From Alphaproteobacteria bacterium (GTDB lineage: Bacteria; Pseudomonadota; Alphaproteobacteria; UBA6615), in assembly GCA_021774575.1 (NCBI GenBank), contig JAJFIX010000031.1, positions 154,264-218,263 on the forward strand: a stretch of 64,000 nt of DNA. Reading direction: 5' to 3'. Positions 1 through 64,000 of this stretch are shown here, piece by piece (the first letter of the stretch is position 1; every line of letters starts with the position of its first letter). The position numbers and the translations under genes are program-made. The notes beneath the pieces were generated by a model, which was not told where the DNA came from, did not search any database, and saw only the letters and a program-made list of their open reading frames with translations.

Positions 1-2
1 GC

Positions 3-845
3 CCGACCCGATCATATTGCGACCGAATACTCAAAGGTTTCGGTGTCGAAATTGATTATTACGATCCGTTGATTGGCGGCGATATCAAGACACTCTTCAA
101 GCCGAACACGAAGCTTGTTTTCACCGAGAGCCCGGGCTCATTAACCTTTGAGATCCAGGATATTCCAGCAATTTCAGCGGCAGCCCATGAAATCGGTGCG
201 GTTGTATTGATGGATAACACTTGGGGGACGCCGCTTTATTTTAAGGCGTTCCAACACGGGGTCGATGTCTCGATCCATGCCGCAACGAAATATATTGTCG
301 GCCACGCAGATGCCATGCTCGGTGTCGCCGTGACCACCGAAGAGGCGTGGCTGCCGGTCCGTCGCGCGACATCCCTTAACGGGCACTGCGCCGGTCCCGA
401 CGATCTTTATCTCGGCCTGCGAGGACTGAGAACACTGGCTGTGCGCCTAAAGCAACATCAAGAAACGGCGATGATTTTGATCGACTGGTTACGTCGCCAA
501 CCCGAGGTCGAGCGCATTCTATACCCGGCTCTTGAAGATGATCCTGGTTACGCAATTTGGCAACGGGACTTTACCGGCGCATCGGGACTGTTCGGCATCG
601 TTCTGGCCAAACCCTTTTCGCGCGAGGCCATTGTCGCCATGCATGACGGCATGCAGCTACTTTCTATGGGTGAAAGTTGGGGCGGCTACGAATCGCTCAT
701 GCTGCCGCGCAATCCGGCGCGCATCAGGTCGGCGACAAAATGGGAAAGCAGTGGCCCATTGCTGCGAATTCACGCCGGTCTGGAAGATCCGGACGATCTC
801 ATTAAGGATCTTGAAGGCGGGTTCGAGCGACTGCGTAAAAGTTAG
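3..845 (+). CDS. metC: Cystathionine beta-lyase, 3' part (5' end outside window)
   Basis: PLP-dependent Cys/Met metabolism enzyme that splits cystathionine to homocysteine, pyruvate and ammonia in methionine synthesis. The frame is open from base 3 without a start, so the gene begins left of the window; the TTG at 69 is internal. The visible part starts in the large domain (YYDPLIGGDI), has the ESPGSLTFEIQD segment and DNTWGTP, and carries the PLP lysine in HAATKYIVGHAD (AAA codon at 288-290). The C-terminal domain is complete (SLMLPRNPAR, LRIHAGLEDPDDLI). The stop lies one base from the convergent Sel1 gene. MetC is favoured over other gamma-family enzymes by the SPGSLTFE/HAATKY pattern. Confidence 0.9.
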   Translation, partial: PTRSYCDRILKGFGVEIDYYDPLIGGDIKTLFKPNTKLVFTESPGSLTFEIQDIPAISAAAHEIGAVVLMDNTWGTPLYFKAFQHGVDVSIHAATKYIVGHADAMLGVAVTTEEAWLPVRRATSLNGHCAGPDDLYLGLRGLRTLAVRLKQHQETAMILIDWLRRQPEVERILYPALEDDPGYAIWQRDFTGASGLFGIVLAKPFSREAIVAMHDGMQLLSMGESWGGYESLMLPRNPARIRSATKWESSGPLLRIHAGLEDPDDLIKDLEGGFERLRKS

Positions 846-846
846 C

Positions 847-1464
847 TTATCGAGGACTAGACGATAGAGCTGTGGAGCGGGCAATCCGCAACCTTGCTTC
901 GGCAATGTCCCCACTCGACATTAATGTCTCATATCGATTGAGGTTTTCTTGGGCAAACTCCCGTCGCTCGCCTTCCGGCAATTGATCCAAGGCTAGGCCA
1001 GTCCATTTATAGGCCTCGATTAAATCTGGGGCGATCCCGGCGCCGACGCTCAGCAGCATACCCATATTAAGCCGCGCTTCGGGATGGCCGCGACGGGCCG
1101 CTTCAAAAAACCAATGAGCGGATTCTTCCAAATCGCGTTCGACTCCCTGCCCCGATGAAAAGAGCAAGGCCAGATTATATTGGGCGTCGGAAATGCCATT
1201 TTCTGCCGCCCGCCGATACCAATTCGCCGCCTCGGAAAAATTTTCGTCGAGGCCAAAACCGTTTGCATACATGTAGCCGATATTGAATTGGGCGTCGGGA
1301 TTGCCCTCTAACGCCAAAGGCAGCCAGTGACGGAACGCGCTATTAAATTCGCCCGCATTAAACGATTTCAGTCCGTCAACAAAATCGGCCTGCCCCACCG
1401 TAGGATATGCAGCAATCGCCACTCCGGCCCAAAGACCAAACACCACTGAATATCGCCTATTCAT
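847..1464 (-). CDS. Secreted Sel1-like repeat protein
   Basis: 205 residues. An N-terminal signal peptide (hydrophobic residues about 6-22, likely cleaved after VGQA near residue 26) is followed by three Sel1-type TPR repeats at about residues 55-90, 91-126 and 127-160, each with the A-Q/R-x-N-L/I-G-x-x-x core and the G-x-G-V/L turn (for example DAQFNIGYMYANGFGL). Sel1 repeats form alpha-solenoids for protein-protein contacts, usually in the periplasm or envelope. The partner is unknown. The C-terminal 40 residues are charged and helical. It converges on metC with a one-base gap. The ATG has only a poor Shine-Dalgarno, so the start is moderately sure. Confidence 0.8.
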   Translation of the reverse strand: MNRRYSVVFGLWAGVAIAAYPTVGQADFVDGLKSFNAGEFNSAFRHWLPLALEGNPDAQFNIGYMYANGFGLDENFSEAANWYRRAAENGISDAQYNLALLFSSGQGVERDLEESAHWFFEAARRGHPEARLNMGMLLSVGAGIAPDLIEAYKWTGLALDQLPEGERREFAQENLNRYETLMSSGDIAEARLRIARSTALSSSPR

Positions 1465-1641
1465 TTAGTTAAGATGGCTGCCGACACAGACCGCGTCAAG
1501 GCGAACCAATAATCATCGAGAAGGTGTTTAAAAACCGCCCACGCACCTGTTTTCTATTCCAATAGCGCAAACCGCAAATAGCGGCTAGCATAACACCAAG
1601 CTGCCAGGCCAAATGGAATTATAGCTGGAGGAGAAATTGCT

Positions 1642-3639
1642 ATGCGACGCGTGCCAGAGGATATCGAAAACCAACGTAAATGGACTGGGGCTTCGGGATT
1701 TGCCGCGTTACTCGGTGCCCTGCTCTGCCTCTCGATAAGTACCCATGCCTCCGCTCAAAATAGCGGACGAGCCAACGGTGCATCGGCCGATTCGGCACAA
1801 ATATTGAGCGAATTGGAAGCGATTATCGAACAGGGAGAGCGCAACAATTCCGCTGATCCGAATTTTATGGCCGCCTTACGCGATCTGCTGCGCCGAAACA
1901 CCTGGCCATGGCAGCGCATTCTACTTGACGATACCTTCGCCGACGGGAACTTCACCAGCAATCCACGATGGACCAATACCAGTGGAAATGTCGTTGTCGA
2001 TCCAAATCGCGGTTTGGTGATGCTGGCAAGCACGGGCCGCGTCAATTTACCGCCAATTTTCGTGCCTTCAAACCCGAGACCCGTTCCCAATACCGGCGAT
2101 GTGCTCAGTTCCGCCAGGGATTGGAACGGCGCTTCCGATAGATTTGCTTTTCAGCCGAACGGCGGCATCAGCAATGTTTCCAGCGGCAATTCCGGTGGCA
2201 CCATAGCTATTTTCGGTAGCGGAAATGGCGGCGGCATCCGCTCCAACGAAGCCATCAGCGGTGATTTTACCTTCCATTATACTGCCGGCAATAACGATCA
2301 AGTCCGGGTCGGCCTCTACGCCGCGTCGCAAGACGCTCAATTCAGGCCCTTTGAGGGGCGACGCGAAAACGAGACAAGCGGCCTAACCGCAATGTCAAAG
2401 GCCTGGTGGATCAAAGATGGCTCCCAAATAATGCAGGGGCCGGTACAGGTCGGAACAATCGATATTACCCCGGGTGACAGGGTAGAATTCCGGCGTGAGG
2501 ACAACGCCATATTGATCACGGTAAATGCGCAAATTGCACATGTTTATGATCTTCAAAGTGTCGAACCATTGCGCTCTATCGTTAATTATTTTTCCGGTAG
2601 ACGGTTTTTCCTCGATGGCGTTGGCTGGAGCACCGCCAACGGCCCTGCTCCAGATACCGGCGACGACTTGGAGACCAGCTCTTCCGACGCTTGGTTTGGT
2701 GCCGTAGGCGATTTTGTCTATCGTCGGGCCGGTATTGTTGGTCGGACGGCGGGACGGGCAATTGGGACCCAAAACACTTTCGCCGACGACTTCGTCTTCC
2801 GAGCGACAATTGGTCGGTCGAATTCACCTCGATCCCTGCGAGTTGGACTCTACGAGGCCGATGAAGACTTTAATTTTGACCCCAATTCTGGACTGGGCGG
2901 GTTGGAGAGAATGCGCCGAAGTTGGTATTTTGCCGATGGACAGCTGGTCTCCGGCAATCAGGTGGTTGCGTCGAATATTCGGCTGCGCGATGGCGCGGAA
3001 ATCGAATTCAATCGCGTCGGCCGACGTATTTCAGTCACCGTCGACGGCCAGCAAATTCACACATTCCAAAGACGTTCAAATGCCCCCTTGCGGGCCATAA
3101 TTGCCCATTCAAGCCGACCAGGAACACTTGACCTGCAGCGGGTTGCCTGGAGCAGAGACGGTTTCGCCGGTGGTGGTGCCGGCGGCGGAACCGGAGGTGT
3201 GTTTGAGCCGCCGATCGCCGAAGATGCGCGGCTCGAAGCACGGCTGTTTATTACCAACGCCTTTGCCATCGAAACCACCCTGATTTCTCAAAACCGGCGC
3301 GGCGGTGAGCTCGAAATTGGTCTGATGCGGCGGCGAGATGAAGTCGGGTACCGGTTGGCTCTGTCGCCAGGTAGGCCCCAAACCATAGAAGTTATCCGTA
3401 GTGATCGCAGGGGCGATACGATCATCGCCAGTGCAGTTAGAAATGGCACCCTCAACGATGGTCGCCCCCATGATGTGTTGTTTACCAGAGGCATTAACGG
3501 GCTGATGTCGGTTAGCGTGGATGACATTGAATGGATTAACGTCATGGATCAGAGCGTCACCGTGCCGTTCGATGCGATAAGCCTGAATGATCGCCGCGGT
3601 GAATTCGTCATAACTTCTGTGACGGCCTACGGTTTATAG
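1642..3639 (+). CDS. Large secreted protein with repeated jelly-roll-like modules, function unknown
   Basis: 665 residues. The ATG at 1642 is supported by GGAGGAG at 1627-1633. The hydrophobic stretch at residues 19-38 ends in ASA and looks like a signal peptide with a long charged N-terminus. The mature part repeats a beta-rich unit: VRVGLYAASQDAQF...SKAWWIKDG...GDRVEFRREDNAILITVNAQ aligns by eye with LRVGLYEADEDFNF...RRSWYFADG...GAEIEFNRVGRRISVTVDGQ. A third, more divergent copy follows a Gly-rich linker near residues 508-523. The pattern resembles concanavalin-A/LamG-like sandwich domains, but no catalytic or binding motif is visible. It is monocistronic and ends at a strong terminator. 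Confidence 0.75.
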   Translation: MRRVPEDIENQRKWTGASGFAALLGALLCLSISTHASAQNSGRANGASADSAQILSELEAIIEQGERNNSADPNFMAALRDLLRRNTWPWQRILLDDTFADGNFTSNPRWTNTSGNVVVDPNRGLVMLASTGRVNLPPIFVPSNPRPVPNTGDVLSSARDWNGASDRFAFQPNGGISNVSSGNSGGTIAIFGSGNGGGIRSNEAISGDFTFHYTAGNNDQVRVGLYAASQDAQFRPFEGRRENETSGLTAMSKAWWIKDGSQIMQGPVQVGTIDITPGDRVEFRREDNAILITVNAQIAHVYDLQSVEPLRSIVNYFSGRRFFLDGVGWSTANGPAPDTGDDLETSSSDAWFGAVGDFVYRRAGIVGRTAGRAIGTQNTFADDFVFRATIGRSNSPRSLRVGLYEADEDFNFDPNSGLGGLERMRRSWYFADGQLVSGNQVVASNIRLRDGAEIEFNRVGRRISVTVDGQQIHTFQRRSNAPLRAIIAHSSRPGTLDLQRVAWSRDGFAGGGAGGGTGGVFEPPIAEDARLEARLFITNAFAIETTLISQNRRGGELEIGLMRRRDEVGYRLALSPGRPQTIEVIRSDRRGDTIIASAVRNGTLNDGRPHDVLFTRGINGLMSVSVDDIEWINVMDQSVTVPFDAISLNDRRGEFVITSVTAYGL

Positions 3640-3661
3640 AACGAACAAACGTAAAAACGAA

Positions 3662-3695
3662 AAAAGGCCGGATACCATAGGGTATTCGGCCTTTT
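3662..3695. terminator. Bidirectional intrinsic terminator
   Basis: 15-bp stem (3662-3676 with 3681-3695, one G-U wobble) around an ATAG loop. A-run on the left and T-run on the right let it work on both strands. It lies between the stop of the 665-residue protein at 3639 and the convergent gene ending at 3726. Confidence 0.85.
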
Positions 3696-3725
3696 AAAAT
3701 CTCTTCTTCAAAAAACGCGTAACGC

Positions 3726-4163
3726 TTATGAATCCATATGACGATCACGAATTTCGCGAACTTGAGAGCATGTCCGAATTCCGATAATCCCGGTTTCTGC
3801 CATACCCGTGCAGCTCGTTTGGACCCAACCGATAGCCAGTTCGAGCAATTGATCGGGAATGCGCCCTTCAAAAGCAGCCGCTTCAAGATCAAATACGCAT
3901 TTCATGATTTTTTCTGGCTTATCGTCACCCGGTAACAACCGAATATTCAGCGTGATTGCGCGAATAAAATTACGGGTGCTGCCATATTGATCCAAATTAT
4001 AGGCGCCACATAATTCTTCCATGTTAGCCAGTTGAAATGAGATCACTGGACCGGGCTCAAACACCCTTTCCTCAGCTGCAACGCTACTCGCGCCCAGGAT
4101 CTGAGTGCCAGCTGCAATAACTGATACAAGTGCAGATCCCAAGACAGATTTCAAAATGTTCAT
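3726..4163 (-). CDS. Small secreted protein of unknown function
   Basis: 145 residues with a clear signal peptide (MNILKSVLGSALVSVIAAGT..., cleavage probably after SSVAA near residue 30). The mature part contains four cysteines (LCGAY, KCVF, SCTG, TCSQ), suggesting two disulfides in the periplasm. No family is recognised. It is predicted mostly helical with the motif FEGRIPDQLLELAIGW. It converges on the upstream gene across a shared terminator. About 500 bases of gene-poor DNA lie upstream. Real by signal peptide and composition; role unknown. Confidence 0.65.
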   Translation of the reverse strand: MNILKSVLGSALVSVIAAGTQILGASSVAAEERVFEPGPVISFQLANMEELCGAYNLDQYGSTRNFIRAITLNIRLLPGDDKPEKIMKCVFDLEAAAFEGRIPDQLLELAIGWVQTSCTGMAETGIIGIRTCSQVREIRDRHMDS

Positions 4164-4248
4164 GTTATTCCCCGCCGTTTAATGCCAATTGCCCACAACC
4201 TTGAAGGCCATCGCCAACAATGCGCCAATTCAAATGATTGGCCCCTCT

Positions 4249-4455
4249 TTATCGCTGCCGCAGTATAACCAAACCCAACCAAACTGCGGATATTCCTATT
4301 ACGCTTCCGTACCACCCAACTGGGCCAGGGTCGCTAAGGTTTTCTAATTTTCGCGGCTCATTTCCACGTATCTGTTGTTTTCGACCATCCAGACCACGCA
4401 AATTCGAATCAATCTGTTGCGAAGACGAATGTAAAACGCCATTTACCCTGGACAT
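4249..4455 (-). CDS. Possible small tail-anchored membrane protein
   Basis: 68 residues if read from the ATG at 4455; a TTG 12 bases upstream is also in frame. It has a polar N-terminus and one C-terminal membrane segment (WYGSVIGISAVWLGLVIL) ending in RQR, as in tail-anchored small membrane proteins. A GGCGGG lies just upstream of the ATG but at tight spacing. It would precede the secreted protein gene at 4163 in the same direction. Composition is protein-like, but there is no recognised homologue, so this could be chance. Confidence 0.3.
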   Translation of the reverse strand: MSRVNGVLHSSSQQIDSNLRGLDGRKQQIRGNEPRKLENLSDPGPVGWYGSVIGISAVWLGLVILRQR

Positions 4456-4488
4456 GATACCCGCCAATTTGCATGTTGGTGATTTTAG

Positions 4489-4621
4489 TTATCCACAATT
4501 AATTCACTTAAATTAAATAATCAAATTTTTTCTATAACTCTTTGTATTCTAAAGTTTCCGACATGTTTTATCATACGATTTTGGTAAAATTATTGCTGCA
4601 ATCCGATCCTTCTGTGGATAG
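4489..4621. promoter_or_regulatory. Pair of inverted DnaA-box-like sites around an A/T-rich core
   Basis: TTATCCACA, identical to the strong DnaA-box consensus, lies at 4489-4497 on the plus strand. CTATCCACA (one mismatch) lies at 4613-4621 on the minus strand. The roughly 115 bases between are very A/T-rich. Two boxes alone do not make an origin; this could be a DnaA-titrating or DnaA-regulated site. Confidence 0.4.
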
Positions 4622-4666
4622 TTTTATAGATGCATGAACCATGTGTCTCCAAGTCGGCAATTTTTG

Positions 4667-5476
4667 TCAGGCGAGGGTGACTGAAATTTCGCCTATTTCG
4701 CCGAATGTAGCGCAATATTCACTTCCCCAATTCGGCGTGACGGGCTTAGTCAAGGTGCCCGTTGTTACCAACATTCCGGCAGTGACACTGTGCTTTCGTT
4801 CTATCAGGGCATTGACCGACCAGGTCAAAACGTCGGCTGCAACATAGCGCGATGGGCCAGTTAGTCCCAGTGACACGGCTTCGCCACCAGTCCTAAGGCT
4901 AATTTCCAAGTTTTCTAAGTCTACGTCCCGCCAATTTTTTGCCTCGGGACCAATGATGTAGGCGCCCGAGCCGGCATTGTCGGCGGTAATTGCCGCCAAA
5001 CCACCACATTCTTTAGGCTGACTTAGTCGAGAATCGGTTATTTCCAGCCCCAAATACATCATTTCAACGGCGTCCATCACCTCGGTAACGGTATAGGCGC
5101 CAGACTTGATCGGAAGCGATTTCCCAAAACGAAACAAGAACTCCGGCTCGAGAGTTGGCGACGCAAATTCTCCCTCAGGAAATGAGACAGGCACGCCGGT
5201 AGCCGATGACGCAGTCCGATACAATATCTTCTCATACAGCCGCCCCAAAATCGGCTCGGAAATCCTGGTAACACGCATTGCCGCGCGGCTGGACGCATAG
5301 AGTTTCCACCCAGCCAATTCCTCTTTAAGAAGAGCGTCCAACCTATCTTGAATTGCATAGGCCTCGGTTAAGCTTTGTACAATTTGCCCGTCCGGCAACC
5401 TGTCTATTTGTGAACCGGATTTCCAGGCACGGCAAATGGCCTCGGCGCAGGAATTAATGTCAGTGTCATCGCTCAT
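4667..5476 (-). CDS. Fumarylacetoacetase-fold 2-keto-4-pentenoate hydratase-like enzyme
   Basis: Belongs to the hydratase/decarboxylase branch of the FAH superfamily (MhpD, 4-oxalocrotonate decarboxylase), which acts on 2-keto-4-enoic acids from aromatic meta-cleavage with a divalent metal. Visible family marks: AYAIQDRLDA near the N-terminus, GWKLYASS (family GWKLGATS), LEPEFLFRFGK for the acidic metal ligands, and MYLGLEITDSRL (family E-I-x-D-S-R). Length about 270 residues is normal. The longest frame starts at 5542, but ATGs at 5488 and 5476 fit the family start better; I chose MSDDTD, with GGA seven bases upstream. No pathway neighbours are present, so the substrate is open. Confidence 0.75.
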   Translation of the reverse strand: MSDDTDINSCAEAICRAWKSGSQIDRLPDGQIVQSLTEAYAIQDRLDALLKEELAGWKLYASSRAAMRVTRISEPILGRLYEKILYRTASSATGVPVSFPEGEFASPTLEPEFLFRFGKSLPIKSGAYTVTEVMDAVEMMYLGLEITDSRLSQPKECGGLAAITADNAGSGAYIIGPEAKNWRDVDLENLEISLRTGGEAVSLGLTGPSRYVAADVLTWSVNALIERKHSVTAGMLVTTGTLTKPVTPNWGSEYCATFGEIGEISVTLA

Positions 5477-5752
5477 CTTTTGATCCATTTTTGATAGGCT
5501 TAATGACCATTTCATCATCCGCAGCAACCAGGTCGGGGCCACTCGCCCTCAACCAATTATACCTAACGTCACCCTACCCTACAGCGCGATATCCGTCTCT
5601 ACTCAGCACTACGGTATCAAGGAAAGTGATGACAGCGTTCGGCGCATCAGTTTCTCGTGCGACAATTTGGGGTGTAACGATTTTTCGCGAGAACCTTTGA
5701 TTTCGCTCAGCCCAAAATGTTGCCCATGTCACCGGGCGAGGCAGTTGAAATT

Positions 5753-5830
5753 TGGGGTGGCTGAGGGGAATTGAACCCCCGACCCCCAGATCCACAATCT
5801 GGTGCTCTAACCAACTGAGCTACAGCCACC
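5753..5830 (-). tRNA. tRNA-His (GTG)
   Basis: Read on the minus strand: acceptor GTGGCTG pairs with CAGCCAC, D-loop GCTCAGTTGGTTAGAGC, anticodon arm CCAGA-TTGTGGA-TCTGG with anticodon GTG (5793-5795), T-arm around GGTTCAATTCC, discriminator C and encoded CCA. An encoded G at 5830 is the extra G-1 typical of tRNA-His. Confidence 0.97.
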
Positions 5831-5906
5831 GCAAAGGTCGTATCAAGCTTCGCGTTGATGTACGCCTGCGACCGCAAATCGTCAAGTCGCGTGATGCCGT
5901 TTGGAC

Positions 5907-6887
5907 TTAGCGACGTTGCCCCAGGACTTTAAATTCCAATAAACCGGTATTTCCCCCGCTACTGCTCTCAACATCGAAGCGCAGTTGTGCGGTTTCGATG
6001 TTGACGTCAAATGCATAGGTTTGACTGGCGTCAGGCAATGAAAATGGGCCGTGGATCGTTCCTCCATCGTCGGTCAATGTAAATGACGTTATTTGGGCGG
6101 TGCCATCCGACATGGTTCTTGACCATACCTCGATGCCCGAAATTGCCACCTCATCATTGAAATTCAATGTCAAAGAGGCGTCATCGCCATCGCCATTTGA
6201 CGACCACGCGGTGCGTTCGTTCCCGTCGAAGGCTCGGTTTACCCCCCAGTTTTGATCATTTTCCGCATCCCCATAATTACTGCTGACCGAAGCGATAACC
6301 ATTCCCTGCCCGATGATTGCAAGGTTCTCGGCTGGATTTTCTGCTAGGTTTTCTGCGATGTCTTCGCGTAAAGGCGGCAGTTCCGGAGCCGGCGCACTGA
6401 TAAACTGGCTCGTTTCGCCAACATATACCGACCCGTCGGCCGCGGTTCCCTGAACGCGATAAAAATATACCGTATCGGGTTCAAGCCCGGCCATCAGGGG
6501 GGCATGGTTTGTATGACCGCCGCCATCCATATCCAAATCTGTCGCGATCATGCCAAATTCGTCGGTCTTGCCATAAACAACTGAACAGGCCAATGGCACT
6601 GAAGAAGTGAAGTTTAAAAGCGCATCGCGATGCGTAACATCGCCAACCGTCGGCATGATACCATCCATTGCCACCGCCTCGATCGGTAGAATAATCGGCA
6701 AGGGGACGGTTGCCACGCCGTCGTCAGAAATCTCAATTTCAGTGTTTTGCGCGACAGATTCGCTGCCTGCCTCAATCCCCCTTGCTTCAACTAGTGGATT
6801 TGCCCTGGGCGCAATTTGATATCCGCCAGCAAAGCCAAAACTAATTAGGCCAATTCCCGCCGCAACGACAAAAACTTTTCGGCTCAT
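5907..6887 (-). CDS. Exported protein with fibronectin-like and F5/8 type C (discoidin) domains
   Basis: 326 residues from the ATG at 6887, chosen because GGAGG lies just upstream (6894-6898) and MSRKVFVVAAGIGLISFGFA gives a good signal or anchor segment. The middle reads like a fibronectin/purple-phosphatase N-terminal fold (MAGLEPDTVYFYRVQGT). The C-terminal 150 residues match a discoidin domain (YGDAENDQNWGVNRAFDGNE, then TAWSSNGDGDDASLTLNF, IEVWSRT), usually a carbohydrate- or lipid-binding sandwich. Its ATG overlaps the TGA of the aminotransferase gene upstream by four bases (ATGA), so translation is probably coupled. Function unknown; perhaps cell-surface binding. Confidence 0.8.
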   Translation of the reverse strand: MSRKVFVVAAGIGLISFGFAGGYQIAPRANPLVEARGIEAGSESVAQNTEIEISDDGVATVPLPIILPIEAVAMDGIMPTVGDVTHRDALLNFTSSVPLACSVVYGKTDEFGMIATDLDMDGGGHTNHAPLMAGLEPDTVYFYRVQGTAADGSVYVGETSQFISAPAPELPPLREDIAENLAENPAENLAIIGQGMVIASVSSNYGDAENDQNWGVNRAFDGNERTAWSSNGDGDDASLTLNFNDEVAISGIEVWSRTMSDGTAQITSFTLTDDGGTIHGPFSLPDASQTYAFDVNIETAQLRFDVESSSGGNTGLLEFKVLGQRR

Positions 6888-8071
6888 GATACGCCTCCAT
6901 AATATTGTTCGAAACGGGTAAGCGCCTCGTCCAGAACGCCATCCTGCTTGCAAAAACAAAACCGTAAAAACCCATGCATATCGAGATCTCGGTAAAACGC
7001 ACTCAAACCAATTGCCGTCACTCCCGCCTCCACGGTTAGTCGATGACAGAGAGCTTCATCATCTTCGGGTTCGTCACCGGGTTCTGGCCCTTTGGCATCG
7101 GGGGGTGGCGCCGCTGACAGGAAATAAGTGCCTTGGCAGGCCAACACACTAAATCCCAATTTCGTCAAACCATCTGCCAAGCGGTCCCGTTTGGCCTGCA
7201 TATTGCGCTTCAGGTCAGCGAAAAACACATCATCTTGGGTCAGTCCGAATGCGACCCCATGCTGCAAATTCGGTGGCGTGGTGAAAACAATAAATTGATG
7301 CGCCTTGGCAATTGGCGATGTTAGGTGTGATGGGCCGGTCAAATAGCCGACTTTCCAGCCAGTCAAAGAAAATGTCTTGCCCGCCGAGCCCAGACGGACC
7401 ACGCGATCTGCCATGCCGGGCAATGTCATTAGCGGAATATGGCTCTGATCGTCAAAAACGATGTGCTCGTAAACTTCATCGCAAATCGCGAATGTGTCGT
7501 GCTTAAGTATCAGATCGGAAATGAAGGTGAGTTCGTCCTTGGAAAAAACTTTACCAGTCGGGTTCATCGGACTGTTTAGGACGATGAGTTTTGTTTTGTC
7601 GGAAAATGCGGCCGTCATTTCTGCGCGCGGTAAAGACCATTCAGGGGGTGTCAGGCGCACAAGTTTGGGGATGCCACCGGCGCGCCGCACCATCGGCAAA
7701 TAGCTGTCATAGAGCGGCTCAATTAGCACCACTTCATCGCCCGGCTCGATAAGGGCCATGAAACAAGCCGTCAGCAGTTCGGTTGCCCCGGACCCGACGA
7801 CGATCTGCGACCGCCAATCCACGTCAATATTGTAGAAGCGTTTATTGTGCGCCGCCACCGTTTGGCGCAACTCAGGAATGCCGAGCATTGGCGGGTACTG
7901 ATTGGGTTTGGTCAACAAGGCATCGGCACCAGCTTGAAGCACCTCTTCAGGTCCCCGATCATCGGGAAACCCTTGGCCCAAATTTATCGACTGGTGTTCG
8001 ATGGCGAGGCGGCTCATAACCTCGAATACAGTGGTGCCGTAGCTCGAAATAATAGAATTTGCTGATTTCAT
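6884..8071 (-). CDS. Class I/II PLP-dependent aminotransferase
   Basis: 395 residues, fold-type I. Visible marks: INLGQGFPDDRGPEEV, GSGATELLTA, the NSPMNPTGKVF segment (Asn for PLP), CDEVYEHIVFDD (Asp/Tyr), and the PLP lysine in GSAGKTFSLTGWKVGY; the C-terminal FLRFCFCK contains the carboxylate-binding Arg. The pattern is closest to the methionine/kynurenine and N-succinyldiaminopimelate aminotransferase group; the substrate cannot be fixed. It carries an acidic insert DAKGPEPGDEPEDDEAL. It is divergent from a second aminotransferase (8165) and coupled downstream to a discoidin-domain protein. Confidence 0.88.
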   Translation of the reverse strand: MKSANSIISSYGTTVFEVMSRLAIEHQSINLGQGFPDDRGPEEVLQAGADALLTKPNQYPPMLGIPELRQTVAAHNKRFYNIDVDWRSQIVVGSGATELLTACFMALIEPGDEVVLIEPLYDSYLPMVRRAGGIPKLVRLTPPEWSLPRAEMTAAFSDKTKLIVLNSPMNPTGKVFSKDELTFISDLILKHDTFAICDEVYEHIVFDDQSHIPLMTLPGMADRVVRLGSAGKTFSLTGWKVGYLTGPSHLTSPIAKAHQFIVFTTPPNLQHGVAFGLTQDDVFFADLKRNMQAKRDRLADGLTKLGFSVLACQGTYFLSAAPPPDAKGPEPGDEPEDDEALCHRLTVEAGVTAIGLSAFYRDLDMHGFLRFCFCKQDGVLDEALTRFEQYYGGVS

Positions 8072-8164
8072 GGCGCTTTCCTCGTGACTCGCGCTATCAA
8101 TTTATCTTGCCCCTCAGAGCCTACTCAAAGTTTTGCTCGGCGTCATATTAAAGGACCTCGTCTC

Positions 8165-9337
8165 ATGCTCAATATCGCGCAAGCCATGTCCCGTCTCGGC
8201 ACCGAAACCGCCTTCGAGGTACTGGCTCGCGCCGAAGCCCTAAAGGCACAAGGCGCCGACATCATCAATTTAGGCATCGGCCAGCCAGACTTCAAAACAC
8301 CCGAGCATATCGTCGAAGCGGCGATCAAGGCGCTTCGCGACGGGCATCACGGCTACACACCAGCCAATGGGATCAAGCCACTGCGCGAGGCGGTGGCAGC
8401 CGACATCGCCAAATACCGCCAGGTTGAAGTCAATCCCGACAATGTATTGATCGTGCCCGGCGGCAAGGTGACGATGTTTTTTGCCATCTTGATGTTTGGC
8501 GAGCCCGGCGCCGAAATTCTTTACCCCAATCCGGGTTTTCCGATCTACCAATCAGCGATCGCCTATTCGGGTGCAACACCGGTGCCAATTCCATTGCTCG
8601 AGGAGAATGACTTCAGCTTTGACGCCGACACTGTTTTGGATCTGATCACGCCCAAAACGCGGCTGATCATCCTCAATTTTCCGGCAAACCCAACCGGTGG
8701 CTCGGTACCAAAATCTGAACTCGATAAGTTGGTTACCGGCCTGGCTGACCACCCTAACGTCGCGGTAATGAGCGACGAAATTTACGCCCGTATCACCTAC
8801 GACAACCAAGAGCATATTAGTTTGCTTCAATATGAGAGCCTGCGAGACCGGCTGATACTGCTCGACGGATGGTCCAAAACCTATGCAATGACTGGATGGC
8901 GGCTTGGATATTCGGTGTGGCCTGCCGATCTCATCGAGAACGTCACCCGACTTGCGGTCAATTGCCATTCTTGCGTGAACGCTTCGGCGCAGTTTGCTGG
9001 CATTGCCGCCTTGGAAGGTCCCCAGGACGGGCCAGCGAAGATGGTCGAAGCCTTCGACGAGCGGCGCCGGGTTATTGTCGAGGAACTAAATGATATTCCT
9101 GGCTTTTCCTGTCGGCGGCCGACCGGGGCGTTTTATGCCTTCCCCAATATCACTGGAACGGGACTAGACGCGCGAGCGCTGCAAACCAAATTACTCGAAG
9201 ACATTCACGTCGCAACGGTTGCCGGAACTAGTTTCGGTCATCTCGGCGAGGGATATATCCGTTTCTCTTACGCCAACAGCACGGAAAATATCCGCCTCGC
9301 CATGCAGCGTATCCGAAGGTTGCTGGAGCAAGATTGA
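8165..9337 (+). CDS. Class I aminotransferase, aspartate aminotransferase-like
   Basis: 390 residues from ATG 8165, chosen over the upstream ATG at 8084 because AAAGGA lies nine bases before it and MLNIAQAMSRLGTETAFEVL is the normal family start. Marks: INLGIGQPDFKTPEHI, HGYTPANGIKPLREAV, NFPANPTGGSVP, SDEIYARITYDN, the PLP lysine in DGWSKTYAMTGWRLGY, and EGYIRFSYANS with the substrate-carboxylate Arg. It transfers amino groups between an amino acid and 2-oxoglutarate; aspartate, alanine or aromatic substrates are possible. About 90 bases of spacer separate it from the divergent aminotransferase; glnBA lies downstream. Confidence 0.88.
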   Translation: MLNIAQAMSRLGTETAFEVLARAEALKAQGADIINLGIGQPDFKTPEHIVEAAIKALRDGHHGYTPANGIKPLREAVAADIAKYRQVEVNPDNVLIVPGGKVTMFFAILMFGEPGAEILYPNPGFPIYQSAIAYSGATPVPIPLLEENDFSFDADTVLDLITPKTRLIILNFPANPTGGSVPKSELDKLVTGLADHPNVAVMSDEIYARITYDNQEHISLLQYESLRDRLILLDGWSKTYAMTGWRLGYSVWPADLIENVTRLAVNCHSCVNASAQFAGIAALEGPQDGPAKMVEAFDERRRVIVEELNDIPGFSCRRPTGAFYAFPNITGTGLDARALQTKLLEDIHVATVAGTSFGHLGEGYIRFSYANSTENIRLAMQRIRRLLEQD

Positions 9338-9455
9338 AACAACGCTGCACAAAATTGCACCAGACTGCCTAAAAATAGAGCAACCCATGCCTGGAGCTAG
9401 ATTTTTGACGTAAATTTTTCCAAATTTCTTCCCGTTTTTATCCTGACTGGCAAAT

Positions 9456-9471
9456 TGGCACGCACTGTGCT
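9456..9471 (+). promoter_or_regulatory. Sigma-54 (-24/-12) promoter of glnB-glnA
   Basis: TGGCAC at 9456-9461, five bases, then GTGCT at 9467-9471. GG and GC are exactly ten bases apart, as sigma-54 requires, and TGGCAC is a full -24 match. It lies about 100 bases before glnB, a gene commonly under NtrC/sigma-54 control in this class. Confidence 0.7.
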
Positions 9472-9510
9472 TTGTTCCTGTTCGTCACTGTGCTTTGTTC
9501 CTGTTCGTCA
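9463..9510 (+). repeat. Perfect 23-bp tandem duplication over the glnB promoter
   Basis: Two identical 23-base units (9463-9485 and 9486-9508) plus two bases of a third. The unit begins CACTGTGCTTTG and contains the -12 element of the sigma-54 site, so a second -12-like GTGCT lacking a -24 partner sits just downstream of the real promoter, near the expected transcription start. Confidence 0.95.
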
Positions 9511-9520
9511 AGGAAACTGA

Positions 9521-9907
<387 letters not shown>

Positions 9908-10000
9908 CAAGTCCAATGAGCTTTGGTTCACCTTCTATTAAATCGTTCTCAACCATCCAAGCCAGGCCCATCCGGGCCAGATCATGAGGAATGTTAAAAA

Positions 10001-11410
10001 ATGTCAGATGTCTCGAATGTTCTAGATCTCATCAAGCAACATGATGTGCAATATGTGGATTTGCGCTTCACGGATCCGCGCGGCAAATGGCAGCACACCG
10101 CCCAGCATGTGTCGACGGTAAACGAAGATTGCTTTGTCGACGGTTTCTTTTTCGATGGCTCTTCGATTGCCGGCTGGAAAGAAATCAATGATTCCGACAT
10201 GATTTTGATGCCGGACGCGTCAACAGCGGTGATGGACCCGTTTACCGCACAGCCGCAACTCATCCTATTTTGCGACATTGTCGAACCTTCGACCGGCGAG
10301 CCTTATGCTCGTGACCCGCGGAGCGTGGCCAAACGTGCTGAAGCCTATTTGAAATCGACCGGCATCGGCGACACTGCCTATATGGGCCCCGAGGCTGAGT
10401 TTTTCGTCTTCGATGATGTCCGCTGGGATGTCTCGATGAACCGCATGTTTTATGAAATCGATAGCGAAGAAGGCCCCTATAATACCGGCAGTGAGTTTGC
10501 CAGCGGCAACTTTGGGCATCGCCCCCCTATCAAAGGCGGGTATTTCCCTGTGCCACCGGTCGATAGCATGACCGATTTGCGCGCCGAAATGGTCACCATC
10601 ATGGCCGAAATGGGCATGAAGATGGAAAAGCATCATCATGAGGTTGCCCCGTCGCAAAACGAACTCGGTTTCGTTTTCGATACCCTTGTCCGGACCGCGG
10701 ACAATATGCAGATATATAAATACGTCGTGCACATGGTTGCAGCCAGCCACATGCAGACGGCGACTTTCATGCCCAAACCGGTTCTCGACGATAATGGATC
10801 GGGCATGCACGTCCATCAATCGATCTGGAACGACGGCAAACCGCTGTTTGCCGGGTCGGGCTACGCCGATCTCTCCGAAACTTGCCTTTACTATATCGGC
10901 GGCATTATCAAGCATGCCCAAGCGCTAAATGCCTTCACCAACCCCAGCACCAATAGCTATAAGCGCCTGGTGCCGGGCTTTGAGGCACCAGTCTTGCTGG
11001 CCTATTCCGCTCGCAACCGGTCGGCATCCTGCCGTATCCCCCATTCCGCAAGCCCCAACGGCAAGCGAGTGGAAATTCGGTTCCCCGATGCCACGGCCAA
11101 TCCCTATCTCGCGTTCACAGCCATGCTGATGGCTGGCCTTGACGGAATTCAGAATAAAATCCACCCGGGCGATCCGATGGATAAGGATCTTTATGATCTG
11201 CCGCCGGAAGAATTGCGTGACGTGCCGACCGTTTGTCATTCGCTGCGCGATGCCCTCGACGCCCTCGACAATGATCGTGACTTCTTAAAGCAAGGCGGCG
11301 TGATGGATGATGATTTGATCGACGGTTATCTCGCGCTCAAACGAGAAGAAGTTATCTTATTTGAGCAGACACCTCATCCGGTCGAATTTCAGATGTATTT
11401 CTCGAGCTAA
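10001..11410 (+). CDS. glnA: Glutamine synthetase type I
   Basis: 469 residues. ATP-dependent synthesis of glutamine from glutamate and ammonia; cytoplasmic dodecamer. Visible: [13 protein letters not shown] and the [10 protein letters not shown] region at the N-terminus, EAEFFVFD and [15 protein letters not shown] for metal ligands, [11 protein letters not shown], the [12 protein letters not shown]/active-site loop, and [11 protein letters not shown] near residue 397 carrying the adenylylation tyrosine, so it is a GlnE-regulated GSI-beta enzyme. It is about 90 bases downstream of glnB and probably co-transcribed. The ATG is preceded by GAGGA. A strong terminator follows. Confidence 0.97.
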
Positions 11411-11435
11411 CGGCTCCGACCGAAAAATGAATATG

Positions 11436-11475
11436 CCCCCACTTCAATTTTTCGAAGTGGGGGTCTTAGTTTTTT
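11436..11475 (+). terminator. Intrinsic terminator of glnA
   Basis: 10-bp perfect stem (11436-11445 with 11454-11463; CCCCCACTTC arm), an eight-base loop and a T-tract at 11469-11475. It ends the glnBA operon just before the methyltransferase gene. Confidence 0.9.
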
Positions 11476-11485
11476 GCCAATTCAT

Positions 11486-12238
11486 ATGCTTCAAGACGGT
11501 GCGCGAACCATGACAGCCTGCGGTGTCTGCAAAGGCGTGACCGAGGAATTTGTCCATAAGGGCGGCTCGAGATACGACAAATGCACCAATTGTGGATTTG
11601 TCTTTATGAACCCCATGCCGCCCGCGGGCCAACTGGATGAGCTCTACAGTGCCGGCGGCCCGCAACACCTACCGGATACCTATAGCAAATCAAGGTCGCG
11701 AGCTCGTCGCGCCTACATTCGAGCAATCGCCTTGCGGCGCTATTTCCGCGGCAAGGATGCCCTTGATTTCGGCAGCGGCGGTGGATTTATCGTCAATGCC
11801 TTGCAAAAATTCGGCGCCAAAAGCGCCACCGGCCTCGATATAGATAGTGTTGCCGTCGCCTACGCGCGCCGCCATTATGCTGGGTCTCAATTTTTTCTGA
11901 GCGGTTATGAAGATTTTGCCGCAAGCGGCCGGACTTTCGATTTTATATATTCATCTGAAGTGTTGGAGCATATCGGTGACATCGACGGAGTGATGTCCTT
12001 TTTACAGACGATTACGCGCCCCGGCGCGACGCTCTTTATTACCACGCCCGACATTGGCCATCCTGCCGTTCCCGCCAAAGTGGTTGACTGGCCCGTCCTA
12101 GCGCCGCCCCACCATGTTCAATTTTTTACGCAAGACTCGATTACCAAATTGTTTATTAATTATGGTTTCACTATAGAGAGAAGATATAATAAGCGCTCAG
12201 CCCCAACGCTCAAATTCGTCGCAAAAAAAATTAGATAA
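11486..12238 (+). CDS. Zinc-ribbon class I SAM-dependent methyltransferase
   Basis: About 250 residues. It starts with a four-cysteine zinc ribbon (CGVCKG...YDKCTNCGFVFMNP), then a Rossmann SAM-binding fold: ALDFGSGGGFIVNAL (motif I), TGLDIDSVAV, FDFIYSSEVLEHI (motif IV region) and LFITTPD. This layout occurs in methyltransferases of sugar, lipid or natural-product tailoring; the substrate is not evident. Possible starts are ATG 11486 and ATG 11510 (MTACGVC); both keep the zinc ribbon. The last ~30 bases are copied again at about 13693-13722, marking a segmental duplication. Downstream is the perfect palindrome GGCTGAATTCAGCC (12257-12270). Confidence 0.82.
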   Translation: MLQDGARTMTACGVCKGVTEEFVHKGGSRYDKCTNCGFVFMNPMPPAGQLDELYSAGGPQHLPDTYSKSRSRARRAYIRAIALRRYFRGKDALDFGSGGGFIVNALQKFGAKSATGLDIDSVAVAYARRHYAGSQFFLSGYEDFAASGRTFDFIYSSEVLEHIGDIDGVMSFLQTITRPGATLFITTPDIGHPAVPAKVVDWPVLAPPHHVQFFTQDSITKLFINYGFTIERRYNKRSAPTLKFVAKKIR

Positions 12239-12341
12239 GCAATGCATTTAGTAAACGGCTGAATTCAGCCAAAATTTTATACATTTATTCTAAGATCACC
12301 AATATACTGACGCCACTGTAATTATTGCCTTCAGGAATTTC

Positions 12342-13522
12342 ATGTCGGATAGCACTTACCCCGTCGATCAAACATTGGACTTTGTACCGCAATCTCCTCC
12401 ACCTCCTAAGAGTTTTTCCGATTCTGGTTCCCATGGGGGCACCAGTGGCAAGTTGGCGGTTGAATTCGACGGTAATGCCAGCGAATATTTTGGCATTTGG
12501 ATTGTTAATCTTCTACTCACAATTGTGACCTTGGGCATTTGGTCGGCGTGGGCCAAAGTGCGGCGTATGCAATATTTTTACGGCAATACCAGGCTCGGTG
12601 CCGATAATTTTGAATTCCTCGCCAGCGGATGGCAAATTTTTCGCGGACGCATCATCGCCATTGTGTTGTTGGTGGTGCTCTTTGCCAGTCAGTATATCAG
12701 CGCTTGGGCGCAACTTATTGCCACTCTAATTTTTATTCCGTTGTTTCCATGGATTGTCAATTTGTCTCTGCTTGTCTCTGCGGTTTCGCGCCGGAATGAT
12801 AATGTGGCGGAACATTCGATTTTCTTTTGCAGGAAATTACTGGGGTGCCTTCGGCGTTTTTGTCGCCATGCCGGCAGTCGGCATATTATCTTTCGGCCTC
12901 TTACTTCCCTTGGCTGGACAAATGGCGGCGAAAATATGTCGCTAAGAATTGCCGTTATGGCACAGCCGAATTTGAGGCGCACCCCGACGTCGGGAAATTC
13001 TACGCTGCTTTTTTCATAGCGTTCGGGGTGATGATAGCCGCGATTATCGTATTTGTGTTTCCACTCTTTGGCATCGCTGCCGAAAATACTCTGGATGCGA
13101 GCACGACAAAGAGCGCTGACACTGGATCGATTTTCAGATTTCTTGGACTGACTTTTCTATCGACGATCACCACCGCCATTTACTTTGTTTGTTTTATTGC
13201 CGCCCGCCAGATCTATCTCGCCCTCACCCGAAACGCTATTATCAATACGCTGCATCTCGAAGGCGGGCACCGTTTCGCCTCAAACCTATCGGGGGGCAAA
13301 CTCGCCTGGATTACAATTAGTAATATGGCCGTCGTTTTGTTTACCTCCGGATTGATGCAGCCATGGGCCGCGACCCGGCTATGGCGCTATCAGACAAGCT
13401 CCTACGGCGCCACGCCCGGCGTACCGGTCGACGAATTCGCCGATGAGCAGCGGGAGGCCGTGAGCGCTTTCGGTTCTGAATTCGGAGATATCGAAGGCTT
13501 TAATATTGGCATTGGTATCTAG
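12342..13522 (+). pseudogene. Frameshifted DUF898 (YjgN-like) membrane protein, decayed copy
   Basis: Reads as a near-twin of the intact gene at 13838-15013 but in three successive frames. It starts MSDSTYPVDQTLDFVPQSPP, shifts after PWIVNLSL, continues as RFRAGMIMWRNIRFSF, then shifts again at KYVAKNCRYGTAEF and ends GFNIGIGI. The first shift comes from a 10-base tandem duplication at 12761-12780 (TTGTCTCTG repeated); removing one unit restores NLSLRFR. The second is one extra A in the run at 12931-12934. The intact copy has neither. Unlikely to be translated whole. Confidence 0.9.
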
Positions 13523-13527
13523 TCGAA

Positions 13528-13695
13528 ATGGCCAGTTCACTTCTCATTACCGGTGATATATTCAATGAAAATAGTGCAAAGCCCTAACCGGCAGAGCTCA
13601 GCAAAAAAGAAGATTACGACGACAGTTCAATATTTCGTTGCGCCAGATCGATAACCTACATTCGACGGGATCAAATTTCGGCATCCGAAATCCTT
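13528..13695 (+). pseudogene. 5' remnant of M48 protease gene
   Basis: Aligns with the first ~170 bases of the intact protease gene at 15019: MASSLLITGDIFNENSAKP against MAATLPITGDLFEENSAKS. A TAA stops it after 19 codons (13585-13587). The match ends near 13695, where methyltransferase-derived sequence begins; this is the duplication junction. Confidence 0.85.
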
Positions 13696-13722
13696 AAATT
13701 TGTAGCGAAAAAAACTGAGTAA
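13696..13722 (+). pseudogene. 3' remnant of the zinc-ribbon methyltransferase gene
   Basis: About nine codons reading KFVAKKTE-stop, matching the KFVAKKIR-stop end of the intact methyltransferase at 12238. It marks the left end of duplication copy 2. Confidence 0.75.
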
Positions 13723-13837
13723 GGAAGGCATCTCGTAAGCGGCTGAATTCAGTCAAAAATTTTATGCATTTATTCTAAAATCACCAATATACTGTTCTCA
13801 TACTGGTCCCAGTGTGTTTATTTTCGCGAGGAATTTC

Positions 13838-15013
13838 ATGTCGGATAGCAGTCAACCAGTCGTTCAAACATTGGGCTCCGTACCTCAATCACCGTTGCCG
13901 CCTAAACATCGTACCGATTCTGGTTCCCATGATGACGGTAATGGCAAATTACCGATAGAATTCGATGGAAATGCCAGCGAATATTTTGGCATTTGGATTG
14001 TTAATCTTCTACTCACAATTGCCACTCTGGGTATCTGGTCGGCGTGGGCAAAAGTGCGGCGTATGCGGTATTTTTACGGTAATACCAGGCTCGGTGCCGA
14101 TAGTTTTGAGTTTCTCGCCAGCGGTTGGCAAATTTTTCGCGGGCGCATCATCGCCTTCGTACTGCTGGCGGCGCTCTCTGCCAGCCAATATATTAGCCCG
14201 TGGGCACAACTTTTTGCCACTCTTATCTTCATTCCCCTCTTTCCCTGGATCGTCAATTTAGCCCTTCGGTTTCGCGCCAGGATGACGATGTGGCGCAATA
14301 TACGGTTTTCGTTCAAGGGAAATTACTGGGGGGCCCTCGGCGTATTTGTTGCAATGCCGATTGCCGGTATATTTTCTGGCGGCCTGCTATTTCCTTTGGC
14401 GGGACAAATGGCGGCGAAATATGTCACCAAGAATTTCCATTATGGCACCGCCCAATTTGAAGCCGACCCAGATGTCGGAAAATTCTACGCCGCGTTCTTT
14501 ATCTCGATCGGTGTGATGATTGGCGCGGGAATTTTAATGATGATCCCAATCACTGCGGCCATTGTCGGAAGTGCTATGGCAGGGAGTGCGAAAAAAGGCG
14601 CAGACTTGGAAACGATTTTTGGGTCCCTTGGGCCAGCCTTTTTCTCAATGATCTTTGTCGCCATTTTCGTCTATGCTGTTGGGTTTATCGCCGCCAGCCA
14701 GGTCTATCTCGCCCTCACCCGAAATGCCGTTATCAATGCGCTGCAGCTCGAAGGCGGGCACCGTTTCGCCTCAAGTCTATCGGGAACCAAACTCGCCTGG
14801 ATCACCATTAGCAATATGGTCGTCGTGTTGTTTACCGCCGGTTTGATGCAACCATGGGCGGCGACCCGTTTGTGGCGCTATCAAACCAGCTGCTACGGCG
14901 CCACCCCCGGCGCACCGATCGATGAGTTCGTCGATGAACAACGCGAGGCCGTGAGTGCTTTTGGGTCTGAATTAGGGGATTTCGAAGGCTTTGATATTGG
15001 CTTCGGTATCTAA
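13838..15013 (+). CDS. DUF898 (YjgN-like) polytopic membrane protein
   Basis: 391 residues from the ATG at 13838 (MSDSSQPVVQ); the decayed twin has the equivalent ATG. A proline-rich cytoplasmic tail of about 35 residues precedes the DUF898 core: FDGNASEYFGIWIVNLLLTI, the WSAWAKVRRMRYFYGNT loop, and about six membrane segments, ending LWRYQTS and an acidic tail. The family's function is unknown. Five bases separate it from an M48 protease gene, a pairing also seen in other proteobacteria, which suggests the protease and membrane protein act together, perhaps in membrane protein quality control. This is the intact copy of a segmental duplication. Confidence 0.88.
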   Translation: MSDSSQPVVQTLGSVPQSPLPPKHRTDSGSHDDGNGKLPIEFDGNASEYFGIWIVNLLLTIATLGIWSAWAKVRRMRYFYGNTRLGADSFEFLASGWQIFRGRIIAFVLLAALSASQYISPWAQLFATLIFIPLFPWIVNLALRFRARMTMWRNIRFSFKGNYWGALGVFVAMPIAGIFSGGLLFPLAGQMAAKYVTKNFHYGTAQFEADPDVGKFYAAFFISIGVMIGAGILMMIPITAAIVGSAMAGSAKKGADLETIFGSLGPAFFSMIFVAIFVYAVGFIAASQVYLALTRNAVINALQLEGGHRFASSLSGTKLAWITISNMVVVLFTAGLMQPWAATRLWRYQTSCYGATPGAPIDEFVDEQREAVSAFGSELGDFEGFDIGFGI

Positions 15014-15018
15014 TCAAG

Positions 15019-16062
15019 ATGGCCGCTACATTGCCTATTACCGGTGATTTATTCGAAGAAAATAGCGCAAAATCACGCCCGGCAGAGCTCAGCAGCGAGG
15101 AAGACTATAGCGACACACTGAAATTGCGTTGCGACGGTACGACAACCCACATTGGTCGAGATCAGGTTTCGGTATCTGATCCCCTGGCCAATGTTCCTAG
15201 ACGGTTGGTTTTTTCCGATGGTCGTGTGCTGGTAACCCGGGATCATCAAGCTGTCGCGGAAATTTTTGACCAAGGGAGTGGCGCCAACTTAACATCCATT
15301 GTTGCATGGGCGGAAATTTTTCGACCGCGTATCATGGTCATCCTGATCTTGCTGTTTCTGGCCTCTATTATATCCCTGCGTTTTGCCCTCCCTGTCGCCG
15401 TCGACGTCGCCGCGCGAATGGTTCCGGCAAGCATGGAGGCAAGGCTTGGCGGCGTAGCGTTCGAATCCTTTGACCTCATCCTCAAAGACAGCGAACTCGA
15501 CGCGCAACGTAGTGATGAAGTGAGGGCATTGTTCGATGAAATTGTCGGCGCTTCCGACATCGATTTTCCGGTAGACATGCATATTCGCCAGGGTGGTTTT
15601 TTAAAGGCAAATGCCTTTGCCCTGCCCGGCGGTCCGGTCATCGTCACCGATGAGCTCATTAAATTGGCACCCAATGACGACGCGCTTGCCGGGGTTCTTG
15701 CCCATGAAATTGGCCATATAGAGGAGCGTCACGGATTGCGCCGCATGATGCGGGCGGCGGGCTGGGTCATCCTCGTTTCTGTGATCTCGGAGGAGGCCAG
15801 CGGGCTGTTTGAAGAGGTTGCCGCCTTCCCCACTTTGTTGATCGATCAGGCCTATTCGCGATCATTCGAAACCGACGCCGATGATCGGGCCATCGAGATT
15901 ATTGTGGCAATCGGCCGCGATCCCGCCGCATTCGCCGAAATGCTTAACTTAATTACCAAAGACTGCGGCCAGGCCTGTGACGGTGTAGATTGGCTTTCCT
16001 CACACCCTGCCCCTGGCGACCGAATAGAGCACATACGCGAGTATGGTAGCGGCGGCGAGTGA
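15019..16062 (+). CDS. Membrane-anchored M48 family zinc metalloprotease
   Basis: 347 residues. The N-terminal cytoplasmic region contains a short beta domain (RRLVFSDGRVLVTRDHQ). One membrane segment (VILILLFLASIISLRFALP, about residues 108-127) follows, then the peptidase domain with ALPGGPVIVTDEL, the zinc motif HEIGHIEERHG and the third ligand in RSFETDADDRAIE. CGQACDGVDWLSSHPAPGDRI is the usual M48 C-terminus. Related to the Oma1/HtpX group that degrades membrane or periplasmic proteins. It sits in an operon with the DUF898 protein. Its 5' end is present again as a remnant at 13528. Confidence 0.88.
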   Translation: MAATLPITGDLFEENSAKSRPAELSSEEDYSDTLKLRCDGTTTHIGRDQVSVSDPLANVPRRLVFSDGRVLVTRDHQAVAEIFDQGSGANLTSIVAWAEIFRPRIMVILILLFLASIISLRFALPVAVDVAARMVPASMEARLGGVAFESFDLILKDSELDAQRSDEVRALFDEIVGASDIDFPVDMHIRQGGFLKANAFALPGGPVIVTDELIKLAPNDDALAGVLAHEIGHIEERHGLRRMMRAAGWVILVSVISEEASGLFEEVAAFPTLLIDQAYSRSFETDADDRAIEIIVAIGRDPAAFAEMLNLITKDCGQACDGVDWLSSHPAPGDRIEHIREYGSGGE

Positions 16063-16830
16063 CTAGGTTTCCGACGGCCCGTCGACGCTAAGCAAATCAA
16101 CCTTCTCGTTATAAAAACAGAGCATGTCTTTTATTTTCAGGCATTCGTCCAGTGGGTCAGTGTAATACCAAACTAGGTCTGCATGAAATCGGGTGGGCGT
16201 GCGCACCGAAAAATATTTAGCCGCGCCTTTGTACGGACATGCGGTCCCTTTGTCGGAAGCTTCGAGAAAATCCATCGCAACATCATCGCGCGGAATGTAA
16301 TAGCGGGTAACTTTTCCGGTCTCGAAAAGGAACCTGGCGCGGCGCGTCTCGGCGAGAACAACTCCGTCAACCTCTACTCTGACCCGGCGATGGCTTTCGA
16401 TGACATCGACCCGCACTTGAGGATCGCGCGGGTGAACAATGACGACCTCGTCTTCCTCCAGCCATTGATCGGCAGCAGCCCATTCGAGGGATAGATATCC
16501 CTTTATGGCGCCAACAATTTCGGCGGGGTCCCGATAGGCCCAGGCGGCATTTTCAACGGATTTCCCACCTGCCGCGATCGTCCAATATGATGCGCTACCT
16601 TTATAGGGGCAAACGGTCGTATGTGGCGTTGACGTAAAGCATTCCTGCGTAATATCCGCGATTGGGACGTAATAGCGGGGCGGTCGAGGGCCTTCTTTGA
16701 CCAAAATAGCGTTCTGTGTATCAACCAGGGTTACACCGCCCAGTAAGGCGCGCACCCGCTTTGATGTCGGCGTAATTTTGATCTCGGGAATTGTCGTCGT
16801 GTCGGGCAATGCTTCCCCTCCATATTTCAT
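16063..16830 (-). CDS. Tandem DUF427 domain protein
   Basis: 255 residues made of two DUF427 domains (about residues 20-125 and 135-245), each with the family core: V-x-L-x-D-T/E, R-Y-Y-V/I-P, then T-x-C-P-Y-K-G-x-A-x-Y-(W/F) (TVCPYKGSASYW and TACPYKGAAKYF) and W-x-Y-x-D-P. DUF427 folds as a small beta barrel of unknown biochemical role. It starts at the convergent M48 stop, abutting without a gap, and is preceded by a secreted protein gene on the same strand 12 bases upstream, so the two are probably co-transcribed. Confidence 0.88.
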   Translation of the reverse strand: MKYGGEALPDTTTIPEIKITPTSKRVRALLGGVTLVDTQNAILVKEGPRPPRYYVPIADITQECFTSTPHTTVCPYKGSASYWTIAAGGKSVENAAWAYRDPAEIVGAIKGYLSLEWAAADQWLEEDEVVIVHPRDPQVRVDVIESHRRVRVEVDGVVLAETRRARFLFETGKVTRYYIPRDDVAMDFLEASDKGTACPYKGAAKYFSVRTPTRFHADLVWYYTDPLDECLKIKDMLCFYNEKVDLLSVDGPSET

Positions 16831-16842
16831 GACAGCTCGTAT

Positions 16843-17205
16843 TTATTGGATGTCGACGCGAATTTCCTTGCCGCCAAATCCATGTACCAGGTCATGACCC
16901 CGCACCATAATAAATGAAAATTCGACCGGGATGACTACACCGCCCAGCGAACGAGTGAACGGCTGTTCGTTGACATGGGGGTGGGTCAGGATCCGCGTGC
17001 CCAAAACGGTCCCATCGGGCGCCAGAACTTCAAAAGAATTGGCGTAATGTTGCCAGCCGGTGTCGGCATGGGAGACCGTGACCTCAAATCGCCATACCCC
17101 ACCCTCCTGGAATGAGCCGACAGCAACAATATCCGCTTCGCCGGCCATCACCGGCCTGAGGCCCAATATCAATAGGCCAACTACGAAACCAACAAATATT
17201 TTCAT
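16843..17205 (-). CDS. Small secreted beta-rich protein, unknown function
   Basis: 120 residues with a signal peptide (MKIFVGFVVGLLILGLRPVMA, cleavage after VMA). The mature protein reads as one beta-sandwich: VWRFEVTVSHADTGWQHYAN, FEVLAPDGTVLGTRILTHPH, VEFSFIMVRGHDLVHGFGG. It has several conserved-looking His residues and looks like a conserved single-domain periplasmic family, but I cannot name it. It is upstream of DUF427 in the same direction. GGAGG lies just before the ATG (plus-strand cctcc near 17211). Confidence 0.75.
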   Translation of the reverse strand: MKIFVGFVVGLLILGLRPVMAGEADIVAVGSFQEGGVWRFEVTVSHADTGWQHYANSFEVLAPDGTVLGTRILTHPHVNEQPFTRSLGGVVIPVEFSFIMVRGHDLVHGFGGKEIRVDIQ

Positions 17206-17288
17206 ACGACCTCCAATACGTTCTATAAAACTATTACCGCACCATGATCTGCGTGGCTATCGGCAAAATTTGCCCAATGCGGGCCCAT

Positions 17289-17678
17289 TCACCGCAGTGG
17301 ACGAGAAACCCCGGATTTTTCGATCGCTACATAGGTGAATTTTCCCTCGGTCACTTTCAAGCTACGACCGCCCACACGTTCCACCCAAGCTTCGATCAGA
17401 TATGTCAGCGAAGTTCTACCGGTTTTGATGAGATTTGCGTAAGCGCAAAGGACATCGCCAACGAGCACCGGCTGGTGAAAAGCCATTGCCTCTATGCCAA
17501 CCGTCGCCACTCTGCCGCCAGCGTAGGATGCCGCAGTAATGCCACCGGCAATATCCATCTGCGCTAACAGCCAACCACCGAATATATCGCCATTTGCATT
17601 GGTATCGGCGGGCATTGCTACGGTACGAATTGCCAATTCACCCGTTGGATGGGCTATTTCATTCGGATCGCTTACCAT
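17289..17678 (-). CDS. yciA: Acyl-CoA thioesterase, YciA type
   Basis: 129 residues, hotdog fold. Hydrolyses acyl-CoA esters in the cytoplasm. Family signature PADTNANGDIFGGWLLAQMD with the catalytic Asn/Asp region near residues 24-43, followed by VGIEAMAFHQPVLVGDVLC and GRTSLTYLIEAWVER. Length is typical. It is divergent from parE across a 150-base spacer that holds an inverted repeat. Confidence 0.88.
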   Translation of the reverse strand: MVSDPNEIAHPTGELAIRTVAMPADTNANGDIFGGWLLAQMDIAGGITAASYAGGRVATVGIEAMAFHQPVLVGDVLCAYANLIKTGRTSLTYLIEAWVERVGGRSLKVTEGKFTYVAIEKSGVSRPLR

Positions 17679-17769
17679 AAATTTATTTTTCCTTTAATAT
17701 GGCGTCCTATGTGCGCCTGATTATGTTCACCGTGAAACCATCACGGGGGGCTTTACTGGCGCTGGCGCC

Positions 17770-17790
17770 ACACGATACAAGATATCGTGT
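17770..17790. promoter_or_regulatory. Inverted repeat between yciA and parE
   Basis: Perfect 8-base arms ACACGATA and TATCGTGT with a five-base spacer, about 40 bases before the parE start in a divergent intergenic region. Position and symmetry suit a dimeric repressor site; no known regulator is assigned. The neighbouring TGGCGCCA (17763-17770) is also palindromic. Confidence 0.35.
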
Positions 17791-17828
17791 ACTTAGAAAC
17801 CATCATATACTCAATAAGGTGACCGAAC

Positions 17829-19856
17829 GTGGCCAATGCCGCTAATTCTTCCGCTCCCGATCTATTTGACGCGCCTGAAAATTCCGGGTCGAAGAGCGTC
17901 AAAGATGCGTATACGGCTAAAGACATTGAGGTGCTTGAAGGCCTTGAGCCGGTGCGCCGCAGACCAGGAATGTATATTGGTGGCACTGACGACCGCGCGC
18001 TACATCATTTGGCGGCCGAAGTCCTCGATAATGCCATGGACGAGGCCGTAGCCGGTCACGCAACGCGCATCGAATTGGCCCTTTCCGCCGACGGTTTTTT
18101 GACCGTACGCGATAACGGGCGCGGCATCCCCGTGGACCCGCACCCGAAGTATAAAGATAAGTCAGCACTCGAAGTTATTCTGACAACCCTCCATTCTGGC
18201 GGAAAATTTTCATCTAAGGTCTATCAAACATCGGGTGGTTTGAATGGCGTCGGCGTAAGTGTTGTCAATGCCCTTTCCGATAAACTGATTGTTGAGGTTG
18301 CTAGAGACAAGTCCCTATGGAACCAAGAATATACCCGTGGCTTGCCATCCAACAAACTGTCTAAAATTAAGGCTGTGCAGAATAAGCGCGGCACGTCGAT
18401 CAGCTTCCACCCGGACCCGGAGATATTTGGGCAAAATGCTCATTTTGCTCCAGCAAGGTTGCATCGGATGGCCCGCTCAAAAGCCTATCTGTTCCGTGGT
18501 GTCGAAATTCGCTGGAGCTGCGACCAATCCCTCGTTGAAGGCGGCAGCATACCGGCCAACGAGGTATTTCACTTTCCGGGTGGACTACTCGATTTTTTAC
18601 GCGGGTCAATGGCTGATCGCCCGCTCGTCGTGTCGGCAATCTTCAGCGGTGAAGCCAAATTCGCCGAGGCAAATAGCGGCCGTACCGAGTGGGCCATTTG
18701 TTGGCCTGCTGATGAGGAAGGCCAGACCAGCACTTACTGCAATACGGTGCCGACCCCCCTTGGCGGCAGTCACGAATCCGGCTTACGTAATGCTTTAACC
18801 AAAAGCCTTAAGTCATTTGGAGAGCTGATTAATAACAAGAAAGCGACGCAGCTGACTGCAGACGATATTTGTACAGGCGCGGCGATTATGCTGTCGGTTT
18901 TCATTCCCGAACCTCAGTTTCAGGGGCAAACTAAAGAAAAACTCTCGATGCCCGAAGCGGCCCGCATGGTCGAGGCTCATATTCGGGACAATTTCGACCA
19001 TTGGCTTTCCGGCGATAGGGAAACCGCGACGATCTTGCTCGAATGGGCAATAGAACGGTCCGAAGAACGATTGCGGCGAAAGCAGTCCAAAGAACTGAAA
19101 CGCCAAACGGCTACGCGCAAAGCGCGGCTTCCCGGGAAACTCGCCGACTGCACCCAAACCACCGCCGAAGGCACAGAAGTCTTCCTTGTCGAGGGTGATT
19201 CTGCCGGTGGCTCGGCCAAACAAGCGCGGAACCGGCGCACCCAAGCAATTCTTCCCTTGCGCGGAAAAATATTAAACGTTGCCAGCGCCGGACCGGAAAA
19301 AATTCAAGCGAACCTGGAATTAAAGGATCTTATCCAAGCCCTCGGCTGTGGGGTCGGCAAGGATTATGACGAAAGTAAGCTGCGCTATGAACGGGTGATC
19401 ATCATGACAGATGCCGATGTCGACGGCGCCCATATCGCGTCACTGCTGATGACATTCTTTTATAAGCAAATACCGGGCTTGGTCGCCGACGGTCACCTTT
19501 TTCTCGCTGTCCCTCCCCTGTATCGTATCGCCCAGGGCGGGAAAACAATCTACGCCCTTGATGACGCCCACAAGGATGAGCTTATGGAAAGCGAATTCAC
19601 CGGACGTGGAAAGATTGAAATCAGCCGTTTTAAAGGGCTGGGGGAGATGCCACCGGCCCAGCTCAAAGAGACAACGATGGATCCGTCCCGCCGACAACTT
19701 GAACAAGTTACCGTGCCCAACCCGTTTGACGAATCCCAAGCAGAGGACGCGAGAGAAACGGCGAAACTCGTCGAACGGCTGATGGGCAAAAAGCCGGAAG
19801 CACGATTTGAATTCATCCAAGAACATGCAAAAGAGGTTGTTGAACTTGACGTTTGA
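17829..19856 (+). CDS. parE: DNA topoisomerase IV subunit B
   Basis: 675 residues from a GTG start; the protein begins ANAANSSAPDLF, then the ATPase domain YTAKDIEVLEGLEPVRRRPG, with LDNAMDEAVAG, RDNGRGIPVDPHP and TSGGLNGVGVSVVNALS of the GHKL site. The TOPRIM domain has FLVEGDSAGGSAKQARNRR, LRGKILNV and MTDADVDGAHI, then the C-terminal FKGLGEMPPAQLKETTMDP. ParE rather than GyrB is indicated by the ALEVILTTLHSGGKFSSKVY and KYKDKSALE patterns and by length. ParE2-ParC2 decatenates daughter chromosomes; parC is not in the window. Confidence 0.93.
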   Translation: MANAANSSAPDLFDAPENSGSKSVKDAYTAKDIEVLEGLEPVRRRPGMYIGGTDDRALHHLAAEVLDNAMDEAVAGHATRIELALSADGFLTVRDNGRGIPVDPHPKYKDKSALEVILTTLHSGGKFSSKVYQTSGGLNGVGVSVVNALSDKLIVEVARDKSLWNQEYTRGLPSNKLSKIKAVQNKRGTSISFHPDPEIFGQNAHFAPARLHRMARSKAYLFRGVEIRWSCDQSLVEGGSIPANEVFHFPGGLLDFLRGSMADRPLVVSAIFSGEAKFAEANSGRTEWAICWPADEEGQTSTYCNTVPTPLGGSHESGLRNALTKSLKSFGELINNKKATQLTADDICTGAAIMLSVFIPEPQFQGQTKEKLSMPEAARMVEAHIRDNFDHWLSGDRETATILLEWAIERSEERLRRKQSKELKRQTATRKARLPGKLADCTQTTAEGTEVFLVEGDSAGGSAKQARNRRTQAILPLRGKILNVASAGPEKIQANLELKDLIQALGCGVGKDYDESKLRYERVIIMTDADVDGAHIASLLMTFFYKQIPGLVADGHLFLAVPPLYRIAQGGKTIYALDDAHKDELMESEFTGRGKIEISRFKGLGEMPPAQLKETTMDPSRRQLEQVTVPNPFDESQAEDARETAKLVERLMGKKPEARFEFIQEHAKEVVELDV

Positions 19857-20070
19857 GGGAACGATGATGATTGAATAAATATGACGGTAGAATGTGGCTC
19901 TTTCATTTAAGAACATATTTGCCTATAGTCCGGCGCAAATGAACGACCCTGCCGGACAAAATGACAGCGCAGGGCGCGCGTGCCTTCCTTTCTTGGGGAC
20001 CGCGAGCTTATGGCTTTCTATCCTCCCGAGGCATTTCTTGAACCTAATTTTTTTGAACAAGGCGTAAATC
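19857..20070 (+). other. Leader before the RNA helicase gene with a 42-codon ORF
   Basis: 214 bases between parE and the helicase. An ATG at 19939 opens 42 codons ending TAA at 20065-20067, four bases before the helicase TTG. The peptide (MNDPAGQNDSAGRACLPF...) has no recognised motif. It may be a leader peptide or chance; long leaders occur before cold-induced helicase genes. Confidence 0.35.
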
Positions 20071-21546
20071 TTGTCCATTTCTTTTGACGAACTTGGCTTA
20101 GGCCAAAGTGTTTTAAATGCGGTCTCCGACAGCGGTTATACTGAACCCACGGAAATCCAAGCTCAGGCGATCCCGCTGGTTTTAACCGGCCAGGATATGA
20201 TCGGCGTTGCCCAGACCGGTACGGGAAAGACGGCGAGTTTTACCCTGCCGATGATCGAGAAACTATCCACTGGGCGTGCTCGAGCGCGGATGCCACGGTC
20301 GTTGATCCTGGAGCCGACTCGCGAATTGGCCGCCCAAGTAGCTGATAATTTCGATGTTTACGGAAAATACAGCAAATTGACCAAAGCTCTGTTGATCGGC
20401 GGTGTTGCCTTTGCCGAACAAGAAGCCAAACTCACGCGCGGTGTAGACGTATTAATCGCCACACCCGGCCGGTTGCTCGACCATTTGGAGCGGGGCAAAA
20501 TATTGCTCGCCGATATAAAGACATTCGTCATCGACGAAGCTGATAGAATGTTGGATATGGGTTTTATTCCCGACGTCGAACGGATCTTCAAACTTTTGCC
20601 GAAAACACGTCAAACCCTGATGTTTTCGGCGACAATGCCTGCTGAAATCCGCCGACTGTCGAAAACCTACCTCAAAGACCCCTTGCAGGTCGAAGTTGCA
20701 CCGCCGGCGACAACATCAAAAAACATCACTCAGGCGTTGGTTACAATCCGCGGCAGCCACAAGGAAAAACGAGCGGCCCTGCGGGATTTAATTCGCGGCG
20801 AAAACGTCAGTAATGCTCTCATATTCTGCAATCGCAAACGCGATGTCACCATTGTCGCCAATTCTCTAAGTCGTCACGGCTTTGATGTCGCCTCACTGCA
20901 TGGGGACATGGCTCAATCTCTTCGGATGGAGACGTTGGGACGGTTTAAAAACGGCGATTTTAAATTGATGGTGGCCAGCGATGTGGCTGCGCGGGGGCTC
21001 GATATCGTCAATATGTCCCATGTCATTAATTACGACGTTCCAAGTCACGCGGAAGATTACGTCCATCGCATCGGTCGAACCGGACGCGCCGGCAATACCG
21101 GCCATGCCTTTACCCTGTCGACCTCGGAAGACCGCAAATATTTGGCCGCCATCGAAAACCTAATAGGCGAAAAGATTTCCCGGGTGAATTTGGACGGGAC
21201 AAAGGCCGACCCAGAACCAGCCAATGCCGAAAAAAATGTAGCGCAAAAATCACATCGGTCTAGTTCAAATTCAGGAAAAGCGCAGGCAACAGCCAATCCC
21301 CGTCGCGCTGATACCGCACGAGGACGAGCAAAACCCGACGATAGCGAACAACAGAGCAAAGAGACCAAGGCCCCTAGGTCTCGGCAGCGGAATGATCGCC
21401 CAACCGAACCTGCGCGCCGCCAAGATAAACCCACTGTCGACCATCCACGTAAATCCGACGAAGGGCGCAACCGAAGAAACGCCGAAAAGGACACCGAAAA
21501 TGTTGTCGGATTGGGTGATCACGTCCCCAACTTCCTGAGACGTTAA
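20071..21546 (+). CDS. rhlE: DEAD-box RNA helicase, RhlE type
   Basis: 491 residues, started at TTG 20071 with AAGGCG ten bases before it; MSISFDELGLGQSVLNAV is the normal start. Motifs: Q-motif GYTEPTEIQAQAIP, Walker A AQTGTGKT, PTRELAAQV, DEAD in VIDEADRMLDMGF, SAT, ARGLDI and HRIGRTGRAG. The last 110 residues are a basic, disordered RNA-binding tail rich in Lys, Arg, Ser and Gln, ending VVGLGDHVPNFLRR, a tail end seen in alphaproteobacterial RhlE. It remodels RNA in ribosome assembly and cold adaptation. The ORF has a 214-base leader. Confidence 0.9.
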   Translation: MSISFDELGLGQSVLNAVSDSGYTEPTEIQAQAIPLVLTGQDMIGVAQTGTGKTASFTLPMIEKLSTGRARARMPRSLILEPTRELAAQVADNFDVYGKYSKLTKALLIGGVAFAEQEAKLTRGVDVLIATPGRLLDHLERGKILLADIKTFVIDEADRMLDMGFIPDVERIFKLLPKTRQTLMFSATMPAEIRRLSKTYLKDPLQVEVAPPATTSKNITQALVTIRGSHKEKRAALRDLIRGENVSNALIFCNRKRDVTIVANSLSRHGFDVASLHGDMAQSLRMETLGRFKNGDFKLMVASDVAARGLDIVNMSHVINYDVPSHAEDYVHRIGRTGRAGNTGHAFTLSTSEDRKYLAAIENLIGEKISRVNLDGTKADPEPANAEKNVAQKSHRSSSNSGKAQATANPRRADTARGRAKPDDSEQQSKETKAPRSRQRNDRPTEPARRQDKPTVDHPRKSDEGRNRRNAEKDTENVVGLGDHVPNFLRR

Positions 21547-21600
21547 CCGACCCCGCTCTTCTCCAGTAACTCGCTTCCCTAAAAGAGATTGCCGCCAGCC

Positions 21601-21843
21601 ATGCAAACCATTTTCGTTCACGTGAAATGCGAACTGGGCCAATCATACGATGTCGCAACTGAAGCGGCGCTGACGATCGAACAGGTTTCGGAAGTACATT
21701 CGACCTCCGGGCAATATGATTTATTGATGAAGTGTTTTTTGCCCGAGAACGAAGACCCCGGACATTTTGTGACAAGCCATCTGCAAACCCTGAACGGCGT
21801 TCGCGATACCTTTACCACAATCGCATTTAAGGCCTTTTCCTGA
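21601..21843 (+). CDS. Stand-alone Lrp/AsnC ligand-binding (RAM) domain protein
   Basis: 80 residues from ATG 21601; a TTG at 21589 is in frame. It is only the effector-binding half of Lrp/AsnC regulators: FVHVKCELGQSYDVATEAAL, VSEVHSTSGQYDLLMKCFLP, VRDTFTTIAFKAF. No helix-turn-helix is present. Such small RAM-only proteins form oligomers that bind amino acids and may tune full-length Lrp proteins. It lies between the helicase and the aldolase on the same strand, 11 bases before the latter, so the two are probably co-transcribed. Confidence 0.82.
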   Translation: MQTIFVHVKCELGQSYDVATEAALTIEQVSEVHSTSGQYDLLMKCFLPENEDPGHFVTSHLQTLNGVRDTFTTIAFKAFS

Positions 21844-21854
21844 TTGGATGATCT

Positions 21855-22616
21855 ATGCGCGCCAATAAGTTAAGACAAATCTGGCAGGACGGAGGCGCGG
21901 CGGCAAATGGATGGATCACTCTGCCCTCCACGCTGATTGCCGAAACCCTGGCTCAGATGGACTTTGACAGTATTACCCTCGATATGCAGCACGGACATAT
22001 TGGCTATCGCGACGCGTGGGATATGTTAACGGCGATATCGACAACCGACACTGTGCCGATTGTCCGCGTTCCCTGGAACGAGCCCGGCATCCTGATGCGG
22101 GTGCTTGACGCAGGTGCCTATGGCGTCATTTGCCCGATGATTAATACCCGAGACCAGGCAATATCCTTTGTCGCCGCATGCCGCTATCCGCCACTCGGCG
22201 AACGATCCTACGGCCCGATCCGCGCAAAAATATATGGTGGCGCCGACTATTACGCGAAGGCAAATGACACAGTCTTAACCTTTGCGATGATAGAAACACC
22301 AGAAGCCATTGAAAATATTTCAGATATTATAAGCGTGAATGGCCTTGATGGAATCTATATTGGTCCCGGCGATCTTTCAGCTTCAATGGGATACACACCG
22401 AATTTTGATCATGGCTCCGGCCCGGTTAAAGACGCCATATTGAGCGCCTTACATGCGGCGCGTGCCGCTGGAAAATTCGCCGGAATTCATAATGCCACGT
22501 CATCTTATGCACGTGAAATGATCGCGGCTGGCTTTAACTTGGTTAGCGTGGCCTCAGAGCTAAAACTGATGAGCGACAATATTGAACAAACACTTGCCGA
22601 GCTTAAGGCTCCGTGA
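21855..22616 (+). CDS. HpcH/HpaI family class II aldolase
   Basis: 253 residues, TIM barrel. Cleaves 2-keto-3-deoxy or 4-hydroxy-2-oxo acids to pyruvate and an aldehyde using a divalent metal. Visible: NGWITLPSTLIAETLAQMDF, LDMQHGHIGYRD (His and substrate region), VRVPWNEPGILMRVLDAGAY, the RYPPLGERSYGPIRA signature, MIETPEAIENI with the metal-ligand Glu, GLDGIYIGPGDLSASMGY with the metal-ligand Asp. Close to 2,4-dihydroxyhept-2-ene-1,7-dioate aldolase and 4-hydroxy-2-oxovalerate-type enzymes; the real substrate is unknown because no pathway genes adjoin it. Confidence 0.88.
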   Translation: MRANKLRQIWQDGGAAANGWITLPSTLIAETLAQMDFDSITLDMQHGHIGYRDAWDMLTAISTTDTVPIVRVPWNEPGILMRVLDAGAYGVICPMINTRDQAISFVAACRYPPLGERSYGPIRAKIYGGADYYAKANDTVLTFAMIETPEAIENISDIISVNGLDGIYIGPGDLSASMGYTPNFDHGSGPVKDAILSALHAARAAGKFAGIHNATSSYAREMIAAGFNLVSVASELKLMSDNIEQTLAELKAP

Positions 22617-22670
22617 CGTTGGAAATGTCCGGCGTTTTTATGCCAAAAATCGACAAACAGGCTATTTTAA

Positions 22671-22685
22671 TTAACTGTTCGTTAA
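22671..22685 (+). promoter_or_regulatory. CtrA-type box TTAA-N7-TTAA
   Basis: TTAACTGTTCGTTAA fits the CtrA consensus TTAA-N7-TTAA exactly. It is 70 bases before the SixA-like phosphatase start, in an A/T-rich spacer with further TTAA half sites (such as the one at 22691-22697). CtrA is the alphaproteobacterial cell-cycle/motility response regulator. Direct sequence match; binding is inferred. Confidence 0.5.
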
Positions 22686-22755
22686 GGCTATTAACTTAAT
22701 TGTCATTAATGTCCATAATTCGCTACTAAATTTTGCAGCCAATCGGGCCTTATAC

Positions 22756-23274
22756 GTGACAAAAACACTGATCCTAATGCGCCATGCGGAAACTGAGTCC
22801 GTGCGACCGTCGCTGAAAGATTTCGACAGGGCCTTAACTGAGCATGGGCAGCAGGAGGCAGTTGGCGTCGCTCACTATTTGCGGGCAAACGAATTGACGC
22901 CGGAATTAATCCTGCATTCGCCGGCCCGGCGGGCCCGCGAAACAGTTACAACCATGATCGAGCAATTTGAAACGCCACCCAACACCGAGGAATCGCGCAA
23001 ACTATATTTGGCATCCCCGGAAGACATCACTAACTCTGCACAGCTAATTCCAGATCAAGTCTCGTCGGCGGCATTTGTTGGGCACAGCCCTGGTTTGCCA
23101 ACTGCCGCACTTTTTATGGCCGGTCCGGCAACTGACCTAAATATTATTGACGGTGTGAGTTCCGGTTATCCGCCGGGCTCAATGGTTGTTCTTCGGTTCA
23201 ATATCGAAAAATGGTCGGACCTTTGCCATGCCCAAGGAAACCTAGAAAGATTTGTCCGCCCAAGCGATATGTAG
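22756..23274 (+). CDS. SixA-like phosphohistidine phosphatase
   Basis: 172 residues from a GTG start. Histidine phosphatase superfamily, short single-domain type: LILMRHAETE with the catalytic RHA at residues 9-11, LTEHGQQEA, LHSPARRARET with the second Arg, and FVGHSPGLP with the second catalytic His. In E. coli SixA removes phosphate from His of HPt domains. The target here is unknown. A CtrA-like box upstream invites a link to phosphorelay control. It is monocistronic, with bcp beginning 116 bases downstream behind its own promoter-like sequence. Confidence 0.85.
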   Translation: MTKTLILMRHAETESVRPSLKDFDRALTEHGQQEAVGVAHYLRANELTPELILHSPARRARETVTTMIEQFETPPNTEESRKLYLASPEDITNSAQLIPDQVSSAAFVGHSPGLPTAALFMAGPATDLNIIDGVSSGYPPGSMVVLRFNIEKWSDLCHAQGNLERFVRPSDM

Positions 23275-23326
23275 CCCAGCACAAGTTTGATCGCAATTTT
23301 GCCGATTTGACAGCCGCGCTCACAGA

Positions 23327-23354
23327 TTGACGATACGAAAAATCCGACTATGTT
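23327..23354 (+). promoter_or_regulatory. Sigma-70-like promoter for bcp
   Basis: TTGACG at 23327-23332, 16 bases, then TATGTT at 23349-23354. Transcription would start about 30 bases before the bcp ATG. A reasonable but unverified match. Confidence 0.35.
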
Positions 23355-23390
23355 GGCATTTCATTTTGGCTGACATACGAAAGACAAATT

Positions 23391-23864
23391 ATGGCATTGG
23401 ACGTGGGAGATGGCTGCCCTGACTTTAATTTGGAGGGCGATCTGGGCCCAATCAATTTTCAGGACAAACTAAAGGGCACTAGCGCCAAATTCTTAGTGAT
23501 ATATTTCTATCCGCGTGACAACACGCCGGGCTGTACTCGGCAAGCAGAAGGTTTTCAGGCCGAGTTGGCGGCATTCTCAAAATATGGCGCGGAGATAATT
23601 GGTATCTCGCGCGACAGCATAAAATCACACGGAAATTTTAGACAGAAATTCGAGCTAACCTTTGCGCTCGGCAGCGATATTGACGGCGGCGTTTGCAATG
23701 ATTTCGGTGTGTGGGTTGAAAAGAAGAATTACGGACGCACCTATATGGGCATCGAGCGATCTACCTTCCTGATCGACAAAAAGGGCGCCATTGCCGGAGT
23801 TTGGCGCAAAGTTAAGGTCAATGGTCATGTCGAAGAGGTTCTGGCCACTCTAAAAGATTTATGA
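23391..23864 (+). CDS. bcp: Peroxiredoxin, Bcp/PrxQ type without the nearby resolving cysteine
   Basis: 157 residues, thioredoxin fold. Reduces hydroperoxides. Active site FYPRDNTPGCTRQAEGF has the peroxidatic Cys in TPGCT, but the usual resolving Cys five residues later is replaced (Q-A-E instead of E-A-C), so it probably works as a 1-Cys enzyme or uses Cys in DGGVCNDFGV. Other family parts: GISRDSIKSHGNF, YMGIERSTFLIDKKG. The stop overlaps the next ATG (ATGA) so the DUF455 gene is translationally coupled. Confidence 0.88.
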   Translation: MALDVGDGCPDFNLEGDLGPINFQDKLKGTSAKFLVIYFYPRDNTPGCTRQAEGFQAELAAFSKYGAEIIGISRDSIKSHGNFRQKFELTFALGSDIDGGVCNDFGVWVEKKNYGRTYMGIERSTFLIDKKGAIAGVWRKVKVNGHVEEVLATLKDL

Positions 23865-24685
23865 AAACGCAAAATAATATGGAAAACTTTCAATCCCTGA
23901 CCGATGCGGCCAGCGAAGTTTTACGGGAGTCCGACCCGTTAACCAAAGTCCAATTAAGTCTAGCCGCCGCATCCGCTTGGCACAGTCGCAAAATCATGAA
24001 AATCGGCGACGCCACGCCCCCCTCCCGTCCGGCGCGACCGGCACGGCCGGAATTGATGGACCCGACCCAAATGGTGCGTCGCCGGATAAATCGAGGCGTT
24101 AAGGGTCGCAAGGCCTTGCTCCACTCCCTTGCTCATATTGAGCTCAACGCAATTGATTTGGCCTGGGATTTAATCGCCCGTTTTGTCGACCGCACCCTGC
24201 CCTACGAATTCTACGACGATTGGTGCCGGGTTGCGGCTCAGGAAGCTGAGCATTTTGTCGCGCTCAACAACCGGCTAACTGAGATTGGTGGAGACTATGG
24301 CGAACTACCGGCTCATGACGGTCTTTGGGAGATCGCAACAAAAACTAAACACGATTTAGTGGCCCGGCTTGCCGTGGTGCCATTGGTGCTGGAAGCTCGC
24401 GGGCTCGACGTTACACCCGGCATTATTAAGAAATTAAATGAAGCTGAGGACGATGTTTCAGCAAATATTCTTCAAGGAATATACGAAGACGAAATCACCC
24501 ATGTCGCAGCCGGTAGACGCTGGTTCGATTACGCATGTGCTGCGCGCGGTTTGGAACCGGTATCGACGTGGCATGCAATGGTCCGCGACCATTTCAAGGG
24601 CCGGATAAAGGGCCCCCTTAATCACGCGGCACGAAACACTGCGGGGTTCTTAAAACGCTATTACATGCCCCTTGCCACAAAATAA
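23861..24685 (+). CDS. DUF455 ferritin-like protein
   Basis: 274 residues. Matches DUF455: LLHSLAHIELNAIDLAWDLI, YEFYDDWCRVAAQEAEHFVA, LPAHDGLWE, VVPLVLEARGLDVTPG, YEDEITHVAAGRRWF. The spaced Glu and His residues (HIELNA, EAEH, EARG, DEITH) form the two-metal ferritin-like helical bundle. The biological role is unknown; some members act near tRNA-modifying diiron proteins. It shares an ATGA overlap with bcp, suggesting a peroxide- or iron-linked job. It converges on ppdK with an 18-base gap. Confidence 0.88.
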   Translation: MKTQNNMENFQSLTDAASEVLRESDPLTKVQLSLAAASAWHSRKIMKIGDATPPSRPARPARPELMDPTQMVRRRINRGVKGRKALLHSLAHIELNAIDLAWDLIARFVDRTLPYEFYDDWCRVAAQEAEHFVALNNRLTEIGGDYGELPAHDGLWEIATKTKHDLVARLAVVPLVLEARGLDVTPGIIKKLNEAEDDVSANILQGIYEDEITHVAAGRRWFDYACAARGLEPVSTWHAMVRDHFKGRIKGPLNHAARNTAGFLKRYYMPLATK

Positions 24686-24703
24686 CAGGCCCGTGATCTT
24701 GAA

Positions 24704-27394
24704 TTAATCGGCCGCTGCGGCTTTATCATCAGCCGACAGCCCGATGGCGGCTTGCGCCGCAGCAAGCCGCGCTACTGGTACCCTGAAAGGCGAGCACGAC
24801 ACGTAATCAAGCCCAACGGTCTCGCAAAACTTGATCGAGCGCGGGTCGCCTCCATGCTCGCCGCAGATGCCAAGCTTTAAATCACTGCGGGTCGCCCTTC
24901 CACGTTCGACGGCGATACTGATAAGCTCACCAACACCTTCGGTGTCTAGGGTTGCGAAGGGATCGTCTTCCATAATCGCCAGCCGCTGATAGTCGCCGAG
25001 GAAACTACCGGAATCATCCCGACTCAAACCAAAGGTTGTCTGGGTCAAATCGTTTGTGCCGAAACTGAAAAATTCCGCCGTCTCGGCAATTTTCCCCGCT
25101 GCCAAAGCCGCTCGAGGCAATTCAATCATCGTACCGACGCTATATTCAATTTCCGTGCCGCGTTCCTCGCAAACTGTCGCAGCCGTTTTGTCGACCACGT
25201 CTTTCAAAATGCTAATTTCCTTCTCGGTCGCCGCCAACGGAATCATAATTTCAGGCTTTACGGGCTGACCATCTTTCTTTTCGACGTCCGCCGCCGCTTC
25301 AAAGATCGCTCGGGCCTGCATCTCGTAGATTTCAGGGTAACTTATGCCGAGGCGACAGCCGCGATGCCCCAACATCGGGTTGGACTCATGCAGGGCGACG
25401 ACCCGTCGGCGCATCGCCTCGGGTACAATTCCGGCAAGGGATGCAACCTGGGCAATTTCTTCCTCGGTCCTCGGTAAAAATTCGTGCAACGGCGGATCCA
25501 GTAACCGGATGGTAACCGGTAGGCCGTTCATGATCTGAAACAACTCGGTGAAATCATCGCGTTGATAGGGCAGTAATTCGTCTAGGGCAGCACGGCGCCC
25601 AATCTCATCATCGGCCATGATCATCCGGCGCACAGCGGTGATGCGATCGGGATCGAAGAACATATGTTCCGTACGGCACAAACCGATACCCTCCGCCCCA
25701 AATTCAACGGCGATGCGCGCATCGGCCGGAACTTCGGCATTTGCCCGAACTCCCATGCGTCGGTACTTGTCGGCCCAGCTCATGAGCGTATCAAAATCGT
25801 CGGAAAGTTCCGGCGTCACGGTCGGCATTGCGCCTTCCATGATTTCACCGGTCCCGCCATCGACGGTGATAACATCGCCCGCACGCAGGACAATATTTCC
25901 CTTCGTGAGGGTTTCGGCTTTTGCGTCGACGCTTAACTCACCCGCGCCAGCCACGCAGGGGCGCCCCATACCGCGTGCGACAACTGCAGCGTGACTGGTC
26001 ATACCGCCACGGGTGGTCAAAATCGCCACTGCCGCATGCATACCGTGAATATCTTCAGGGCTGGTTTCGGCGCGAACCAAAATAACATCTTCCCCGCCTT
26101 GTCCGGCAGTTTCAGCGGCGTCGGCTGTAAATACAATTTTGCCCGAGGCTGCGCCTGGAGAGGCAGGCAGACCTTGGGTCAAAACGTTTTTTTCTGCATT
26201 GGGATCAAGCATCGGATGGAGCAATTGATCAAGCTGCGACGGGTCGACCCGTAAAACCGCATCAGCTTGGCTTATCGTTTCGGCCTGCGCCAGCTCGACG
26301 GCAATCCGCACCGCGGCCGGTGTCGTGCGCTTACCCGACCGGGTTTGCAACAGATAAAGTTTGCCCTGTTGAATTGTAAATTCAATATCCTGCATGTCCT
26401 GATAGTGGTTCTCAAGCATCGTCCGAACCGACATCAGCTCATTATAGAGCGCGGGCATGACTTCTTCCATTGACGCTAGATCGGACTGCTCAGCCTGCTT
26501 CCCCGCTAGGGAAATATTTTGCGGCGTGCGAATACCGGCGACAACATCCTCGCCCTGGGCGTTAATCAAAAACTCACCGTAAATTGCATTTTCGCCAGTC
26601 GAAGGGTTACGGGTAAAGGCAACGCCGGTTGCGCAGTCTTCACCCATATTGCCAAAAACCATCGCTTGTATATTAACCGCCGTACCCCAACTTTCGGGAA
26701 TACGATGCAGGCGGCGATAGGTAATGGCCCGCTGGTTCATCCAAGATTTAAACACAGCACCAATTGCCCCCCATAACTGCTCTACCGGGTCTTGGGGAAA
26801 TGGCTGGCCGATTTCTTCGTCGACAATCGCCTTATACGTAGCCACGATTGATTTCCAATCATCGGCGTCAAGATCGGTATCTAGGTCAACATTCTTATTT
26901 TCTTTGTGAATTTCCAGGGCATGTTCAAACCTTTCATGCTCGGCGCCTAAAACGACGTTGGCATACATTTGTATAAACCGCCGATAGCTATCATATGCGA
27001 AACGAGGGTCGCCGGCTCTTGCGGCCAAGCCTTCAACAGTTTCGTCGTTGAGGCCCAAATTCAAGACTGTATCCATCATGCCGGGCATAGATGCCCGCGC
27101 GCCCGACCTAACCGAGACCAGGAGCGGGTTCGCAACATCGCCGAATTTCGCGTCAACCTGGGCCTCGATTTCCGTCATCGCGGCTAAGAACTGATCTTTG
27201 AGGTCGTCGGGGTATCGGTTTGCATTGGCCGTAAAGTATGAGCAGACTTCCGTTGATATAGTAAAGCCAGGGGGTACCGGGAGCCCGATCTTGCTCATTT
27301 CCGCAAGATTGGCACCTTTGCCGCCAAGCAAAGATTTCATGTCGGCGCGTCCATCGGCGTCGCCATTGCCAAACCCATAAACCCATTTGGTCAT
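24704..27394 (-). CDS. ppdK: Pyruvate, phosphate dikinase
   Basis: 896 residues. Interconverts ATP, Pi and pyruvate with AMP, PPi and phosphoenolpyruvate. Order: N-terminal ATP-grasp (WVYGFGNGDADGRADMKSLL, GGKGANLAEMSKIGLPVPPG, RSGARASMPGMMDTVLNLGL), central phosphohistidine domain with the swivelling His in GGMTSHAAVVARGMGRPCV, and a TIM barrel (GIGLCRTEHMFF, ENPMLGHRG-like SNPMLGHRGCRLG, SFGTNDLTQTTFG, GICGEHGGDP with the catalytic Cys). Length matches the family. It is directly upstream of nothing on its strand except glyS (stop 27442), 47 bases away, so it may be co-transcribed with glyQS, an order seen in many alphaproteobacteria. Confidence 0.96.
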   Translation of the reverse strand: MTKWVYGFGNGDADGRADMKSLLGGKGANLAEMSKIGLPVPPGFTISTEVCSYFTANANRYPDDLKDQFLAAMTEIEAQVDAKFGDVANPLLVSVRSGARASMPGMMDTVLNLGLNDETVEGLAARAGDPRFAYDSYRRFIQMYANVVLGAEHERFEHALEIHKENKNVDLDTDLDADDWKSIVATYKAIVDEEIGQPFPQDPVEQLWGAIGAVFKSWMNQRAITYRRLHRIPESWGTAVNIQAMVFGNMGEDCATGVAFTRNPSTGENAIYGEFLINAQGEDVVAGIRTPQNISLAGKQAEQSDLASMEEVMPALYNELMSVRTMLENHYQDMQDIEFTIQQGKLYLLQTRSGKRTTPAAVRIAVELAQAETISQADAVLRVDPSQLDQLLHPMLDPNAEKNVLTQGLPASPGAASGKIVFTADAAETAGQGGEDVILVRAETSPEDIHGMHAAVAILTTRGGMTSHAAVVARGMGRPCVAGAGELSVDAKAETLTKGNIVLRAGDVITVDGGTGEIMEGAMPTVTPELSDDFDTLMSWADKYRRMGVRANAEVPADARIAVEFGAEGIGLCRTEHMFFDPDRITAVRRMIMADDEIGRRAALDELLPYQRDDFTELFQIMNGLPVTIRLLDPPLHEFLPRTEEEIAQVASLAGIVPEAMRRRVVALHESNPMLGHRGCRLGISYPEIYEMQARAIFEAAADVEKKDGQPVKPEIMIPLAATEKEISILKDVVDKTAATVCEERGTEIEYSVGTMIELPRAALAAGKIAETAEFFSFGTNDLTQTTFGLSRDDSGSFLGDYQRLAIMEDDPFATLDTEGVGELISIAVERGRATRSDLKLGICGEHGGDPRSIKFCETVGLDYVSCSPFRVPVARLAAAQAAIGLSADDKAAAAD

Positions 27395-27441
27395 CTGCCG
27401 TCACTCCCGCAAATAAAACGTTTCAGCCGCGTCCTTGCGGC

Positions 27442-29556
27442 CTAACCATCCAACTCATTAAAGATTGCAACTGCGTCCATAACCACAACGATCCGTGCAA
27501 GCAGGTTGAGCCTATTCCGTCGAATGGCAGGATCTTCGTGGTTAACCTTTACCTCATCAAAAAACCTGTCGACCGGCGCGCGAAGCTGCGCCAAGCCGGT
27601 CATCGCCGCCTCATAGTCTTCTTTATCAAGCGCCGTTCGCATTTTGCCATCAACGTTGCTGAACGCATCCCACAACTGGGCTTCTTCTTGAGTATCGCCT
27701 GAATTCAATTTCGGATCATACGCCATGGGATCAAAGCGCGTTCCATCCTTCTTTTCTTCCTGATGGACAATGTTGGCAGCCCGCCGATAAGCAACGGTCA
27801 AGTTAGCGCCGTCATCGGTTTCCAAAAATGCCGAGAGTGCCGCAATACGCGCCATTATTCGGACTAGATCGTCTTCGCCGGGCAGTGCAAAAACGGCCGC
27901 CACATGTCCGTGGGGGACGCCCCGATCACGCAGGTGAACCTTTAAACGGTCGGCAAAAAACTCGGTTAAACTCGCCTTCACCTCGTCAATTTTTTCGCCC
28001 GACCCCGACCCGATTAACGCTTCATCGTCGCCGGCCGGCGTCTCAAGGGCCAAATCAAACATGGCGCCGAGATCGACCCGCAATTCGTTTTCCAGAATTA
28101 ACCTGATGATACCGACCGTCGCTCTTCTTAGCGCGTAGGGATCTTTTGACCCTGTCGGGCGAATGTCATAGGCCCACAGCCAAAATAGAGTGTCGAGTTT
28201 TTCCGCCAAGGCCACCGCAACACTAACGGGCGCTGTCGGGCATCGATCCGACGGCCCCGCAGGAGCATAATGTTCACCAATAGCAGTCGTGATCGCCTCA
28301 TCTTCACCTTCAGCCCGAGCATAATAACTGCCGACAATCCCCTGAAGTTCCGGAAACTCCCCGACCATCTCGGTCACGAGGTCGGCCTTTGCCAGGCACG
28401 CTGCCGTTCGCACCTGATCTAGATCAGCCCCCGGAATATATTTTGCCAAGCCTGTTGCTAAGCTTTGCAGGCGGTCCACACGCTGGTCGAGAGTGCCCAA
28501 TTTGGCATGAAAAACAATATCCCGCAGCTTATCGGCGCGATCGCTCAAGGCAATCTTTCGGTCTTGATCCCAAAAATGGCGCGCGTCCGATAGCCGCGCA
28601 CGAAGCACGCGTTCATTTCCGGCAATTACTTGGTTTGAACTGTCTTCCGCAATCCCGTTCGCAACAAAGATAAAATTCGGCGCTGCCTCGCCGGTCTTCG
28701 TCGTCAGGGAAAAATACTTCTGATGGCCACGCATCGCAGAACGCATGACCTCGGGCGGCAGGGTCATAAATTCGGCATCAATAGTGGCCAATAAAACAGT
28801 CGGCCATTCGACGAGACCGGCGACTTCAGTCAATAACGCCGGGTCATCGACCAATTCAAAATTCTTATCCGCCGCTAATTTGAACGCGGTACTCTCGATC
28901 TCACTCCGCCGTTCGGCGGGATCAAGCATTACATGCGCCGTTCTCAGCTTTGCCGAATAGTCGTCGAAATCCGTTACTGAGAATTCGTCAGGTGCCCGAA
29001 ACCTGTGCCCCCTGGTATGATTTGACAGCGCAATAGACGAGCCACCAAGGTCAATTTCTCGGTCCAGTGCCATGCCGTCAAACACGGCCATTATTCCATG
29101 CAGTGGTCGCACCCAACGGAAACTATTTCCCGCCCAGCGCATGGATTTGGGCCAAGACATCGCGGTCGTTACGCGGCTGATTATGTCGGACAGGACCAGG
29201 GGCGCTGGCTGTCCGCTTTCCTCAATGATTGCGACGTAATAGCTGCCTTTTTTATCTTCCCGGGTCTCGCACTGGTCGATCGTCAAACCGGTCGCACCGA
29301 GAAAACCTTCAATCGCCCGCACTGGCGCGTTGGTACGCGGCCCCTTGCGCTCGGACTTTAGGTCCGGCTGCTCCAAGGGCAATCCGTCGACCCTCAGCGT
29401 CAGACGCCGGGGCGTTGTATAAGCGGTAATTTCGTCGCAAGTCAGCCGGGCTTGCGACAGTTCTGCCTTGAACAGTTTCTCGATTTCGCGCGCTGCATTA
29501 TTTTGCATGCGCGCCGGTATTTCTTCGGAAAAATACTCGACAATCAGTTGCGCCAC
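27442..29556 (-). CDS. glyS: Glycyl-tRNA synthetase beta subunit
   Basis: 704 residues from the GTG at 29556 (VAQLIVEYFSEEIPARMQNN); the longer frame to 29655 lies inside glyQ and is not used. GGGGAGTAGGGG upstream includes the glyQ stop and a Shine-Dalgarno. Family parts: LTLRVDGLPLEQPDLKSERK, SMRWAGNSFRWVRPLHGIMA, NHTRGHRF, GHQKYFSL, FVANGIAEDS, an HD-like helical region, and the C-terminal DALR-type tRNA-binding part (VDRFFDEVKVNHEDPAIRRN). With GlyQ it makes the alpha2beta2 enzyme charging tRNA-Gly. Four bases separate glyQ and glyS. Confidence 0.95.
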   Translation of the reverse strand: MAQLIVEYFSEEIPARMQNNAAREIEKLFKAELSQARLTCDEITAYTTPRRLTLRVDGLPLEQPDLKSERKGPRTNAPVRAIEGFLGATGLTIDQCETREDKKGSYYVAIIEESGQPAPLVLSDIISRVTTAMSWPKSMRWAGNSFRWVRPLHGIMAVFDGMALDREIDLGGSSIALSNHTRGHRFRAPDEFSVTDFDDYSAKLRTAHVMLDPAERRSEIESTAFKLAADKNFELVDDPALLTEVAGLVEWPTVLLATIDAEFMTLPPEVMRSAMRGHQKYFSLTTKTGEAAPNFIFVANGIAEDSSNQVIAGNERVLRARLSDARHFWDQDRKIALSDRADKLRDIVFHAKLGTLDQRVDRLQSLATGLAKYIPGADLDQVRTAACLAKADLVTEMVGEFPELQGIVGSYYARAEGEDEAITTAIGEHYAPAGPSDRCPTAPVSVAVALAEKLDTLFWLWAYDIRPTGSKDPYALRRATVGIIRLILENELRVDLGAMFDLALETPAGDDEALIGSGSGEKIDEVKASLTEFFADRLKVHLRDRGVPHGHVAAVFALPGEDDLVRIMARIAALSAFLETDDGANLTVAYRRAANIVHQEEKKDGTRFDPMAYDPKLNSGDTQEEAQLWDAFSNVDGKMRTALDKEDYEAAMTGLAQLRAPVDRFFDEVKVNHEDPAIRRNRLNLLARIVVVMDAVAIFNELDG

Positions 29557-29560
29557 GCCC

Positions 29561-30496
29561 CTACTCCCCGGCCACGGTTTGACCGGTGTCAACGGCGTCT
29601 TGAGAAGTGAGCCAGCCCTCACAACAGGCCTTGGCCAGCGCCCGCACCCGACCAATATAGGCTTGACGCTCAGTGACCGATATCACTCCACGTGCGTCGA
29701 GCAAATTGAAGGCGTGACTTGCCTTGATACACTGGTCATAGGCCGGTAAGGGCAACGGCGTCGTCAAATTCAGTAATTCCCCGCATTGCTGCTCGGCATC
29801 AGCGAAATGGCGAAACAGCATGTCGGTATTGGCATATTCGAAATTATTGGCGCTATATTCACGTTCGGCCCGCTGAAAAATATCGCCATAGGTCACGCCT
29901 GCATCGTTGAAGGCCAAATCATAGACATTTTCGACCCCCTGGATATACATCGCCAGCCGCTCAAGACCGTAGGTCAGCTCCACCGCAACCGGGTTGCAGT
30001 CAAACCCGCCGACCTGCTGAAAATAGGTAAATTGGCTGACTTCCATCCCATCACACCAAACCTCCCAACCAAGCCCCCATGCCCCGAGGGTCGGGCTTTC
30101 CCAATCATCTTCGACGAAGCGAATATCATGGGCCGAGGCATCAATACCGATGGCGGCCAGGCTTTGGAGATATAGGTCCTGAGGGTCTTTGGGCGACGGC
30201 TTCAAGATTACTTGGAATTGATAATAATGCTGTAATCGATTGGGATTATTACCATAACGACCATCGGATGGCCGGCGAGATGGCTGCACATAAGCGGCGT
30301 TCCAGGGCTCTGGCCCCAATACGCGCAATGTTGTTGCCGGATGAAACGTGCCGGCGCCCATTTCCATATCGTAGGGCTGCAACAACACGCAGGCGCGCCC
30401 GTCGCCGAGATCGCACGACGCCCAAAATTCTTGTAATTTAAGAATGATCGATTGAAAGCTCGGAGTACCGACCCTATTCGCCCCAGTATCCGCCAC
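29561..30496 (-). CDS. glyQ: Glycyl-tRNA synthetase alpha subunit
   Basis: 311 residues. Class II catalytic subunit activating glycine with ATP. Signatures: [100 protein letters not shown]. It starts at ATG 30496; S49 peptidase and a small zinc-ribbon protein lie upstream on the same strand. Confidence 0.96.
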
Positions 30497-30619
30497 TTTC
30501 AGGCCCCTTCATTGCCGAATTATTGCGGCGCAACATAGGGGGCTGCGGCTGGTCGGTCAAGGGCTCGGTCCGGGCCTCGGTCGAGTCAACTGAAACCGCT
30601 AAAACTCAACCGCACCTCA

Positions 30620-30847
30620 TCAGTATGGACAAGCTTCTCTACCGCAGGACCCAGCCGTCGAAGGAACAACGTAATCGCCGCAAATCGGACATTCCTTCGT
30701 ATCTATTCTTGACCTGGGCTCATCTCCGGCGGCCCTGTCATTTTGGCGCCGCATACCGTCGATTTGCCGTAATATTTTTGGCGCATAAAGGATGGCGGCT
30801 ATAATAGCAGCCAATATCATGAATTTCGTTGGCGAAAACCCAAACAT
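30620..30847 (-). CDS. Small membrane protein with C-terminal zinc ribbon
   Basis: 75 residues from the ATG at 30847, which overlaps the TAA of the S49 peptidase by one base (TAATG), favouring this start over one 21 bases upstream. The N-terminal membrane helix (KFMILAAIIAAILYAPKIL) leads into a basic stretch, then four cysteines as CPICG...SCGREACPY, a rubredoxin-knuckle-like zinc ribbon. Small single-helix proteins of this shape often accompany membrane proteases in alphaproteobacteria; I do not recognise a named family. Likely real because of the translational overlap and the Cys pattern. Confidence 0.7.
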   Translation of the reverse strand: MFGFSPTKFMILAAIIAAILYAPKILRQIDGMRRQNDRAAGDEPRSRIDTKECPICGDYVVPSTAGSCGREACPY

Positions 30848-31728
30848 TATAATCCAAACCGTTTCCATAAGGAGTGATCTTCGACCGCCGCGATCACCGC
30901 CGCCATCAGGCCCTCACTCAATTCAAAACTGCGCTCAGCGCGCATATTTGCCACGACACTTCGTTTGCGCCCAATCCAAGACCGCCGTTCGCCGACAGGC
31001 ACCAGTTTAGCCTGTTTGCCGTATTTTTCTTGCATAACACTACGTAAATCGCCGATGCCATCGATCAGACCCATTTCGAGGGCGCCTTTGCCTGCCCAGA
31101 ATTCACCCGAAAATAGCGTCGCATCGTCAGCTTTAAGCCGATCACTTCGCCGGTCACGCACATGATTTTTAAACGCCTCGTGGATCTCGACCTGTAATGC
31201 CTTCAAACGCGTCACATCGTCAGGGTTTTCGGCCTGAAATGGATCGAGCTGACTTTTGGCATCACCGGCACTATGAACTCGTCGTTCAATTCCATATCGC
31301 TGAATAAGCTCCTGGAAGCCAAACCCTGCCGAGATGACGCCGATAGATCCGATGATCGAGGCTGCATCGGCATATATTTCGTCTGCTGCGCAAGCCAGCC
31401 AATACCCACCGGATGCAGCAACATCCTCGGCAAAAGCGAAAACCGGGATATTTTTTTCGACGGCCAAAGCACGAACTCGCTGGGCTATCAACGACGATTG
31501 GACGGGCGACCCGCCGGGCGAGTTGATGACCAGGGCAACGGCGGTAAGATCACGCAGGCCAAATGCTTTTTCCAACGACCCCGCCAAACTTTCCATGTTC
31601 AACCCACCCCGGCGTAACGGTGAGCCGCCAACGCTCAAAACACCGCTCAGCCGTACCACACCGACTACCGGTGGCGGAGAACGAAACCGCTTTATCGGTA
31701 ATACCTTTAAAATGTTGCGTATTGCCAT
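30847..31728 (-). CDS. S49 family serine peptidase (SppA/SohB-like)
   Basis: 293 residues. ClpP-fold protease acting at the membrane on signal peptides or small proteins. The catalytic Ser is in DVAASGGYWLACAADEIYAD and the Lys in VHSAGDAKSQLDPFQAE, giving the Ser/Lys dyad; INSPGGSPVQSSLIAQRVRA forms the oxyanion strand. No clear N-terminal membrane helix is seen, so it is the short cytoplasmic-type or peripherally bound form. It is first of a two-gene unit with the small zinc-ribbon membrane protein, which could anchor it. The gene upstream (TrmN6-like) ends 45 bases before. Confidence 0.88.
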   Translation of the reverse strand: MAIRNILKVLPIKRFRSPPPVVGVVRLSGVLSVGGSPLRRGGLNMESLAGSLEKAFGLRDLTAVALVINSPGGSPVQSSLIAQRVRALAVEKNIPVFAFAEDVAASGGYWLACAADEIYADAASIIGSIGVISAGFGFQELIQRYGIERRVHSAGDAKSQLDPFQAENPDDVTRLKALQVEIHEAFKNHVRDRRSDRLKADDATLFSGEFWAGKGALEMGLIDGIGDLRSVMQEKYGKQAKLVPVGERRSWIGRKRSVVANMRAERSFELSEGLMAAVIAAVEDHSLWKRFGL

Positions 31729-31773
31729 TTTCGCCTTGGCCCTAAACCCAGAACATTATCGCGCCAGTCTACC

Positions 31774-32529
31774 TCAAAGCTCAATCGCTGCGCCATCACG
31801 CAATATCGCTTCCGCCGCCTCGCTATAGCCGCCATTTTCGTTGTGCAAAACAAGTCCTGCAAGGAGTTTTGCCGGGCCGCGAACGCCACAGCGCCCCGTC
31901 ACAATAACCCGTTTTGCCGGCTGCCCGGCTTTTGGCCAAAGAGGCAAAATACAGGCCTCACCCACCTTGCCAGCAAATCCAGCGAGTATTTCATCAACCC
32001 GGTCGGCCCGGTGAACCAAAGTTAATCGACCTTTTGGCCGTACCGCACCAATCATCGCACCAAGCCATCGGTCCAGATCGGTCTTTCCTTCGAAATTTGC
32101 CGTCATTCGGTTTGGCCCCGGACGCGTTCCGCTTTTGTCAGCCAAATAGGGCGGGTTAGCAAAAACTTGGTCGAAGCCACCGGGCGGCACAAATTCCCGC
32201 TCTGTTATACCAGCTGCAAACACCGACAGCCGCTCTGCCATATCGCTCGCCGCAAAATTTCGTTTGGCCAGACGTGCGACAAGCGGGTCCTGTTCAACAC
32301 CGACGATAGTGCACCCCGGCACCCGGTGAGCCACACACAGACTTGCCGCGCCAACACCACATCCGAACTCCACCAGCGCTTCATTCGGCCGTGCGGCAAT
32401 GCTCGCGGCTAGCAAAATCGTATCTATGGCGACCCGGTACCCTTTTGCCGGTTGGGCAATTTCTATTTGTCCATTTAGCAGCAGGTCACGGGTGATACCA
32501 TCATCGAAGTCTGTATCCGGATCGGTCAT
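31774..32529 (-). CDS. tRNA1(Val) A37 N6-methyltransferase-like protein (TrmN6/YfiC)
   Basis: 251 residues. SAM-dependent N6-adenine methyltransferase: LVEFGCGVGAASLCVAHRVP (motif I), TIVGVEQDPLVARLAKRNF, and the N6-adenine signature NPPY in FDQVFANPPYLADKSGTRPG. It begins DGITRDLLLNGQIEIAQPAK, the usual family start. Also annotated in databases as a generic small-molecule methyltransferase. It shares an ATGA overlap with the DUF2007 gene upstream (32526-32529). Confidence 0.85.
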   Translation of the reverse strand: MTDPDTDFDDGITRDLLLNGQIEIAQPAKGYRVAIDTILLAASIAARPNEALVEFGCGVGAASLCVAHRVPGCTIVGVEQDPLVARLAKRNFAASDMAERLSVFAAGITEREFVPPGGFDQVFANPPYLADKSGTRPGPNRMTANFEGKTDLDRWLGAMIGAVRPKGRLTLVHRADRVDEILAGFAGKVGEACILPLWPKAGQPAKRVIVTGRCGVRGPAKLLAGLVLHNENGGYSEAAEAILRDGAAIEL

Positions 32530-32777
32530 AGCGTTCTAGGGACGGGTGTATAGGTTTCGCCAAATTCATCGAGAACGCTGCACGCCCGAATGAAATCGTC
32601 GTCAACGACCATGATGCGACGGGCGATCGCATTGATGCTACCCTCAATAACAGAAGTATGTGCATCAAAAATAATGACTTCAATGCCTTGATCTGCAAGC
32701 AATGATTCCAGCCAAGACAAACGGATCGGGTCATTGCTTCGCGTTAGTTCCCGCATTTGGAGGTCATCCCGTGCCAA
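32526..32777 (-). CDS. DUF2007 small protein
   Basis: 83 residues, or 77 from the ATG at 32759 (MRELTRSNDPIRLSWLESLL). DUF2007 is a GlnB-like ferredoxin-fold domain of unknown role: LLADQGIEVIIFDAHTSVIE, RIMVVDDDFIRA. It is translationally coupled to the TrmN6-like gene by an ATGA overlap. The first codon at 32777 is TTG; the ATG is the likelier start. It is divergent from the polyprenyl synthase. Confidence 0.8.
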   Translation of the reverse strand: MARDDLQMRELTRSNDPIRLSWLESLLADQGIEVIIFDAHTSVIEGSINAIARRIMVVDDDFIRACSVLDEFGETYTPVPRTL

Positions 32778-32816
32778 ATTATATATTGCAACTTATCGTC
32801 CCCACTGTCTTCACCC

Positions 32817-32844
32817 TTGACCGGAAGGGCCGGACCCCTATGCT
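32817..32844 (+). promoter_or_regulatory. Sigma-70-like promoter for polyprenyl diphosphate synthase
   Basis: TTGACC at 32817-32822, 16 bases, then TATGCT at 32839-32844, about 60 bases before the TTG start. Plausible, unverified. Confidence 0.35.
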
Positions 32845-32906
32845 CGCCGAACAGGCTCTATTACACAAATAATATCTGACCCGGACAGAACATAGGAGAA
32901 TTCGGT

Positions 32907-33944
32907 TTGGCCGTTGCCGCCCATCACCAGGATGTGTCCCCTAACGGCGCCGCCGCAGATCACGTCGAAGACCCCATTGCCGCACTGTATGCGCTTTGCC
33001 AAGACGATATGACGGCAGTTAACGCGCTGATTTTACAGCGCATGCAGTCGGACGTTTCCCTGATCCCCCAAATTGCCGGGCATATTATTGCCGCCGGTGG
33101 CAAACGTTTGCGGCCACTTTTAACCCTGTCAACGGCCCGCCTATGTGGTTATCAGGGAGAAAAACATATCGGCCTCGCGGCCACCGTCGAATTCATTCAT
33201 ACCGCAACCTTGTTGCATGATGATGTCGTCGACGAATCCGGGTTGCGCCGGGGTGCCGACACGGCCAATGCTGTTTGGGGGAATAAGCCGAGTGTGTTGG
33301 TCGGTGATTTTCTGTTCAGTCGCGCGTTTCTGCAGATGGTACACGCCGGGTCATTGGAAATACTGGAAATTCTTTCACATGCCAGCGCGATTATCGCCCA
33401 AGGCGAGGTCCAGCAACTCATGACCGCCAACGACATCACGACCGATGAGGCGGGTTATTTGGACGTAATCAGCTCGAAAACAGCCGCTCTATTTGCTGCG
33501 GCGTGCCAAATCAGCGCTGTTTTGGCAAAGCGCCCGGAAAAAGAGACTACCGCCTTACACACTTACGGATTAAACCTGGGCATAGCCTTCCAACTTGTCG
33601 ATGACTGTCTTGACTATGCGGCCCAAGAAGAACAACTCGGCAAAGCCTTGGGGGACGATTTTCGCGATGGAAAAATCACCTTGCCGGTAATCCTCGCTAT
33701 TTCCCAGGCCGATGACAAGGAACGCGCGTTTTGGCGCCGTACCTTGGAAGAGCTTGATCACCATGAGGGTGATTTCGACCACGCCTTGATGCTGATAAAA
33801 AAATATGACGCGCTGGAAATTTCACTGGCTAGGGCCGAAAAATATTCTGTGGCAGCCGTTGAGGCCCTCAAGCAATTTCCTGCGTCTCCCTATCGCGACG
33901 CCTTGACGTCAGTCGCAACGGCATCTGTCGCGCGCGCCACCTGA
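32907..33944 (+). CDS. Polyprenyl diphosphate synthase (octa/decaprenyl; quinone side chain)
   Basis: 345 residues from TTG 32907, with AGGAG about ten bases before. Trans-prenyltransferase that elongates farnesyl/geranylgeranyl diphosphate with IPP. First aspartate-rich motif in HTATLLHDDVVDESGLRRG, second in AFQLVDDCLDYAAQ, plus GGKRLRPLLTL and the KTAALFAAAC helix. Similar to IspB/DdsA, which make the ubiquinone side chain; chain length cannot be read from the sequence alone. It ends two bases before the convergent propeller lipoprotein. Confidence 0.9.
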   Translation: MAVAAHHQDVSPNGAAADHVEDPIAALYALCQDDMTAVNALILQRMQSDVSLIPQIAGHIIAAGGKRLRPLLTLSTARLCGYQGEKHIGLAATVEFIHTATLLHDDVVDESGLRRGADTANAVWGNKPSVLVGDFLFSRAFLQMVHAGSLEILEILSHASAIIAQGEVQQLMTANDITTDEAGYLDVISSKTAALFAAACQISAVLAKRPEKETTALHTYGLNLGIAFQLVDDCLDYAAQEEQLGKALGDDFRDGKITLPVILAISQADDKERAFWRRTLEELDHHEGDFDHALMLIKKYDALEISLARAEKYSVAAVEALKQFPASPYRDALTSVATASVARAT

Positions 33945-33946
33945 GC

Positions 33947-35170
33947 TTAAGGCCCTTCACCGACCGCATAAACCGAACCGTTATGAGCGCCAAAATATAG
34001 CTTGCCGTCGACAAGAGCCGGGGAAGACCAAACATAGTTTCCAATTTCAAGCCGCCACAATATTTCCCCGTCTTCCCTGTCAACGGCATAGAAATAGCCG
34101 TCACTTGATCCAACATAAACCGTGCGCGCGCCAATCGCCGGCGAGCCAAAAATAGCGCCGCCCAAAGACGTTTTCCAAATTTCGGTCCCGTCACCTACTT
34201 CAAGTGCATACAAGTAGCCGCTGTGGGCACCAAAATAGACGCTATCGCCTGAGACGGAAGGTGATGAGAATACTTGCCGCCCAACTTCGTACCGCCAAAC
34301 AAGTTCGCCGGTTTTCCGATCAAGGGCAAACACTCGCCCGTCGTCCGACCCGAAAACAACAGCTTCTCCCGCCAGCGCCGGCGAGGAAAATACCGGCTGC
34401 CCAGTTTGAAATCGCCAAAGCATTCTGCCGGTTCCAACATCCAGGGCATATAAAGCGCCGTCGGAAGATCCGATAAAAACCTGACCGTCAATCACCAGGG
34501 GCGATGAAAGAATGCCGCGCCCTGTCGGGAAGCGCCAAATTTCGCTACCATCGGCAGTATCCAGCGCATAAATGTCGCCATCAAACCCACCGAAATAGAC
34601 AACTCCGCCGACCACAGACGGTGAAGATTGTTGGCCGCCAGGGCCCAGATCAAACGACCAAATTTGTTCGCCATCGGTCACGGATACAGCGTAAAACCGA
34701 TTATCATCGGCACCAAAATAGACGCGCCCTGCCACAACGGCGGGGGACCCACGCAACAACCCACCAACATTGAACGACCAACGCAATTCCCCGCTCGCAA
34801 CATCGATCGCGTAAAGATTCTTAGAAAAGCCACCGATAAAAAGGGTGTCGCCGACAAGTGCCGGTGAAGATTCAATCGTATTTCCGGTATCGAACTGCCA
34901 CAAAATTTTAGGAGAAGAGATGTCTCCGGCGGTTCCGATTCCACCGCTATGCACCGCATCAAAACGGAACATTGGCCACGCGACAGGCCCACTCCCTACC
35001 GGTACAATATCTGGTTGATCGGAAATATCCGCAACTGTATCCCCCATGCCGCTCGGTCCCATTGCCTCTGTTTCTTGGTCACAGCCGCCATTAAAAACTA
35101 ACAGCATAACACAAAGCGGCTTTATTGCCTGCCCAACTCTATTGCGAAAGACCGACCAAACGAAGGGCAA
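33947..35170 (-). CDS. Lipoprotein with eight-repeat PQQ-like beta-propeller
   Basis: About 400 residues. Near the N-terminus CVMLLVFNGGCDQE looks like a lipobox, with the lipid-attached Cys at about residue 30. The rest is eight repeats of about 40 residues, each with SSPALVGDxxYFGxxDGxxYALDxxTGxxxWxF (for example SSPSVVGGVVYFGGFDGDIY and SSPLVIDGQVFIGSSDGALY), which would close an eight-bladed propeller. No PQQ-dehydrogenase catalytic residues are seen; it is closer to BamB- or scaffold-type repeats. The first codon at 35170 is TTG with no clear Shine-Dalgarno, so the start is uncertain. It follows the peptidoglycan-binding protein by 35 bases on the same strand. Confidence 0.8.
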   Translation of the reverse strand: MPFVWSVFRNRVGQAIKPLCVMLLVFNGGCDQETEAMGPSGMGDTVADISDQPDIVPVGSGPVAWPMFRFDAVHSGGIGTAGDISSPKILWQFDTGNTIESSPALVGDTLFIGGFSKNLYAIDVASGELRWSFNVGGLLRGSPAVVAGRVYFGADDNRFYAVSVTDGEQIWSFDLGPGGQQSSPSVVGGVVYFGGFDGDIYALDTADGSEIWRFPTGRGILSSPLVIDGQVFIGSSDGALYALDVGTGRMLWRFQTGQPVFSSPALAGEAVVFGSDDGRVFALDRKTGELVWRYEVGRQVFSSPSVSGDSVYFGAHSGYLYALEVGDGTEIWKTSLGGAIFGSPAIGARTVYVGSSDGYFYAVDREDGEILWRLEIGNYVWSSPALVDGKLYFGAHNGSVYAVGEGP

Positions 35171-35205
35171 ATGTATGAAACCCAGTAGGGTTACCCGCCG
35201 GACTT

Positions 35206-37656
35206 CTATTGCAGAAACGGGTTCTTGGCAAACAGCCGATTTGCCGCAAGCGGTCCGTCAGATCTATTATTCGGTCCGACAATACTGACTTGCGCATATA
35301 ACTCAGCTGTTGGCACGGCTTGCGAGCAGGAAAGGAATAGGCTGAACGGAACAGGCCCTGCAACTAGATCAAGGCTGGTATCGTCGCGTACCGCGCCGAT
35401 CTGGTCGGCGCTAAATTGTATCACCGCGCCACCATTAATAAGTAATTCGACATCGCATTGGATTTGCCTGGTCAAAATTCCTTCCAGCGCAATCCGGTGA
35501 TTTCCCGTTTGCTCAATATTCAAAGCGCCGCTCCATAATAACCCAATGCGGCCCTCTTCTCGATATGGTGCCAACCCGGCATCGAAAAGAAACGCGTCAT
35601 AACCGAACGGAACCGGAGATGTGTCAAATATTTTGCCGAGGAATTCTCGTTCCCCATTTTCCAAAAACTTGAATGCCTCAAGCACCAACCCAGAGGTATA
35701 TCCGGCGACTTCAACCGGCGAAGTCGAGGCAACCGCAGCGTCTTGGCTGCTCGTCAGTGGGGAACCAATACCGCCAGCGCTGATTGGATTGCCGTTGGCA
35801 TCCAAAGTCACTCGTCCGGAGACGAGATCTTCCAGGCTCACAACATTCTGGCCATTCGAAGAAAGCCGACCATTTGCTTGCGGCATTGGGGCCACAACCA
35901 CCGGTGCGACAGGTGCTGCGAGAGGAGCGAGTGCACCATCGGGCACCCGGTTCAACCGCACCGCCGGACCTGCCGCGCCAATTCCCCCGGAAATAGCTGG
36001 TCCGCCGGAAATAGCCGGTCCGGAATTGCCAAAGTTTACAGCAGGACCTGTTCCAGGAACGCCCACTAAACCAGGTATGGTTCCGGAAAACTGCCCTTGG
36101 CCGTTGGGCAACCGGCCAGCCTGAAAAGGGGCTCTCCGCGGATCACCAGCACTCGCCAGCGGGACCATATTGGGGTCGTCAATGTGGCGATCGTGATGCA
36201 TTGGAGCTTGCAAGATAGGCGGTGATTGCAGGATCGGTCCATTCGGCAAACCGGGAACGATCGGGACAAGCGCGTACCCCGTTTGCGCGAGTGCGTTTCC
36301 GGAACGAGGCGCGCCCTGAACAATCACTTCGCTATGGGTTGTCGTGCGATGACGATTACGGTTGCTGTTGGCGTTGCGATTATCGGTACGAAGATTGCGG
36401 CTGTCGCTTGCCCCCTCGCCTCTAATCGATTGTACTCTCTCATACAAATTATTAACAAAATTCGGGGTGATTTGCCCATCCGCGCGCAAGCCGGAATTCT
36501 CTTGAAATTCCAAAACCGAGCGCGCGGTCCGTGGTCCGTAAACGCCGTCAATTCCGCCGACATCGTAGCCCAAAAAAGCCAACATCTGCTGCGCCTGGTG
36601 AATATCACGGGGCCGCATTTGGCCGATTTCTTGGTCCGATTGCCGATGCTGATCGTTTGGATGTCGATCGCTTAATTGTGCCCTGTTCTCGACATGACTA
36701 TCTTCCATTTCATTATCACTATAGCCCTCATGCCGGGTCGTCGTGCGATATATGCGTGTCTCACCGCCACCATTGTTTGTTGTCACTATTGAGGTGCCAC
36801 CCGCCGGGCCACCGCGAATTTGGCGCAATGTGTTGAGCAGTCGGGGCGTTAACTGTCCGTCCTGAGACCATCCGATACTGGCTTGAAACAGCGCAATTGC
36901 CTGGGCCGTTCGTTGTCCGATCGAACCATCGGAGACAATGGGTCCAAAGCCCAATTCATTGAGATGAATCTGCGCCTCTCGGACAATTGCTGGAGATATA
37001 TTTGCGTGTTGGCCATGTGCCGCAGGATGTGATGCGGCGGGATGGGTGTTGACCGGATGGTTATTCATTTGATGCGTATTGTTCGGCACCATATTACCCT
37101 GATGCCCGTTCATTGGGTGCCCCCCGTTCGGCAAAACGCCAACTGCGCCGAGGAAACTTGTTTGCCCCAACCCACCAACATCGAGTTCTACTGGGGCGCT
37201 GCCAACGCCATCGGAAAAACCACCGATAACCGGCGCCTGGCCAAACCCGGCAGTCGGCAAGCGACTACTTGCGCCCCCTTGAGACGGCCCAATATTTGCC
37301 ACAACAGTTTGCATCTGATTGACCAGCGCTTGGTCAACGATGCCGGTCACAGGCACATTGACCCGGGTTTGAAAGTCACGCACCGAATTAAATGTCTGAA
37401 TATCGATGACGCCTTCAGATTGGCCAGGATTTAAGCCAAGTCGAAGCAGCAAGCGTTGCGCCTCGGCGATCCGCACAGGATCGGTAAACCCGATACCGAA
37501 TTCGCTCTGATTGAAAGGCAGTGAATTTGCCTGGCCCGAAGGCAGCTGTCCAATTTGCGCGGCTCCGGAGCCCGCAAACACCACACACCCCAAGGCGAAA
37601 CTTGAGGTTGTCAGACAAAAAGAAAACAATTTTCCCGCAGAAATTTGCGCCCGCAT
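35206..37656 (-). CDS. Secreted protein with three peptidoglycan-binding domains and a PA14-like C-terminus
   Basis: 816 residues from ATG 37656, supported by a G-run Shine-Dalgarno (plus-strand CCCCCCC at 37664) and a signal peptide ending SGAAQ. Three PG_binding_1 repeats: IAEAQRLLLRLGLNPG..., VREAQIHLNELGFGPI... and IHQAQQMLAFLGYDVG..., each with G-x-x-T/F-x-x-x-V/I-x-x-F-Q. They are joined by a His/Asn-rich and a basic disordered linker, then a Pro/Gly-rich stretch, then a C-terminal beta domain (LLWSGALNIEQTGNHRIALE) resembling PA14/GLEYA folds. It probably bridges the cell wall and a surface ligand. No hydrolase or transpeptidase residues were seen. Upstream of and probably co-transcribed with the propeller lipoprotein. 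Confidence 0.78.
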   Translation of the reverse strand: MRAQISAGKLFSFCLTTSSFALGCVVFAGSGAAQIGQLPSGQANSLPFNQSEFGIGFTDPVRIAEAQRLLLRLGLNPGQSEGVIDIQTFNSVRDFQTRVNVPVTGIVDQALVNQMQTVVANIGPSQGGASSRLPTAGFGQAPVIGGFSDGVGSAPVELDVGGLGQTSFLGAVGVLPNGGHPMNGHQGNMVPNNTHQMNNHPVNTHPAASHPAAHGQHANISPAIVREAQIHLNELGFGPIVSDGSIGQRTAQAIALFQASIGWSQDGQLTPRLLNTLRQIRGGPAGGTSIVTTNNGGGETRIYRTTTRHEGYSDNEMEDSHVENRAQLSDRHPNDQHRQSDQEIGQMRPRDIHQAQQMLAFLGYDVGGIDGVYGPRTARSVLEFQENSGLRADGQITPNFVNNLYERVQSIRGEGASDSRNLRTDNRNANSNRNRHRTTTHSEVIVQGAPRSGNALAQTGYALVPIVPGLPNGPILQSPPILQAPMHHDRHIDDPNMVPLASAGDPRRAPFQAGRLPNGQGQFSGTIPGLVGVPGTGPAVNFGNSGPAISGGPAISGGIGAAGPAVRLNRVPDGALAPLAAPVAPVVVAPMPQANGRLSSNGQNVVSLEDLVSGRVTLDANGNPISAGGIGSPLTSSQDAAVASTSPVEVAGYTSGLVLEAFKFLENGEREFLGKIFDTSPVPFGYDAFLFDAGLAPYREEGRIGLLWSGALNIEQTGNHRIALEGILTRQIQCDVELLINGGAVIQFSADQIGAVRDDTSLDLVAGPVPFSLFLSCSQAVPTAELYAQVSIVGPNNRSDGPLAANRLFAKNPFLQ

Positions 37657-38291
37657 AACATTACCCCCCCGATGGGCCGCCGCACTCAACTTAATCGACA
37701 AGAAATCAACTAAATCGTAAGCCCCGACATCATGTCCGGGATCAGGCAGACCAGCACTAAATAGCGAACACCCGGTATTTTAGGCTCCGATTTATGTGTA
37801 TCGAATGGCTAAAAAATTGGGTTATCCACCGCTATGCCCACCGTTATAGCCTAATTCAATCAACTAATAAATTGTTTTTAAAGAAAATATTTTTTATCCC
37901 GGTTGCTACTCACAGCAGGTGATTCAATCCACAGAATTTGCCATTGTCAGTTTCTTAGGACGGACCCTTGCCCGCTTCAGATATTTCGTAGTGATGCAGA
38001 ACCGAGAGACAGTCTATATGTTCACGGATGGTACTTTTGTCACTTGGCAGCAGGAGTGTTACCTCCGTTTAGATTTGATGGTTAACGTTGCACCGCATAC
38101 AAAACCGCGACCCTGGTCTTGTCCAAGTGCGCTGCCTCAGATCAGGACGGAGTACCGCAGCCAAAATGTAACGAGAATCCCCAAATCGAAAAGCTCAATT
38201 TATTTGTTTGTCCGAGCGCGACTATCAACACAACTTAGTCGGCAGCTATTTCGGAAATGGATGCATTCCGTTTCCATTCCCCACGCACACT
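37657..38291. other. Gene-free spacer of about 630 bases
   Basis: Upstream of the peptidoglycan-binding protein and downstream of the membrane protein at 38292. Contains DnaA-box-like TTATCCACC (37822-37830) and an A/T-rich patch near 37860-37900. An open frame at 37919-38308 has an unconvincing composition and no Shine-Dalgarno. Nothing else is recognised. Confidence 0.6.
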
Positions 38292-39122
38292 TTATGTGGG
38301 GCGTTTAGTATTACAAGTTATGGGAGCAGTACCGGTAGGGTCATCCATTTTGATAGGGTCCTTCCACTCAGTCCAGCAAGCAAACGTTGCCGTCTCTGAC
38401 CACCGTTGGTATTTGGCGTCCACTCTCAATATTTCAGCGGTCTCTGTCACACGCTGGCCGTAGGCCGTATAGTCGAAAGTACACGCGCTTTCCCAACCCA
38501 ATCCGAGGAACCGCTCCAAATAGCGGCTGATGCGGCAGTCAGTGCTACCGTCATGGCGGGAGGCAACCCGCACGAAGAGTTTATCGGAACAAAATTCTAC
38601 GAACTCCGGCATGCCGCGATAAAGCGATACGGCGTCTTCCCGTCTCAAAACAGTGGCCTCCGTAAAATAACCCTCATTAATTTCGAGATAATCTTGAATC
38701 TCACCCCGCAGGGAAGCGCACATCGTTGGTACATCGCACTGGCCGTCCAGAACGCATGCGACCGCATTGGAGTAATAGGTGGAGATGTCGAATAGTGCAG
38801 ACCGATAATCGGCATCGTCAAATATGGCTTCTGTTGTCTTTTCAATAAGCTCCGATGTATAGGTGCCGGTCGCAGAAAACGCTGCGTTGAGCCCCGGTTC
38901 TTCCAGCCATTTTCTGACGAGTATTGAACGCGCTTTAACGAACGTGTCCGCTTCGCGTCTTTCGAGTATTTCCAATGCATTCCTGGTTCTTGCGTCGAGC
39001 CGGGAATCAAAATAGGAGAATCCGCCGACCAAGAGAACGACTATCGCGATAAATGTGAGAACACCGTCCTTGCGATTTCCCAGTGCAGAAAAGCACTGAT
39101 CCAATCGATAAAGGAAAGACAT
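38292..39122 (-). CDS. Single-pass membrane protein with cysteine-rich exported domain, unknown
   Basis: 276 residues. A short cytoplasmic start (MSFLYRLDQCFSALGNRKDG), one membrane helix (VLTFIAIVVLLVGGFSYFD, about residues 21-39), then an outside domain with a helical start (ARTRNALEILERREADTFVK) and about eight cysteines (ACVLDGQCDVPTMC, FCSD, DCRIS, ACTFDY, FACWTEW, TCNTK). The helical part weakly recalls DUF4760-type sensors; that is only a guess. It lies 11 bases behind the TAXI-type binding protein, so the two are surely one operon. Confidence 0.65.
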   Translation of the reverse strand: MSFLYRLDQCFSALGNRKDGVLTFIAIVVLLVGGFSYFDSRLDARTRNALEILERREADTFVKARSILVRKWLEEPGLNAAFSATGTYTSELIEKTTEAIFDDADYRSALFDISTYYSNAVACVLDGQCDVPTMCASLRGEIQDYLEINEGYFTEATVLRREDAVSLYRGMPEFVEFCSDKLFVRVASRHDGSTDCRISRYLERFLGLGWESACTFDYTAYGQRVTETAEILRVDAKYQRWSETATFACWTEWKDPIKMDDPTGTAPITCNTKRPT

Positions 39123-39133
39123 TACACCTGCTC

Positions 39134-40204
39134 CTATTTGAATAATATGGAAGCACTCTCACAGCATTTAGAATCACAATCATTAGTTCCTCTACACGCA
39201 CAATCTCCATCGGCGCATTGGAACGGACTTTGAAGAAGAAAGTTCAATGCCGCGTCGTGGTAGTCTATTCCCAACTGCCCATATGAATTGAACATCGAGC
39301 GTACGGTGAAATCCGCAAAGTCCGGAATGCCGGAAGCCAACGCACCATCCGACTCGGCCTCAGCCAGTGCATTAAGAATTGCACCAACAGAATCTTGCGG
39401 CGTTTCAGCATTCGCCGTCAACACATAGTCAACACCGATTACACGGAAGGGATTATCGTCGCTATCGAATGCCGGCGCGTTCTCCAGCTCTCCGAAAATG
39501 GCACCTGGGAAGAATTCATTTAATGCTTTGGTCATTTCCGGTGTGTCTGGCAGAGAAAATAATTCTATCGCCCCCCCTGCTGCCTGAATTCGGCCCAATG
39601 TGTTCGATGTCATAGGAACAAACAATAAGTCGATTTTATCTTCAAGCAATGCGCTCAACCGTTCGTCAACATTCCTAGAAATTGGCACAAGGGTAATGCC
39701 GCCTTGATCAAATCCTCCTGCCGATAACAGTACGTCCATGGCAATTTGGGTCGGGCTCGGACCGCTGGAAGTATCCCCACTCAAAGGTGCCGGAAATCGC
39801 TTATCGGAAAGATCGAAGATCTCCGTAATCTGTTTGTCTGTCCTGACAAACAAGCCATACCCAACGGTCGTCAGTCGGCCAACAATTCGAAGATCAGTCG
39901 CGCTGTTGCCTACGCTTTCAGCTGCCAATCTTGAGGCGGGGCTCAACTCATGCAATCCAATAATATTTAAGTCGAAATCGTTAAACTGACCGCTGCTTTT
40001 TGATTGAGCGGCAAAGCTAGTCTCGCCGGGGGATGTCCGGCGCACAATTTCTGCAAGCCCCAGTCCCAATCGGTGAGATATATCGCCCTGAAACCCAGTG
40101 CCTAAAGACAGTGTCGGGACAGATTGGGAGAATGAAGGCACAGCACAAATTAGGGAGGCAGCTATTAAAAAAATTACCCGTCCGATTGTTTTGAATGCGA
40201 TCAT
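39134..40204 (-). CDS. TAXI-family TRAP-type solute-binding protein with cysteine-rich tail
   Basis: 356 residues with a signal peptide (IFLIAASLICAVPSFSQS). TAXI signatures: LSLGTGFQGDISHRLGLGLA (family G-T-G-x-x-G), FDLNIIGLHELSPA, LRIVGRLTTVGYGLFVRTDK, LSAGGFDQGGITLVPISRNV, VIGVDYVLTANAETP. TAXI proteins bind carboxylic or amino-acid-like solutes in the periplasm for TRAP permeases. Here no 4TM/12TM permease is nearby. The last 40 residues are unusual: CADGDCACRGTNDCDSKCC gives six or seven cysteines in 20 residues, perhaps a metal or disulfide module. Co-transcribed with a single-pass membrane protein. Confidence 0.78.
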   Translation of the reverse strand: MIAFKTIGRVIFLIAASLICAVPSFSQSVPTLSLGTGFQGDISHRLGLGLAEIVRRTSPGETSFAAQSKSSGQFNDFDLNIIGLHELSPASRLAAESVGNSATDLRIVGRLTTVGYGLFVRTDKQITEIFDLSDKRFPAPLSGDTSSGPSPTQIAMDVLLSAGGFDQGGITLVPISRNVDERLSALLEDKIDLLFVPMTSNTLGRIQAAGGAIELFSLPDTPEMTKALNEFFPGAIFGELENAPAFDSDDNPFRVIGVDYVLTANAETPQDSVGAILNALAEAESDGALASGIPDFADFTVRSMFNSYGQLGIDYHDAALNFLLQSPFQCADGDCACRGTNDCDSKCCESASILFK

Positions 40205-40324
40205 CTAACTGGACTTTCCTCTGATGTGAAAATCAAACCGGACCGACTGCATTTAATTGGGTAAATCCTTTGATCGCCCATTTCGACCAGATCGTCTACA
40301 TCTTCGTTCCGCCGATCACCAACG

Positions 40325-41155
40325 CTACAATCCGTAAATTTCGTGTATTCCGTCGATATCCATTTGGCTCAACCGGTCCCGTTGGCCAATCGGCTGTCCG
40401 GCGGGCTTGGTGGTGATTGTCGGCTTCCCGTTTTTCGAGAACGCATATTTTCCATAGTGCATGATTGAGCCAAAATCATGCATGCCGATATCATCGCCGT
40501 CCCCGATATGCTGCCGGAAATTATGTTCCTTGCCGGACCGTACATTTTTCATATGAATAGTGAGGTGCTGATCTCGATCCTCTCGGCTTTGCTCGTGCCA
40601 TAGGCCCAAGGCATGACCAATTTCGTGGATAGTGTTGCCCGCAGTACACCCATTGCCCAGGCCAATTTCCTGCCTGCCGCCAGCCATTCCAACCCTGGAC
40701 CAACACCCGGTCGCCGGACGAAACACGACGAAATCGGGAAATTTATCGGCATTCTTTGTCGTCCGTTCGACAAATTGGATTTTTGTATTATCCTTCCAAT
40801 GCTTAATCGCCTGGGTCACGCGGCTCGGATTTGGCAAAGCGGGATGTATCGTGTAAGGCATCATAGCCTCGCGCCACCTATATCTTGCACCGGTAATGGC
40901 AACAGATTCTGAGACCGGTCCATCAACGTCGGCTCCAGAAATAGGAACATTTTCGGCCATTTCGGCCGCCGTACCCAGAACGATGCAACCCTCGAATATG
41001 GCGAGGCCATCGACAACCGCGTAGTCGACCGCATATGGCTGGAAATCGAACCCCAAGACAACGCCGCGCCGCACATCATCGCTGGACAATAGCCCACAAT
41101 TATCTTGCGCTACCGCCTCATCGTCACCGGTTTCATTTTCGACTTCATCAACCAT
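40325..41155 (-). CDS. Astacin-like (M12A) zinc metalloprotease
   Basis: 276 residues. Zinc site HEIGHALGLWHEQSREDRD is the full astacin signature HExxHxxGxxHE, with the Met-turn in SIMHYGKYAFSKNG and its conserved Tyr. Preceded by YRWREAMMPYTIHPALPNPS, the usual mature start, after a ~90-residue prodomain-like part. WSRVGMAGGRQEIGLGNGC carries one half of the disulfide pattern. No signal peptide is visible at MVDEVENETGDDEAV, so it may be exported by another route or act inside. It is preceded by a possible small secreted Cys protein on the same strand. Confidence 0.88.
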   Translation of the reverse strand: MVDEVENETGDDEAVAQDNCGLLSSDDVRRGVVLGFDFQPYAVDYAVVDGLAIFEGCIVLGTAAEMAENVPISGADVDGPVSESVAITGARYRWREAMMPYTIHPALPNPSRVTQAIKHWKDNTKIQFVERTTKNADKFPDFVVFRPATGCWSRVGMAGGRQEIGLGNGCTAGNTIHEIGHALGLWHEQSREDRDQHLTIHMKNVRSGKEHNFRQHIGDGDDIGMHDFGSIMHYGKYAFSKNGKPTITTKPAGQPIGQRDRLSQMDIDGIHEIYGL

Positions 41156-41208
41156 AACGCTCCCCCCTTTTCAGTCCAAATTGGTTGGGTGTATTTGAAA
41201 TATTCGAT

Positions 41209-41508
41209 CTAACTATCGCGAAATACTGAAACTAGACCTGCTAAGCACCGCTCCAAGCCCGCATCGAAAATTCCATGACATTCCTTCGCCGCTCGATGCG
41301 GAATACGCAACGTCAGCACAACTGGCATCGCGGGCATGCCGCACCGAAGCGTGCAGTCAAATGTTACCTCCTGCCGAATAATGTTGCTCAACGAGACTAT
41401 CCGGCTCGGTAACGGGCATGTTTTTCGACTCAAACCCGGCGCGCGCACCGTCACGTCCCAAAGTGGTATCAAAAACGAGAGCAATAGACCGCCACCACCC
41501 CAACGCAT
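41209..41508 (-). CDS. Possible small secreted protein upstream of the astacin gene
   Basis: 99 residues. The N-terminal hydrophobic stretch (GGGGLLLSFLIPLWDVTV) could be a signal peptide; five cysteines follow (KTCPLPS, FDCTLRCGMP, KECHG, ERCLAG), with VTFDCTLRCGMPAMPVVLTL looking like beta strands. It ends 53 bases before the astacin gene on the same strand, consistent with co-transcription. No Shine-Dalgarno or family is recognised, so this may be chance. Confidence 0.4.
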   Translation of the reverse strand: MRWGGGGLLLSFLIPLWDVTVRAPGLSRKTCPLPSRIVSLSNIIRQEVTFDCTLRCGMPAMPVVLTLRIPHRAAKECHGIFDAGLERCLAGLVSVFRDS

Positions 41509-42122
41509 ATTAATTAACCTCTACCCGGCAGTGCGACCAAACAACTGGAGATCGTGAAAATAGTTGGGGCTACCGGCCACATTTATCCAATCAATCGCAA
41601 AAATAGAAATCTGCAAAACAAAAATAACGCGACACTCTCACGCCCAAAAGTATAATACGCTTTATGGTAGTGTATTTTTTTTGATGCCGTCCATAAAAAT
41701 CAATCCACAGGTGCTTCTGCTTGAGCATACACAATCAAAAAACCTGATTTTCGCTAGGTTACCCGACCTTAATAATGAGATTTTGATATGCAGGGCAACC
41801 GTACGAAAATTGCGGCCCTGTTGATCGTTTCGGATATGGCAATTTAACAATCGGCCTGGAAGTACCAACAAAGGGACCGCCGGTCGATCCCCATGGGCGA
41901 CCAATTTCAAGTTACCCAAGTGCATGATATTGCCTAATTTGAGCGCGCATTAGATCCGTGAACGGATAATTACCGTCAGGAAATGAAATAATGGAGGTAA
42001 TATTGGCTCGGCGGCATGTCGTGTTGCGGCGGCGCATTCAACGAGAATATTTGCATCCGAGCGGCAACCGATGCCTTAAATAGTTTCAGCCGTCCTTTTC
42101 TCCGGGTCGGACAACAGAATAA
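41509..42122. other. Gene-poor spacer of about 610 bases before tRNA-Pro
   Basis: No convincing gene. It contains a plus-strand terminator-like hairpin (41654-41682) with no gene before it, and otherwise mixed sequence. Short open frames here lack Shine-Dalgarno sites and protein-like composition. No integrase or direct repeat of the tRNA-Pro end was found. Confidence 0.6.
41654..41682 (+). terminator. Orphan terminator-like hairpin
   Basis: Arms AATACGCT (41654-41661) and AGTGTATT (41669-41676) form eight pairs with one G-U, followed by TTTTTT. It would end a plus-strand transcript, but no plus-strand gene lies upstream; a small RNA is possible. Confidence 0.4.
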
Positions 42123-42199
42123 TGGTCGGGAAGAGAGGATTTGAACCTCCGGCCCCTACGTCCCGAACGTAGTGCTCTACCAGGCTGAGCTACTTCCCG
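42123..42199 (-). tRNA. tRNA-Pro (CGG)
   Basis: Minus strand: acceptor CGGGAAG pairs with CTTCCCG, D-arm GCTCAGCCTGGTAGAGC, anticodon arm CTACG-TTCGGGA-CGTAG with anticodon CGG (42163-42165), T-arm around GGTTCAAATCC, discriminator A and encoded CCA. Confidence 0.97.
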
Positions 42200-42304
42200 A
42201 CACAAGGGACCGTATACAGTCGCTGGTGCGCCAATGCAAGGCACCCGGGAAAGATACTAGTGTAAATGAATTGGCCGTCGGAGGGACGCCACATCCCCCG
42301 CCAT

Positions 42305-43081
42305 CTATGACAATATTTGACTAAGGAACAGGGCGGTGCGATCCGATTTTGGATTATTGAAAAATTCATCGGGGGTGTTTTGTTCGACGATTTGCCCCTC
42401 ATCCATGAAAATAATCTGATCGGCAACCTGGGCAGCAAATCCCATTTCATGGGTGACAACCAGCATCGTCATGCCGGATTCTGCCAAATCCACCATGACG
42501 TCGAGCACTTCCTTAATCATCTCTGGATCGAGAGCAGATGTCGGCTCGTCAAACAGCATAATGTTGGGCTCCATGCAGAGCGACCGGGCGATAGCCACCC
42601 TCTGCTGCTGCCCGCCGGAAAGCTGACCGGGGTATTTATCGGCCTGCTCGGGAATTTTCACCCGTTCTAAATATTCTCTGCCGAGCTCTTCGGCTCTTTT
42701 TTTCGGCACTTTGCGAACCCAAATCGGCGCCAAAGTGCAGTTTTCCAGAACTGTTAGGTGAGGAAATAAATTGAACTGCTGAAAGACCATGCCAACCTCA
42801 CTTCGGATGAGGTCAATTTTTTTCAGATCATGGGTGAGTTCGGTACCGTCGACAACAATGTGGCCCTCTTGATGGTTCTCAAGCCGGTTTATGCAGCGAA
42901 TGAGCGTCGACTTACCCGACCCCGACGGCCCGCAGATGACGATCTTTTCCTGGCGCCCTACCTTTAAATTTATATCGCGCAGGACATGAAACGAGCCGAA
43001 CCATTTATTGAGACCGGTTATCTCGATGATCGGGTCGGAAGTCGCGCCATTCTGCGGCGTAGTCGTGGCTTGATCGGACAT
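42305..43081 (-). CDS. aapP: General L-amino-acid ABC transporter, ATP-binding protein
   Basis: 258 residues. Polar amino-acid uptake ATPase: Walker [11 protein letters not shown]-loop [14 protein letters not shown], signature [15 protein letters not shown], Walker [16 protein letters not shown], switch VVTHEMGFA. The N-terminal tail of ~18 residues is typical of AapP/BztD. Powers AapQ/AapM with binding protein AapJ for glutamate, aspartate and many other L-amino acids. Last gene of aapJQMP; five bases after aapM. Confidence 0.95.
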
Positions 43082-43086
43082 GAAGG

Positions 43087-44217
43087 TCAGCGCCTTTCTT
43101 CAGTATCTAGCCGCTTCTCCAGATAGACCGAATAGCGCGACATTGAAAAACAAACAACGAAAAAGAAACAAGCAACAAAGGCGTAGGTTTCCGTGCCAAG
43201 TCCTTGCCAGTCAGGGTTCGCAACCATCGCCTTGCCGATGCCCAGGATGTCAAACAACCCGATCAAGATCACCAATGTGGTGTCTTTAAACAATCCGATA
43301 AACGTATTGACGATACCCGGGATCGAAATTTTCAACGCTTGCGGCAATATGATGAGAGCCATCATTTTCGAATAATTGAGCCCCATTGCTTGGGCCGCCT
43401 CGTATTGGCCACGGGGGATCGCCTGCAGGCCGCCACGAATGACTTCCGCCATATAGGCGGCGGAAAAGGCCGTAACCATGATAATTACCCTGACCAACGA
43501 ATCAAACGTCACGTCCGGCGGCAAGAAAATCGGTAAAATAATATTCGAAACGAACAGCAAGGTCAGGAGTGGGACTCCTCTAACCGCCTCAATAAACAAT
43601 ACAGAAAGGGTGCGAACAATCGGCAGTTGCGATCGCCGCGCCAGGGCCAAAACAATACCCACCGGCAAAGACAAAACGATGCCCGACAGCCCAACAATCA
43701 GATTTAGCATGAACCCGCCGAATCTATTTGTCGAAACAGGCTCTAAGCCAAGACCACCAATGATCAATATCGTCGCGATCACCGGATAGGCGAGTGAAAA
43801 CCAAGAGAGAATACGCTTATAGGGCATGCCGCTAAACAGCATTGGGGCCAATGCTGGGAACAACAATATAACAGCGATATTAACTCGCCAGATCTGATCG
43901 GCCGGATAAAACCCATAAAGATACTGCCGTATGCGTTGATCAAGCCAAGCCCAACAAGCGCCCGAGTTCGTGCAGGCAAATCGATCAACCCCTTCGACAT
44001 CAGAGGTCAAAAATACCCAGTCAACGATCGGCGGAATAATCCGCCAAAGGATATAGACCGCGATCAGAGTCAGCCCGGTATTGAACCAGCCAGAAAACAT
44101 GTTTGTTCGCAACCACCCCAGCGCGCCGACGCTGGTCACCGGAGCGGCTTTTTCGGGCAGCAAATCGGCCTGTTTTCGATAGAATGCGCGGCCTGTATTT
44201 TGTGAATCAACTGTCAT
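43087..44217 (-). CDS. aapM: General L-amino-acid ABC transporter, permease AapM
   Basis: 376 residues. Membrane permease with the long N-terminal region and large insert typical of AapM/BztC (membrane start [20 protein letters not shown], then [19 protein letters not shown]), and the EAA loop [20 protein letters not shown], followed by [20 protein letters not shown]. Pairs with AapQ to form the channel. Its ATG overlaps the AapQ stop by four bases (ATGA). Confidence 0.93.
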
Positions 44218-45407
44218 CGTTCGACCAACGAAATATGTTTGTTATACCAATTCATAAATGCCGACGTCAGCAAGCTGAGGCTAAGATAAATCAGCATCCA
44301 AATGCCGACGATTTCGAGCGAGCGTCCCGACTGGTTCAAAATAATATTGCCGGTGGCAACAACATCTTGATAGCCAATGGCAATTGCCAACGACGAGTTT
44401 TTGGTCAAATTGAGATACTGGCTGGTCAGGGGCGGGATGATCACTCGAAGCGCCTGGGGAATAACGACCAATCGCATCGTTTGCCCGGACCGTAGGCCCA
44501 AAGCCGACGCCGCCTCGGTCTGCCCTTTGCTCACCGCCATTATGCCGCTGCGCACGATTTCAGAGATGAAGGCCCCAGTATAAACCGACAACGCGAACCA
44601 AAGCGCCACCAGTTCGGGCACAATGTTAAATCCGCCAGTGTAATTAAACCGCTGCTTTACCGGAACATCCCAACTCACCGGTTGGCCAAGTGCAAAGTGA
44701 GTAGCCAACGGCAAGCCGATGATCAGGCCAAGCCCGACCCAAAACACTGGAAAGGTCTGTCCGGACTTATCGTGGCGCCGATGAGCCCATGTCGCGATCA
44801 TGATGGTGGCGACGACGGCCAATAAGAATGCAAAGAAAACCCAGCCAAAGCCAGCTTCCAATATCGGTGCCGGTAAGCGGACGCCACGATTGTTCAGATA
44901 GATACCGCCGCCGATCACCACGCTATCGGCAACTTTCGGCAATTCGATCAGTATCGTCCACCAGAAGATAATCTGCAGCAACACTGGAATGTTACGAATA
45001 GTCTCGACATAAGTCGCAACCAACCGACTAACCAGCCAGTTCGGCGATAGTCTGAGGACGCCAGCAGAAAACCCGACAATGGTCGCGGTAACAATACCCA
45101 TTGCAGCGACCAGCAACGTGTTGAGCAAACCAACAATAAGGGCGCGACCGTAACTCGACGTGGATGAGTAAGATATTAGCTTTTGATTAATTTCAAAAAA
45201 GGCCGGATTGTCGAGAAAGCCAAATCCAACATCCAGCCCAGCTCGCTCCAAGTTCGCCAGTGTGTTTGAAACGATCATCGCGATAAACGCAGCCAGCGAT
45301 ACAAGCACAACCACTTGCAATATTACGCCACGCGCCCGCTCATCTGTCCACAGCCGCAGCACGTTCGTGCTCTTGGCCTCATTATCGATCCCAGCCGCAG
45401 CGGCCAT
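44214..45407 (-). CDS. aapQ: General L-amino-acid ABC transporter, permease AapQ
   Basis: 397 residues. First permease: GFLDNPAFFEINQKLISYSS is a family mark, followed by several membrane helices, an insert (PILEAGFGWVFFAFLLAVVA) and the EAA loop EIVRSGIMAVSKGQTEAASA with LGLRSGQTMRLVVIPQALRV. Separated from aapJ by an 82-base spacer containing a terminator-like hairpin, which would make the binding protein more abundant than the membrane parts. Confidence 0.93.
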   Translation of the reverse strand: MAAAAGIDNEAKSTNVLRLWTDERARGVILQVVVLVSLAAFIAMIVSNTLANLERAGLDVGFGFLDNPAFFEINQKLISYSSTSSYGRALIVGLLNTLLVAAMGIVTATIVGFSAGVLRLSPNWLVSRLVATYVETIRNIPVLLQIIFWWTILIELPKVADSVVIGGGIYLNNRGVRLPAPILEAGFGWVFFAFLLAVVATIMIATWAHRRHDKSGQTFPVFWVGLGLIIGLPLATHFALGQPVSWDVPVKQRFNYTGGFNIVPELVALWFALSVYTGAFISEIVRSGIMAVSKGQTEAASALGLRSGQTMRLVVIPQALRVIIPPLTSQYLNLTKNSSLAIAIGYQDVVATGNIILNQSGRSLEIVGIWMLIYLSLSLLTSAFMNWYNKHISLVER

Positions 45408-45446
45408 CTCAATCCGGTCCGAGTTCTGTTAAGTGAAAGATTCAGA

Positions 45447-45481
45447 AAAAAATAGGCCCGCCGCGATAAACGCGGCGGGCC
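45447..45481 (-). terminator. Attenuator-type terminator between aapJ and aapQ
   Basis: Perfect 11-bp GC-rich stem (45455-45465 with 45471-45481) and a five-base loop; on the minus strand it is followed by A and a run of T (plus-strand A-run 45446-45452). It lies just after the aapJ stop, so some transcripts stop here and others continue into aapQMP. Confidence 0.85.
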
Positions 45482-45489
45482 CTGTCATC

Positions 45490-46521
45490 TTAGCGTAACG
45501 GCGGTGCGTAGATAAGGCCGCCACTGGTCCACAGTGCGTTCAAGCCACGCTGCAGGCCGAGAGGTGTGCCTGTCCCGACGAACCGTTCGAAGATTTCGCC
45601 GTAGTTGCCGCCGGCTTTAATAGCCGCAACGGCCCAATCGCCACTCAGCCCCAGCAACTCACCGAATTCGCCTTCCGAACCCAGCATACGGTTGATCTCT
45701 GGATTATCGGTGCCCGCTGCCAATTGCTCGACATTGGCTTGGGTCACACCGAGCTCTTCGGCATTAATCAAGACATTGAGCGTCCAACGACCGATGTCGG
45801 CCCATTCATCATCGCCCTGACGAACCAACGGTCCGAGCGGCTCTTTCGAAACGATTTCCGGGAAAACAATGTGGGCGTCAGGATCGTCGAAAGCCGACTT
45901 AGTCGCGGCAAGACCCGAGGCATCCGTGGTATAGACGTCACAACGTTCTGCAAGATAAGCAGTACGCGCTTCTTCGTTGGTCTCGATTGGAACCGGCTCA
46001 AAATCCATGCCGTTGACCCGGAAGAAATCAGCCAAGTTGAGCTCGGTCGTCGTACCGGTCTGAATACAAACCGACGCACCGTCAAGCTCAGTCGCCGAAC
46101 CAATACCAAGCGAGCGCCGCCCAATAAAGCCCTGGCCGTCATAATAATTCACACCGAGGAATGTGAACCCAAGGTCAACATCACGGCTGAACGTCCAGGT
46201 GGTGTTGCGCGACAGAACGTCGATTTCACCCGATGCGAGTGCCGGAAAACGCTGATTGCCCGTCAAGTTGACGAATTCAATCTTATCTGAGTCTCCGAGC
46301 ACTGCCGCGGCTAGCGCACGACAATAGGCGACATCAAAGCCCTGCCATGTGCCCGCATCGTCGGTGAAAGCAAAACCTGGAATGCCGGTGTTAATACCAC
46401 ATTTCAGAACGCCAGCGGATTGCACGTCTTGCAATGTTCCGGCCTGTGCTCCCGCGCTCAAACCAACCGCGCCAAAGGCGGCTGCAGCAGCAAAAGCAGA
46501 TAGCATAAACTTCGTCTGCAT
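45490..46521 (-). CDS. aapJ: General L-amino-acid ABC transporter, periplasmic binding protein
   Basis: 343 residues with a signal peptide (MQTKFMLSAFAAAAAFGAVG..., cleavage at AQA-GT). SBP_bac_3 family: VLKCGINTGIPGFAFTDDAG, WQGFDVAYCRALAAAVLGDS, NLTGNQRFPALASGEIDVLS, TFSRDVDLGFTFLGVNYYDG, RGLNALWTSGGLIYAPPLR. It captures L-amino acids for AapQMP. Leader hairpin upstream at 46573-46606. First gene of the operon. Confidence 0.95.
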   Translation of the reverse strand: MQTKFMLSAFAAAAAFGAVGLSAGAQAGTLQDVQSAGVLKCGINTGIPGFAFTDDAGTWQGFDVAYCRALAAAVLGDSDKIEFVNLTGNQRFPALASGEIDVLSRNTTWTFSRDVDLGFTFLGVNYYDGQGFIGRRSLGIGSATELDGASVCIQTGTTTELNLADFFRVNGMDFEPVPIETNEEARTAYLAERCDVYTTDASGLAATKSAFDDPDAHIVFPEIVSKEPLGPLVRQGDDEWADIGRWTLNVLINAEELGVTQANVEQLAAGTDNPEINRMLGSEGEFGELLGLSGDWAVAAIKAGGNYGEIFERFVGTGTPLGLQRGLNALWTSGGLIYAPPLR

Positions 46522-46913
46522 AAGTATTCTCCCTGATGATTATATTATTATCGAGTAAGATTGGAATGAACATTGCCCGATATTTTGCACCTTGGCAATC
46601 GGGCAAGTGAAACGATTGATCAAAGACATGTATTAAACCTTTGATCTGCCTGAACATCATTCCGAATCGAATTCCGCCCCCCCCGATGGTTTTACAGGCA
46701 TTTCTATTGATATCAGTTAGATATATAGGATTTTTCGGCGCGCGCACTGCGATTGCGAATTTTGCCCTAAAGCAACCTTATTTCGATCATTTTCCGGTCA
46801 CAATAGCGCGAGAAAACGTTCCCCTACTTGGCAGCTCCCCCAGGGTGCACTATTTTTCGTCAAGACAGGTTTGCGATCGGCTAAATTATAATTGGTAGGA
46901 AACGGAGTACGAT
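46522..46913. other. Divergent spacer between aapJ and the cytochrome c gene
   Basis: About 390 bases. It holds an inverted repeat in the aapJ leader and, near 46887-46892, TATAAT close before the cytochrome Shine-Dalgarno (GGAG at 46904). No open frame here is convincing. Confidence 0.6.
46573..46606. promoter_or_regulatory. Inverted repeat in the aapJ leader
   Basis: Perfect 8-base arms TTGCCCGA (46573-46580) and TCGGGCAA (46599-46606), 18 bases apart, about 55 bases before the aapJ ATG. Could be a leader hairpin or operator. TTGCACC inside the loop resembles an NtrC half site, a weak hint only. Confidence 0.35.
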
Positions 46914-47294
46914 ATGAAAAAATTAGGTATTGCATCGGTCGCCATTGCGTCGGCCATGTTTTTTTCCGGCGCCGCGAGCGCCCAGAATGTTGCGGCCGGC
47001 CAAGAGGTCTTTCAGGCTCGGTGCACCGGCTGCCATACATCCACTGAAGGCGGCGCAAACAAAACCGGCCCCAATCTGTTCGGCGTCGCCGGGTCCGACT
47101 CCGGTAGCAGAGATGTCGGGTTTCGCTTCTCAAGCGCCTTATCGGGCAGTTCAGTGACTTGGGATGATGCAAACCTGGATTCTTGGCTTGAAAACCCGCG
47201 TGGCTTTATTGCCGGAAACAGAATGTCATTTGGCGGCCTATCCAGTGCCACCGACCGGTCAGACCTCATTGCATTCCTGAAAACACTGAATTAG
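46914..47294 (+). CDS. Periplasmic class I cytochrome c
   Basis: 126 residues with a signal peptide (IASAMFFSGAASAQ). Heme site CTGCH near residue 37, the distal Met in GNRMSFGGL, KTGPNLFGVAG and the C-terminal helix DLIAFLKTL, all as in cytochrome c2/c550. Carries electrons between the bc1 complex and oxidases or other periplasmic partners. GGAG lies just before the ATG; a terminator follows. No oxidase gene is nearby. Confidence 0.92.
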   Translation: MKKLGIASVAIASAMFFSGAASAQNVAAGQEVFQARCTGCHTSTEGGANKTGPNLFGVAGSDSGSRDVGFRFSSALSGSSVTWDDANLDSWLENPRGFIAGNRMSFGGLSSATDRSDLIAFLKTLN

Positions 47295-47325
47295 GTCGTT
47301 CGCGGTTTTTGGGTCTCTAATATTT

Positions 47326-47376
47326 TGCGCAGAGTTTCAGCTACCCTAATTTGGCTGAATTCTCTGCGCATTTTTT
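47326..47376 (+). terminator. Intrinsic terminator of the cytochrome c gene
   Basis: Long stem TGCGCAGAG...CTCTGCGCA with an inner TTCAGC/GCTGAA pairing (47326-47370), followed by TTTTTT. The T-run overlaps the stop codon of the convergent gene (47375-47377). Confidence 0.88.
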
Positions 47377-48079
47377 ATTCCGGTGCAGCGTTCGCTAGTG
47401 CGGCATCTAACTGTTTTCCGTGGTCGATTTCCATATAACTAACGCATTCAAGTTGACGGTCTTCGAACACGGCGTCGCGCGACAGGCTCTTCCCCAGACG
47501 ACGTTCAATTTCACTATTTCTGGCCATCAGGAGTGCCTCAATCTGTGGGTTATATAGAACATTCAGATCTGTTAGCCACCGACCTACTAGCCCTGGCATA
47601 CCCCGCCCATCAATACTGAACGCCTTTTGCATGGCGAACGCGGCGGCGCCGTCGGCCCAAATTTCATCCGTGACCCATCTATTCGTTGTAAATAGCCGCA
47701 CTGGTTGACTGTTCCAATCGACCGAGATGGCGACAAGGTGGGAAAGTCCGCCGGCCTCACCATTCGCGTCCCTATTTGGTCCAAAAAGATGAAAATGCCC
47801 GTGCTCCTCCCATTGTTCTAACTTTGGATGGACATGGTAAAAAAATTGGCAACCGGTGCGCCCGTCTTTGCAATCACCCTCCGGAAAGTGGCTCCATTCA
47901 AAAAGTTGCGTGCCGGCAGGCAACAAAGCGCTTACAGACGTCACGCCAGCAGTTTCGAACTCTACATTATATCCGATGATCCTGTTCGCCGCCTCCGCCA
48001 TTAAGGCAAGTCGTTCCGGCGTGATGTCGACGAAACCCGGATCGCCAACGGCTAACTTTGTCCAACCCATCTGAAACAA
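47375..48079 (-). CDS. Conserved protein with His-rich core, unknown function
   Basis: 234 residues, no signal peptide. A central conserved-looking core FFYHVHPKLEQWEEHGHFHL followed by SHLVAISVDWNSQPVRLFTT, then NRWVTDEIWADG. The His/Glu cluster suggests a metal site. The layout resembles a DUF6969-type family, but I am not certain. The C-terminal helical part (LDAALANAAPE) is acidic. It is 16 bases downstream of the DUF192 gene on the same strand, so probably co-transcribed. Confidence 0.7.
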   Translation of the reverse strand: MFQMGWTKLAVGDPGFVDITPERLALMAEAANRIIGYNVEFETAGVTSVSALLPAGTQLFEWSHFPEGDCKDGRTGCQFFYHVHPKLEQWEEHGHFHLFGPNRDANGEAGGLSHLVAISVDWNSQPVRLFTTNRWVTDEIWADGAAAFAMQKAFSIDGRGMPGLVGRWLTDLNVLYNPQIEALLMARNSEIERRLGKSLSRDAVFEDRQLECVSYMEIDHGKQLDAALANAAPE

Positions 48080-48095
48080 CTATCTATTTTGTCGA

Positions 48096-48593
48096 TTACT
48101 CGACGTTTAGAAGCGGATGAGAGACTAGATCGCCGATTGAGATGCCGATCCGCTCTGCCGACCCGCCCGGTAACTCAAGAACAGAACGGACCGGAACCTT
48201 TGACGGTATCAACGCTTCGGAAAAAGGCACGGTTCGCTCGGCAATGTGGGCAATGGTCTGGTCCGCCCGGATGAAAATAATATCCAGCGGTAATGGCGTG
48301 TTTTTCATCCAAAAATTATGCAGCGCGGTGCCGTTGAAAACGAACAGCATGCCCTCACGCTCGCCCATGGCTTCGCGATGCATCAAGCCTTGCGACTGTT
48401 CCTGAGGTGTTAATGCCAGCTCGACCATGAACTCTACCGGGGTACCACCGTTTTGCAAGTCGATTGTCAGGCTTTCTCTCACCCGTCCATCATCGGCAGT
48501 TTGGGCCGTCAACTCCACCTCTTCTTCGTTGCCGCAGGCCGCAGTCGGCCCAACTAGAATTGCAACTAAGAACAATTTCAAAACAAATTTCAT
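48096..48593 (-). CDS. DUF192 family lipoprotein
   Basis: 165 residues. Lipobox LVGPTAAC near residue 20 predicts a lipid-anchored periplasmic protein. DUF192 core: VEFMVELALTPQEQSQGLMH, REGMLFVFNGTALHNFWMKN with the family F-x-M-x-N-T, PLDIIFIRADQTIAHIAERT, VRSVLELPGGSAERIGISIG. The fold is known; the function is not, though an archaeal-type member is linked to export. Divergent from the TPP-riboswitch operon. Confidence 0.88.
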   Translation of the reverse strand: MKFVLKLFLVAILVGPTAACGNEEEVELTAQTADDGRVRESLTIDLQNGGTPVEFMVELALTPQEQSQGLMHREAMGEREGMLFVFNGTALHNFWMKNTPLPLDIIFIRADQTIAHIAERTVPFSEALIPSKVPVRSVLELPGGSAERIGISIGDLVSHPLLNVE

Positions 48594-48650
48594 ACTGCAA
48601 ATGCCCCGTTATCAACAAAATATTGTTAGTGTCATACGCCATTTCCCCAA

Positions 48651-48680
48651 GTTTAATCCAGTAAGAGGTTTAATCCAGTA
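48651..48680 (+). repeat. 13-base direct repeat upstream of the TPP riboswitch
   Basis: GTTTAATCCAGTA occurs at 48651-48663 and 48668-48680, a 17-base period. It lies between the DUF192 gene and the thi operon and could be a binding site pair or a small duplication. Confidence 0.75.
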
Positions 48681-48725
48681 TGATAGCAGAGATGTTGACA
48701 TTGCCGACGGCCGTTTACATAGTCT

Positions 48726-48823
48726 CCCCACTCACCTGGGGGAGCCAACGTGGCTGAGAGGTCCCATCCCGGGACGACCCCTTGAACCTGATCCGGATAA
48801 CACCGGCGTAGGAAGGCGTGGGG
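48726..48823 (+). ncRNA. TPP (THI-box) riboswitch
   Basis: P1 arms CCCCAC (48726-48731) and GTGGGG (48818-48823). Conserved GGCTGAGAG at 48752 region, then ACCTGATCCGGATAACACCG and GGCGTAGGAA near 48786-48813. The 3' P1 arm lies next to the thiZ Shine-Dalgarno and ATG (48826), so control is likely translational, sequestering the ribosome site when TPP is bound. Confidence 0.95.
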
Positions 48824-48825
48824 TT

Positions 48826-49653
48826 ATGTGCCCAAGTTCGGTCGACAAGACTAATCCACACTCGGACGATAGTGTCGTTTCCGGTGATATTGTCGTTTCC
48901 CGGGCATCGTTGACCTACGGTGCGACTTGTCTATTCGAAAACCTCGACTTCATTATTGAGTCTGGCTGTTGGACCTGCATTCTCGGACCCAGCGGTGTTG
49001 GCAAGACAACCTTGCTACGGATGATCGCTGGTCTGGCTGCTATCCCGGCCCCCGGCCGCATTGACTGGTCCGGAGAGCAGAATTTTAGCCAACAAGTCAG
49101 TTACATGGCCCAAGACGACTTATTGATGCCATGGCTGACCGTTGCTCAAAATATAGGCCTGGGAAATAAGTTACGCGGTAAGCCGGTGGACCATTCAAAT
49201 ATCGAGAAAATGCTCGGGCGGATCGGTTTGGCCGGTTTTGGTGATCGTCGTCCGCAATCTCTATCCGGGGGGCAGAGGCAACGGGTCGCCCTCGCCCGCA
49301 CCTTAATGGAAGATCGCGCGATTACCTTAATGGATGAACCCTTTTCTGCTTTAGACACAATTACCAGAGGGCGATTGCAAGAGTTAGCGGTAGAACTTTT
49401 GGGTGGCCGCACGGTTCTTCTTGTTACCCACGACCCTTTAGAAGCACTTCGCCTCGGTGATAAGGTTCATGTCATGTCGGGGCGACCCGCCGACATCAGC
49501 GCCCCGATAACGCCAAGCGGCCCAGCGCCGCGACCGGTTAATGACCCAGAAATTCTTCACCTTCAAGGCGAATTACTCGGCCAGTTGAGTGCGGCCGACC
49601 AGGTCATAACGGCAAATGAAAACCGGCCGCCCTCAAATTGGTCAAACCAATGA
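48826..49653 (+). CDS. thiZ: Thiamine-precursor ABC transporter, ATP-binding protein
   Basis: 275 residues from ATG 48826, just behind the riboswitch; the longer frame upstream runs through the riboswitch and is discounted. Walker A GPSGVGKTT, VSYMAQDDLLMPWLTV, signature LSGGQRQRVALARTL, Walker B ITLMDEPFSALDTI, switch VTHDPLEAL. The ATPase of a ThiXYZ-type system importing the pyrimidine precursor HMP or its formylated relative. ATGA overlap with the permease. Confidence 0.9.
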   Translation: MCPSSVDKTNPHSDDSVVSGDIVVSRASLTYGATCLFENLDFIIESGCWTCILGPSGVGKTTLLRMIAGLAAIPAPGRIDWSGEQNFSQQVSYMAQDDLLMPWLTVAQNIGLGNKLRGKPVDHSNIEKMLGRIGLAGFGDRRPQSLSGGQRQRVALARTLMEDRAITLMDEPFSALDTITRGRLQELAVELLGGRTVLLVTHDPLEALRLGDKVHVMSGRPADISAPITPSGPAPRPVNDPEILHLQGELLGQLSAADQVITANENRPPSNWSNQ

Positions 49654-50408
49654 AATTCTTCCGTCCCATCATCACCTTTTTTGGATTGGTCGCGGCATGG
49701 CAGTTCATTGTCGAGATAACCAACGTCCAGCGATTTATTTTACCACCACCAATAGATGTTTTTTCCGCATTGATTGACCAGCGTAGAATTCTATTAGGCC
49801 ACGCTGGAACAACTCTAACCGAGATCATTCTAGGCTTGGTCATCGCCACCCTCCTGGGCACAGTTACCGCGCTCTGCATGGCTCAATTCCGCCAAGCCCG
49901 GAACTGGGTCTTGCCAGTACTCGTTGTCAGCCAAGCATTACCGGTGTTCGCATTAGCTCCCATCCTGGTGCTCTGGCTCGGCTTCGGTATGGCTTCCAAA
50001 GTGGCAATGGCCGTATTGATTATATATTTTCCAGTCACCGCTACCTTTTACGACGGCCTAAGACGAACCAACCCAGGTTGGCTCGACCTTGCAGCAACAA
50101 TGAATGCACTACCTTGGCGGGTTTTATTGCATGTTCGATTGCCTGCTGCCCTGCCCGCCTTTGCCTCTGGCCTTCGGGTGGCGACTGCGGTGGCGCCAAT
50201 CGGTGCGATTGTCGGCGAATGGGTCGGATCTTCATCCGGCCTCGGCCATTATTTATGGCGGATGAACGGCAATGCCAAAACAGCCGAAATGTTTGCCGCG
50301 CTCTTCGTTCTCTCGGTCATCGCCGTGACCCTTTATTTTATTGTCGATGATCTCTTGCGCCGGATTTTACCCTGGCAACCGGACCGAGATACGCCGCCCT
50401 CAACATGA
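49650..50408 (+). CDS. thiX: Thiamine-precursor ABC transporter, permease
   Basis: 252 residues from ATG 49650, which overlaps the ATPase stop (ATGA). About six membrane helices (FFRPIITFFGLVAAWQFIVE), EAA loop LRRTNPGWLDLAATMNALPW, then VLLHVRLPAALPAFASGLRV, ATAVAPIGAIVGEWVGSSSG. Nitrate/sulfonate/NMT-type permease. TPP-riboswitch control assigns it to thiamine-precursor uptake. Confidence 0.9.
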   Translation: MKFFRPIITFFGLVAAWQFIVEITNVQRFILPPPIDVFSALIDQRRILLGHAGTTLTEIILGLVIATLLGTVTALCMAQFRQARNWVLPVLVVSQALPVFALAPILVLWLGFGMASKVAMAVLIIYFPVTATFYDGLRRTNPGWLDLAATMNALPWRVLLHVRLPAALPAFASGLRVATAVAPIGAIVGEWVGSSSGLGHYLWRMNGNAKTAEMFAALFVLSVIAVTLYFIVDDLLRRILPWQPDRDTPPST

Positions 50409-50456
50409 CACAAACTCTAAGTTTTCAACCCAATGACGCATAAAGGAATACTACCA

Positions 50457-51416
50457 ATGTCGCGTATACCCCTCGCCTTTGCTGCCACACTCTTCGGTCT
50501 TAGCGTATTATTTGCCGCTCCGGGCACCGCTCAGGCCCAGGAAAAACTCACTGTTCTGCTCGATTGGTTCATTAACCCCGATCACGGGCCACTGTTTGTC
50601 GCGCAAGAGCGTGGGTATTTTACCGAACGCGGCTTGGACGTCGAATTTATCGAGCCCGCAGATCCGAATTTGCCGCCAAAATTAGTTGCGGCCGGGCAAG
50701 CAGAAATCGCAGTTTCCTATCAACCGCAATTGCATTTGCAAGTGAGCGAGGGCTTGCCGATCACGCGTATTGGTACGCTAGTTAGCACGCCTCTAAATTC
50801 ACTTGTCGTTTTGGAAAACGGACCAATCAATAGCATCGCCGACTTGAGGGGTAAAAAAGTCGGCTTTTCCGTCGGTGGGTTCGAAGATGCTATCTTGTCG
50901 GCTATGCTGGAAAAACACGGCCTTACTCTCGACGATATCGAGTTGGTAAACGTCAACTTCTCCCTTTCGCCTTCCCTCATGTCGGGGCAGGTTGACGCTG
51001 TGATTGGTGCCTTTCGAAATTTTGAATTGAATCAAATGGACATTGTTGGCCAGCCCGGTCGAGCTTTCTTTGTCGAGGAAGAAGGTGTCCCCGCCTATGA
51101 CGAACTGATCCTGATTGCCAATCGTGACCGCCTCGAAGACCCCCGTTTGCCACTGTTTTTGGATGCGGTTGAGGCCGGCGCCCAGTACATGGTCAACCAC
51201 CCCGATGACGCCTGGGCCCTGTTCATCGGCGCCAATCCTGAATTGGACGACGAACTCAACAGGCGCGCTTGGAGGGACACGCTACCCCGTTTTGCTCTGC
51301 GGCCGGCGGCCCTGGATGAAAGCCGGTATTTACGGCTTGAAGAATTTCTCCATGGACGCGGTTTTATCGAAAACCGGGTAGCACTTGAGGACTATGCTCG
51401 CCAGCTAAGGCGATGA
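50457..51416 (+). CDS. thiY: Thiamine-precursor ABC transporter, NMT1/THI5-like binding protein
   Basis: 319 residues from ATG 50457, preferred because AAAGGA lies 11 bases before it. A signal peptide (LAFAATLFGLSVLFAAPGTA) then the NMT1 fold: LTVLLDWFINPDHGPLFVAQ, FIEPADPNLPPKLVAAGQAE, IAVSYQPQLHLQVSEGLPIT, LRGKKVGFSVGGFEDAILSA. Related to yeast THI5 and bacterial ThiY, which bind formyl-aminopyrimidine. Third gene of the riboswitch operon. Confidence 0.92.
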   Translation: MSRIPLAFAATLFGLSVLFAAPGTAQAQEKLTVLLDWFINPDHGPLFVAQERGYFTERGLDVEFIEPADPNLPPKLVAAGQAEIAVSYQPQLHLQVSEGLPITRIGTLVSTPLNSLVVLENGPINSIADLRGKKVGFSVGGFEDAILSAMLEKHGLTLDDIELVNVNFSLSPSLMSGQVDAVIGAFRNFELNQMDIVGQPGRAFFVEEEGVPAYDELILIANRDRLEDPRLPLFLDAVEAGAQYMVNHPDDAWALFIGANPELDDELNRRAWRDTLPRFALRPAALDESRYLRLEEFLHGRGFIENRVALEDYARQLRR

Positions 51417-51778
51417 CCGGCCAAGGCAAATCAGCAACCGTATCGGGCCCCTGAAAATGGGGCCGATACTCCGAAGATTTGCCCCCGTGATCGGCTCGGC
51501 CGTACAGTTGACTTAATGCCGCTCAAATGCTTGTATAACAACAATAAAGCAGACTTTTTGGCAGTGGAACCAAGTGGGGCTGGCACCCCGCGAGGACGGC
51601 AAATCGGACCTGGCTTCCTGTTTTCGCTTTTGGTCATTTTGCGACCCCAATTTTCGCAGAGTGGCTCTGGCGTGGAGGCTCACTAGTTCGAAACCAAAAA
51701 TGGCGTATCCGTTCGGTACGGCCTATCCCGTTTTGCTGAGTCTGCCCTGGCGAGGGGGAGTTAATTGAGGCTCGGTCA
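51417..51778. other. Spacer of about 360 bases with a hairpin after thiY
   Basis: A stable hairpin near 51442-51468 (ATCGGGCCCC against GGGGCCGAT) may end the thi operon, although no T-run follows. The rest carries no recognised feature; open frames on either strand look like chance. Confidence 0.55.
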
Positions 51779-54310
51779 ATGACCTTGCCCGTGTGTTTCT
51801 GGCACACACGGGTATATCGGCGCTTATTGGCGGCTGCATTTGCGGTCGCTTGCGCGACGTGGCCTTTGGCCGCGACGGGACAGTCTACCCAAATTCTTGG
51901 CCCTATTTTTGCGCCCCAGCCCGCCCAAACAAACACATATCGGCAACCCTACCAAACCCAGTACCAACCCTATTACGAGCCACAGAACGAGCCTTTTTAC
52001 CAACCACCTCTTTACCAACCACCTCTTTACCAACCAATTGTCACGCCACAAGTTGTCCAATTTTCACCGCCGCCACCGGTGCCATCAGGGCTATTCCCCC
52101 GTGTTACGACGCCATATCGGCTGATTGCGCCCCCCTTCGTCGATTTTAGCGCAACCGGCACACATAACGATTTTGGCAATGACGGAAGCTATCAAGCGCG
52201 TTTTACCGGCGACTTCCTTTACATGAGCGCCGACTTGTTTTTGGAAGGCAGCGACGGCAGTGGTTTTAGCTTTTTCGACATCTTCGGTGGCGGATCGCGC
52301 CCAGATCTTATCTCCGATGCACGCATCACATTGGGCCGCCAGGATCCGAGGCGGCGAGTATTTTCCGAAATTCCGCTGATTGGACGATTGGGAATTTCAG
52401 AAATTACGTTTGGCGATATTTTCACCCCCAGCATTCCCATGCTCACCTCCGAAGTCGAAGGGCGAGGATTTATCGTCTCATCATTTCCGCTAGATTCGGG
52501 GCTTGATTTCGACACCCGAACCCTTCGGGGCGTCCTGCCCCAGGGTTGGACGGTTGAACTCTTTCGCAATGGTGTCGTACTTGGAACACGGGACTCACGC
52601 GGCGACGGCCGCTATGAATTTTTAGACGTGCCGTTATTGCTGGAAGACAATAATTTTCGACTGGAATTTTTTGGCCCCCAAGGCCAACGCCGGACGGAAG
52701 AACTAACGGTTCCAGGGCTCCCCAACTTTCTTCTCTCGGGAAAAAACTTCTTCCGCGTCGCCTACAATCAGGAGAACGTCAGGGTATTTCCATTTGCCGA
52801 CACACGCCAAGTCGGACCGGCACGCCTGGTTGTCGAGTACGAACGAATGATCAACCGGTTTTTGACAGTTAAAGGCAATGTCACGAGTATCGAGCTTAGC
52901 GACGACGAACGCCACTTGACCTACGGCATAGGACTTCGCGGCACGATGGGTGATACATCCCTGGAGATCACGCACGTGGACGATAGGCAGAGCGGTCGAG
53001 GAATGCAGGGCACCTTCCGCACAGATATATTCGGCCTCGATCTTTCCGTTGAGCACGGGCGGTATTTCCAACTCGAAAGCGAAACATTGGGTGTAGAGAA
53101 CAATTTCTTTATACCCGTTCTTGAACGCGTAACAACTCTTCGTGTCAACGGTAGCCTGCCGACGTTCGGCATGATCCCTGAAATTTCCTATAGCGCCATG
53201 CACAAGTTCGACCGCGCCGATGACGGAAGCGTCGGCACAGAAACCAATTTCAACACATCGACTGCCATTGGAGATCTATTTCTATCTCATGGCTTATCCG
53301 CATTTGGTTTTAATGACCCGTTTTTTGGACCCAGCCAGACCAGCATCAATGGCAATCTATTTGCAACCTCCAGCCTCCCCCTCGGGCCGGGAATAACTGA
53401 AAGCTTTCTCAGCGACATTCGATTGTCCGGATCACTTAGCTACAACCTGCAACCAGTCCGAAAACTTTCGTTCGTCGACATTACCGCCGAGACCCTGCTG
53501 TTCGAGAATTGGGCGGCTGAAATTCAAGTCGGGAGAAGCTTCAGCCCGGCGGGCGCAACGACATGGTCGCCATCGGTCAGTCGAAATTTTGGTATGTTCG
53601 CGTTCAGCGCCAATGCCGAAGTTATTGATGAAAATGATGAACAGGATATCACCATAGGCTTGGGGCTAAGCTTTGGCGCGGCCCGCGATCCACGCTCCGG
53701 AAAAATCGTCAGTGAGCCGGGCAACGTCGCCAGCGGCGGTGCCGTCTCCATTCGAGTTTTTGTCGACAACAACACTAACGGACGCTTCGACGCCGGTGAG
53801 CCAACCCTGCCCGGGATCGGCTTCGATCCCTCTTTTTCCTTCCAACTCGCCAATGCGTCAACAGATGCCCAAGGTACCGCTTTCATCACAAATCTACCGA
53901 CGTTCCAGGAACTTGTTATCGCCCTCGACCCACGTACATTTACCGATACATCGCTCCAACCCGCCGCCCAGGGAGTCCGCATTGTCCCGCGTCCCGGCGT
54001 CGTAACTTTGGTGGACTTGCCTTTTTCGCCGGCCCGCGGCTTCACTCCGAGCGATCCAGCCACACCTAATCAAATCGAACCTGAGCAATTTGAAAATGTG
54101 AGATTTGCTCCCGGCGGTACATACGATCCCGGCATCGAATTCTTTCCGATAGTCCCGTCAACAGTCGGCAGGTCCGCCGTCACCCCCGCATTCCCCGTGC
54201 CGGAAATAGTAAACTTTGAACTTTCTCAACAAACGCGCCCGCAGGTTCTATGCCAATTCCCGTGTCAGCCCGCCAGAACTCGTAACGGTTTCTTGTTGTC
54301 GGCTCCATAA
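51779..54310 (+). CDS. Large usher-like outer-membrane protein
   Basis: 843 residues with a signal peptide (LLAAAFAVACATWPLAATGQ). After a Pro/Gln/Tyr repeat (PPLYQPPLYQP, codons 15 bases repeated at about 51999-52041) comes a long beta-strand-rich region. TLRGVLPQGWTVELFRNGVV, RGDGRYEFLDVPLLLEDNNF and RLEFFGPQGQRRTEE resemble fimbrial-usher or TcfC-type plug and strand regions. Near residue 660, SIRVFVDNNTNGRFDAGEP is an SdrD-B-like Ca-binding motif. It probably forms a barrel in the outer membrane, maybe for assembly of surface fibres, but no chaperone or pilin gene adjoins it. Its last 63 bases overlap the 3' end of the convergent exporter gene. Confidence 0.65.
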   Translation: MTLPVCFWHTRVYRRLLAAAFAVACATWPLAATGQSTQILGPIFAPQPAQTNTYRQPYQTQYQPYYEPQNEPFYQPPLYQPPLYQPIVTPQVVQFSPPPPVPSGLFPRVTTPYRLIAPPFVDFSATGTHNDFGNDGSYQARFTGDFLYMSADLFLEGSDGSGFSFFDIFGGGSRPDLISDARITLGRQDPRRRVFSEIPLIGRLGISEITFGDIFTPSIPMLTSEVEGRGFIVSSFPLDSGLDFDTRTLRGVLPQGWTVELFRNGVVLGTRDSRGDGRYEFLDVPLLLEDNNFRLEFFGPQGQRRTEELTVPGLPNFLLSGKNFFRVAYNQENVRVFPFADTRQVGPARLVVEYERMINRFLTVKGNVTSIELSDDERHLTYGIGLRGTMGDTSLEITHVDDRQSGRGMQGTFRTDIFGLDLSVEHGRYFQLESETLGVENNFFIPVLERVTTLRVNGSLPTFGMIPEISYSAMHKFDRADDGSVGTETNFNTSTAIGDLFLSHGLSAFGFNDPFFGPSQTSINGNLFATSSLPLGPGITESFLSDIRLSGSLSYNLQPVRKLSFVDITAETLLFENWAAEIQVGRSFSPAGATTWSPSVSRNFGMFAFSANAEVIDENDEQDITIGLGLSFGAARDPRSGKIVSEPGNVASGGAVSIRVFVDNNTNGRFDAGEPTLPGIGFDPSFSFQLANASTDAQGTAFITNLPTFQELVIALDPRTFTDTSLQPAAQGVRIVPRPGVVTLVDLPFSPARGFTPSDPATPNQIEPEQFENVRFAPGGTYDPGIEFFPIVPSTVGRSAVTPAFPVPEIVNFELSQQTRPQVLCQFPCQPARTRNGFLLSAP

Positions 54311-56002
54311 CCGAGAATAAGTTCCACCCTTTTGCAGTAAGTCCACATGCCGACCGCGTTCAATGATCCGCCCTTCTTCAAAAACCAGAATTTCATCGGC
54401 ATCGACGACCGTCGACAGCCGGTGGGCAATGGTCAAAGTCGTTCTATCTGCGGAAATTTCTTTCAGTGCCGCCTGAATTTCTTTTTCAGTATGGGTGTCG
54501 AGAGCCGAAGTCGCCTCATCGAACATCAGAATTCTTGGTTGTTTTAAAATCGTCCGGGCAATTGCAACCCGTTGTTTTTCGCCGCCTGAAAGTTTCAGGC
54601 CACGTTCGCCGACCTTGGTTTCGTATCCATCCGGGGTGCTCACGATAAATTCATGAATTTGCGCCAGCCGAGCCGCAGCCTCAATTTCTGTTTTGATTGC
54701 GCCGGGGCGGCCATAGGCAATGTTATAATAGACCGTATCGTTAAACAGCACCGTGTCTTGAGGAACAATTCCTATGGCGGCGCGTAAACTCGCCTGGGTC
54801 ACCTCGCGGATATCTTGACCATCTATGAGAATGCGGCCTTGGTTGACATCATAGAACCGAAACAATAATCGGCTGATGGTGGATTTGCCCGCTCCCGTCG
54901 GCCCAACAATGGCCGTTGTCTTTCCCGCCGGCACCGTGAAACTGATCCCTTTGAGTATCGGCCGTCGCGGGTCATAGCCGAACTGAACGTTTTCGAAAAC
55001 AACCTCGCCGGCGCCGATGTCAAGGGTCGCGGCGCCCGGTGCGTCTGCGACTTCTTGTTCCTCATCGATTAGCGAAAACATATATTCCATATCGACGAGA
55101 GACTGTTTGATCTCACGATAGACAAATCCGAGAAAGTTCAGCGGCAAATAAAGCTGGATCAAATAGGCATATACGGCGGTGAAATCGCCGATGCTCATTG
55201 TGCCAGCCTGCATGCCCTGGGCCGCCATAACCATGACGACAACAAGCCCAATGCCAATGATTAAACCCTGGCCGATATTGACCAGTGATAGAGTCGTTAA
55301 ACTGCGGACCGAGGCTTCCTCGTAAGTCCGGAGGCTGCGATCATATCTGGCCGCTTCGTGCTCTTCGTTGCCGAAATATTTTACCGTCTCGTAATTCAGC
55401 AAGCTGTCGATGGCGCGAGTGTTTGCCTCATTGTCGCTTTCGTTCATCCGCCGCCGATATTTCAGCCGCCAAGCCGTGAGCGTCATCGTATAGGCGATAT
55501 AGACAATGATCGTAACAAAGGTCACGGCGGCATATTTGAACCCGAACATGATCCACAAAATAGCGCTCGATAGCACCGCTTCGACCAATGTCGGCAGGAT
55601 ACTAAATAGGCTCAGCCGCAATAGGGATTCAATGGCCCGTGTGCCACGCTCAATCGTTCGGCTCAACCCCCCCGTCTGCCGGTCGAGATGAAACCGCAGC
55701 GCCAGCGAATGCATATAACGAAAAATTCGCAATGCGACCTGTCGCGTCGCGCGCCGACCCACCCGGGCAAAAAAGAAATCTCGCAGCTCGTTAAATGCCT
55801 GGGACGCCAGTCGCAGAGCACCGAACCCGGCAATCAGCGCCACTGGCACCAGCATGATTTCCGGCACCAATCCGGCGCCGGGAATGACCGAGCCCGGAGT
55901 TGCAAGTTGATCGACGATGACCTTAAAGAGTAGCGGCACCGTTACGGTGGCAGCCTTTGCCATGACCAGCATTGAAAGAGCGGCCAGAACCCGCGCCTTC
56001 AT
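54248..56002 (-). CDS. Atm1/ABCB7-type ABC exporter
   Basis: 584 residues from the ATG at 56002. Half-size exporter: membrane domain (VTVPLLFKVIVDQL, DRQTGGLSRTIERGTRAIES, LLNYETVKYFGNEEHEAARY) and ATPase with Walker A GPTGAGKST, signature LSGGEKQRVAIARTI and Walker B LMFDEATSALDTHTEKE. Atm1-type proteins export glutathione-bound sulfur or metal compounds linked to Fe-S clusters. Normal members have about 35 more N-terminal residues; here the frame stays open upstream (EWRAIRALAPYLWPAGEWG) but offers no ATG, GTG or TTG. An ATC at 56105-56107 sits seven bases after AGGAGG, a possible non-standard start. It is downstream of an SLC13 transporter. Confidence 0.88.
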   Translation of the reverse strand: MKARVLAALSMLVMAKAATVTVPLLFKVIVDQLATPGSVIPGAGLVPEIMLVPVALIAGFGALRLASQAFNELRDFFFARVGRRATRQVALRIFRYMHSLALRFHLDRQTGGLSRTIERGTRAIESLLRLSLFSILPTLVEAVLSSAILWIMFGFKYAAVTFVTIIVYIAYTMTLTAWRLKYRRRMNESDNEANTRAIDSLLNYETVKYFGNEEHEAARYDRSLRTYEEASVRSLTTLSLVNIGQGLIIGIGLVVVMVMAAQGMQAGTMSIGDFTAVYAYLIQLYLPLNFLGFVYREIKQSLVDMEYMFSLIDEEQEVADAPGAATLDIGAGEVVFENVQFGYDPRRPILKGISFTVPAGKTTAIVGPTGAGKSTISRLLFRFYDVNQGRILIDGQDIREVTQASLRAAIGIVPQDTVLFNDTVYYNIAYGRPGAIKTEIEAAARLAQIHEFIVSTPDGYETKVGERGLKLSGGEKQRVAIARTILKQPRILMFDEATSALDTHTEKEIQAALKEISADRTTLTIAHRLSTVVDADEILVFEEGRIIERGRHVDLLQKGGTYSRLWSRQQETVTSSGGLTRELA

Positions 56003-56110
56003 GCCCCATTCGCCCGCCGGCCATAAATAAGGCGCAAGGGCGCGAATGGCCCGCCATTCGTGACCGCGCGGCCTGTCTGTCGCCCGAGATTGTCCTAGAC
56101 TTCTGATTGG

Positions 56111-56146
56111 TTTGCCTCCTGCCCGCGTTTTGCCTCCTGCCCGCGT
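56111..56146. repeat. 18-bp perfect tandem duplication over the exporter ribosome-binding site
   Basis: Two identical units (TTTGCCTCCTGCCCGCGT on the plus strand) at 56111-56128 and 56129-56146. On the minus strand each contains AGGAGG. It lies between the SLC13 stop (56148) and the exporter coding region. Confidence 0.95.
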
Positions 56147-56147
56147 A

Positions 56148-57926
56148 TTAAAGGGGCCATGCCCACATTATCACGGGGACCGACACCAGGACGATTAGAA
56201 TTTCCAGCGGCAGTCCGAGCCGCCAGTAGTCACCAAAACGATACCCCCCCGCCCCCATAATGAGTGCGTTGTTTTGATGTCCGATCGGCGTCAAAAATGC
56301 ACAAGACGCACCAACTGCGACTGCCATCAAAAACGGATCCGGGTTAACCCCCAGCTCCTGTGCAACTGAAAAGGCAATCGGAGCCATCACGACAGCGGTC
56401 GCCGCATTATTTAAAATGTCGGAAACCGTCATTGTCACAGTCAAAATGACAGCAATCACCACCCAAGGCGCGAAGCCTACAGTCGCAGTCAAAATCCAGT
56501 CGGCAATCAATTGCGATGTTCCCGTGCTTTCTATAGCACCACCGACCGGTATGAGTGCACCCAAGAGTATAATCACCGGCCAATCAACAGAATCATAAAG
56601 GTCGCGCAGCGGCAGAATACGACTAACCAACATCAAAACTGCAGCGAGCCCCAAGGCAGTTGTCACCGAGAGCAATCCCAAGGATGCCAAGATGATCGCC
56701 CCAGCAAAAATGCCAACCGCCGCCAAGGGTCGCGCCGAGTTTCCAAAATTCAACCGGCGCTCGCGCAGGGGGAGACATTCGTTCCGGCTGATAAAATCAG
56801 CCAACACCTGTTGAACCCCGTGCAGCAATAAGACATCTCCGGCCCGAAACCGGAATGACCGCAAGCGCCCCCGATATGGTCGCCCCTGGCGCGATACCGC
56901 CAAGAGATTGATCCCCTGTGCCCGCGCCAAACCGAGATCGGCGACAGATCGACCTTCGAGCATGGAGTGGGGCACGCAGACCGCCTCAACAAGTTGTCCG
57001 TCCTCTATCTCATCGAGAATTTTCAACCCGCCCTGACTGTCAATAAGCTCCAGCCCCAGTTCCGAAACGTATCGATTGAGTTCATCTGATGCAGCTTCGA
57101 TTAACAAGACATCACCAGCGCGAATGGTTTCGAGCCAACGTGGAGCGTGAACGCGCCGCTCGGCCCGCACCAAACCGACAATTTGAACGTCATAATCCGG
57201 AGCCAATTCCTCGGCCTCACGGGCGCTCTTGCCGATTGCTTTACTCTCCTCGCCAACCCGGGCTTCGGTCAGATAATTGGCGATTTCAAAAAAATCGGCG
57301 CGATCACTGTCGGATCCCCGACTTGGCACCAGCCGCCAGCCAATGACCGAGATAAAAATAACCCCCACCGTCGCCACCGCCAACCCGACCGGTGTGAAGT
57401 CAAACATGGAGAACCCCTCCCCCATCACCTGCCCGCGATAATTGGCAACGATGATATTGGGCGGCGTCCCAATCAATGTCATCAATCCACCCAGAATACA
57501 GCCGAAAGACAGCGGCATGAGCAATAATGAAGCCGCCCGTTTGGCCCGCCGCCCCGTCGCCAAGGCAACCGGCATTAATAACCCGAGCGTTCCAACATTA
57601 TTCATGAATGCCGACAACAAAGCCCCGATCCCCGCTAAGGAACCGATATGGCTGGGTGTTGTCGCGGTCGTCGGCGATATCGCCTTGGCAATGATATCCG
57701 TCGCCCCCGAGGCGGCCAGACCTCGACTCAATATCAAAATGAAGGCCACGGTCACGGTTGCGGGATGACCGAACCCGGAAAAGGCGTCGGCGGCCGGTAT
57801 CAGCCCCGCCACGACACAGACAATCAACGCTGAAAAGGCCACAATATCGTAGCGAAACCGGCCCCAAACAAGGAACGCAAACAAGGCCGCCAAGATACAT
57901 AATATGGTAATTTGGGAAATGGTCAC
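56148..57926 (-). CDS. SLC13-family anion/sodium symporter with TrkA-C domains
   Basis: 592 residues. About 11 membrane helices (ITILCILAALFAFLVWGRFR at the start), the SAFMNNVGTLGLLMPVALAT and MTLIGTPPNIIVANYRGQVM motifs of SLC13/DASS carriers, and LTPIGHQNNALIMGAGGYRF near the end. Two RCK-C (TrkA-C) domains lie in the middle loop (about residues 215-375: VQIVGLVRAERRVHAPRWLE and INLLAVSRQGRPYRGRLRSF). Probable substrates are sulfate or dicarboxylates. First gene of a pair with the Atm1-type exporter. Confidence 0.88.
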   Translation of the reverse strand: MTISQITILCILAALFAFLVWGRFRYDIVAFSALIVCVVAGLIPAADAFSGFGHPATVTVAFILILSRGLAASGATDIIAKAISPTTATTPSHIGSLAGIGALLSAFMNNVGTLGLLMPVALATGRRAKRAASLLLMPLSFGCILGGLMTLIGTPPNIIVANYRGQVMGEGFSMFDFTPVGLAVATVGVIFISVIGWRLVPSRGSDSDRADFFEIANYLTEARVGEESKAIGKSAREAEELAPDYDVQIVGLVRAERRVHAPRWLETIRAGDVLLIEAASDELNRYVSELGLELIDSQGGLKILDEIEDGQLVEAVCVPHSMLEGRSVADLGLARAQGINLLAVSRQGRPYRGRLRSFRFRAGDVLLLHGVQQVLADFISRNECLPLRERRLNFGNSARPLAAVGIFAGAIILASLGLLSVTTALGLAAVLMLVSRILPLRDLYDSVDWPVIILLGALIPVGGAIESTGTSQLIADWILTATVGFAPWVVIAVILTVTMTVSDILNNAATAVVMAPIAFSVAQELGVNPDPFLMAVAVGASCAFLTPIGHQNNALIMGAGGYRFGDYWRLGLPLEILIVLVSVPVIMWAWPL

Positions 57927-58022
57927 GTCAACAGACTCGCTTTATTATTAATCAGGCCAACAATTAGTTTAGACCTGCATAGGGTCATTGTCATCGCGGC
58001 TGCGACCTCGTATTTTATCCAT

Positions 58023-58062
58023 CCAGTTCTAAATCTTTTATACCAGTTCTAAATCTTTTATA
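58023..58062 (+). repeat. 20-bp perfect tandem duplication in the coxG leader
   Basis: Two identical units starting CCAGTTCTAAATC at 58023-58042 and 58043-58062, immediately followed by the GAGGAG Shine-Dalgarno of coxG. Confidence 0.95.
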
Positions 58063-58077
58063 GAGGAGTCCCGGCTC

Positions 58078-58665
58078 GTGGAAATGACCGGAGAATGCCG
58101 CATCGAAGCCTCCCGTGAAACCGTATGGCGCGGACTCAACGACCCTGAGGTCCTGAAACAATCGATCACCGGTTGCGAAGAAATTGAGCAAGATGAAGAA
58201 AACCATTTTAACGCCAAAGTGACACTGAAAGTCGGTCCGGTAAAAGCCAAATTCGGCGGCTCGGTGACCCTGTCGGACCTCGACCCACCCAACAGCTACA
58301 AAATAAGCGGCGAAGGCAAAGGTGGCGCCGCCGGATTTGCCAAAGGCGGGGCAGAAGTGACCTTGGAGCCCGATGGCGATGCAACTATCTTGCACTACAA
58401 AGTATCGGCGTCTGTCGGGGGTAAGCTGGCGCAACTTGGGGGCCGCCTGATCGATAGTACCGCCCGAAAATTTGCCGACGAGTTTTTTGATAAATTCAAA
58501 CAGCAAATGGAGGTCGATAGTGATCCGGTCGAGGACGAACAGCCAGACGGGGTCGCTACGCAGGTCACCGAAAGCGAGCAGTCGAAGGGCATGAGCCCCG
58601 GCCTTTGGATTTTACTCCTGATCATTATTGTTGCTGCCGTCGGGGCCTATTTCGGACTGACCTAA
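58078..58665 (+). CDS. coxG: CoxG-like SRPBCC protein with C-terminal membrane anchor
   Basis: 195 residues from GTG 58078 (alternative ATG 58084), with GAGGAG upstream. START/SRPBCC fold: [27 protein letters not shown]-like [75 protein letters not shown]. An acidic linker leads to a C-terminal helix ([20 protein letters not shown]). CoxG recruits CO dehydrogenase to the membrane and binds quinone. First gene of the cluster; coxL starts about 40 bases later. Confidence 0.92.
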
Positions 58666-58702
58666 TGTTTATAGATCAACCATGGTATTGGAGGGCCCTA
58701 TC

Positions 58703-61102
58703 GTGACCCAATCAGCCGCCGGCAATCCCGGTAACGATACAGGCATCGGCGCGCCGGTCAGGCGGACCGAAGATCGCCGGTTCTTGACCGGCGCCGGAAC
58801 CTATACCGATGACATCGACCGACCCGGGCAAACCCATGCCTATTTCCTCCGGTCGCCTCATGCCCATGCGACATTTGGCAAAATCGATATATCGACCGCA
58901 AGAAAAGCGACCGGTGTCTGTGCCGTTTTTGTTGCCGAGGATCTGGCCGCCGATGAAATTGGCGACCTACCGTGCGGCTGGGTGATAACCGGCAAGGACG
59001 GCGAGCCACATAAATCCCCGGCTCATCCAATCCTTGCCCGAGGCAAAGTCAGGCATGTCGGCGATCCTGTGGTCATGATTATTGCCGATACCCCCGACGC
59101 GGCCCAGGGCGCGGCGGAAAAAATCTCCATCGACTATACAGTTCTTCCCGTGGCCAGTGACCCGGCGACGACGACGGACGCCGCGGCACCTCAGATCCAC
59201 GACGATGTCCCGGGCAATATTTGCTACGATTGGGAACTCGGCGACCGTAGCGCCGTCGACAGCGCCTTTGCCAATGCAACCCATGTGGTTGAACTTGATC
59301 TGCGCAACAACAGAATGCTGGCCAACCCAATGGAAACACGGGCGGCGATTGGCGAGTTTGATCGGGGTAGTGGGGCTTATACGCTTCATACGACCAGCCA
59401 AAACCCGCATGTTTGCCGTCTTATAATGTCCGCCTTCTTGAACGTTGCGCCAGAACATAAATTGCGGGTTGTCGCCCCCGATGTCGGGGGTGGCTTCGGG
59501 TCAAAAATTTTCGTCTATGCCGAAGAAGCCGCCTGCCTTTGGGCGTCGGCAAAAATTGATCGCCCGGTCAAATGGACGAGCAGCCGCAGCGAGGCCTTTT
59601 TATCCGACGCCCATGGCAGGGACCATGTGACAAAGGCCGCCCTCGCCCTGAACGAAGACGGCAAATTCCTCGGCCTCCGGGTTTCGACAATCGCCAATAT
59701 CGGCGCCTATCTGTCAACCTTTTCGACCAGTGTGCCGAGTTATCTCTACGCCACATTGCTTTCCGGCCAGTACGCATTGCCAGCGATTTATTGTGAGGTC
59801 AAAGCCGTCTTCACTAACACGGTGCCCGTTGATGCAGTGCGCGGCGCCGGTCGGCCCGAGGCAACCTTTGTTATCGAACGCTTAGTCGAAACAGCAGCGC
59901 GTCAATTGAAGCTCGACCCGGCAGAAATTCGGCGGCGAAACTTTATTGCGCCCGATGCGTTTCCTTATGAAACGCCGGTCATCATGACCTACGATTCCGG
60001 CAATTATGGTGCAGTCTTGGATAGAGCATTGGACATCGCCGACTATGGTGATTTTGCCGCGCGACGGAACGCGGCGGTAAGCACCGGTAAATTGAGGGGC
60101 ATCGGCCTATCGACCTATGTGGAGGCCTGCGGCATCGCGCCGTCGGCGGCTGTCGGCTCTCTGGGTGCCGGTGTCGGTCTCTGGGAGGGAGCACAAGTCC
60201 GCTTTAACCCAACCGGTAATGTCACCATATTCACCGGCTCTCACTCTCACGGCCAAGGCCACGAAACAACATTTGCCCAAATTGTCTCCGACAAGCTCGG
60301 TGTCCCATTAGACCAAATCGATGTCGCCCATGGCGACACGGATAAAGGCCCGTTTGGCATGGGAACCTATGGATCCCGGTCACTGGCGGTCGGCGGCTCG
60401 GCAATTATCATTGCGGTTAACAAAATCATTGCCAAGGGCCGTAAAATCGCTGCACATATTTTGGAGGCGTCGGTAGAAGATATCGAATTTGACGATGGAA
60501 AATTCACCGTTACCGGCACCGATCAATCTATGGGCATCGCTGAAATCGCCTTTGCCGCTTACGTCCCGCACAATTATCCATCAGACGAGCTGGAACCGGG
60601 GCTCGACGAGACCGGATTTTACGATCCGGCCAATTTCACCTTTCCCGCCGGCTGTCATATCTGCGAGGTCGAGGTTGATCGCGACACCGGGCAAGTCGAA
60701 ATCATCAAATGGAGCGCCGTCGACGATTTCGGTGAAATCGTCAATCCGATGATTGTCGAAGGACAAGTTAATGGCGGAGTGGTGCACGGTATCGGACAGG
60801 CGCTACTCGAAAATTGCCATTACGATGCAGATGGGCAACTTTTGTCGGCCTCGTTCATGGATTACGCCATGCCTCGGGCCGCAGACATACCCAAGATGGA
60901 AACCGAGTTTCTCAACACGCCCTGCCCGCACAATCCGCTGGGCGTTAAGGGCTGTGGCGAGGCCGGGGCCATTGCCGCCCCCGCCGCTTTGGTCAATGCC
61001 GTCACCAATGCGGTTGGCGCGGCCCATATTGATATGCCCCTCACCGCCCAAAAAGTGTGGCGGGCAATCGGTGAAACGAGCAACGCGCCAAATCCGGAGT
61101 AA
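58703..61102 (+). CDS. CoxL-like molybdenum hydroxylase large subunit (form II type)
   Basis: Xanthine oxidase family catalytic subunit binding molybdopterin-cytosine dinucleotide. I start at GTG 58703 ([10 protein letters not shown]) because GGAGG ends seven to eight bases before it; an ATG at 58682 is in frame. Family parts: [72 protein letters not shown], and [20 protein letters not shown] with the catalytic Glu. The active-site loop reads [10 protein letters not shown]: like form II CoxL (AYRGAGR) and lacking the form I Cys (AYxCSFR), with Tyr replaced by Val. So it may not oxidise CO. No CoxS or CoxM is adjacent. Confidence 0.9.
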
Positions 61103-61107
61103 GACAT

Positions 61108-62013
61108 TTGATCGGCTTGCCCAGTTCCGTCGATGAGACCCAGACCTTATTGGCTTCGGGAAAATATATTGCCGACCGCAGCCTAGCGACCGCTACCTAT
61201 CTGTCCCTTGCCGAGGCCCGACCGTTATTTTTGGAAGGCGAGGCAGGGGTCGGCAAAACCGAGATCGCGCGGGTGCTTGCCGCGACCCTGGGCCGCAAGC
61301 TAATCCGGCTGCAATGTTATGAAGGCCTCGACGTCGCGGCGACAGTCTATGAGTGGAATTACCAGGCGCAGATGATCGAAATCCGCATGTCCGAGGCCAC
61401 CGGGTTAAAAGATCGCGACCAACTTAACGCTAATATTTTTGACCAACGTTTCCTGATCAAGCGTCCGTTGCTGCAAGCTCTCGAAGCAGATGACGCCGGT
61501 GCGCCGGTCCTCCTCATCGACGAGCTCGACCGGGCCGACGAACCCTTCGAGGCATATCTCCTGGAATTGCTTTCCGATTTCCAGATCACCATACCCGAGC
61601 TGGGAACAATCAAAGCCGGTACCCCGCCTTTGGTGGTCATCACATCAAACCGCACCAGGGAAGTCCATGATGCCTTGCGACGGCGCTGTTATTATTACTG
61701 GGTCGATTATCCAGATGCGGCGCGCGAGCTAGCCATCCTTGAGCTGAAAGCACCCGAAGCAAGCAAGTCGATTGCCGGCCAAATCGTTACCTTCGTGCAA
61801 GCTTTGAGGGCGCAAGATCTTTTTAAGCCCCCCGGCGTTGCCGAGACAATCGACTGGGCACGCGCCTTGACCCGCCTTAATGCCACGACCCTCGCGCCGC
61901 AAATCGTGGACGACACGCTGGGCGTTGTCCTCAAATATCAAGATGATATTGCGACGGTTCGAAAAGGCGGCATTGATGCCCTGGTCGCAGAGGCACAAGC
62001 GGGACAAATTTAG
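61108..62013 (+). CDS. coxD: CoxD-like MoxR AAA+ ATPase
   Basis: 301 residues from TTG 61108, GGAG about nine bases before. AAA+ ATPase needed to mature the Mo/Cu active site of CoxL-type enzymes: Walker A LEGEAGVGKTEIARVLA, QCYEGLDVAATVYEWNYQAQ, Walker B VLLIDELDRADEPFEAYLLE, sensor VITSNRTREVHDALRRR. Five bases after coxL and abutting coxE, so clearly one operon. Confidence 0.92.
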   Translation: MIGLPSSVDETQTLLASGKYIADRSLATATYLSLAEARPLFLEGEAGVGKTEIARVLAATLGRKLIRLQCYEGLDVAATVYEWNYQAQMIEIRMSEATGLKDRDQLNANIFDQRFLIKRPLLQALEADDAGAPVLLIDELDRADEPFEAYLLELLSDFQITIPELGTIKAGTPPLVVITSNRTREVHDALRRRCYYYWVDYPDAARELAILELKAPEASKSIAGQIVTFVQALRAQDLFKPPGVAETIDWARALTRLNATTLAPQIVDDTLGVVLKYQDDIATVRKGGIDALVAEAQAGQI

Positions 62014-63231
62014 GTGTCGTTTGAAATGACGCAAGACCGAGAACATAAAAGCTATCTATCCACCAATATTCTCGGCTTCGTCCGAATATTGAGGGCCGCC
62101 GGTGTTCCGGTTGGACCAGCAAAAGTTCTGGACGCCGTCGGCGCTGTCGCCCGCGTTGGGGTTTCCCGGCAAGACGATTTTTATTGGGCACTCCATGCGG
62201 TTTTGGTCCCCCGGCAAGAGCAGCACGAAATTTTTGATCAAGCATTTAAGATATTCTGGCTCAATCCAAATTTGGACGGCCCGCCACAAAACACCGCGGG
62301 CGGGGAAGACAGAGACATCGACGAAAGTGAGTTAACCGCCCTCTCCCGCCGCCTAGCCGACGCCTTGCGCGACGAGCAATTACCGCAAAAAGAAAATGAA
62401 AAAGAGGGCGAATTTGATGCAGCAATGACTTGGTCGGCAACCGCCCAGTTCGGTCAAAAAGATTTCGAACAAATGACCTTGGCGGAAAATGAAGCCGCTA
62501 AGCGTGCCATCGCTCGCCTGCAGCTTCCGGTGCCAAAGCTAAGAACGCGCCGATTTCAACCGAACCGCGCCGGCAGCCAAATCGACATCGGTCGAACCTT
62601 GACCCGAGCCGTACGCGAAGGCGCCGACGTCATTCCCCTCGCCTTCCGCCAACGCCGCACAAAACGTCCACCACTCGTCGCCCTGTGCGATATTTCGGGT
62701 TCGATGAGTAGTTACTCGCGGATGTTTTTACATTTTCTACATGGCCTAGGACACACAAACGAAAAATGTCATGTCTTTGTCTTTGGCACCCAGTTGACCA
62801 ATATCACCCGCCAACTCAAGGCAAAGGATATCGACGAGGCCCTTGCCCATGTTGGCGGCGCGGTAAATGATTGGTCGGGAGGCACCCAAATCGGCGCTTG
62901 CTTACACCAGTTCAATCAAGCTTGGGGCCGTCGTGTTCTGGGCCAGGGCGCATCGGTTTTGATGATAACCGACGGTTTGGATCGCGCCGGGGCCGCCGGT
63001 GTTAGCCGCGAACTCACTCGACTTCGTCGATCCTGCCGGCGCCTGATTTGGCTTAATCCGCTAATGCGCTACGATGCCTATGAGCCACTGGCACTCGGAG
63101 CCGCAGCGATGGCGCCGCATGTCGATGAAATGCGCACAATCCATAATCTCGATAGTATGGAGGCCCTGGCAAAAGCTCTCAGCGACCGGTCGGGCAGATC
63201 ACACGCGACCACACCGGAGTACGCGGCATGA
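62014..63231 (+). CDS. coxE: CoxE-like von Willebrand factor A protein
   Basis: 405 residues, starting at a GTG directly after the coxD stop. The C-terminal VWA domain has the MIDAS site VALCDISGSMSSYSRMFLHF, FVFGTQLTNITRQLK, DWSGGTQIGACLHQFN and MITDGLDR. The N-terminal helical part contains SYLSTNILGFVRILRAAGVP. Works with MoxR/CoxD in inserting or sulfurating the molybdenum centre. ATGA overlap with the XdhC-type gene. Confidence 0.92.
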   Translation: MSFEMTQDREHKSYLSTNILGFVRILRAAGVPVGPAKVLDAVGAVARVGVSRQDDFYWALHAVLVPRQEQHEIFDQAFKIFWLNPNLDGPPQNTAGGEDRDIDESELTALSRRLADALRDEQLPQKENEKEGEFDAAMTWSATAQFGQKDFEQMTLAENEAAKRAIARLQLPVPKLRTRRFQPNRAGSQIDIGRTLTRAVREGADVIPLAFRQRRTKRPPLVALCDISGSMSSYSRMFLHFLHGLGHTNEKCHVFVFGTQLTNITRQLKAKDIDEALAHVGGAVNDWSGGTQIGACLHQFNQAWGRRVLGQGASVLMITDGLDRAGAAGVSRELTRLRRSCRRLIWLNPLMRYDAYEPLALGAAAMAPHVDEMRTIHNLDSMEALAKALSDRSGRSHATTPEYAA

Positions 63232-63566
63232 CGGAACAGCAAACCACAGCTCAGCAACAGGATATATTAACCCAAGCTGCCGCCTGGCGTTCAGCAGGAC
63301 GAAGGGTCGCCCTTGCCACTGTCGTCAGCACTTGGGGCTCTTCTCCGCGTCCCGTCGGCAGCCAGCTCGTGGTCGACGGTGACGGCAATATGATCGGGTC
63401 GGTTTCGGGCGGCTGTATCGAAAATGCGGTTATTCACGAAGCATCCGGCGCCATGAAGGACGGCAAAACTCGGTTATTAGAATTCGGTGTCACCGATGAA
63501 ATGGCATGGGAAGTTGGACTTGCCTGCGGGGGAACAGTCCAGGTATTTGTCGAGCCGCTGGACTAA
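63228..63566 (+). CDS. XdhC/CoxI N-terminal domain protein
   Basis: 112 residues. Only the N-terminal XdhC/CoxI domain: VALATVVSTWGSSPRPVGSQ, VDGDGNMIGSVSGGCIENAV, GLACGGTVQVFVEPLD. XdhC proteins bind molybdenum cofactor and deliver it to the apo-hydroxylase. Here the usual C-terminal Rossmann domain is on a separate gene just downstream. ATGA overlap with coxE. Confidence 0.92.
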   Translation: MTEQQTTAQQQDILTQAAAWRSAGRRVALATVVSTWGSSPRPVGSQLVVDGDGNMIGSVSGGCIENAVIHEASGAMKDGKTRLLEFGVTDEMAWEVGLACGGTVQVFVEPLD

Positions 63567-63568
63567 TC

Positions 63569-64000
63569 ATGCAGCAAATCGTTCTAGACAAACTTCTTGA
63601 AATTCGTAATGCCAGACATGCGGTGGCAGTAGTCACCCACATGCAAACCGGCCAGCAATGCCTCATCGCAAATGCCGAGTTTACTCTTCGTACTGGAGAT
63701 GACCGCAAACTCTGGCCTGAGAATACAGTGCTGATCAAGGCGGTCGGAAAGGCTATTCGCGACGATAAGTCGACCCGATATCCCGACGCCAACGGAGATT
63801 TTTTTATCGCCGTTTACAATCCACCCAAACGAATGATTATTGTCGGCGCCGTCCATATCGCCCAAAAACTCGTTCCCATGGCCGCGCTTGCCGAATTCGA
63901 TGTCACCATTGTCGATCCGAGACTGGCCTTTGCAACACCGGATCGCTTTCCCAATATTGTCCTCACCAATGATTGGCCCGATGTGGCAATGACTAAATTT
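63569..64000 (+). CDS. XdhC/CoxI-like Rossmann-domain protein, cut by window end
   Basis: Begins ATG 63569, two bases after the previous stop, and runs open to the end of the window (144 codons visible). The start MQQIVLDKLLEIRNARHAVA, VTHMQTGQQCLIANAEFTL and the Rossmann strand PKRMIIVGAVHIAQKLVPMA, DVTIVDPRLAFATPDRF match the XdhC second-domain type. The catalytic or ligand parts beyond 64000 cannot be judged. Confidence 0.88.
   Translation, partial: MQQIVLDKLLEIRNARHAVAVVTHMQTGQQCLIANAEFTLRTGDDRKLWPENTVLIKAVGKAIRDDKSTRYPDANGDFFIAVYNPPKRMIIVGAVHIAQKLVPMAALAEFDVTIVDPRLAFATPDRFPNIVLTNDWPDVAMTKF

Follow-up and report, generated by a model that had tools for sequence, protein, structure and literature searches.

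The window, that is, the whole stretch of 64,000 nucleotides that was analysed, carries a segmental tandem duplication of about 1.49 kb that includes a complete DUF898 gene. Very probably this duplication is old, both DUF898 genes were kept under constraint for a long time, and the breakage of the first copy came late. The sequence-only reading, in which the array had been described as a recent 1.5-kb duplication with one decaying copy, found a real feature and outlined it correctly, but it dated the event wrongly. Otherwise this is routine genome evolution, a tandem duplication of the ordinary sort in which one copy became a pseudogene late. It offers a readable case in which selection maintained both members of a tandem pair before one was lost, and an internal control, the head of an M48 protease gene, lies inside the same unit.

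The two copies stand head to tail at 12209-13688 and 13693-15179 of the forward strand, 4 bases apart and with a single joint. According to a BLAST self-search and a global alignment, they are colinear with 77.4% identity over 1498 columns and six gap openings; the alignment is continuous with one break, and its ends fall within a few bases of the limits proposed from sequence reading. The local alignment score of the pair is 1300, whereas none of 92 equally sized random pairs of stretches from the window scored above 30. As well, a self-search of the window at E < 1e-4 returned this tandem pair as its sole repeat, and a repeat finder recovered the same register, in which the copy spacing moves from 1484 through 1496 to 1491 via small indels.

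Following a glutamine synthetase gene (10001-11410, forward strand, as are the other genes of the array), an intact class I methyltransferase gene (Methyltransf_23) occupies 11474-12238, as supported by its open reading frame, the alignment and Pfam PF13489 (E 3e-24). The unit begins inside this gene, from about 12209, and comprises its last ~30 nt, a whole DUF898 gene and the start (~54 codons) of an M48 protease gene, a content that had been read from the sequence and that both the alignment and Pfam bear out. In copy 1, a leader (12239-12341) is followed by a DUF898 pseudogene (12342-13522) and a truncated M48 head (13528 to ~13688). Copy 2 starts with a methyltransferase remnant (~13693-13722), of which only the 3' end with its stop is kept, and continues with an intact gene for a YjgN-like multi-pass membrane protein of the DUF898 family (13838-15013); its right end lies ~54 codons into an intact M48 metallopeptidase gene that has a DUF7092 N-terminus (15019-16062; PF01435, E 4e-26; PF23368, E 1e-11). 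Both remnants lie close to the positions reported before, 13528-13695 and 13696-13722. Because the complete methyltransferase sits with copy 1 and the complete M48 gene with copy 2, neither copy is "the original".

At the joint, the right end of the unit meets its left end, and the M48 head is fused to the methyltransferase tail, while the intact versions of both genes flank the array. When both ancestral flanks were compared with this novel joint, it was found to be blurred over 13682-13695 (~14 bases), since the copies have diverged by 23% and the exact base is no longer resolvable. Microhomology was looked for at the breakpoints: the resemblance of the joint to both flanks is weak over this interval, and the divergence hides any short homology. 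A hairpin with a 7-bp stem (13675-13691) falls exactly at the joint in copy 1 and is not formed by the corresponding M48 sequence of copy 2; its position there is probably due to chance.

The DUF898 gene of copy 2 covers positions 2-336 of the 336 in profile PF05987 (E 1e-103; 347 bits vs a cut-off of 28). That of copy 1 matches the same profile as two frame-separated halves (E 9e-43 and 6e-41), carried by the open reading frames 12342-13019 and 12827-13522, and passes through three reading frames in all. Its first lesion is an exact 10-bp tandem micro-duplication (12762-12771 / 12772-12781), visible in the sequence and as an alignment gap against copy 2, which shifts the frame by +10, and the second is a run of four A at 12931-12934, compared with three in copy 2, which shifts it by +1. 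As a consequence, the frame from the ATG leaves family sequence after ~140 codons and terminates at 13017-13019. The M48 remnant, identified by translation against copy 2 and by tblastn (51-53% over 62-75 aa), reads for 19 codons and then meets a TAA at 13585-13587. Since none of these lesions is present in copy 2, they postdate the duplication, which is the order of events that had been proposed. The same proposal placed frameshifts and a stop in copy 1; both frameshifts are indeed in DUF898, while the stop belongs to the M48 remnant, and the 389 codons of the copy-1 DUF898 that can be compared with copy 2 include no in-frame stop. Annotators should label 12342-13522 a pseudogene and regard 13528-13722 as debris of the joint.

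Between the two DUF898 genes, dS is 0.67 (95% CI 0.54-0.84) and dN/dS is 0.21 (0.15-0.29), or 0.53 and 0.28 with a transition bias of 3; the resulting ranges, dS 0.53-0.67 and dN/dS 0.21-0.28, span transition biases of 3 to 1. Differences by codon position number 60, 50 and 127, with an excess at third positions. Had copy 1 been neutral throughout, about 8 in-frame stops and a pairwise dN/dS of at least ~0.5 would be expected, against the zero stops seen. In a simple simulation in which the divergence was split equally between the copies, zero stops had a probability of 0.004 if half of the branch was neutral and a borderline 0.05 if a quarter was. From this dS, the low dN/dS and the lack of in-frame stops, it follows that the duplication is old and that both copies were long constrained, and the latter two values limit the relaxation to the late part of the branch. 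The earlier dating as recent would therefore suit the breakage only. The closest outside DUF898 has 42% identity, so the branches are unpolarised and the age is a relative one.

The M48 head, dead in copy 1 from birth, serves as the internal control. Compared on copy-2 positions, it has a dN/dS of 0.48-0.65 and one stop, in a small sample of 52 codons with a dN/dS CI of 0.20-1.04, whose contrast with DUF898 is not significant alone (Fisher p 0.06). At columns that are at least 90% conserved in the DUF898 family, there are four departures seen in copy 1 alone, two of them just after the first lesion, and none seen in copy 2 alone, which fits a late relaxation of copy 1. Apart from such highly conserved columns, polarising the changes by outside homologues was uninformative (of 80 differing columns, 37 place copy 1 closer and 41 copy 2). 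Gene conversion between the copies was also considered: identical codons form runs of up to 17 (permutation P 0.003); for synonymous codons alone the maximum is 16 (P 0.08), and conversion is therefore not claimed.

In a 59-row DUF898 protein tree, the window copies are sisters with an SH-aLRT support of 100, with end branches of 0.19 and 0.12 and a path between them of 0.31, compared with 2.0 to the next sequence; the grouping with different families that the sequence-only reading had named as counter-evidence is not seen. All outside sequences are at most 42% identical to the window copies. The best 80 outside loci from genome_contigs (L021-L100), which are Alphaproteobacteria as far as titles tell and are all distant (36-42% identity), have a single DUF898 gene each. 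Among the 24 family genomes, by which alone the order was represented, a strong match occurs only in the source genome, the sole member of its genus there. Among 385 class genomes, eight others match at E <= 1e-40, with one match each; the same DUF898 neighbours are seen in these eight. Since the copies are sisters with full support and the outside loci are single-copy, the duplication probably arose within the source lineage after its split from all sampled relatives.

Directly downstream of DUF898, an M48 gene is present in 78 of the 80 best outside loci, and the remaining two lie near a contig end. Copy 2 and its M48 gene match the order and close spacing of these 78 alphaproteobacterial pairs; the difference here is the extra broken DUF898 upstream, which is absent from all fetched outside loci. 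The conserved pairing suggests that DUF898 and the M48 metallopeptidase may act together. We know of no established function for DUF898, a multi-pass membrane family, and a literature search by title for DUF898 or YjgN found no functional paper.

Starting from an ancestral order of methyltransferase, DUF898 and M48, a single illegitimate event, short-homology or homology-free, would have duplicated 1.49 kb in tandem. This would have produced a second complete DUF898 gene with its own leader and left two useless fragments at the joint, the M48 head and the methyltransferase tail. For most of the subsequent period, purifying selection presumably kept both DUF898 genes functional, perhaps because of dosage or redundancy, while the M48 head drifted. 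Late in this history, copy 1 would have been disabled by the 10-bp slippage duplication and the 1-bp insertion, and copy 2, still adjoining the intact M48 gene, would carry the function. The DUF898 of copy 1 was parted from a working M48 gene at the outset, which may be the reason that copy 1, and not copy 2, was lost.

With its head-to-tail copies, one novel joint, joint fragments and complete middle gene, the array differs in nothing essential from known tandem segmental duplications with truncated joint genes. In bacteria, recombination soon removes most tandem duplications, whereas the present array has lasted to 23% divergence. It likewise resembles duplicate-gene pseudogenes arising by nonfunctionalisation, with private frameshifts in one copy and the other intact; unlike a breakage directly after duplication, the one here appears to have followed long constraint on both copies. 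A literature search on tandem duplication and pseudogenes in general found nothing specific.

Alternatively, recombination might have brought in the second copy from a sister lineage that had diverged, as a merodiploid or xenolog, with the divergence accrued in two genomes and copy 1 decaying after arrival. High dS, low dN/dS and a lack of stops would be expected in this case too, and the source genome is the sole one of its genus compared, but we consider such an import unlikely. The elevated dN/dS and the stop in the M48 head of copy 1 look as if this piece had been truncated since divergence began, although with a wide error, and more steps would be needed for a foreign piece to land exactly in head-to-tail register with its ends matched. 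The drift of the M48 head and the register thus favour duplication in place. Less likely still, the living organism has an intact copy 1 whose frameshifts were introduced by errors of sequencing or assembly. In favour of this, the assembly is a draft in 46 contigs, the lesion at 12931-12934 is a homopolymer length difference of a kind that could be a base-call error, and the dN/dS and zero stops would suit a working gene; however, an exact 10-bp micro-duplication is atypical of reads and breaks the frame alone, and only copy 1 departs from the highly conserved residues, twice just behind that lesion.

A working split paralog, in which the conserved leader would still drive the broken copy 1, yielding one DUF898 half-protein or two that modulate the intact copy 2 and M48 pair, seems very improbable to us. 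That the duplication is recent and copy 1 then decayed fast is scarcely credible: there are only two frameshifts in its DUF898 and the breakpoints are still recognisable, but the dS and dN/dS contradict it, and the concentration of differences at third positions is unlike free decay. Hardly any weight can be given to an assembly artefact, either a spurious tandem repeat or a chimera of two strains, since, draft assembly or not, a 23% difference is too large for the false expansion of one locus, and a joint that fuses unrelated gene ends within one contig and includes a diverged, stop-bearing remnant is unlike strain mixing.

From the methyltransferase tail to the DUF898 start, the leaders (repeat family D7) are 83% identical over 103 aligned bases, compared with ~56% at synonymous sites, and a 39-nt block (12271-12309 in copy 1) reaches 95% identity between the copies. 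Judged from the sequence, this conservation fits both genes having kept their regulation. Just past the methyltransferase stop, the leader of copy 1 also contains a small hairpin, GGCTG-AATT-CAGCC followed by AAAATTTT (12257-12270), which recurs in copy 2 at 13741-13754 with one G-T pair; it is a possible methyltransferase terminator, duplicated with the tail. A terminator scan of the region gave a modest excess of terminator-like sites, of which none but the 12257-12270 hairpin was retained as a candidate, and a promoter scan of the region gave promoter-like sites near the shuffled mean.

Finally, a gene encoding a DUF427 protein (16063-16830, reverse strand) lies next to the array, its stop adjoining the M48 stop tail to tail. 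This protein has two domain copies with a residual 70% DNA repeat at a 372-nt spacing (16271/16643), which represents an internal domain duplication.
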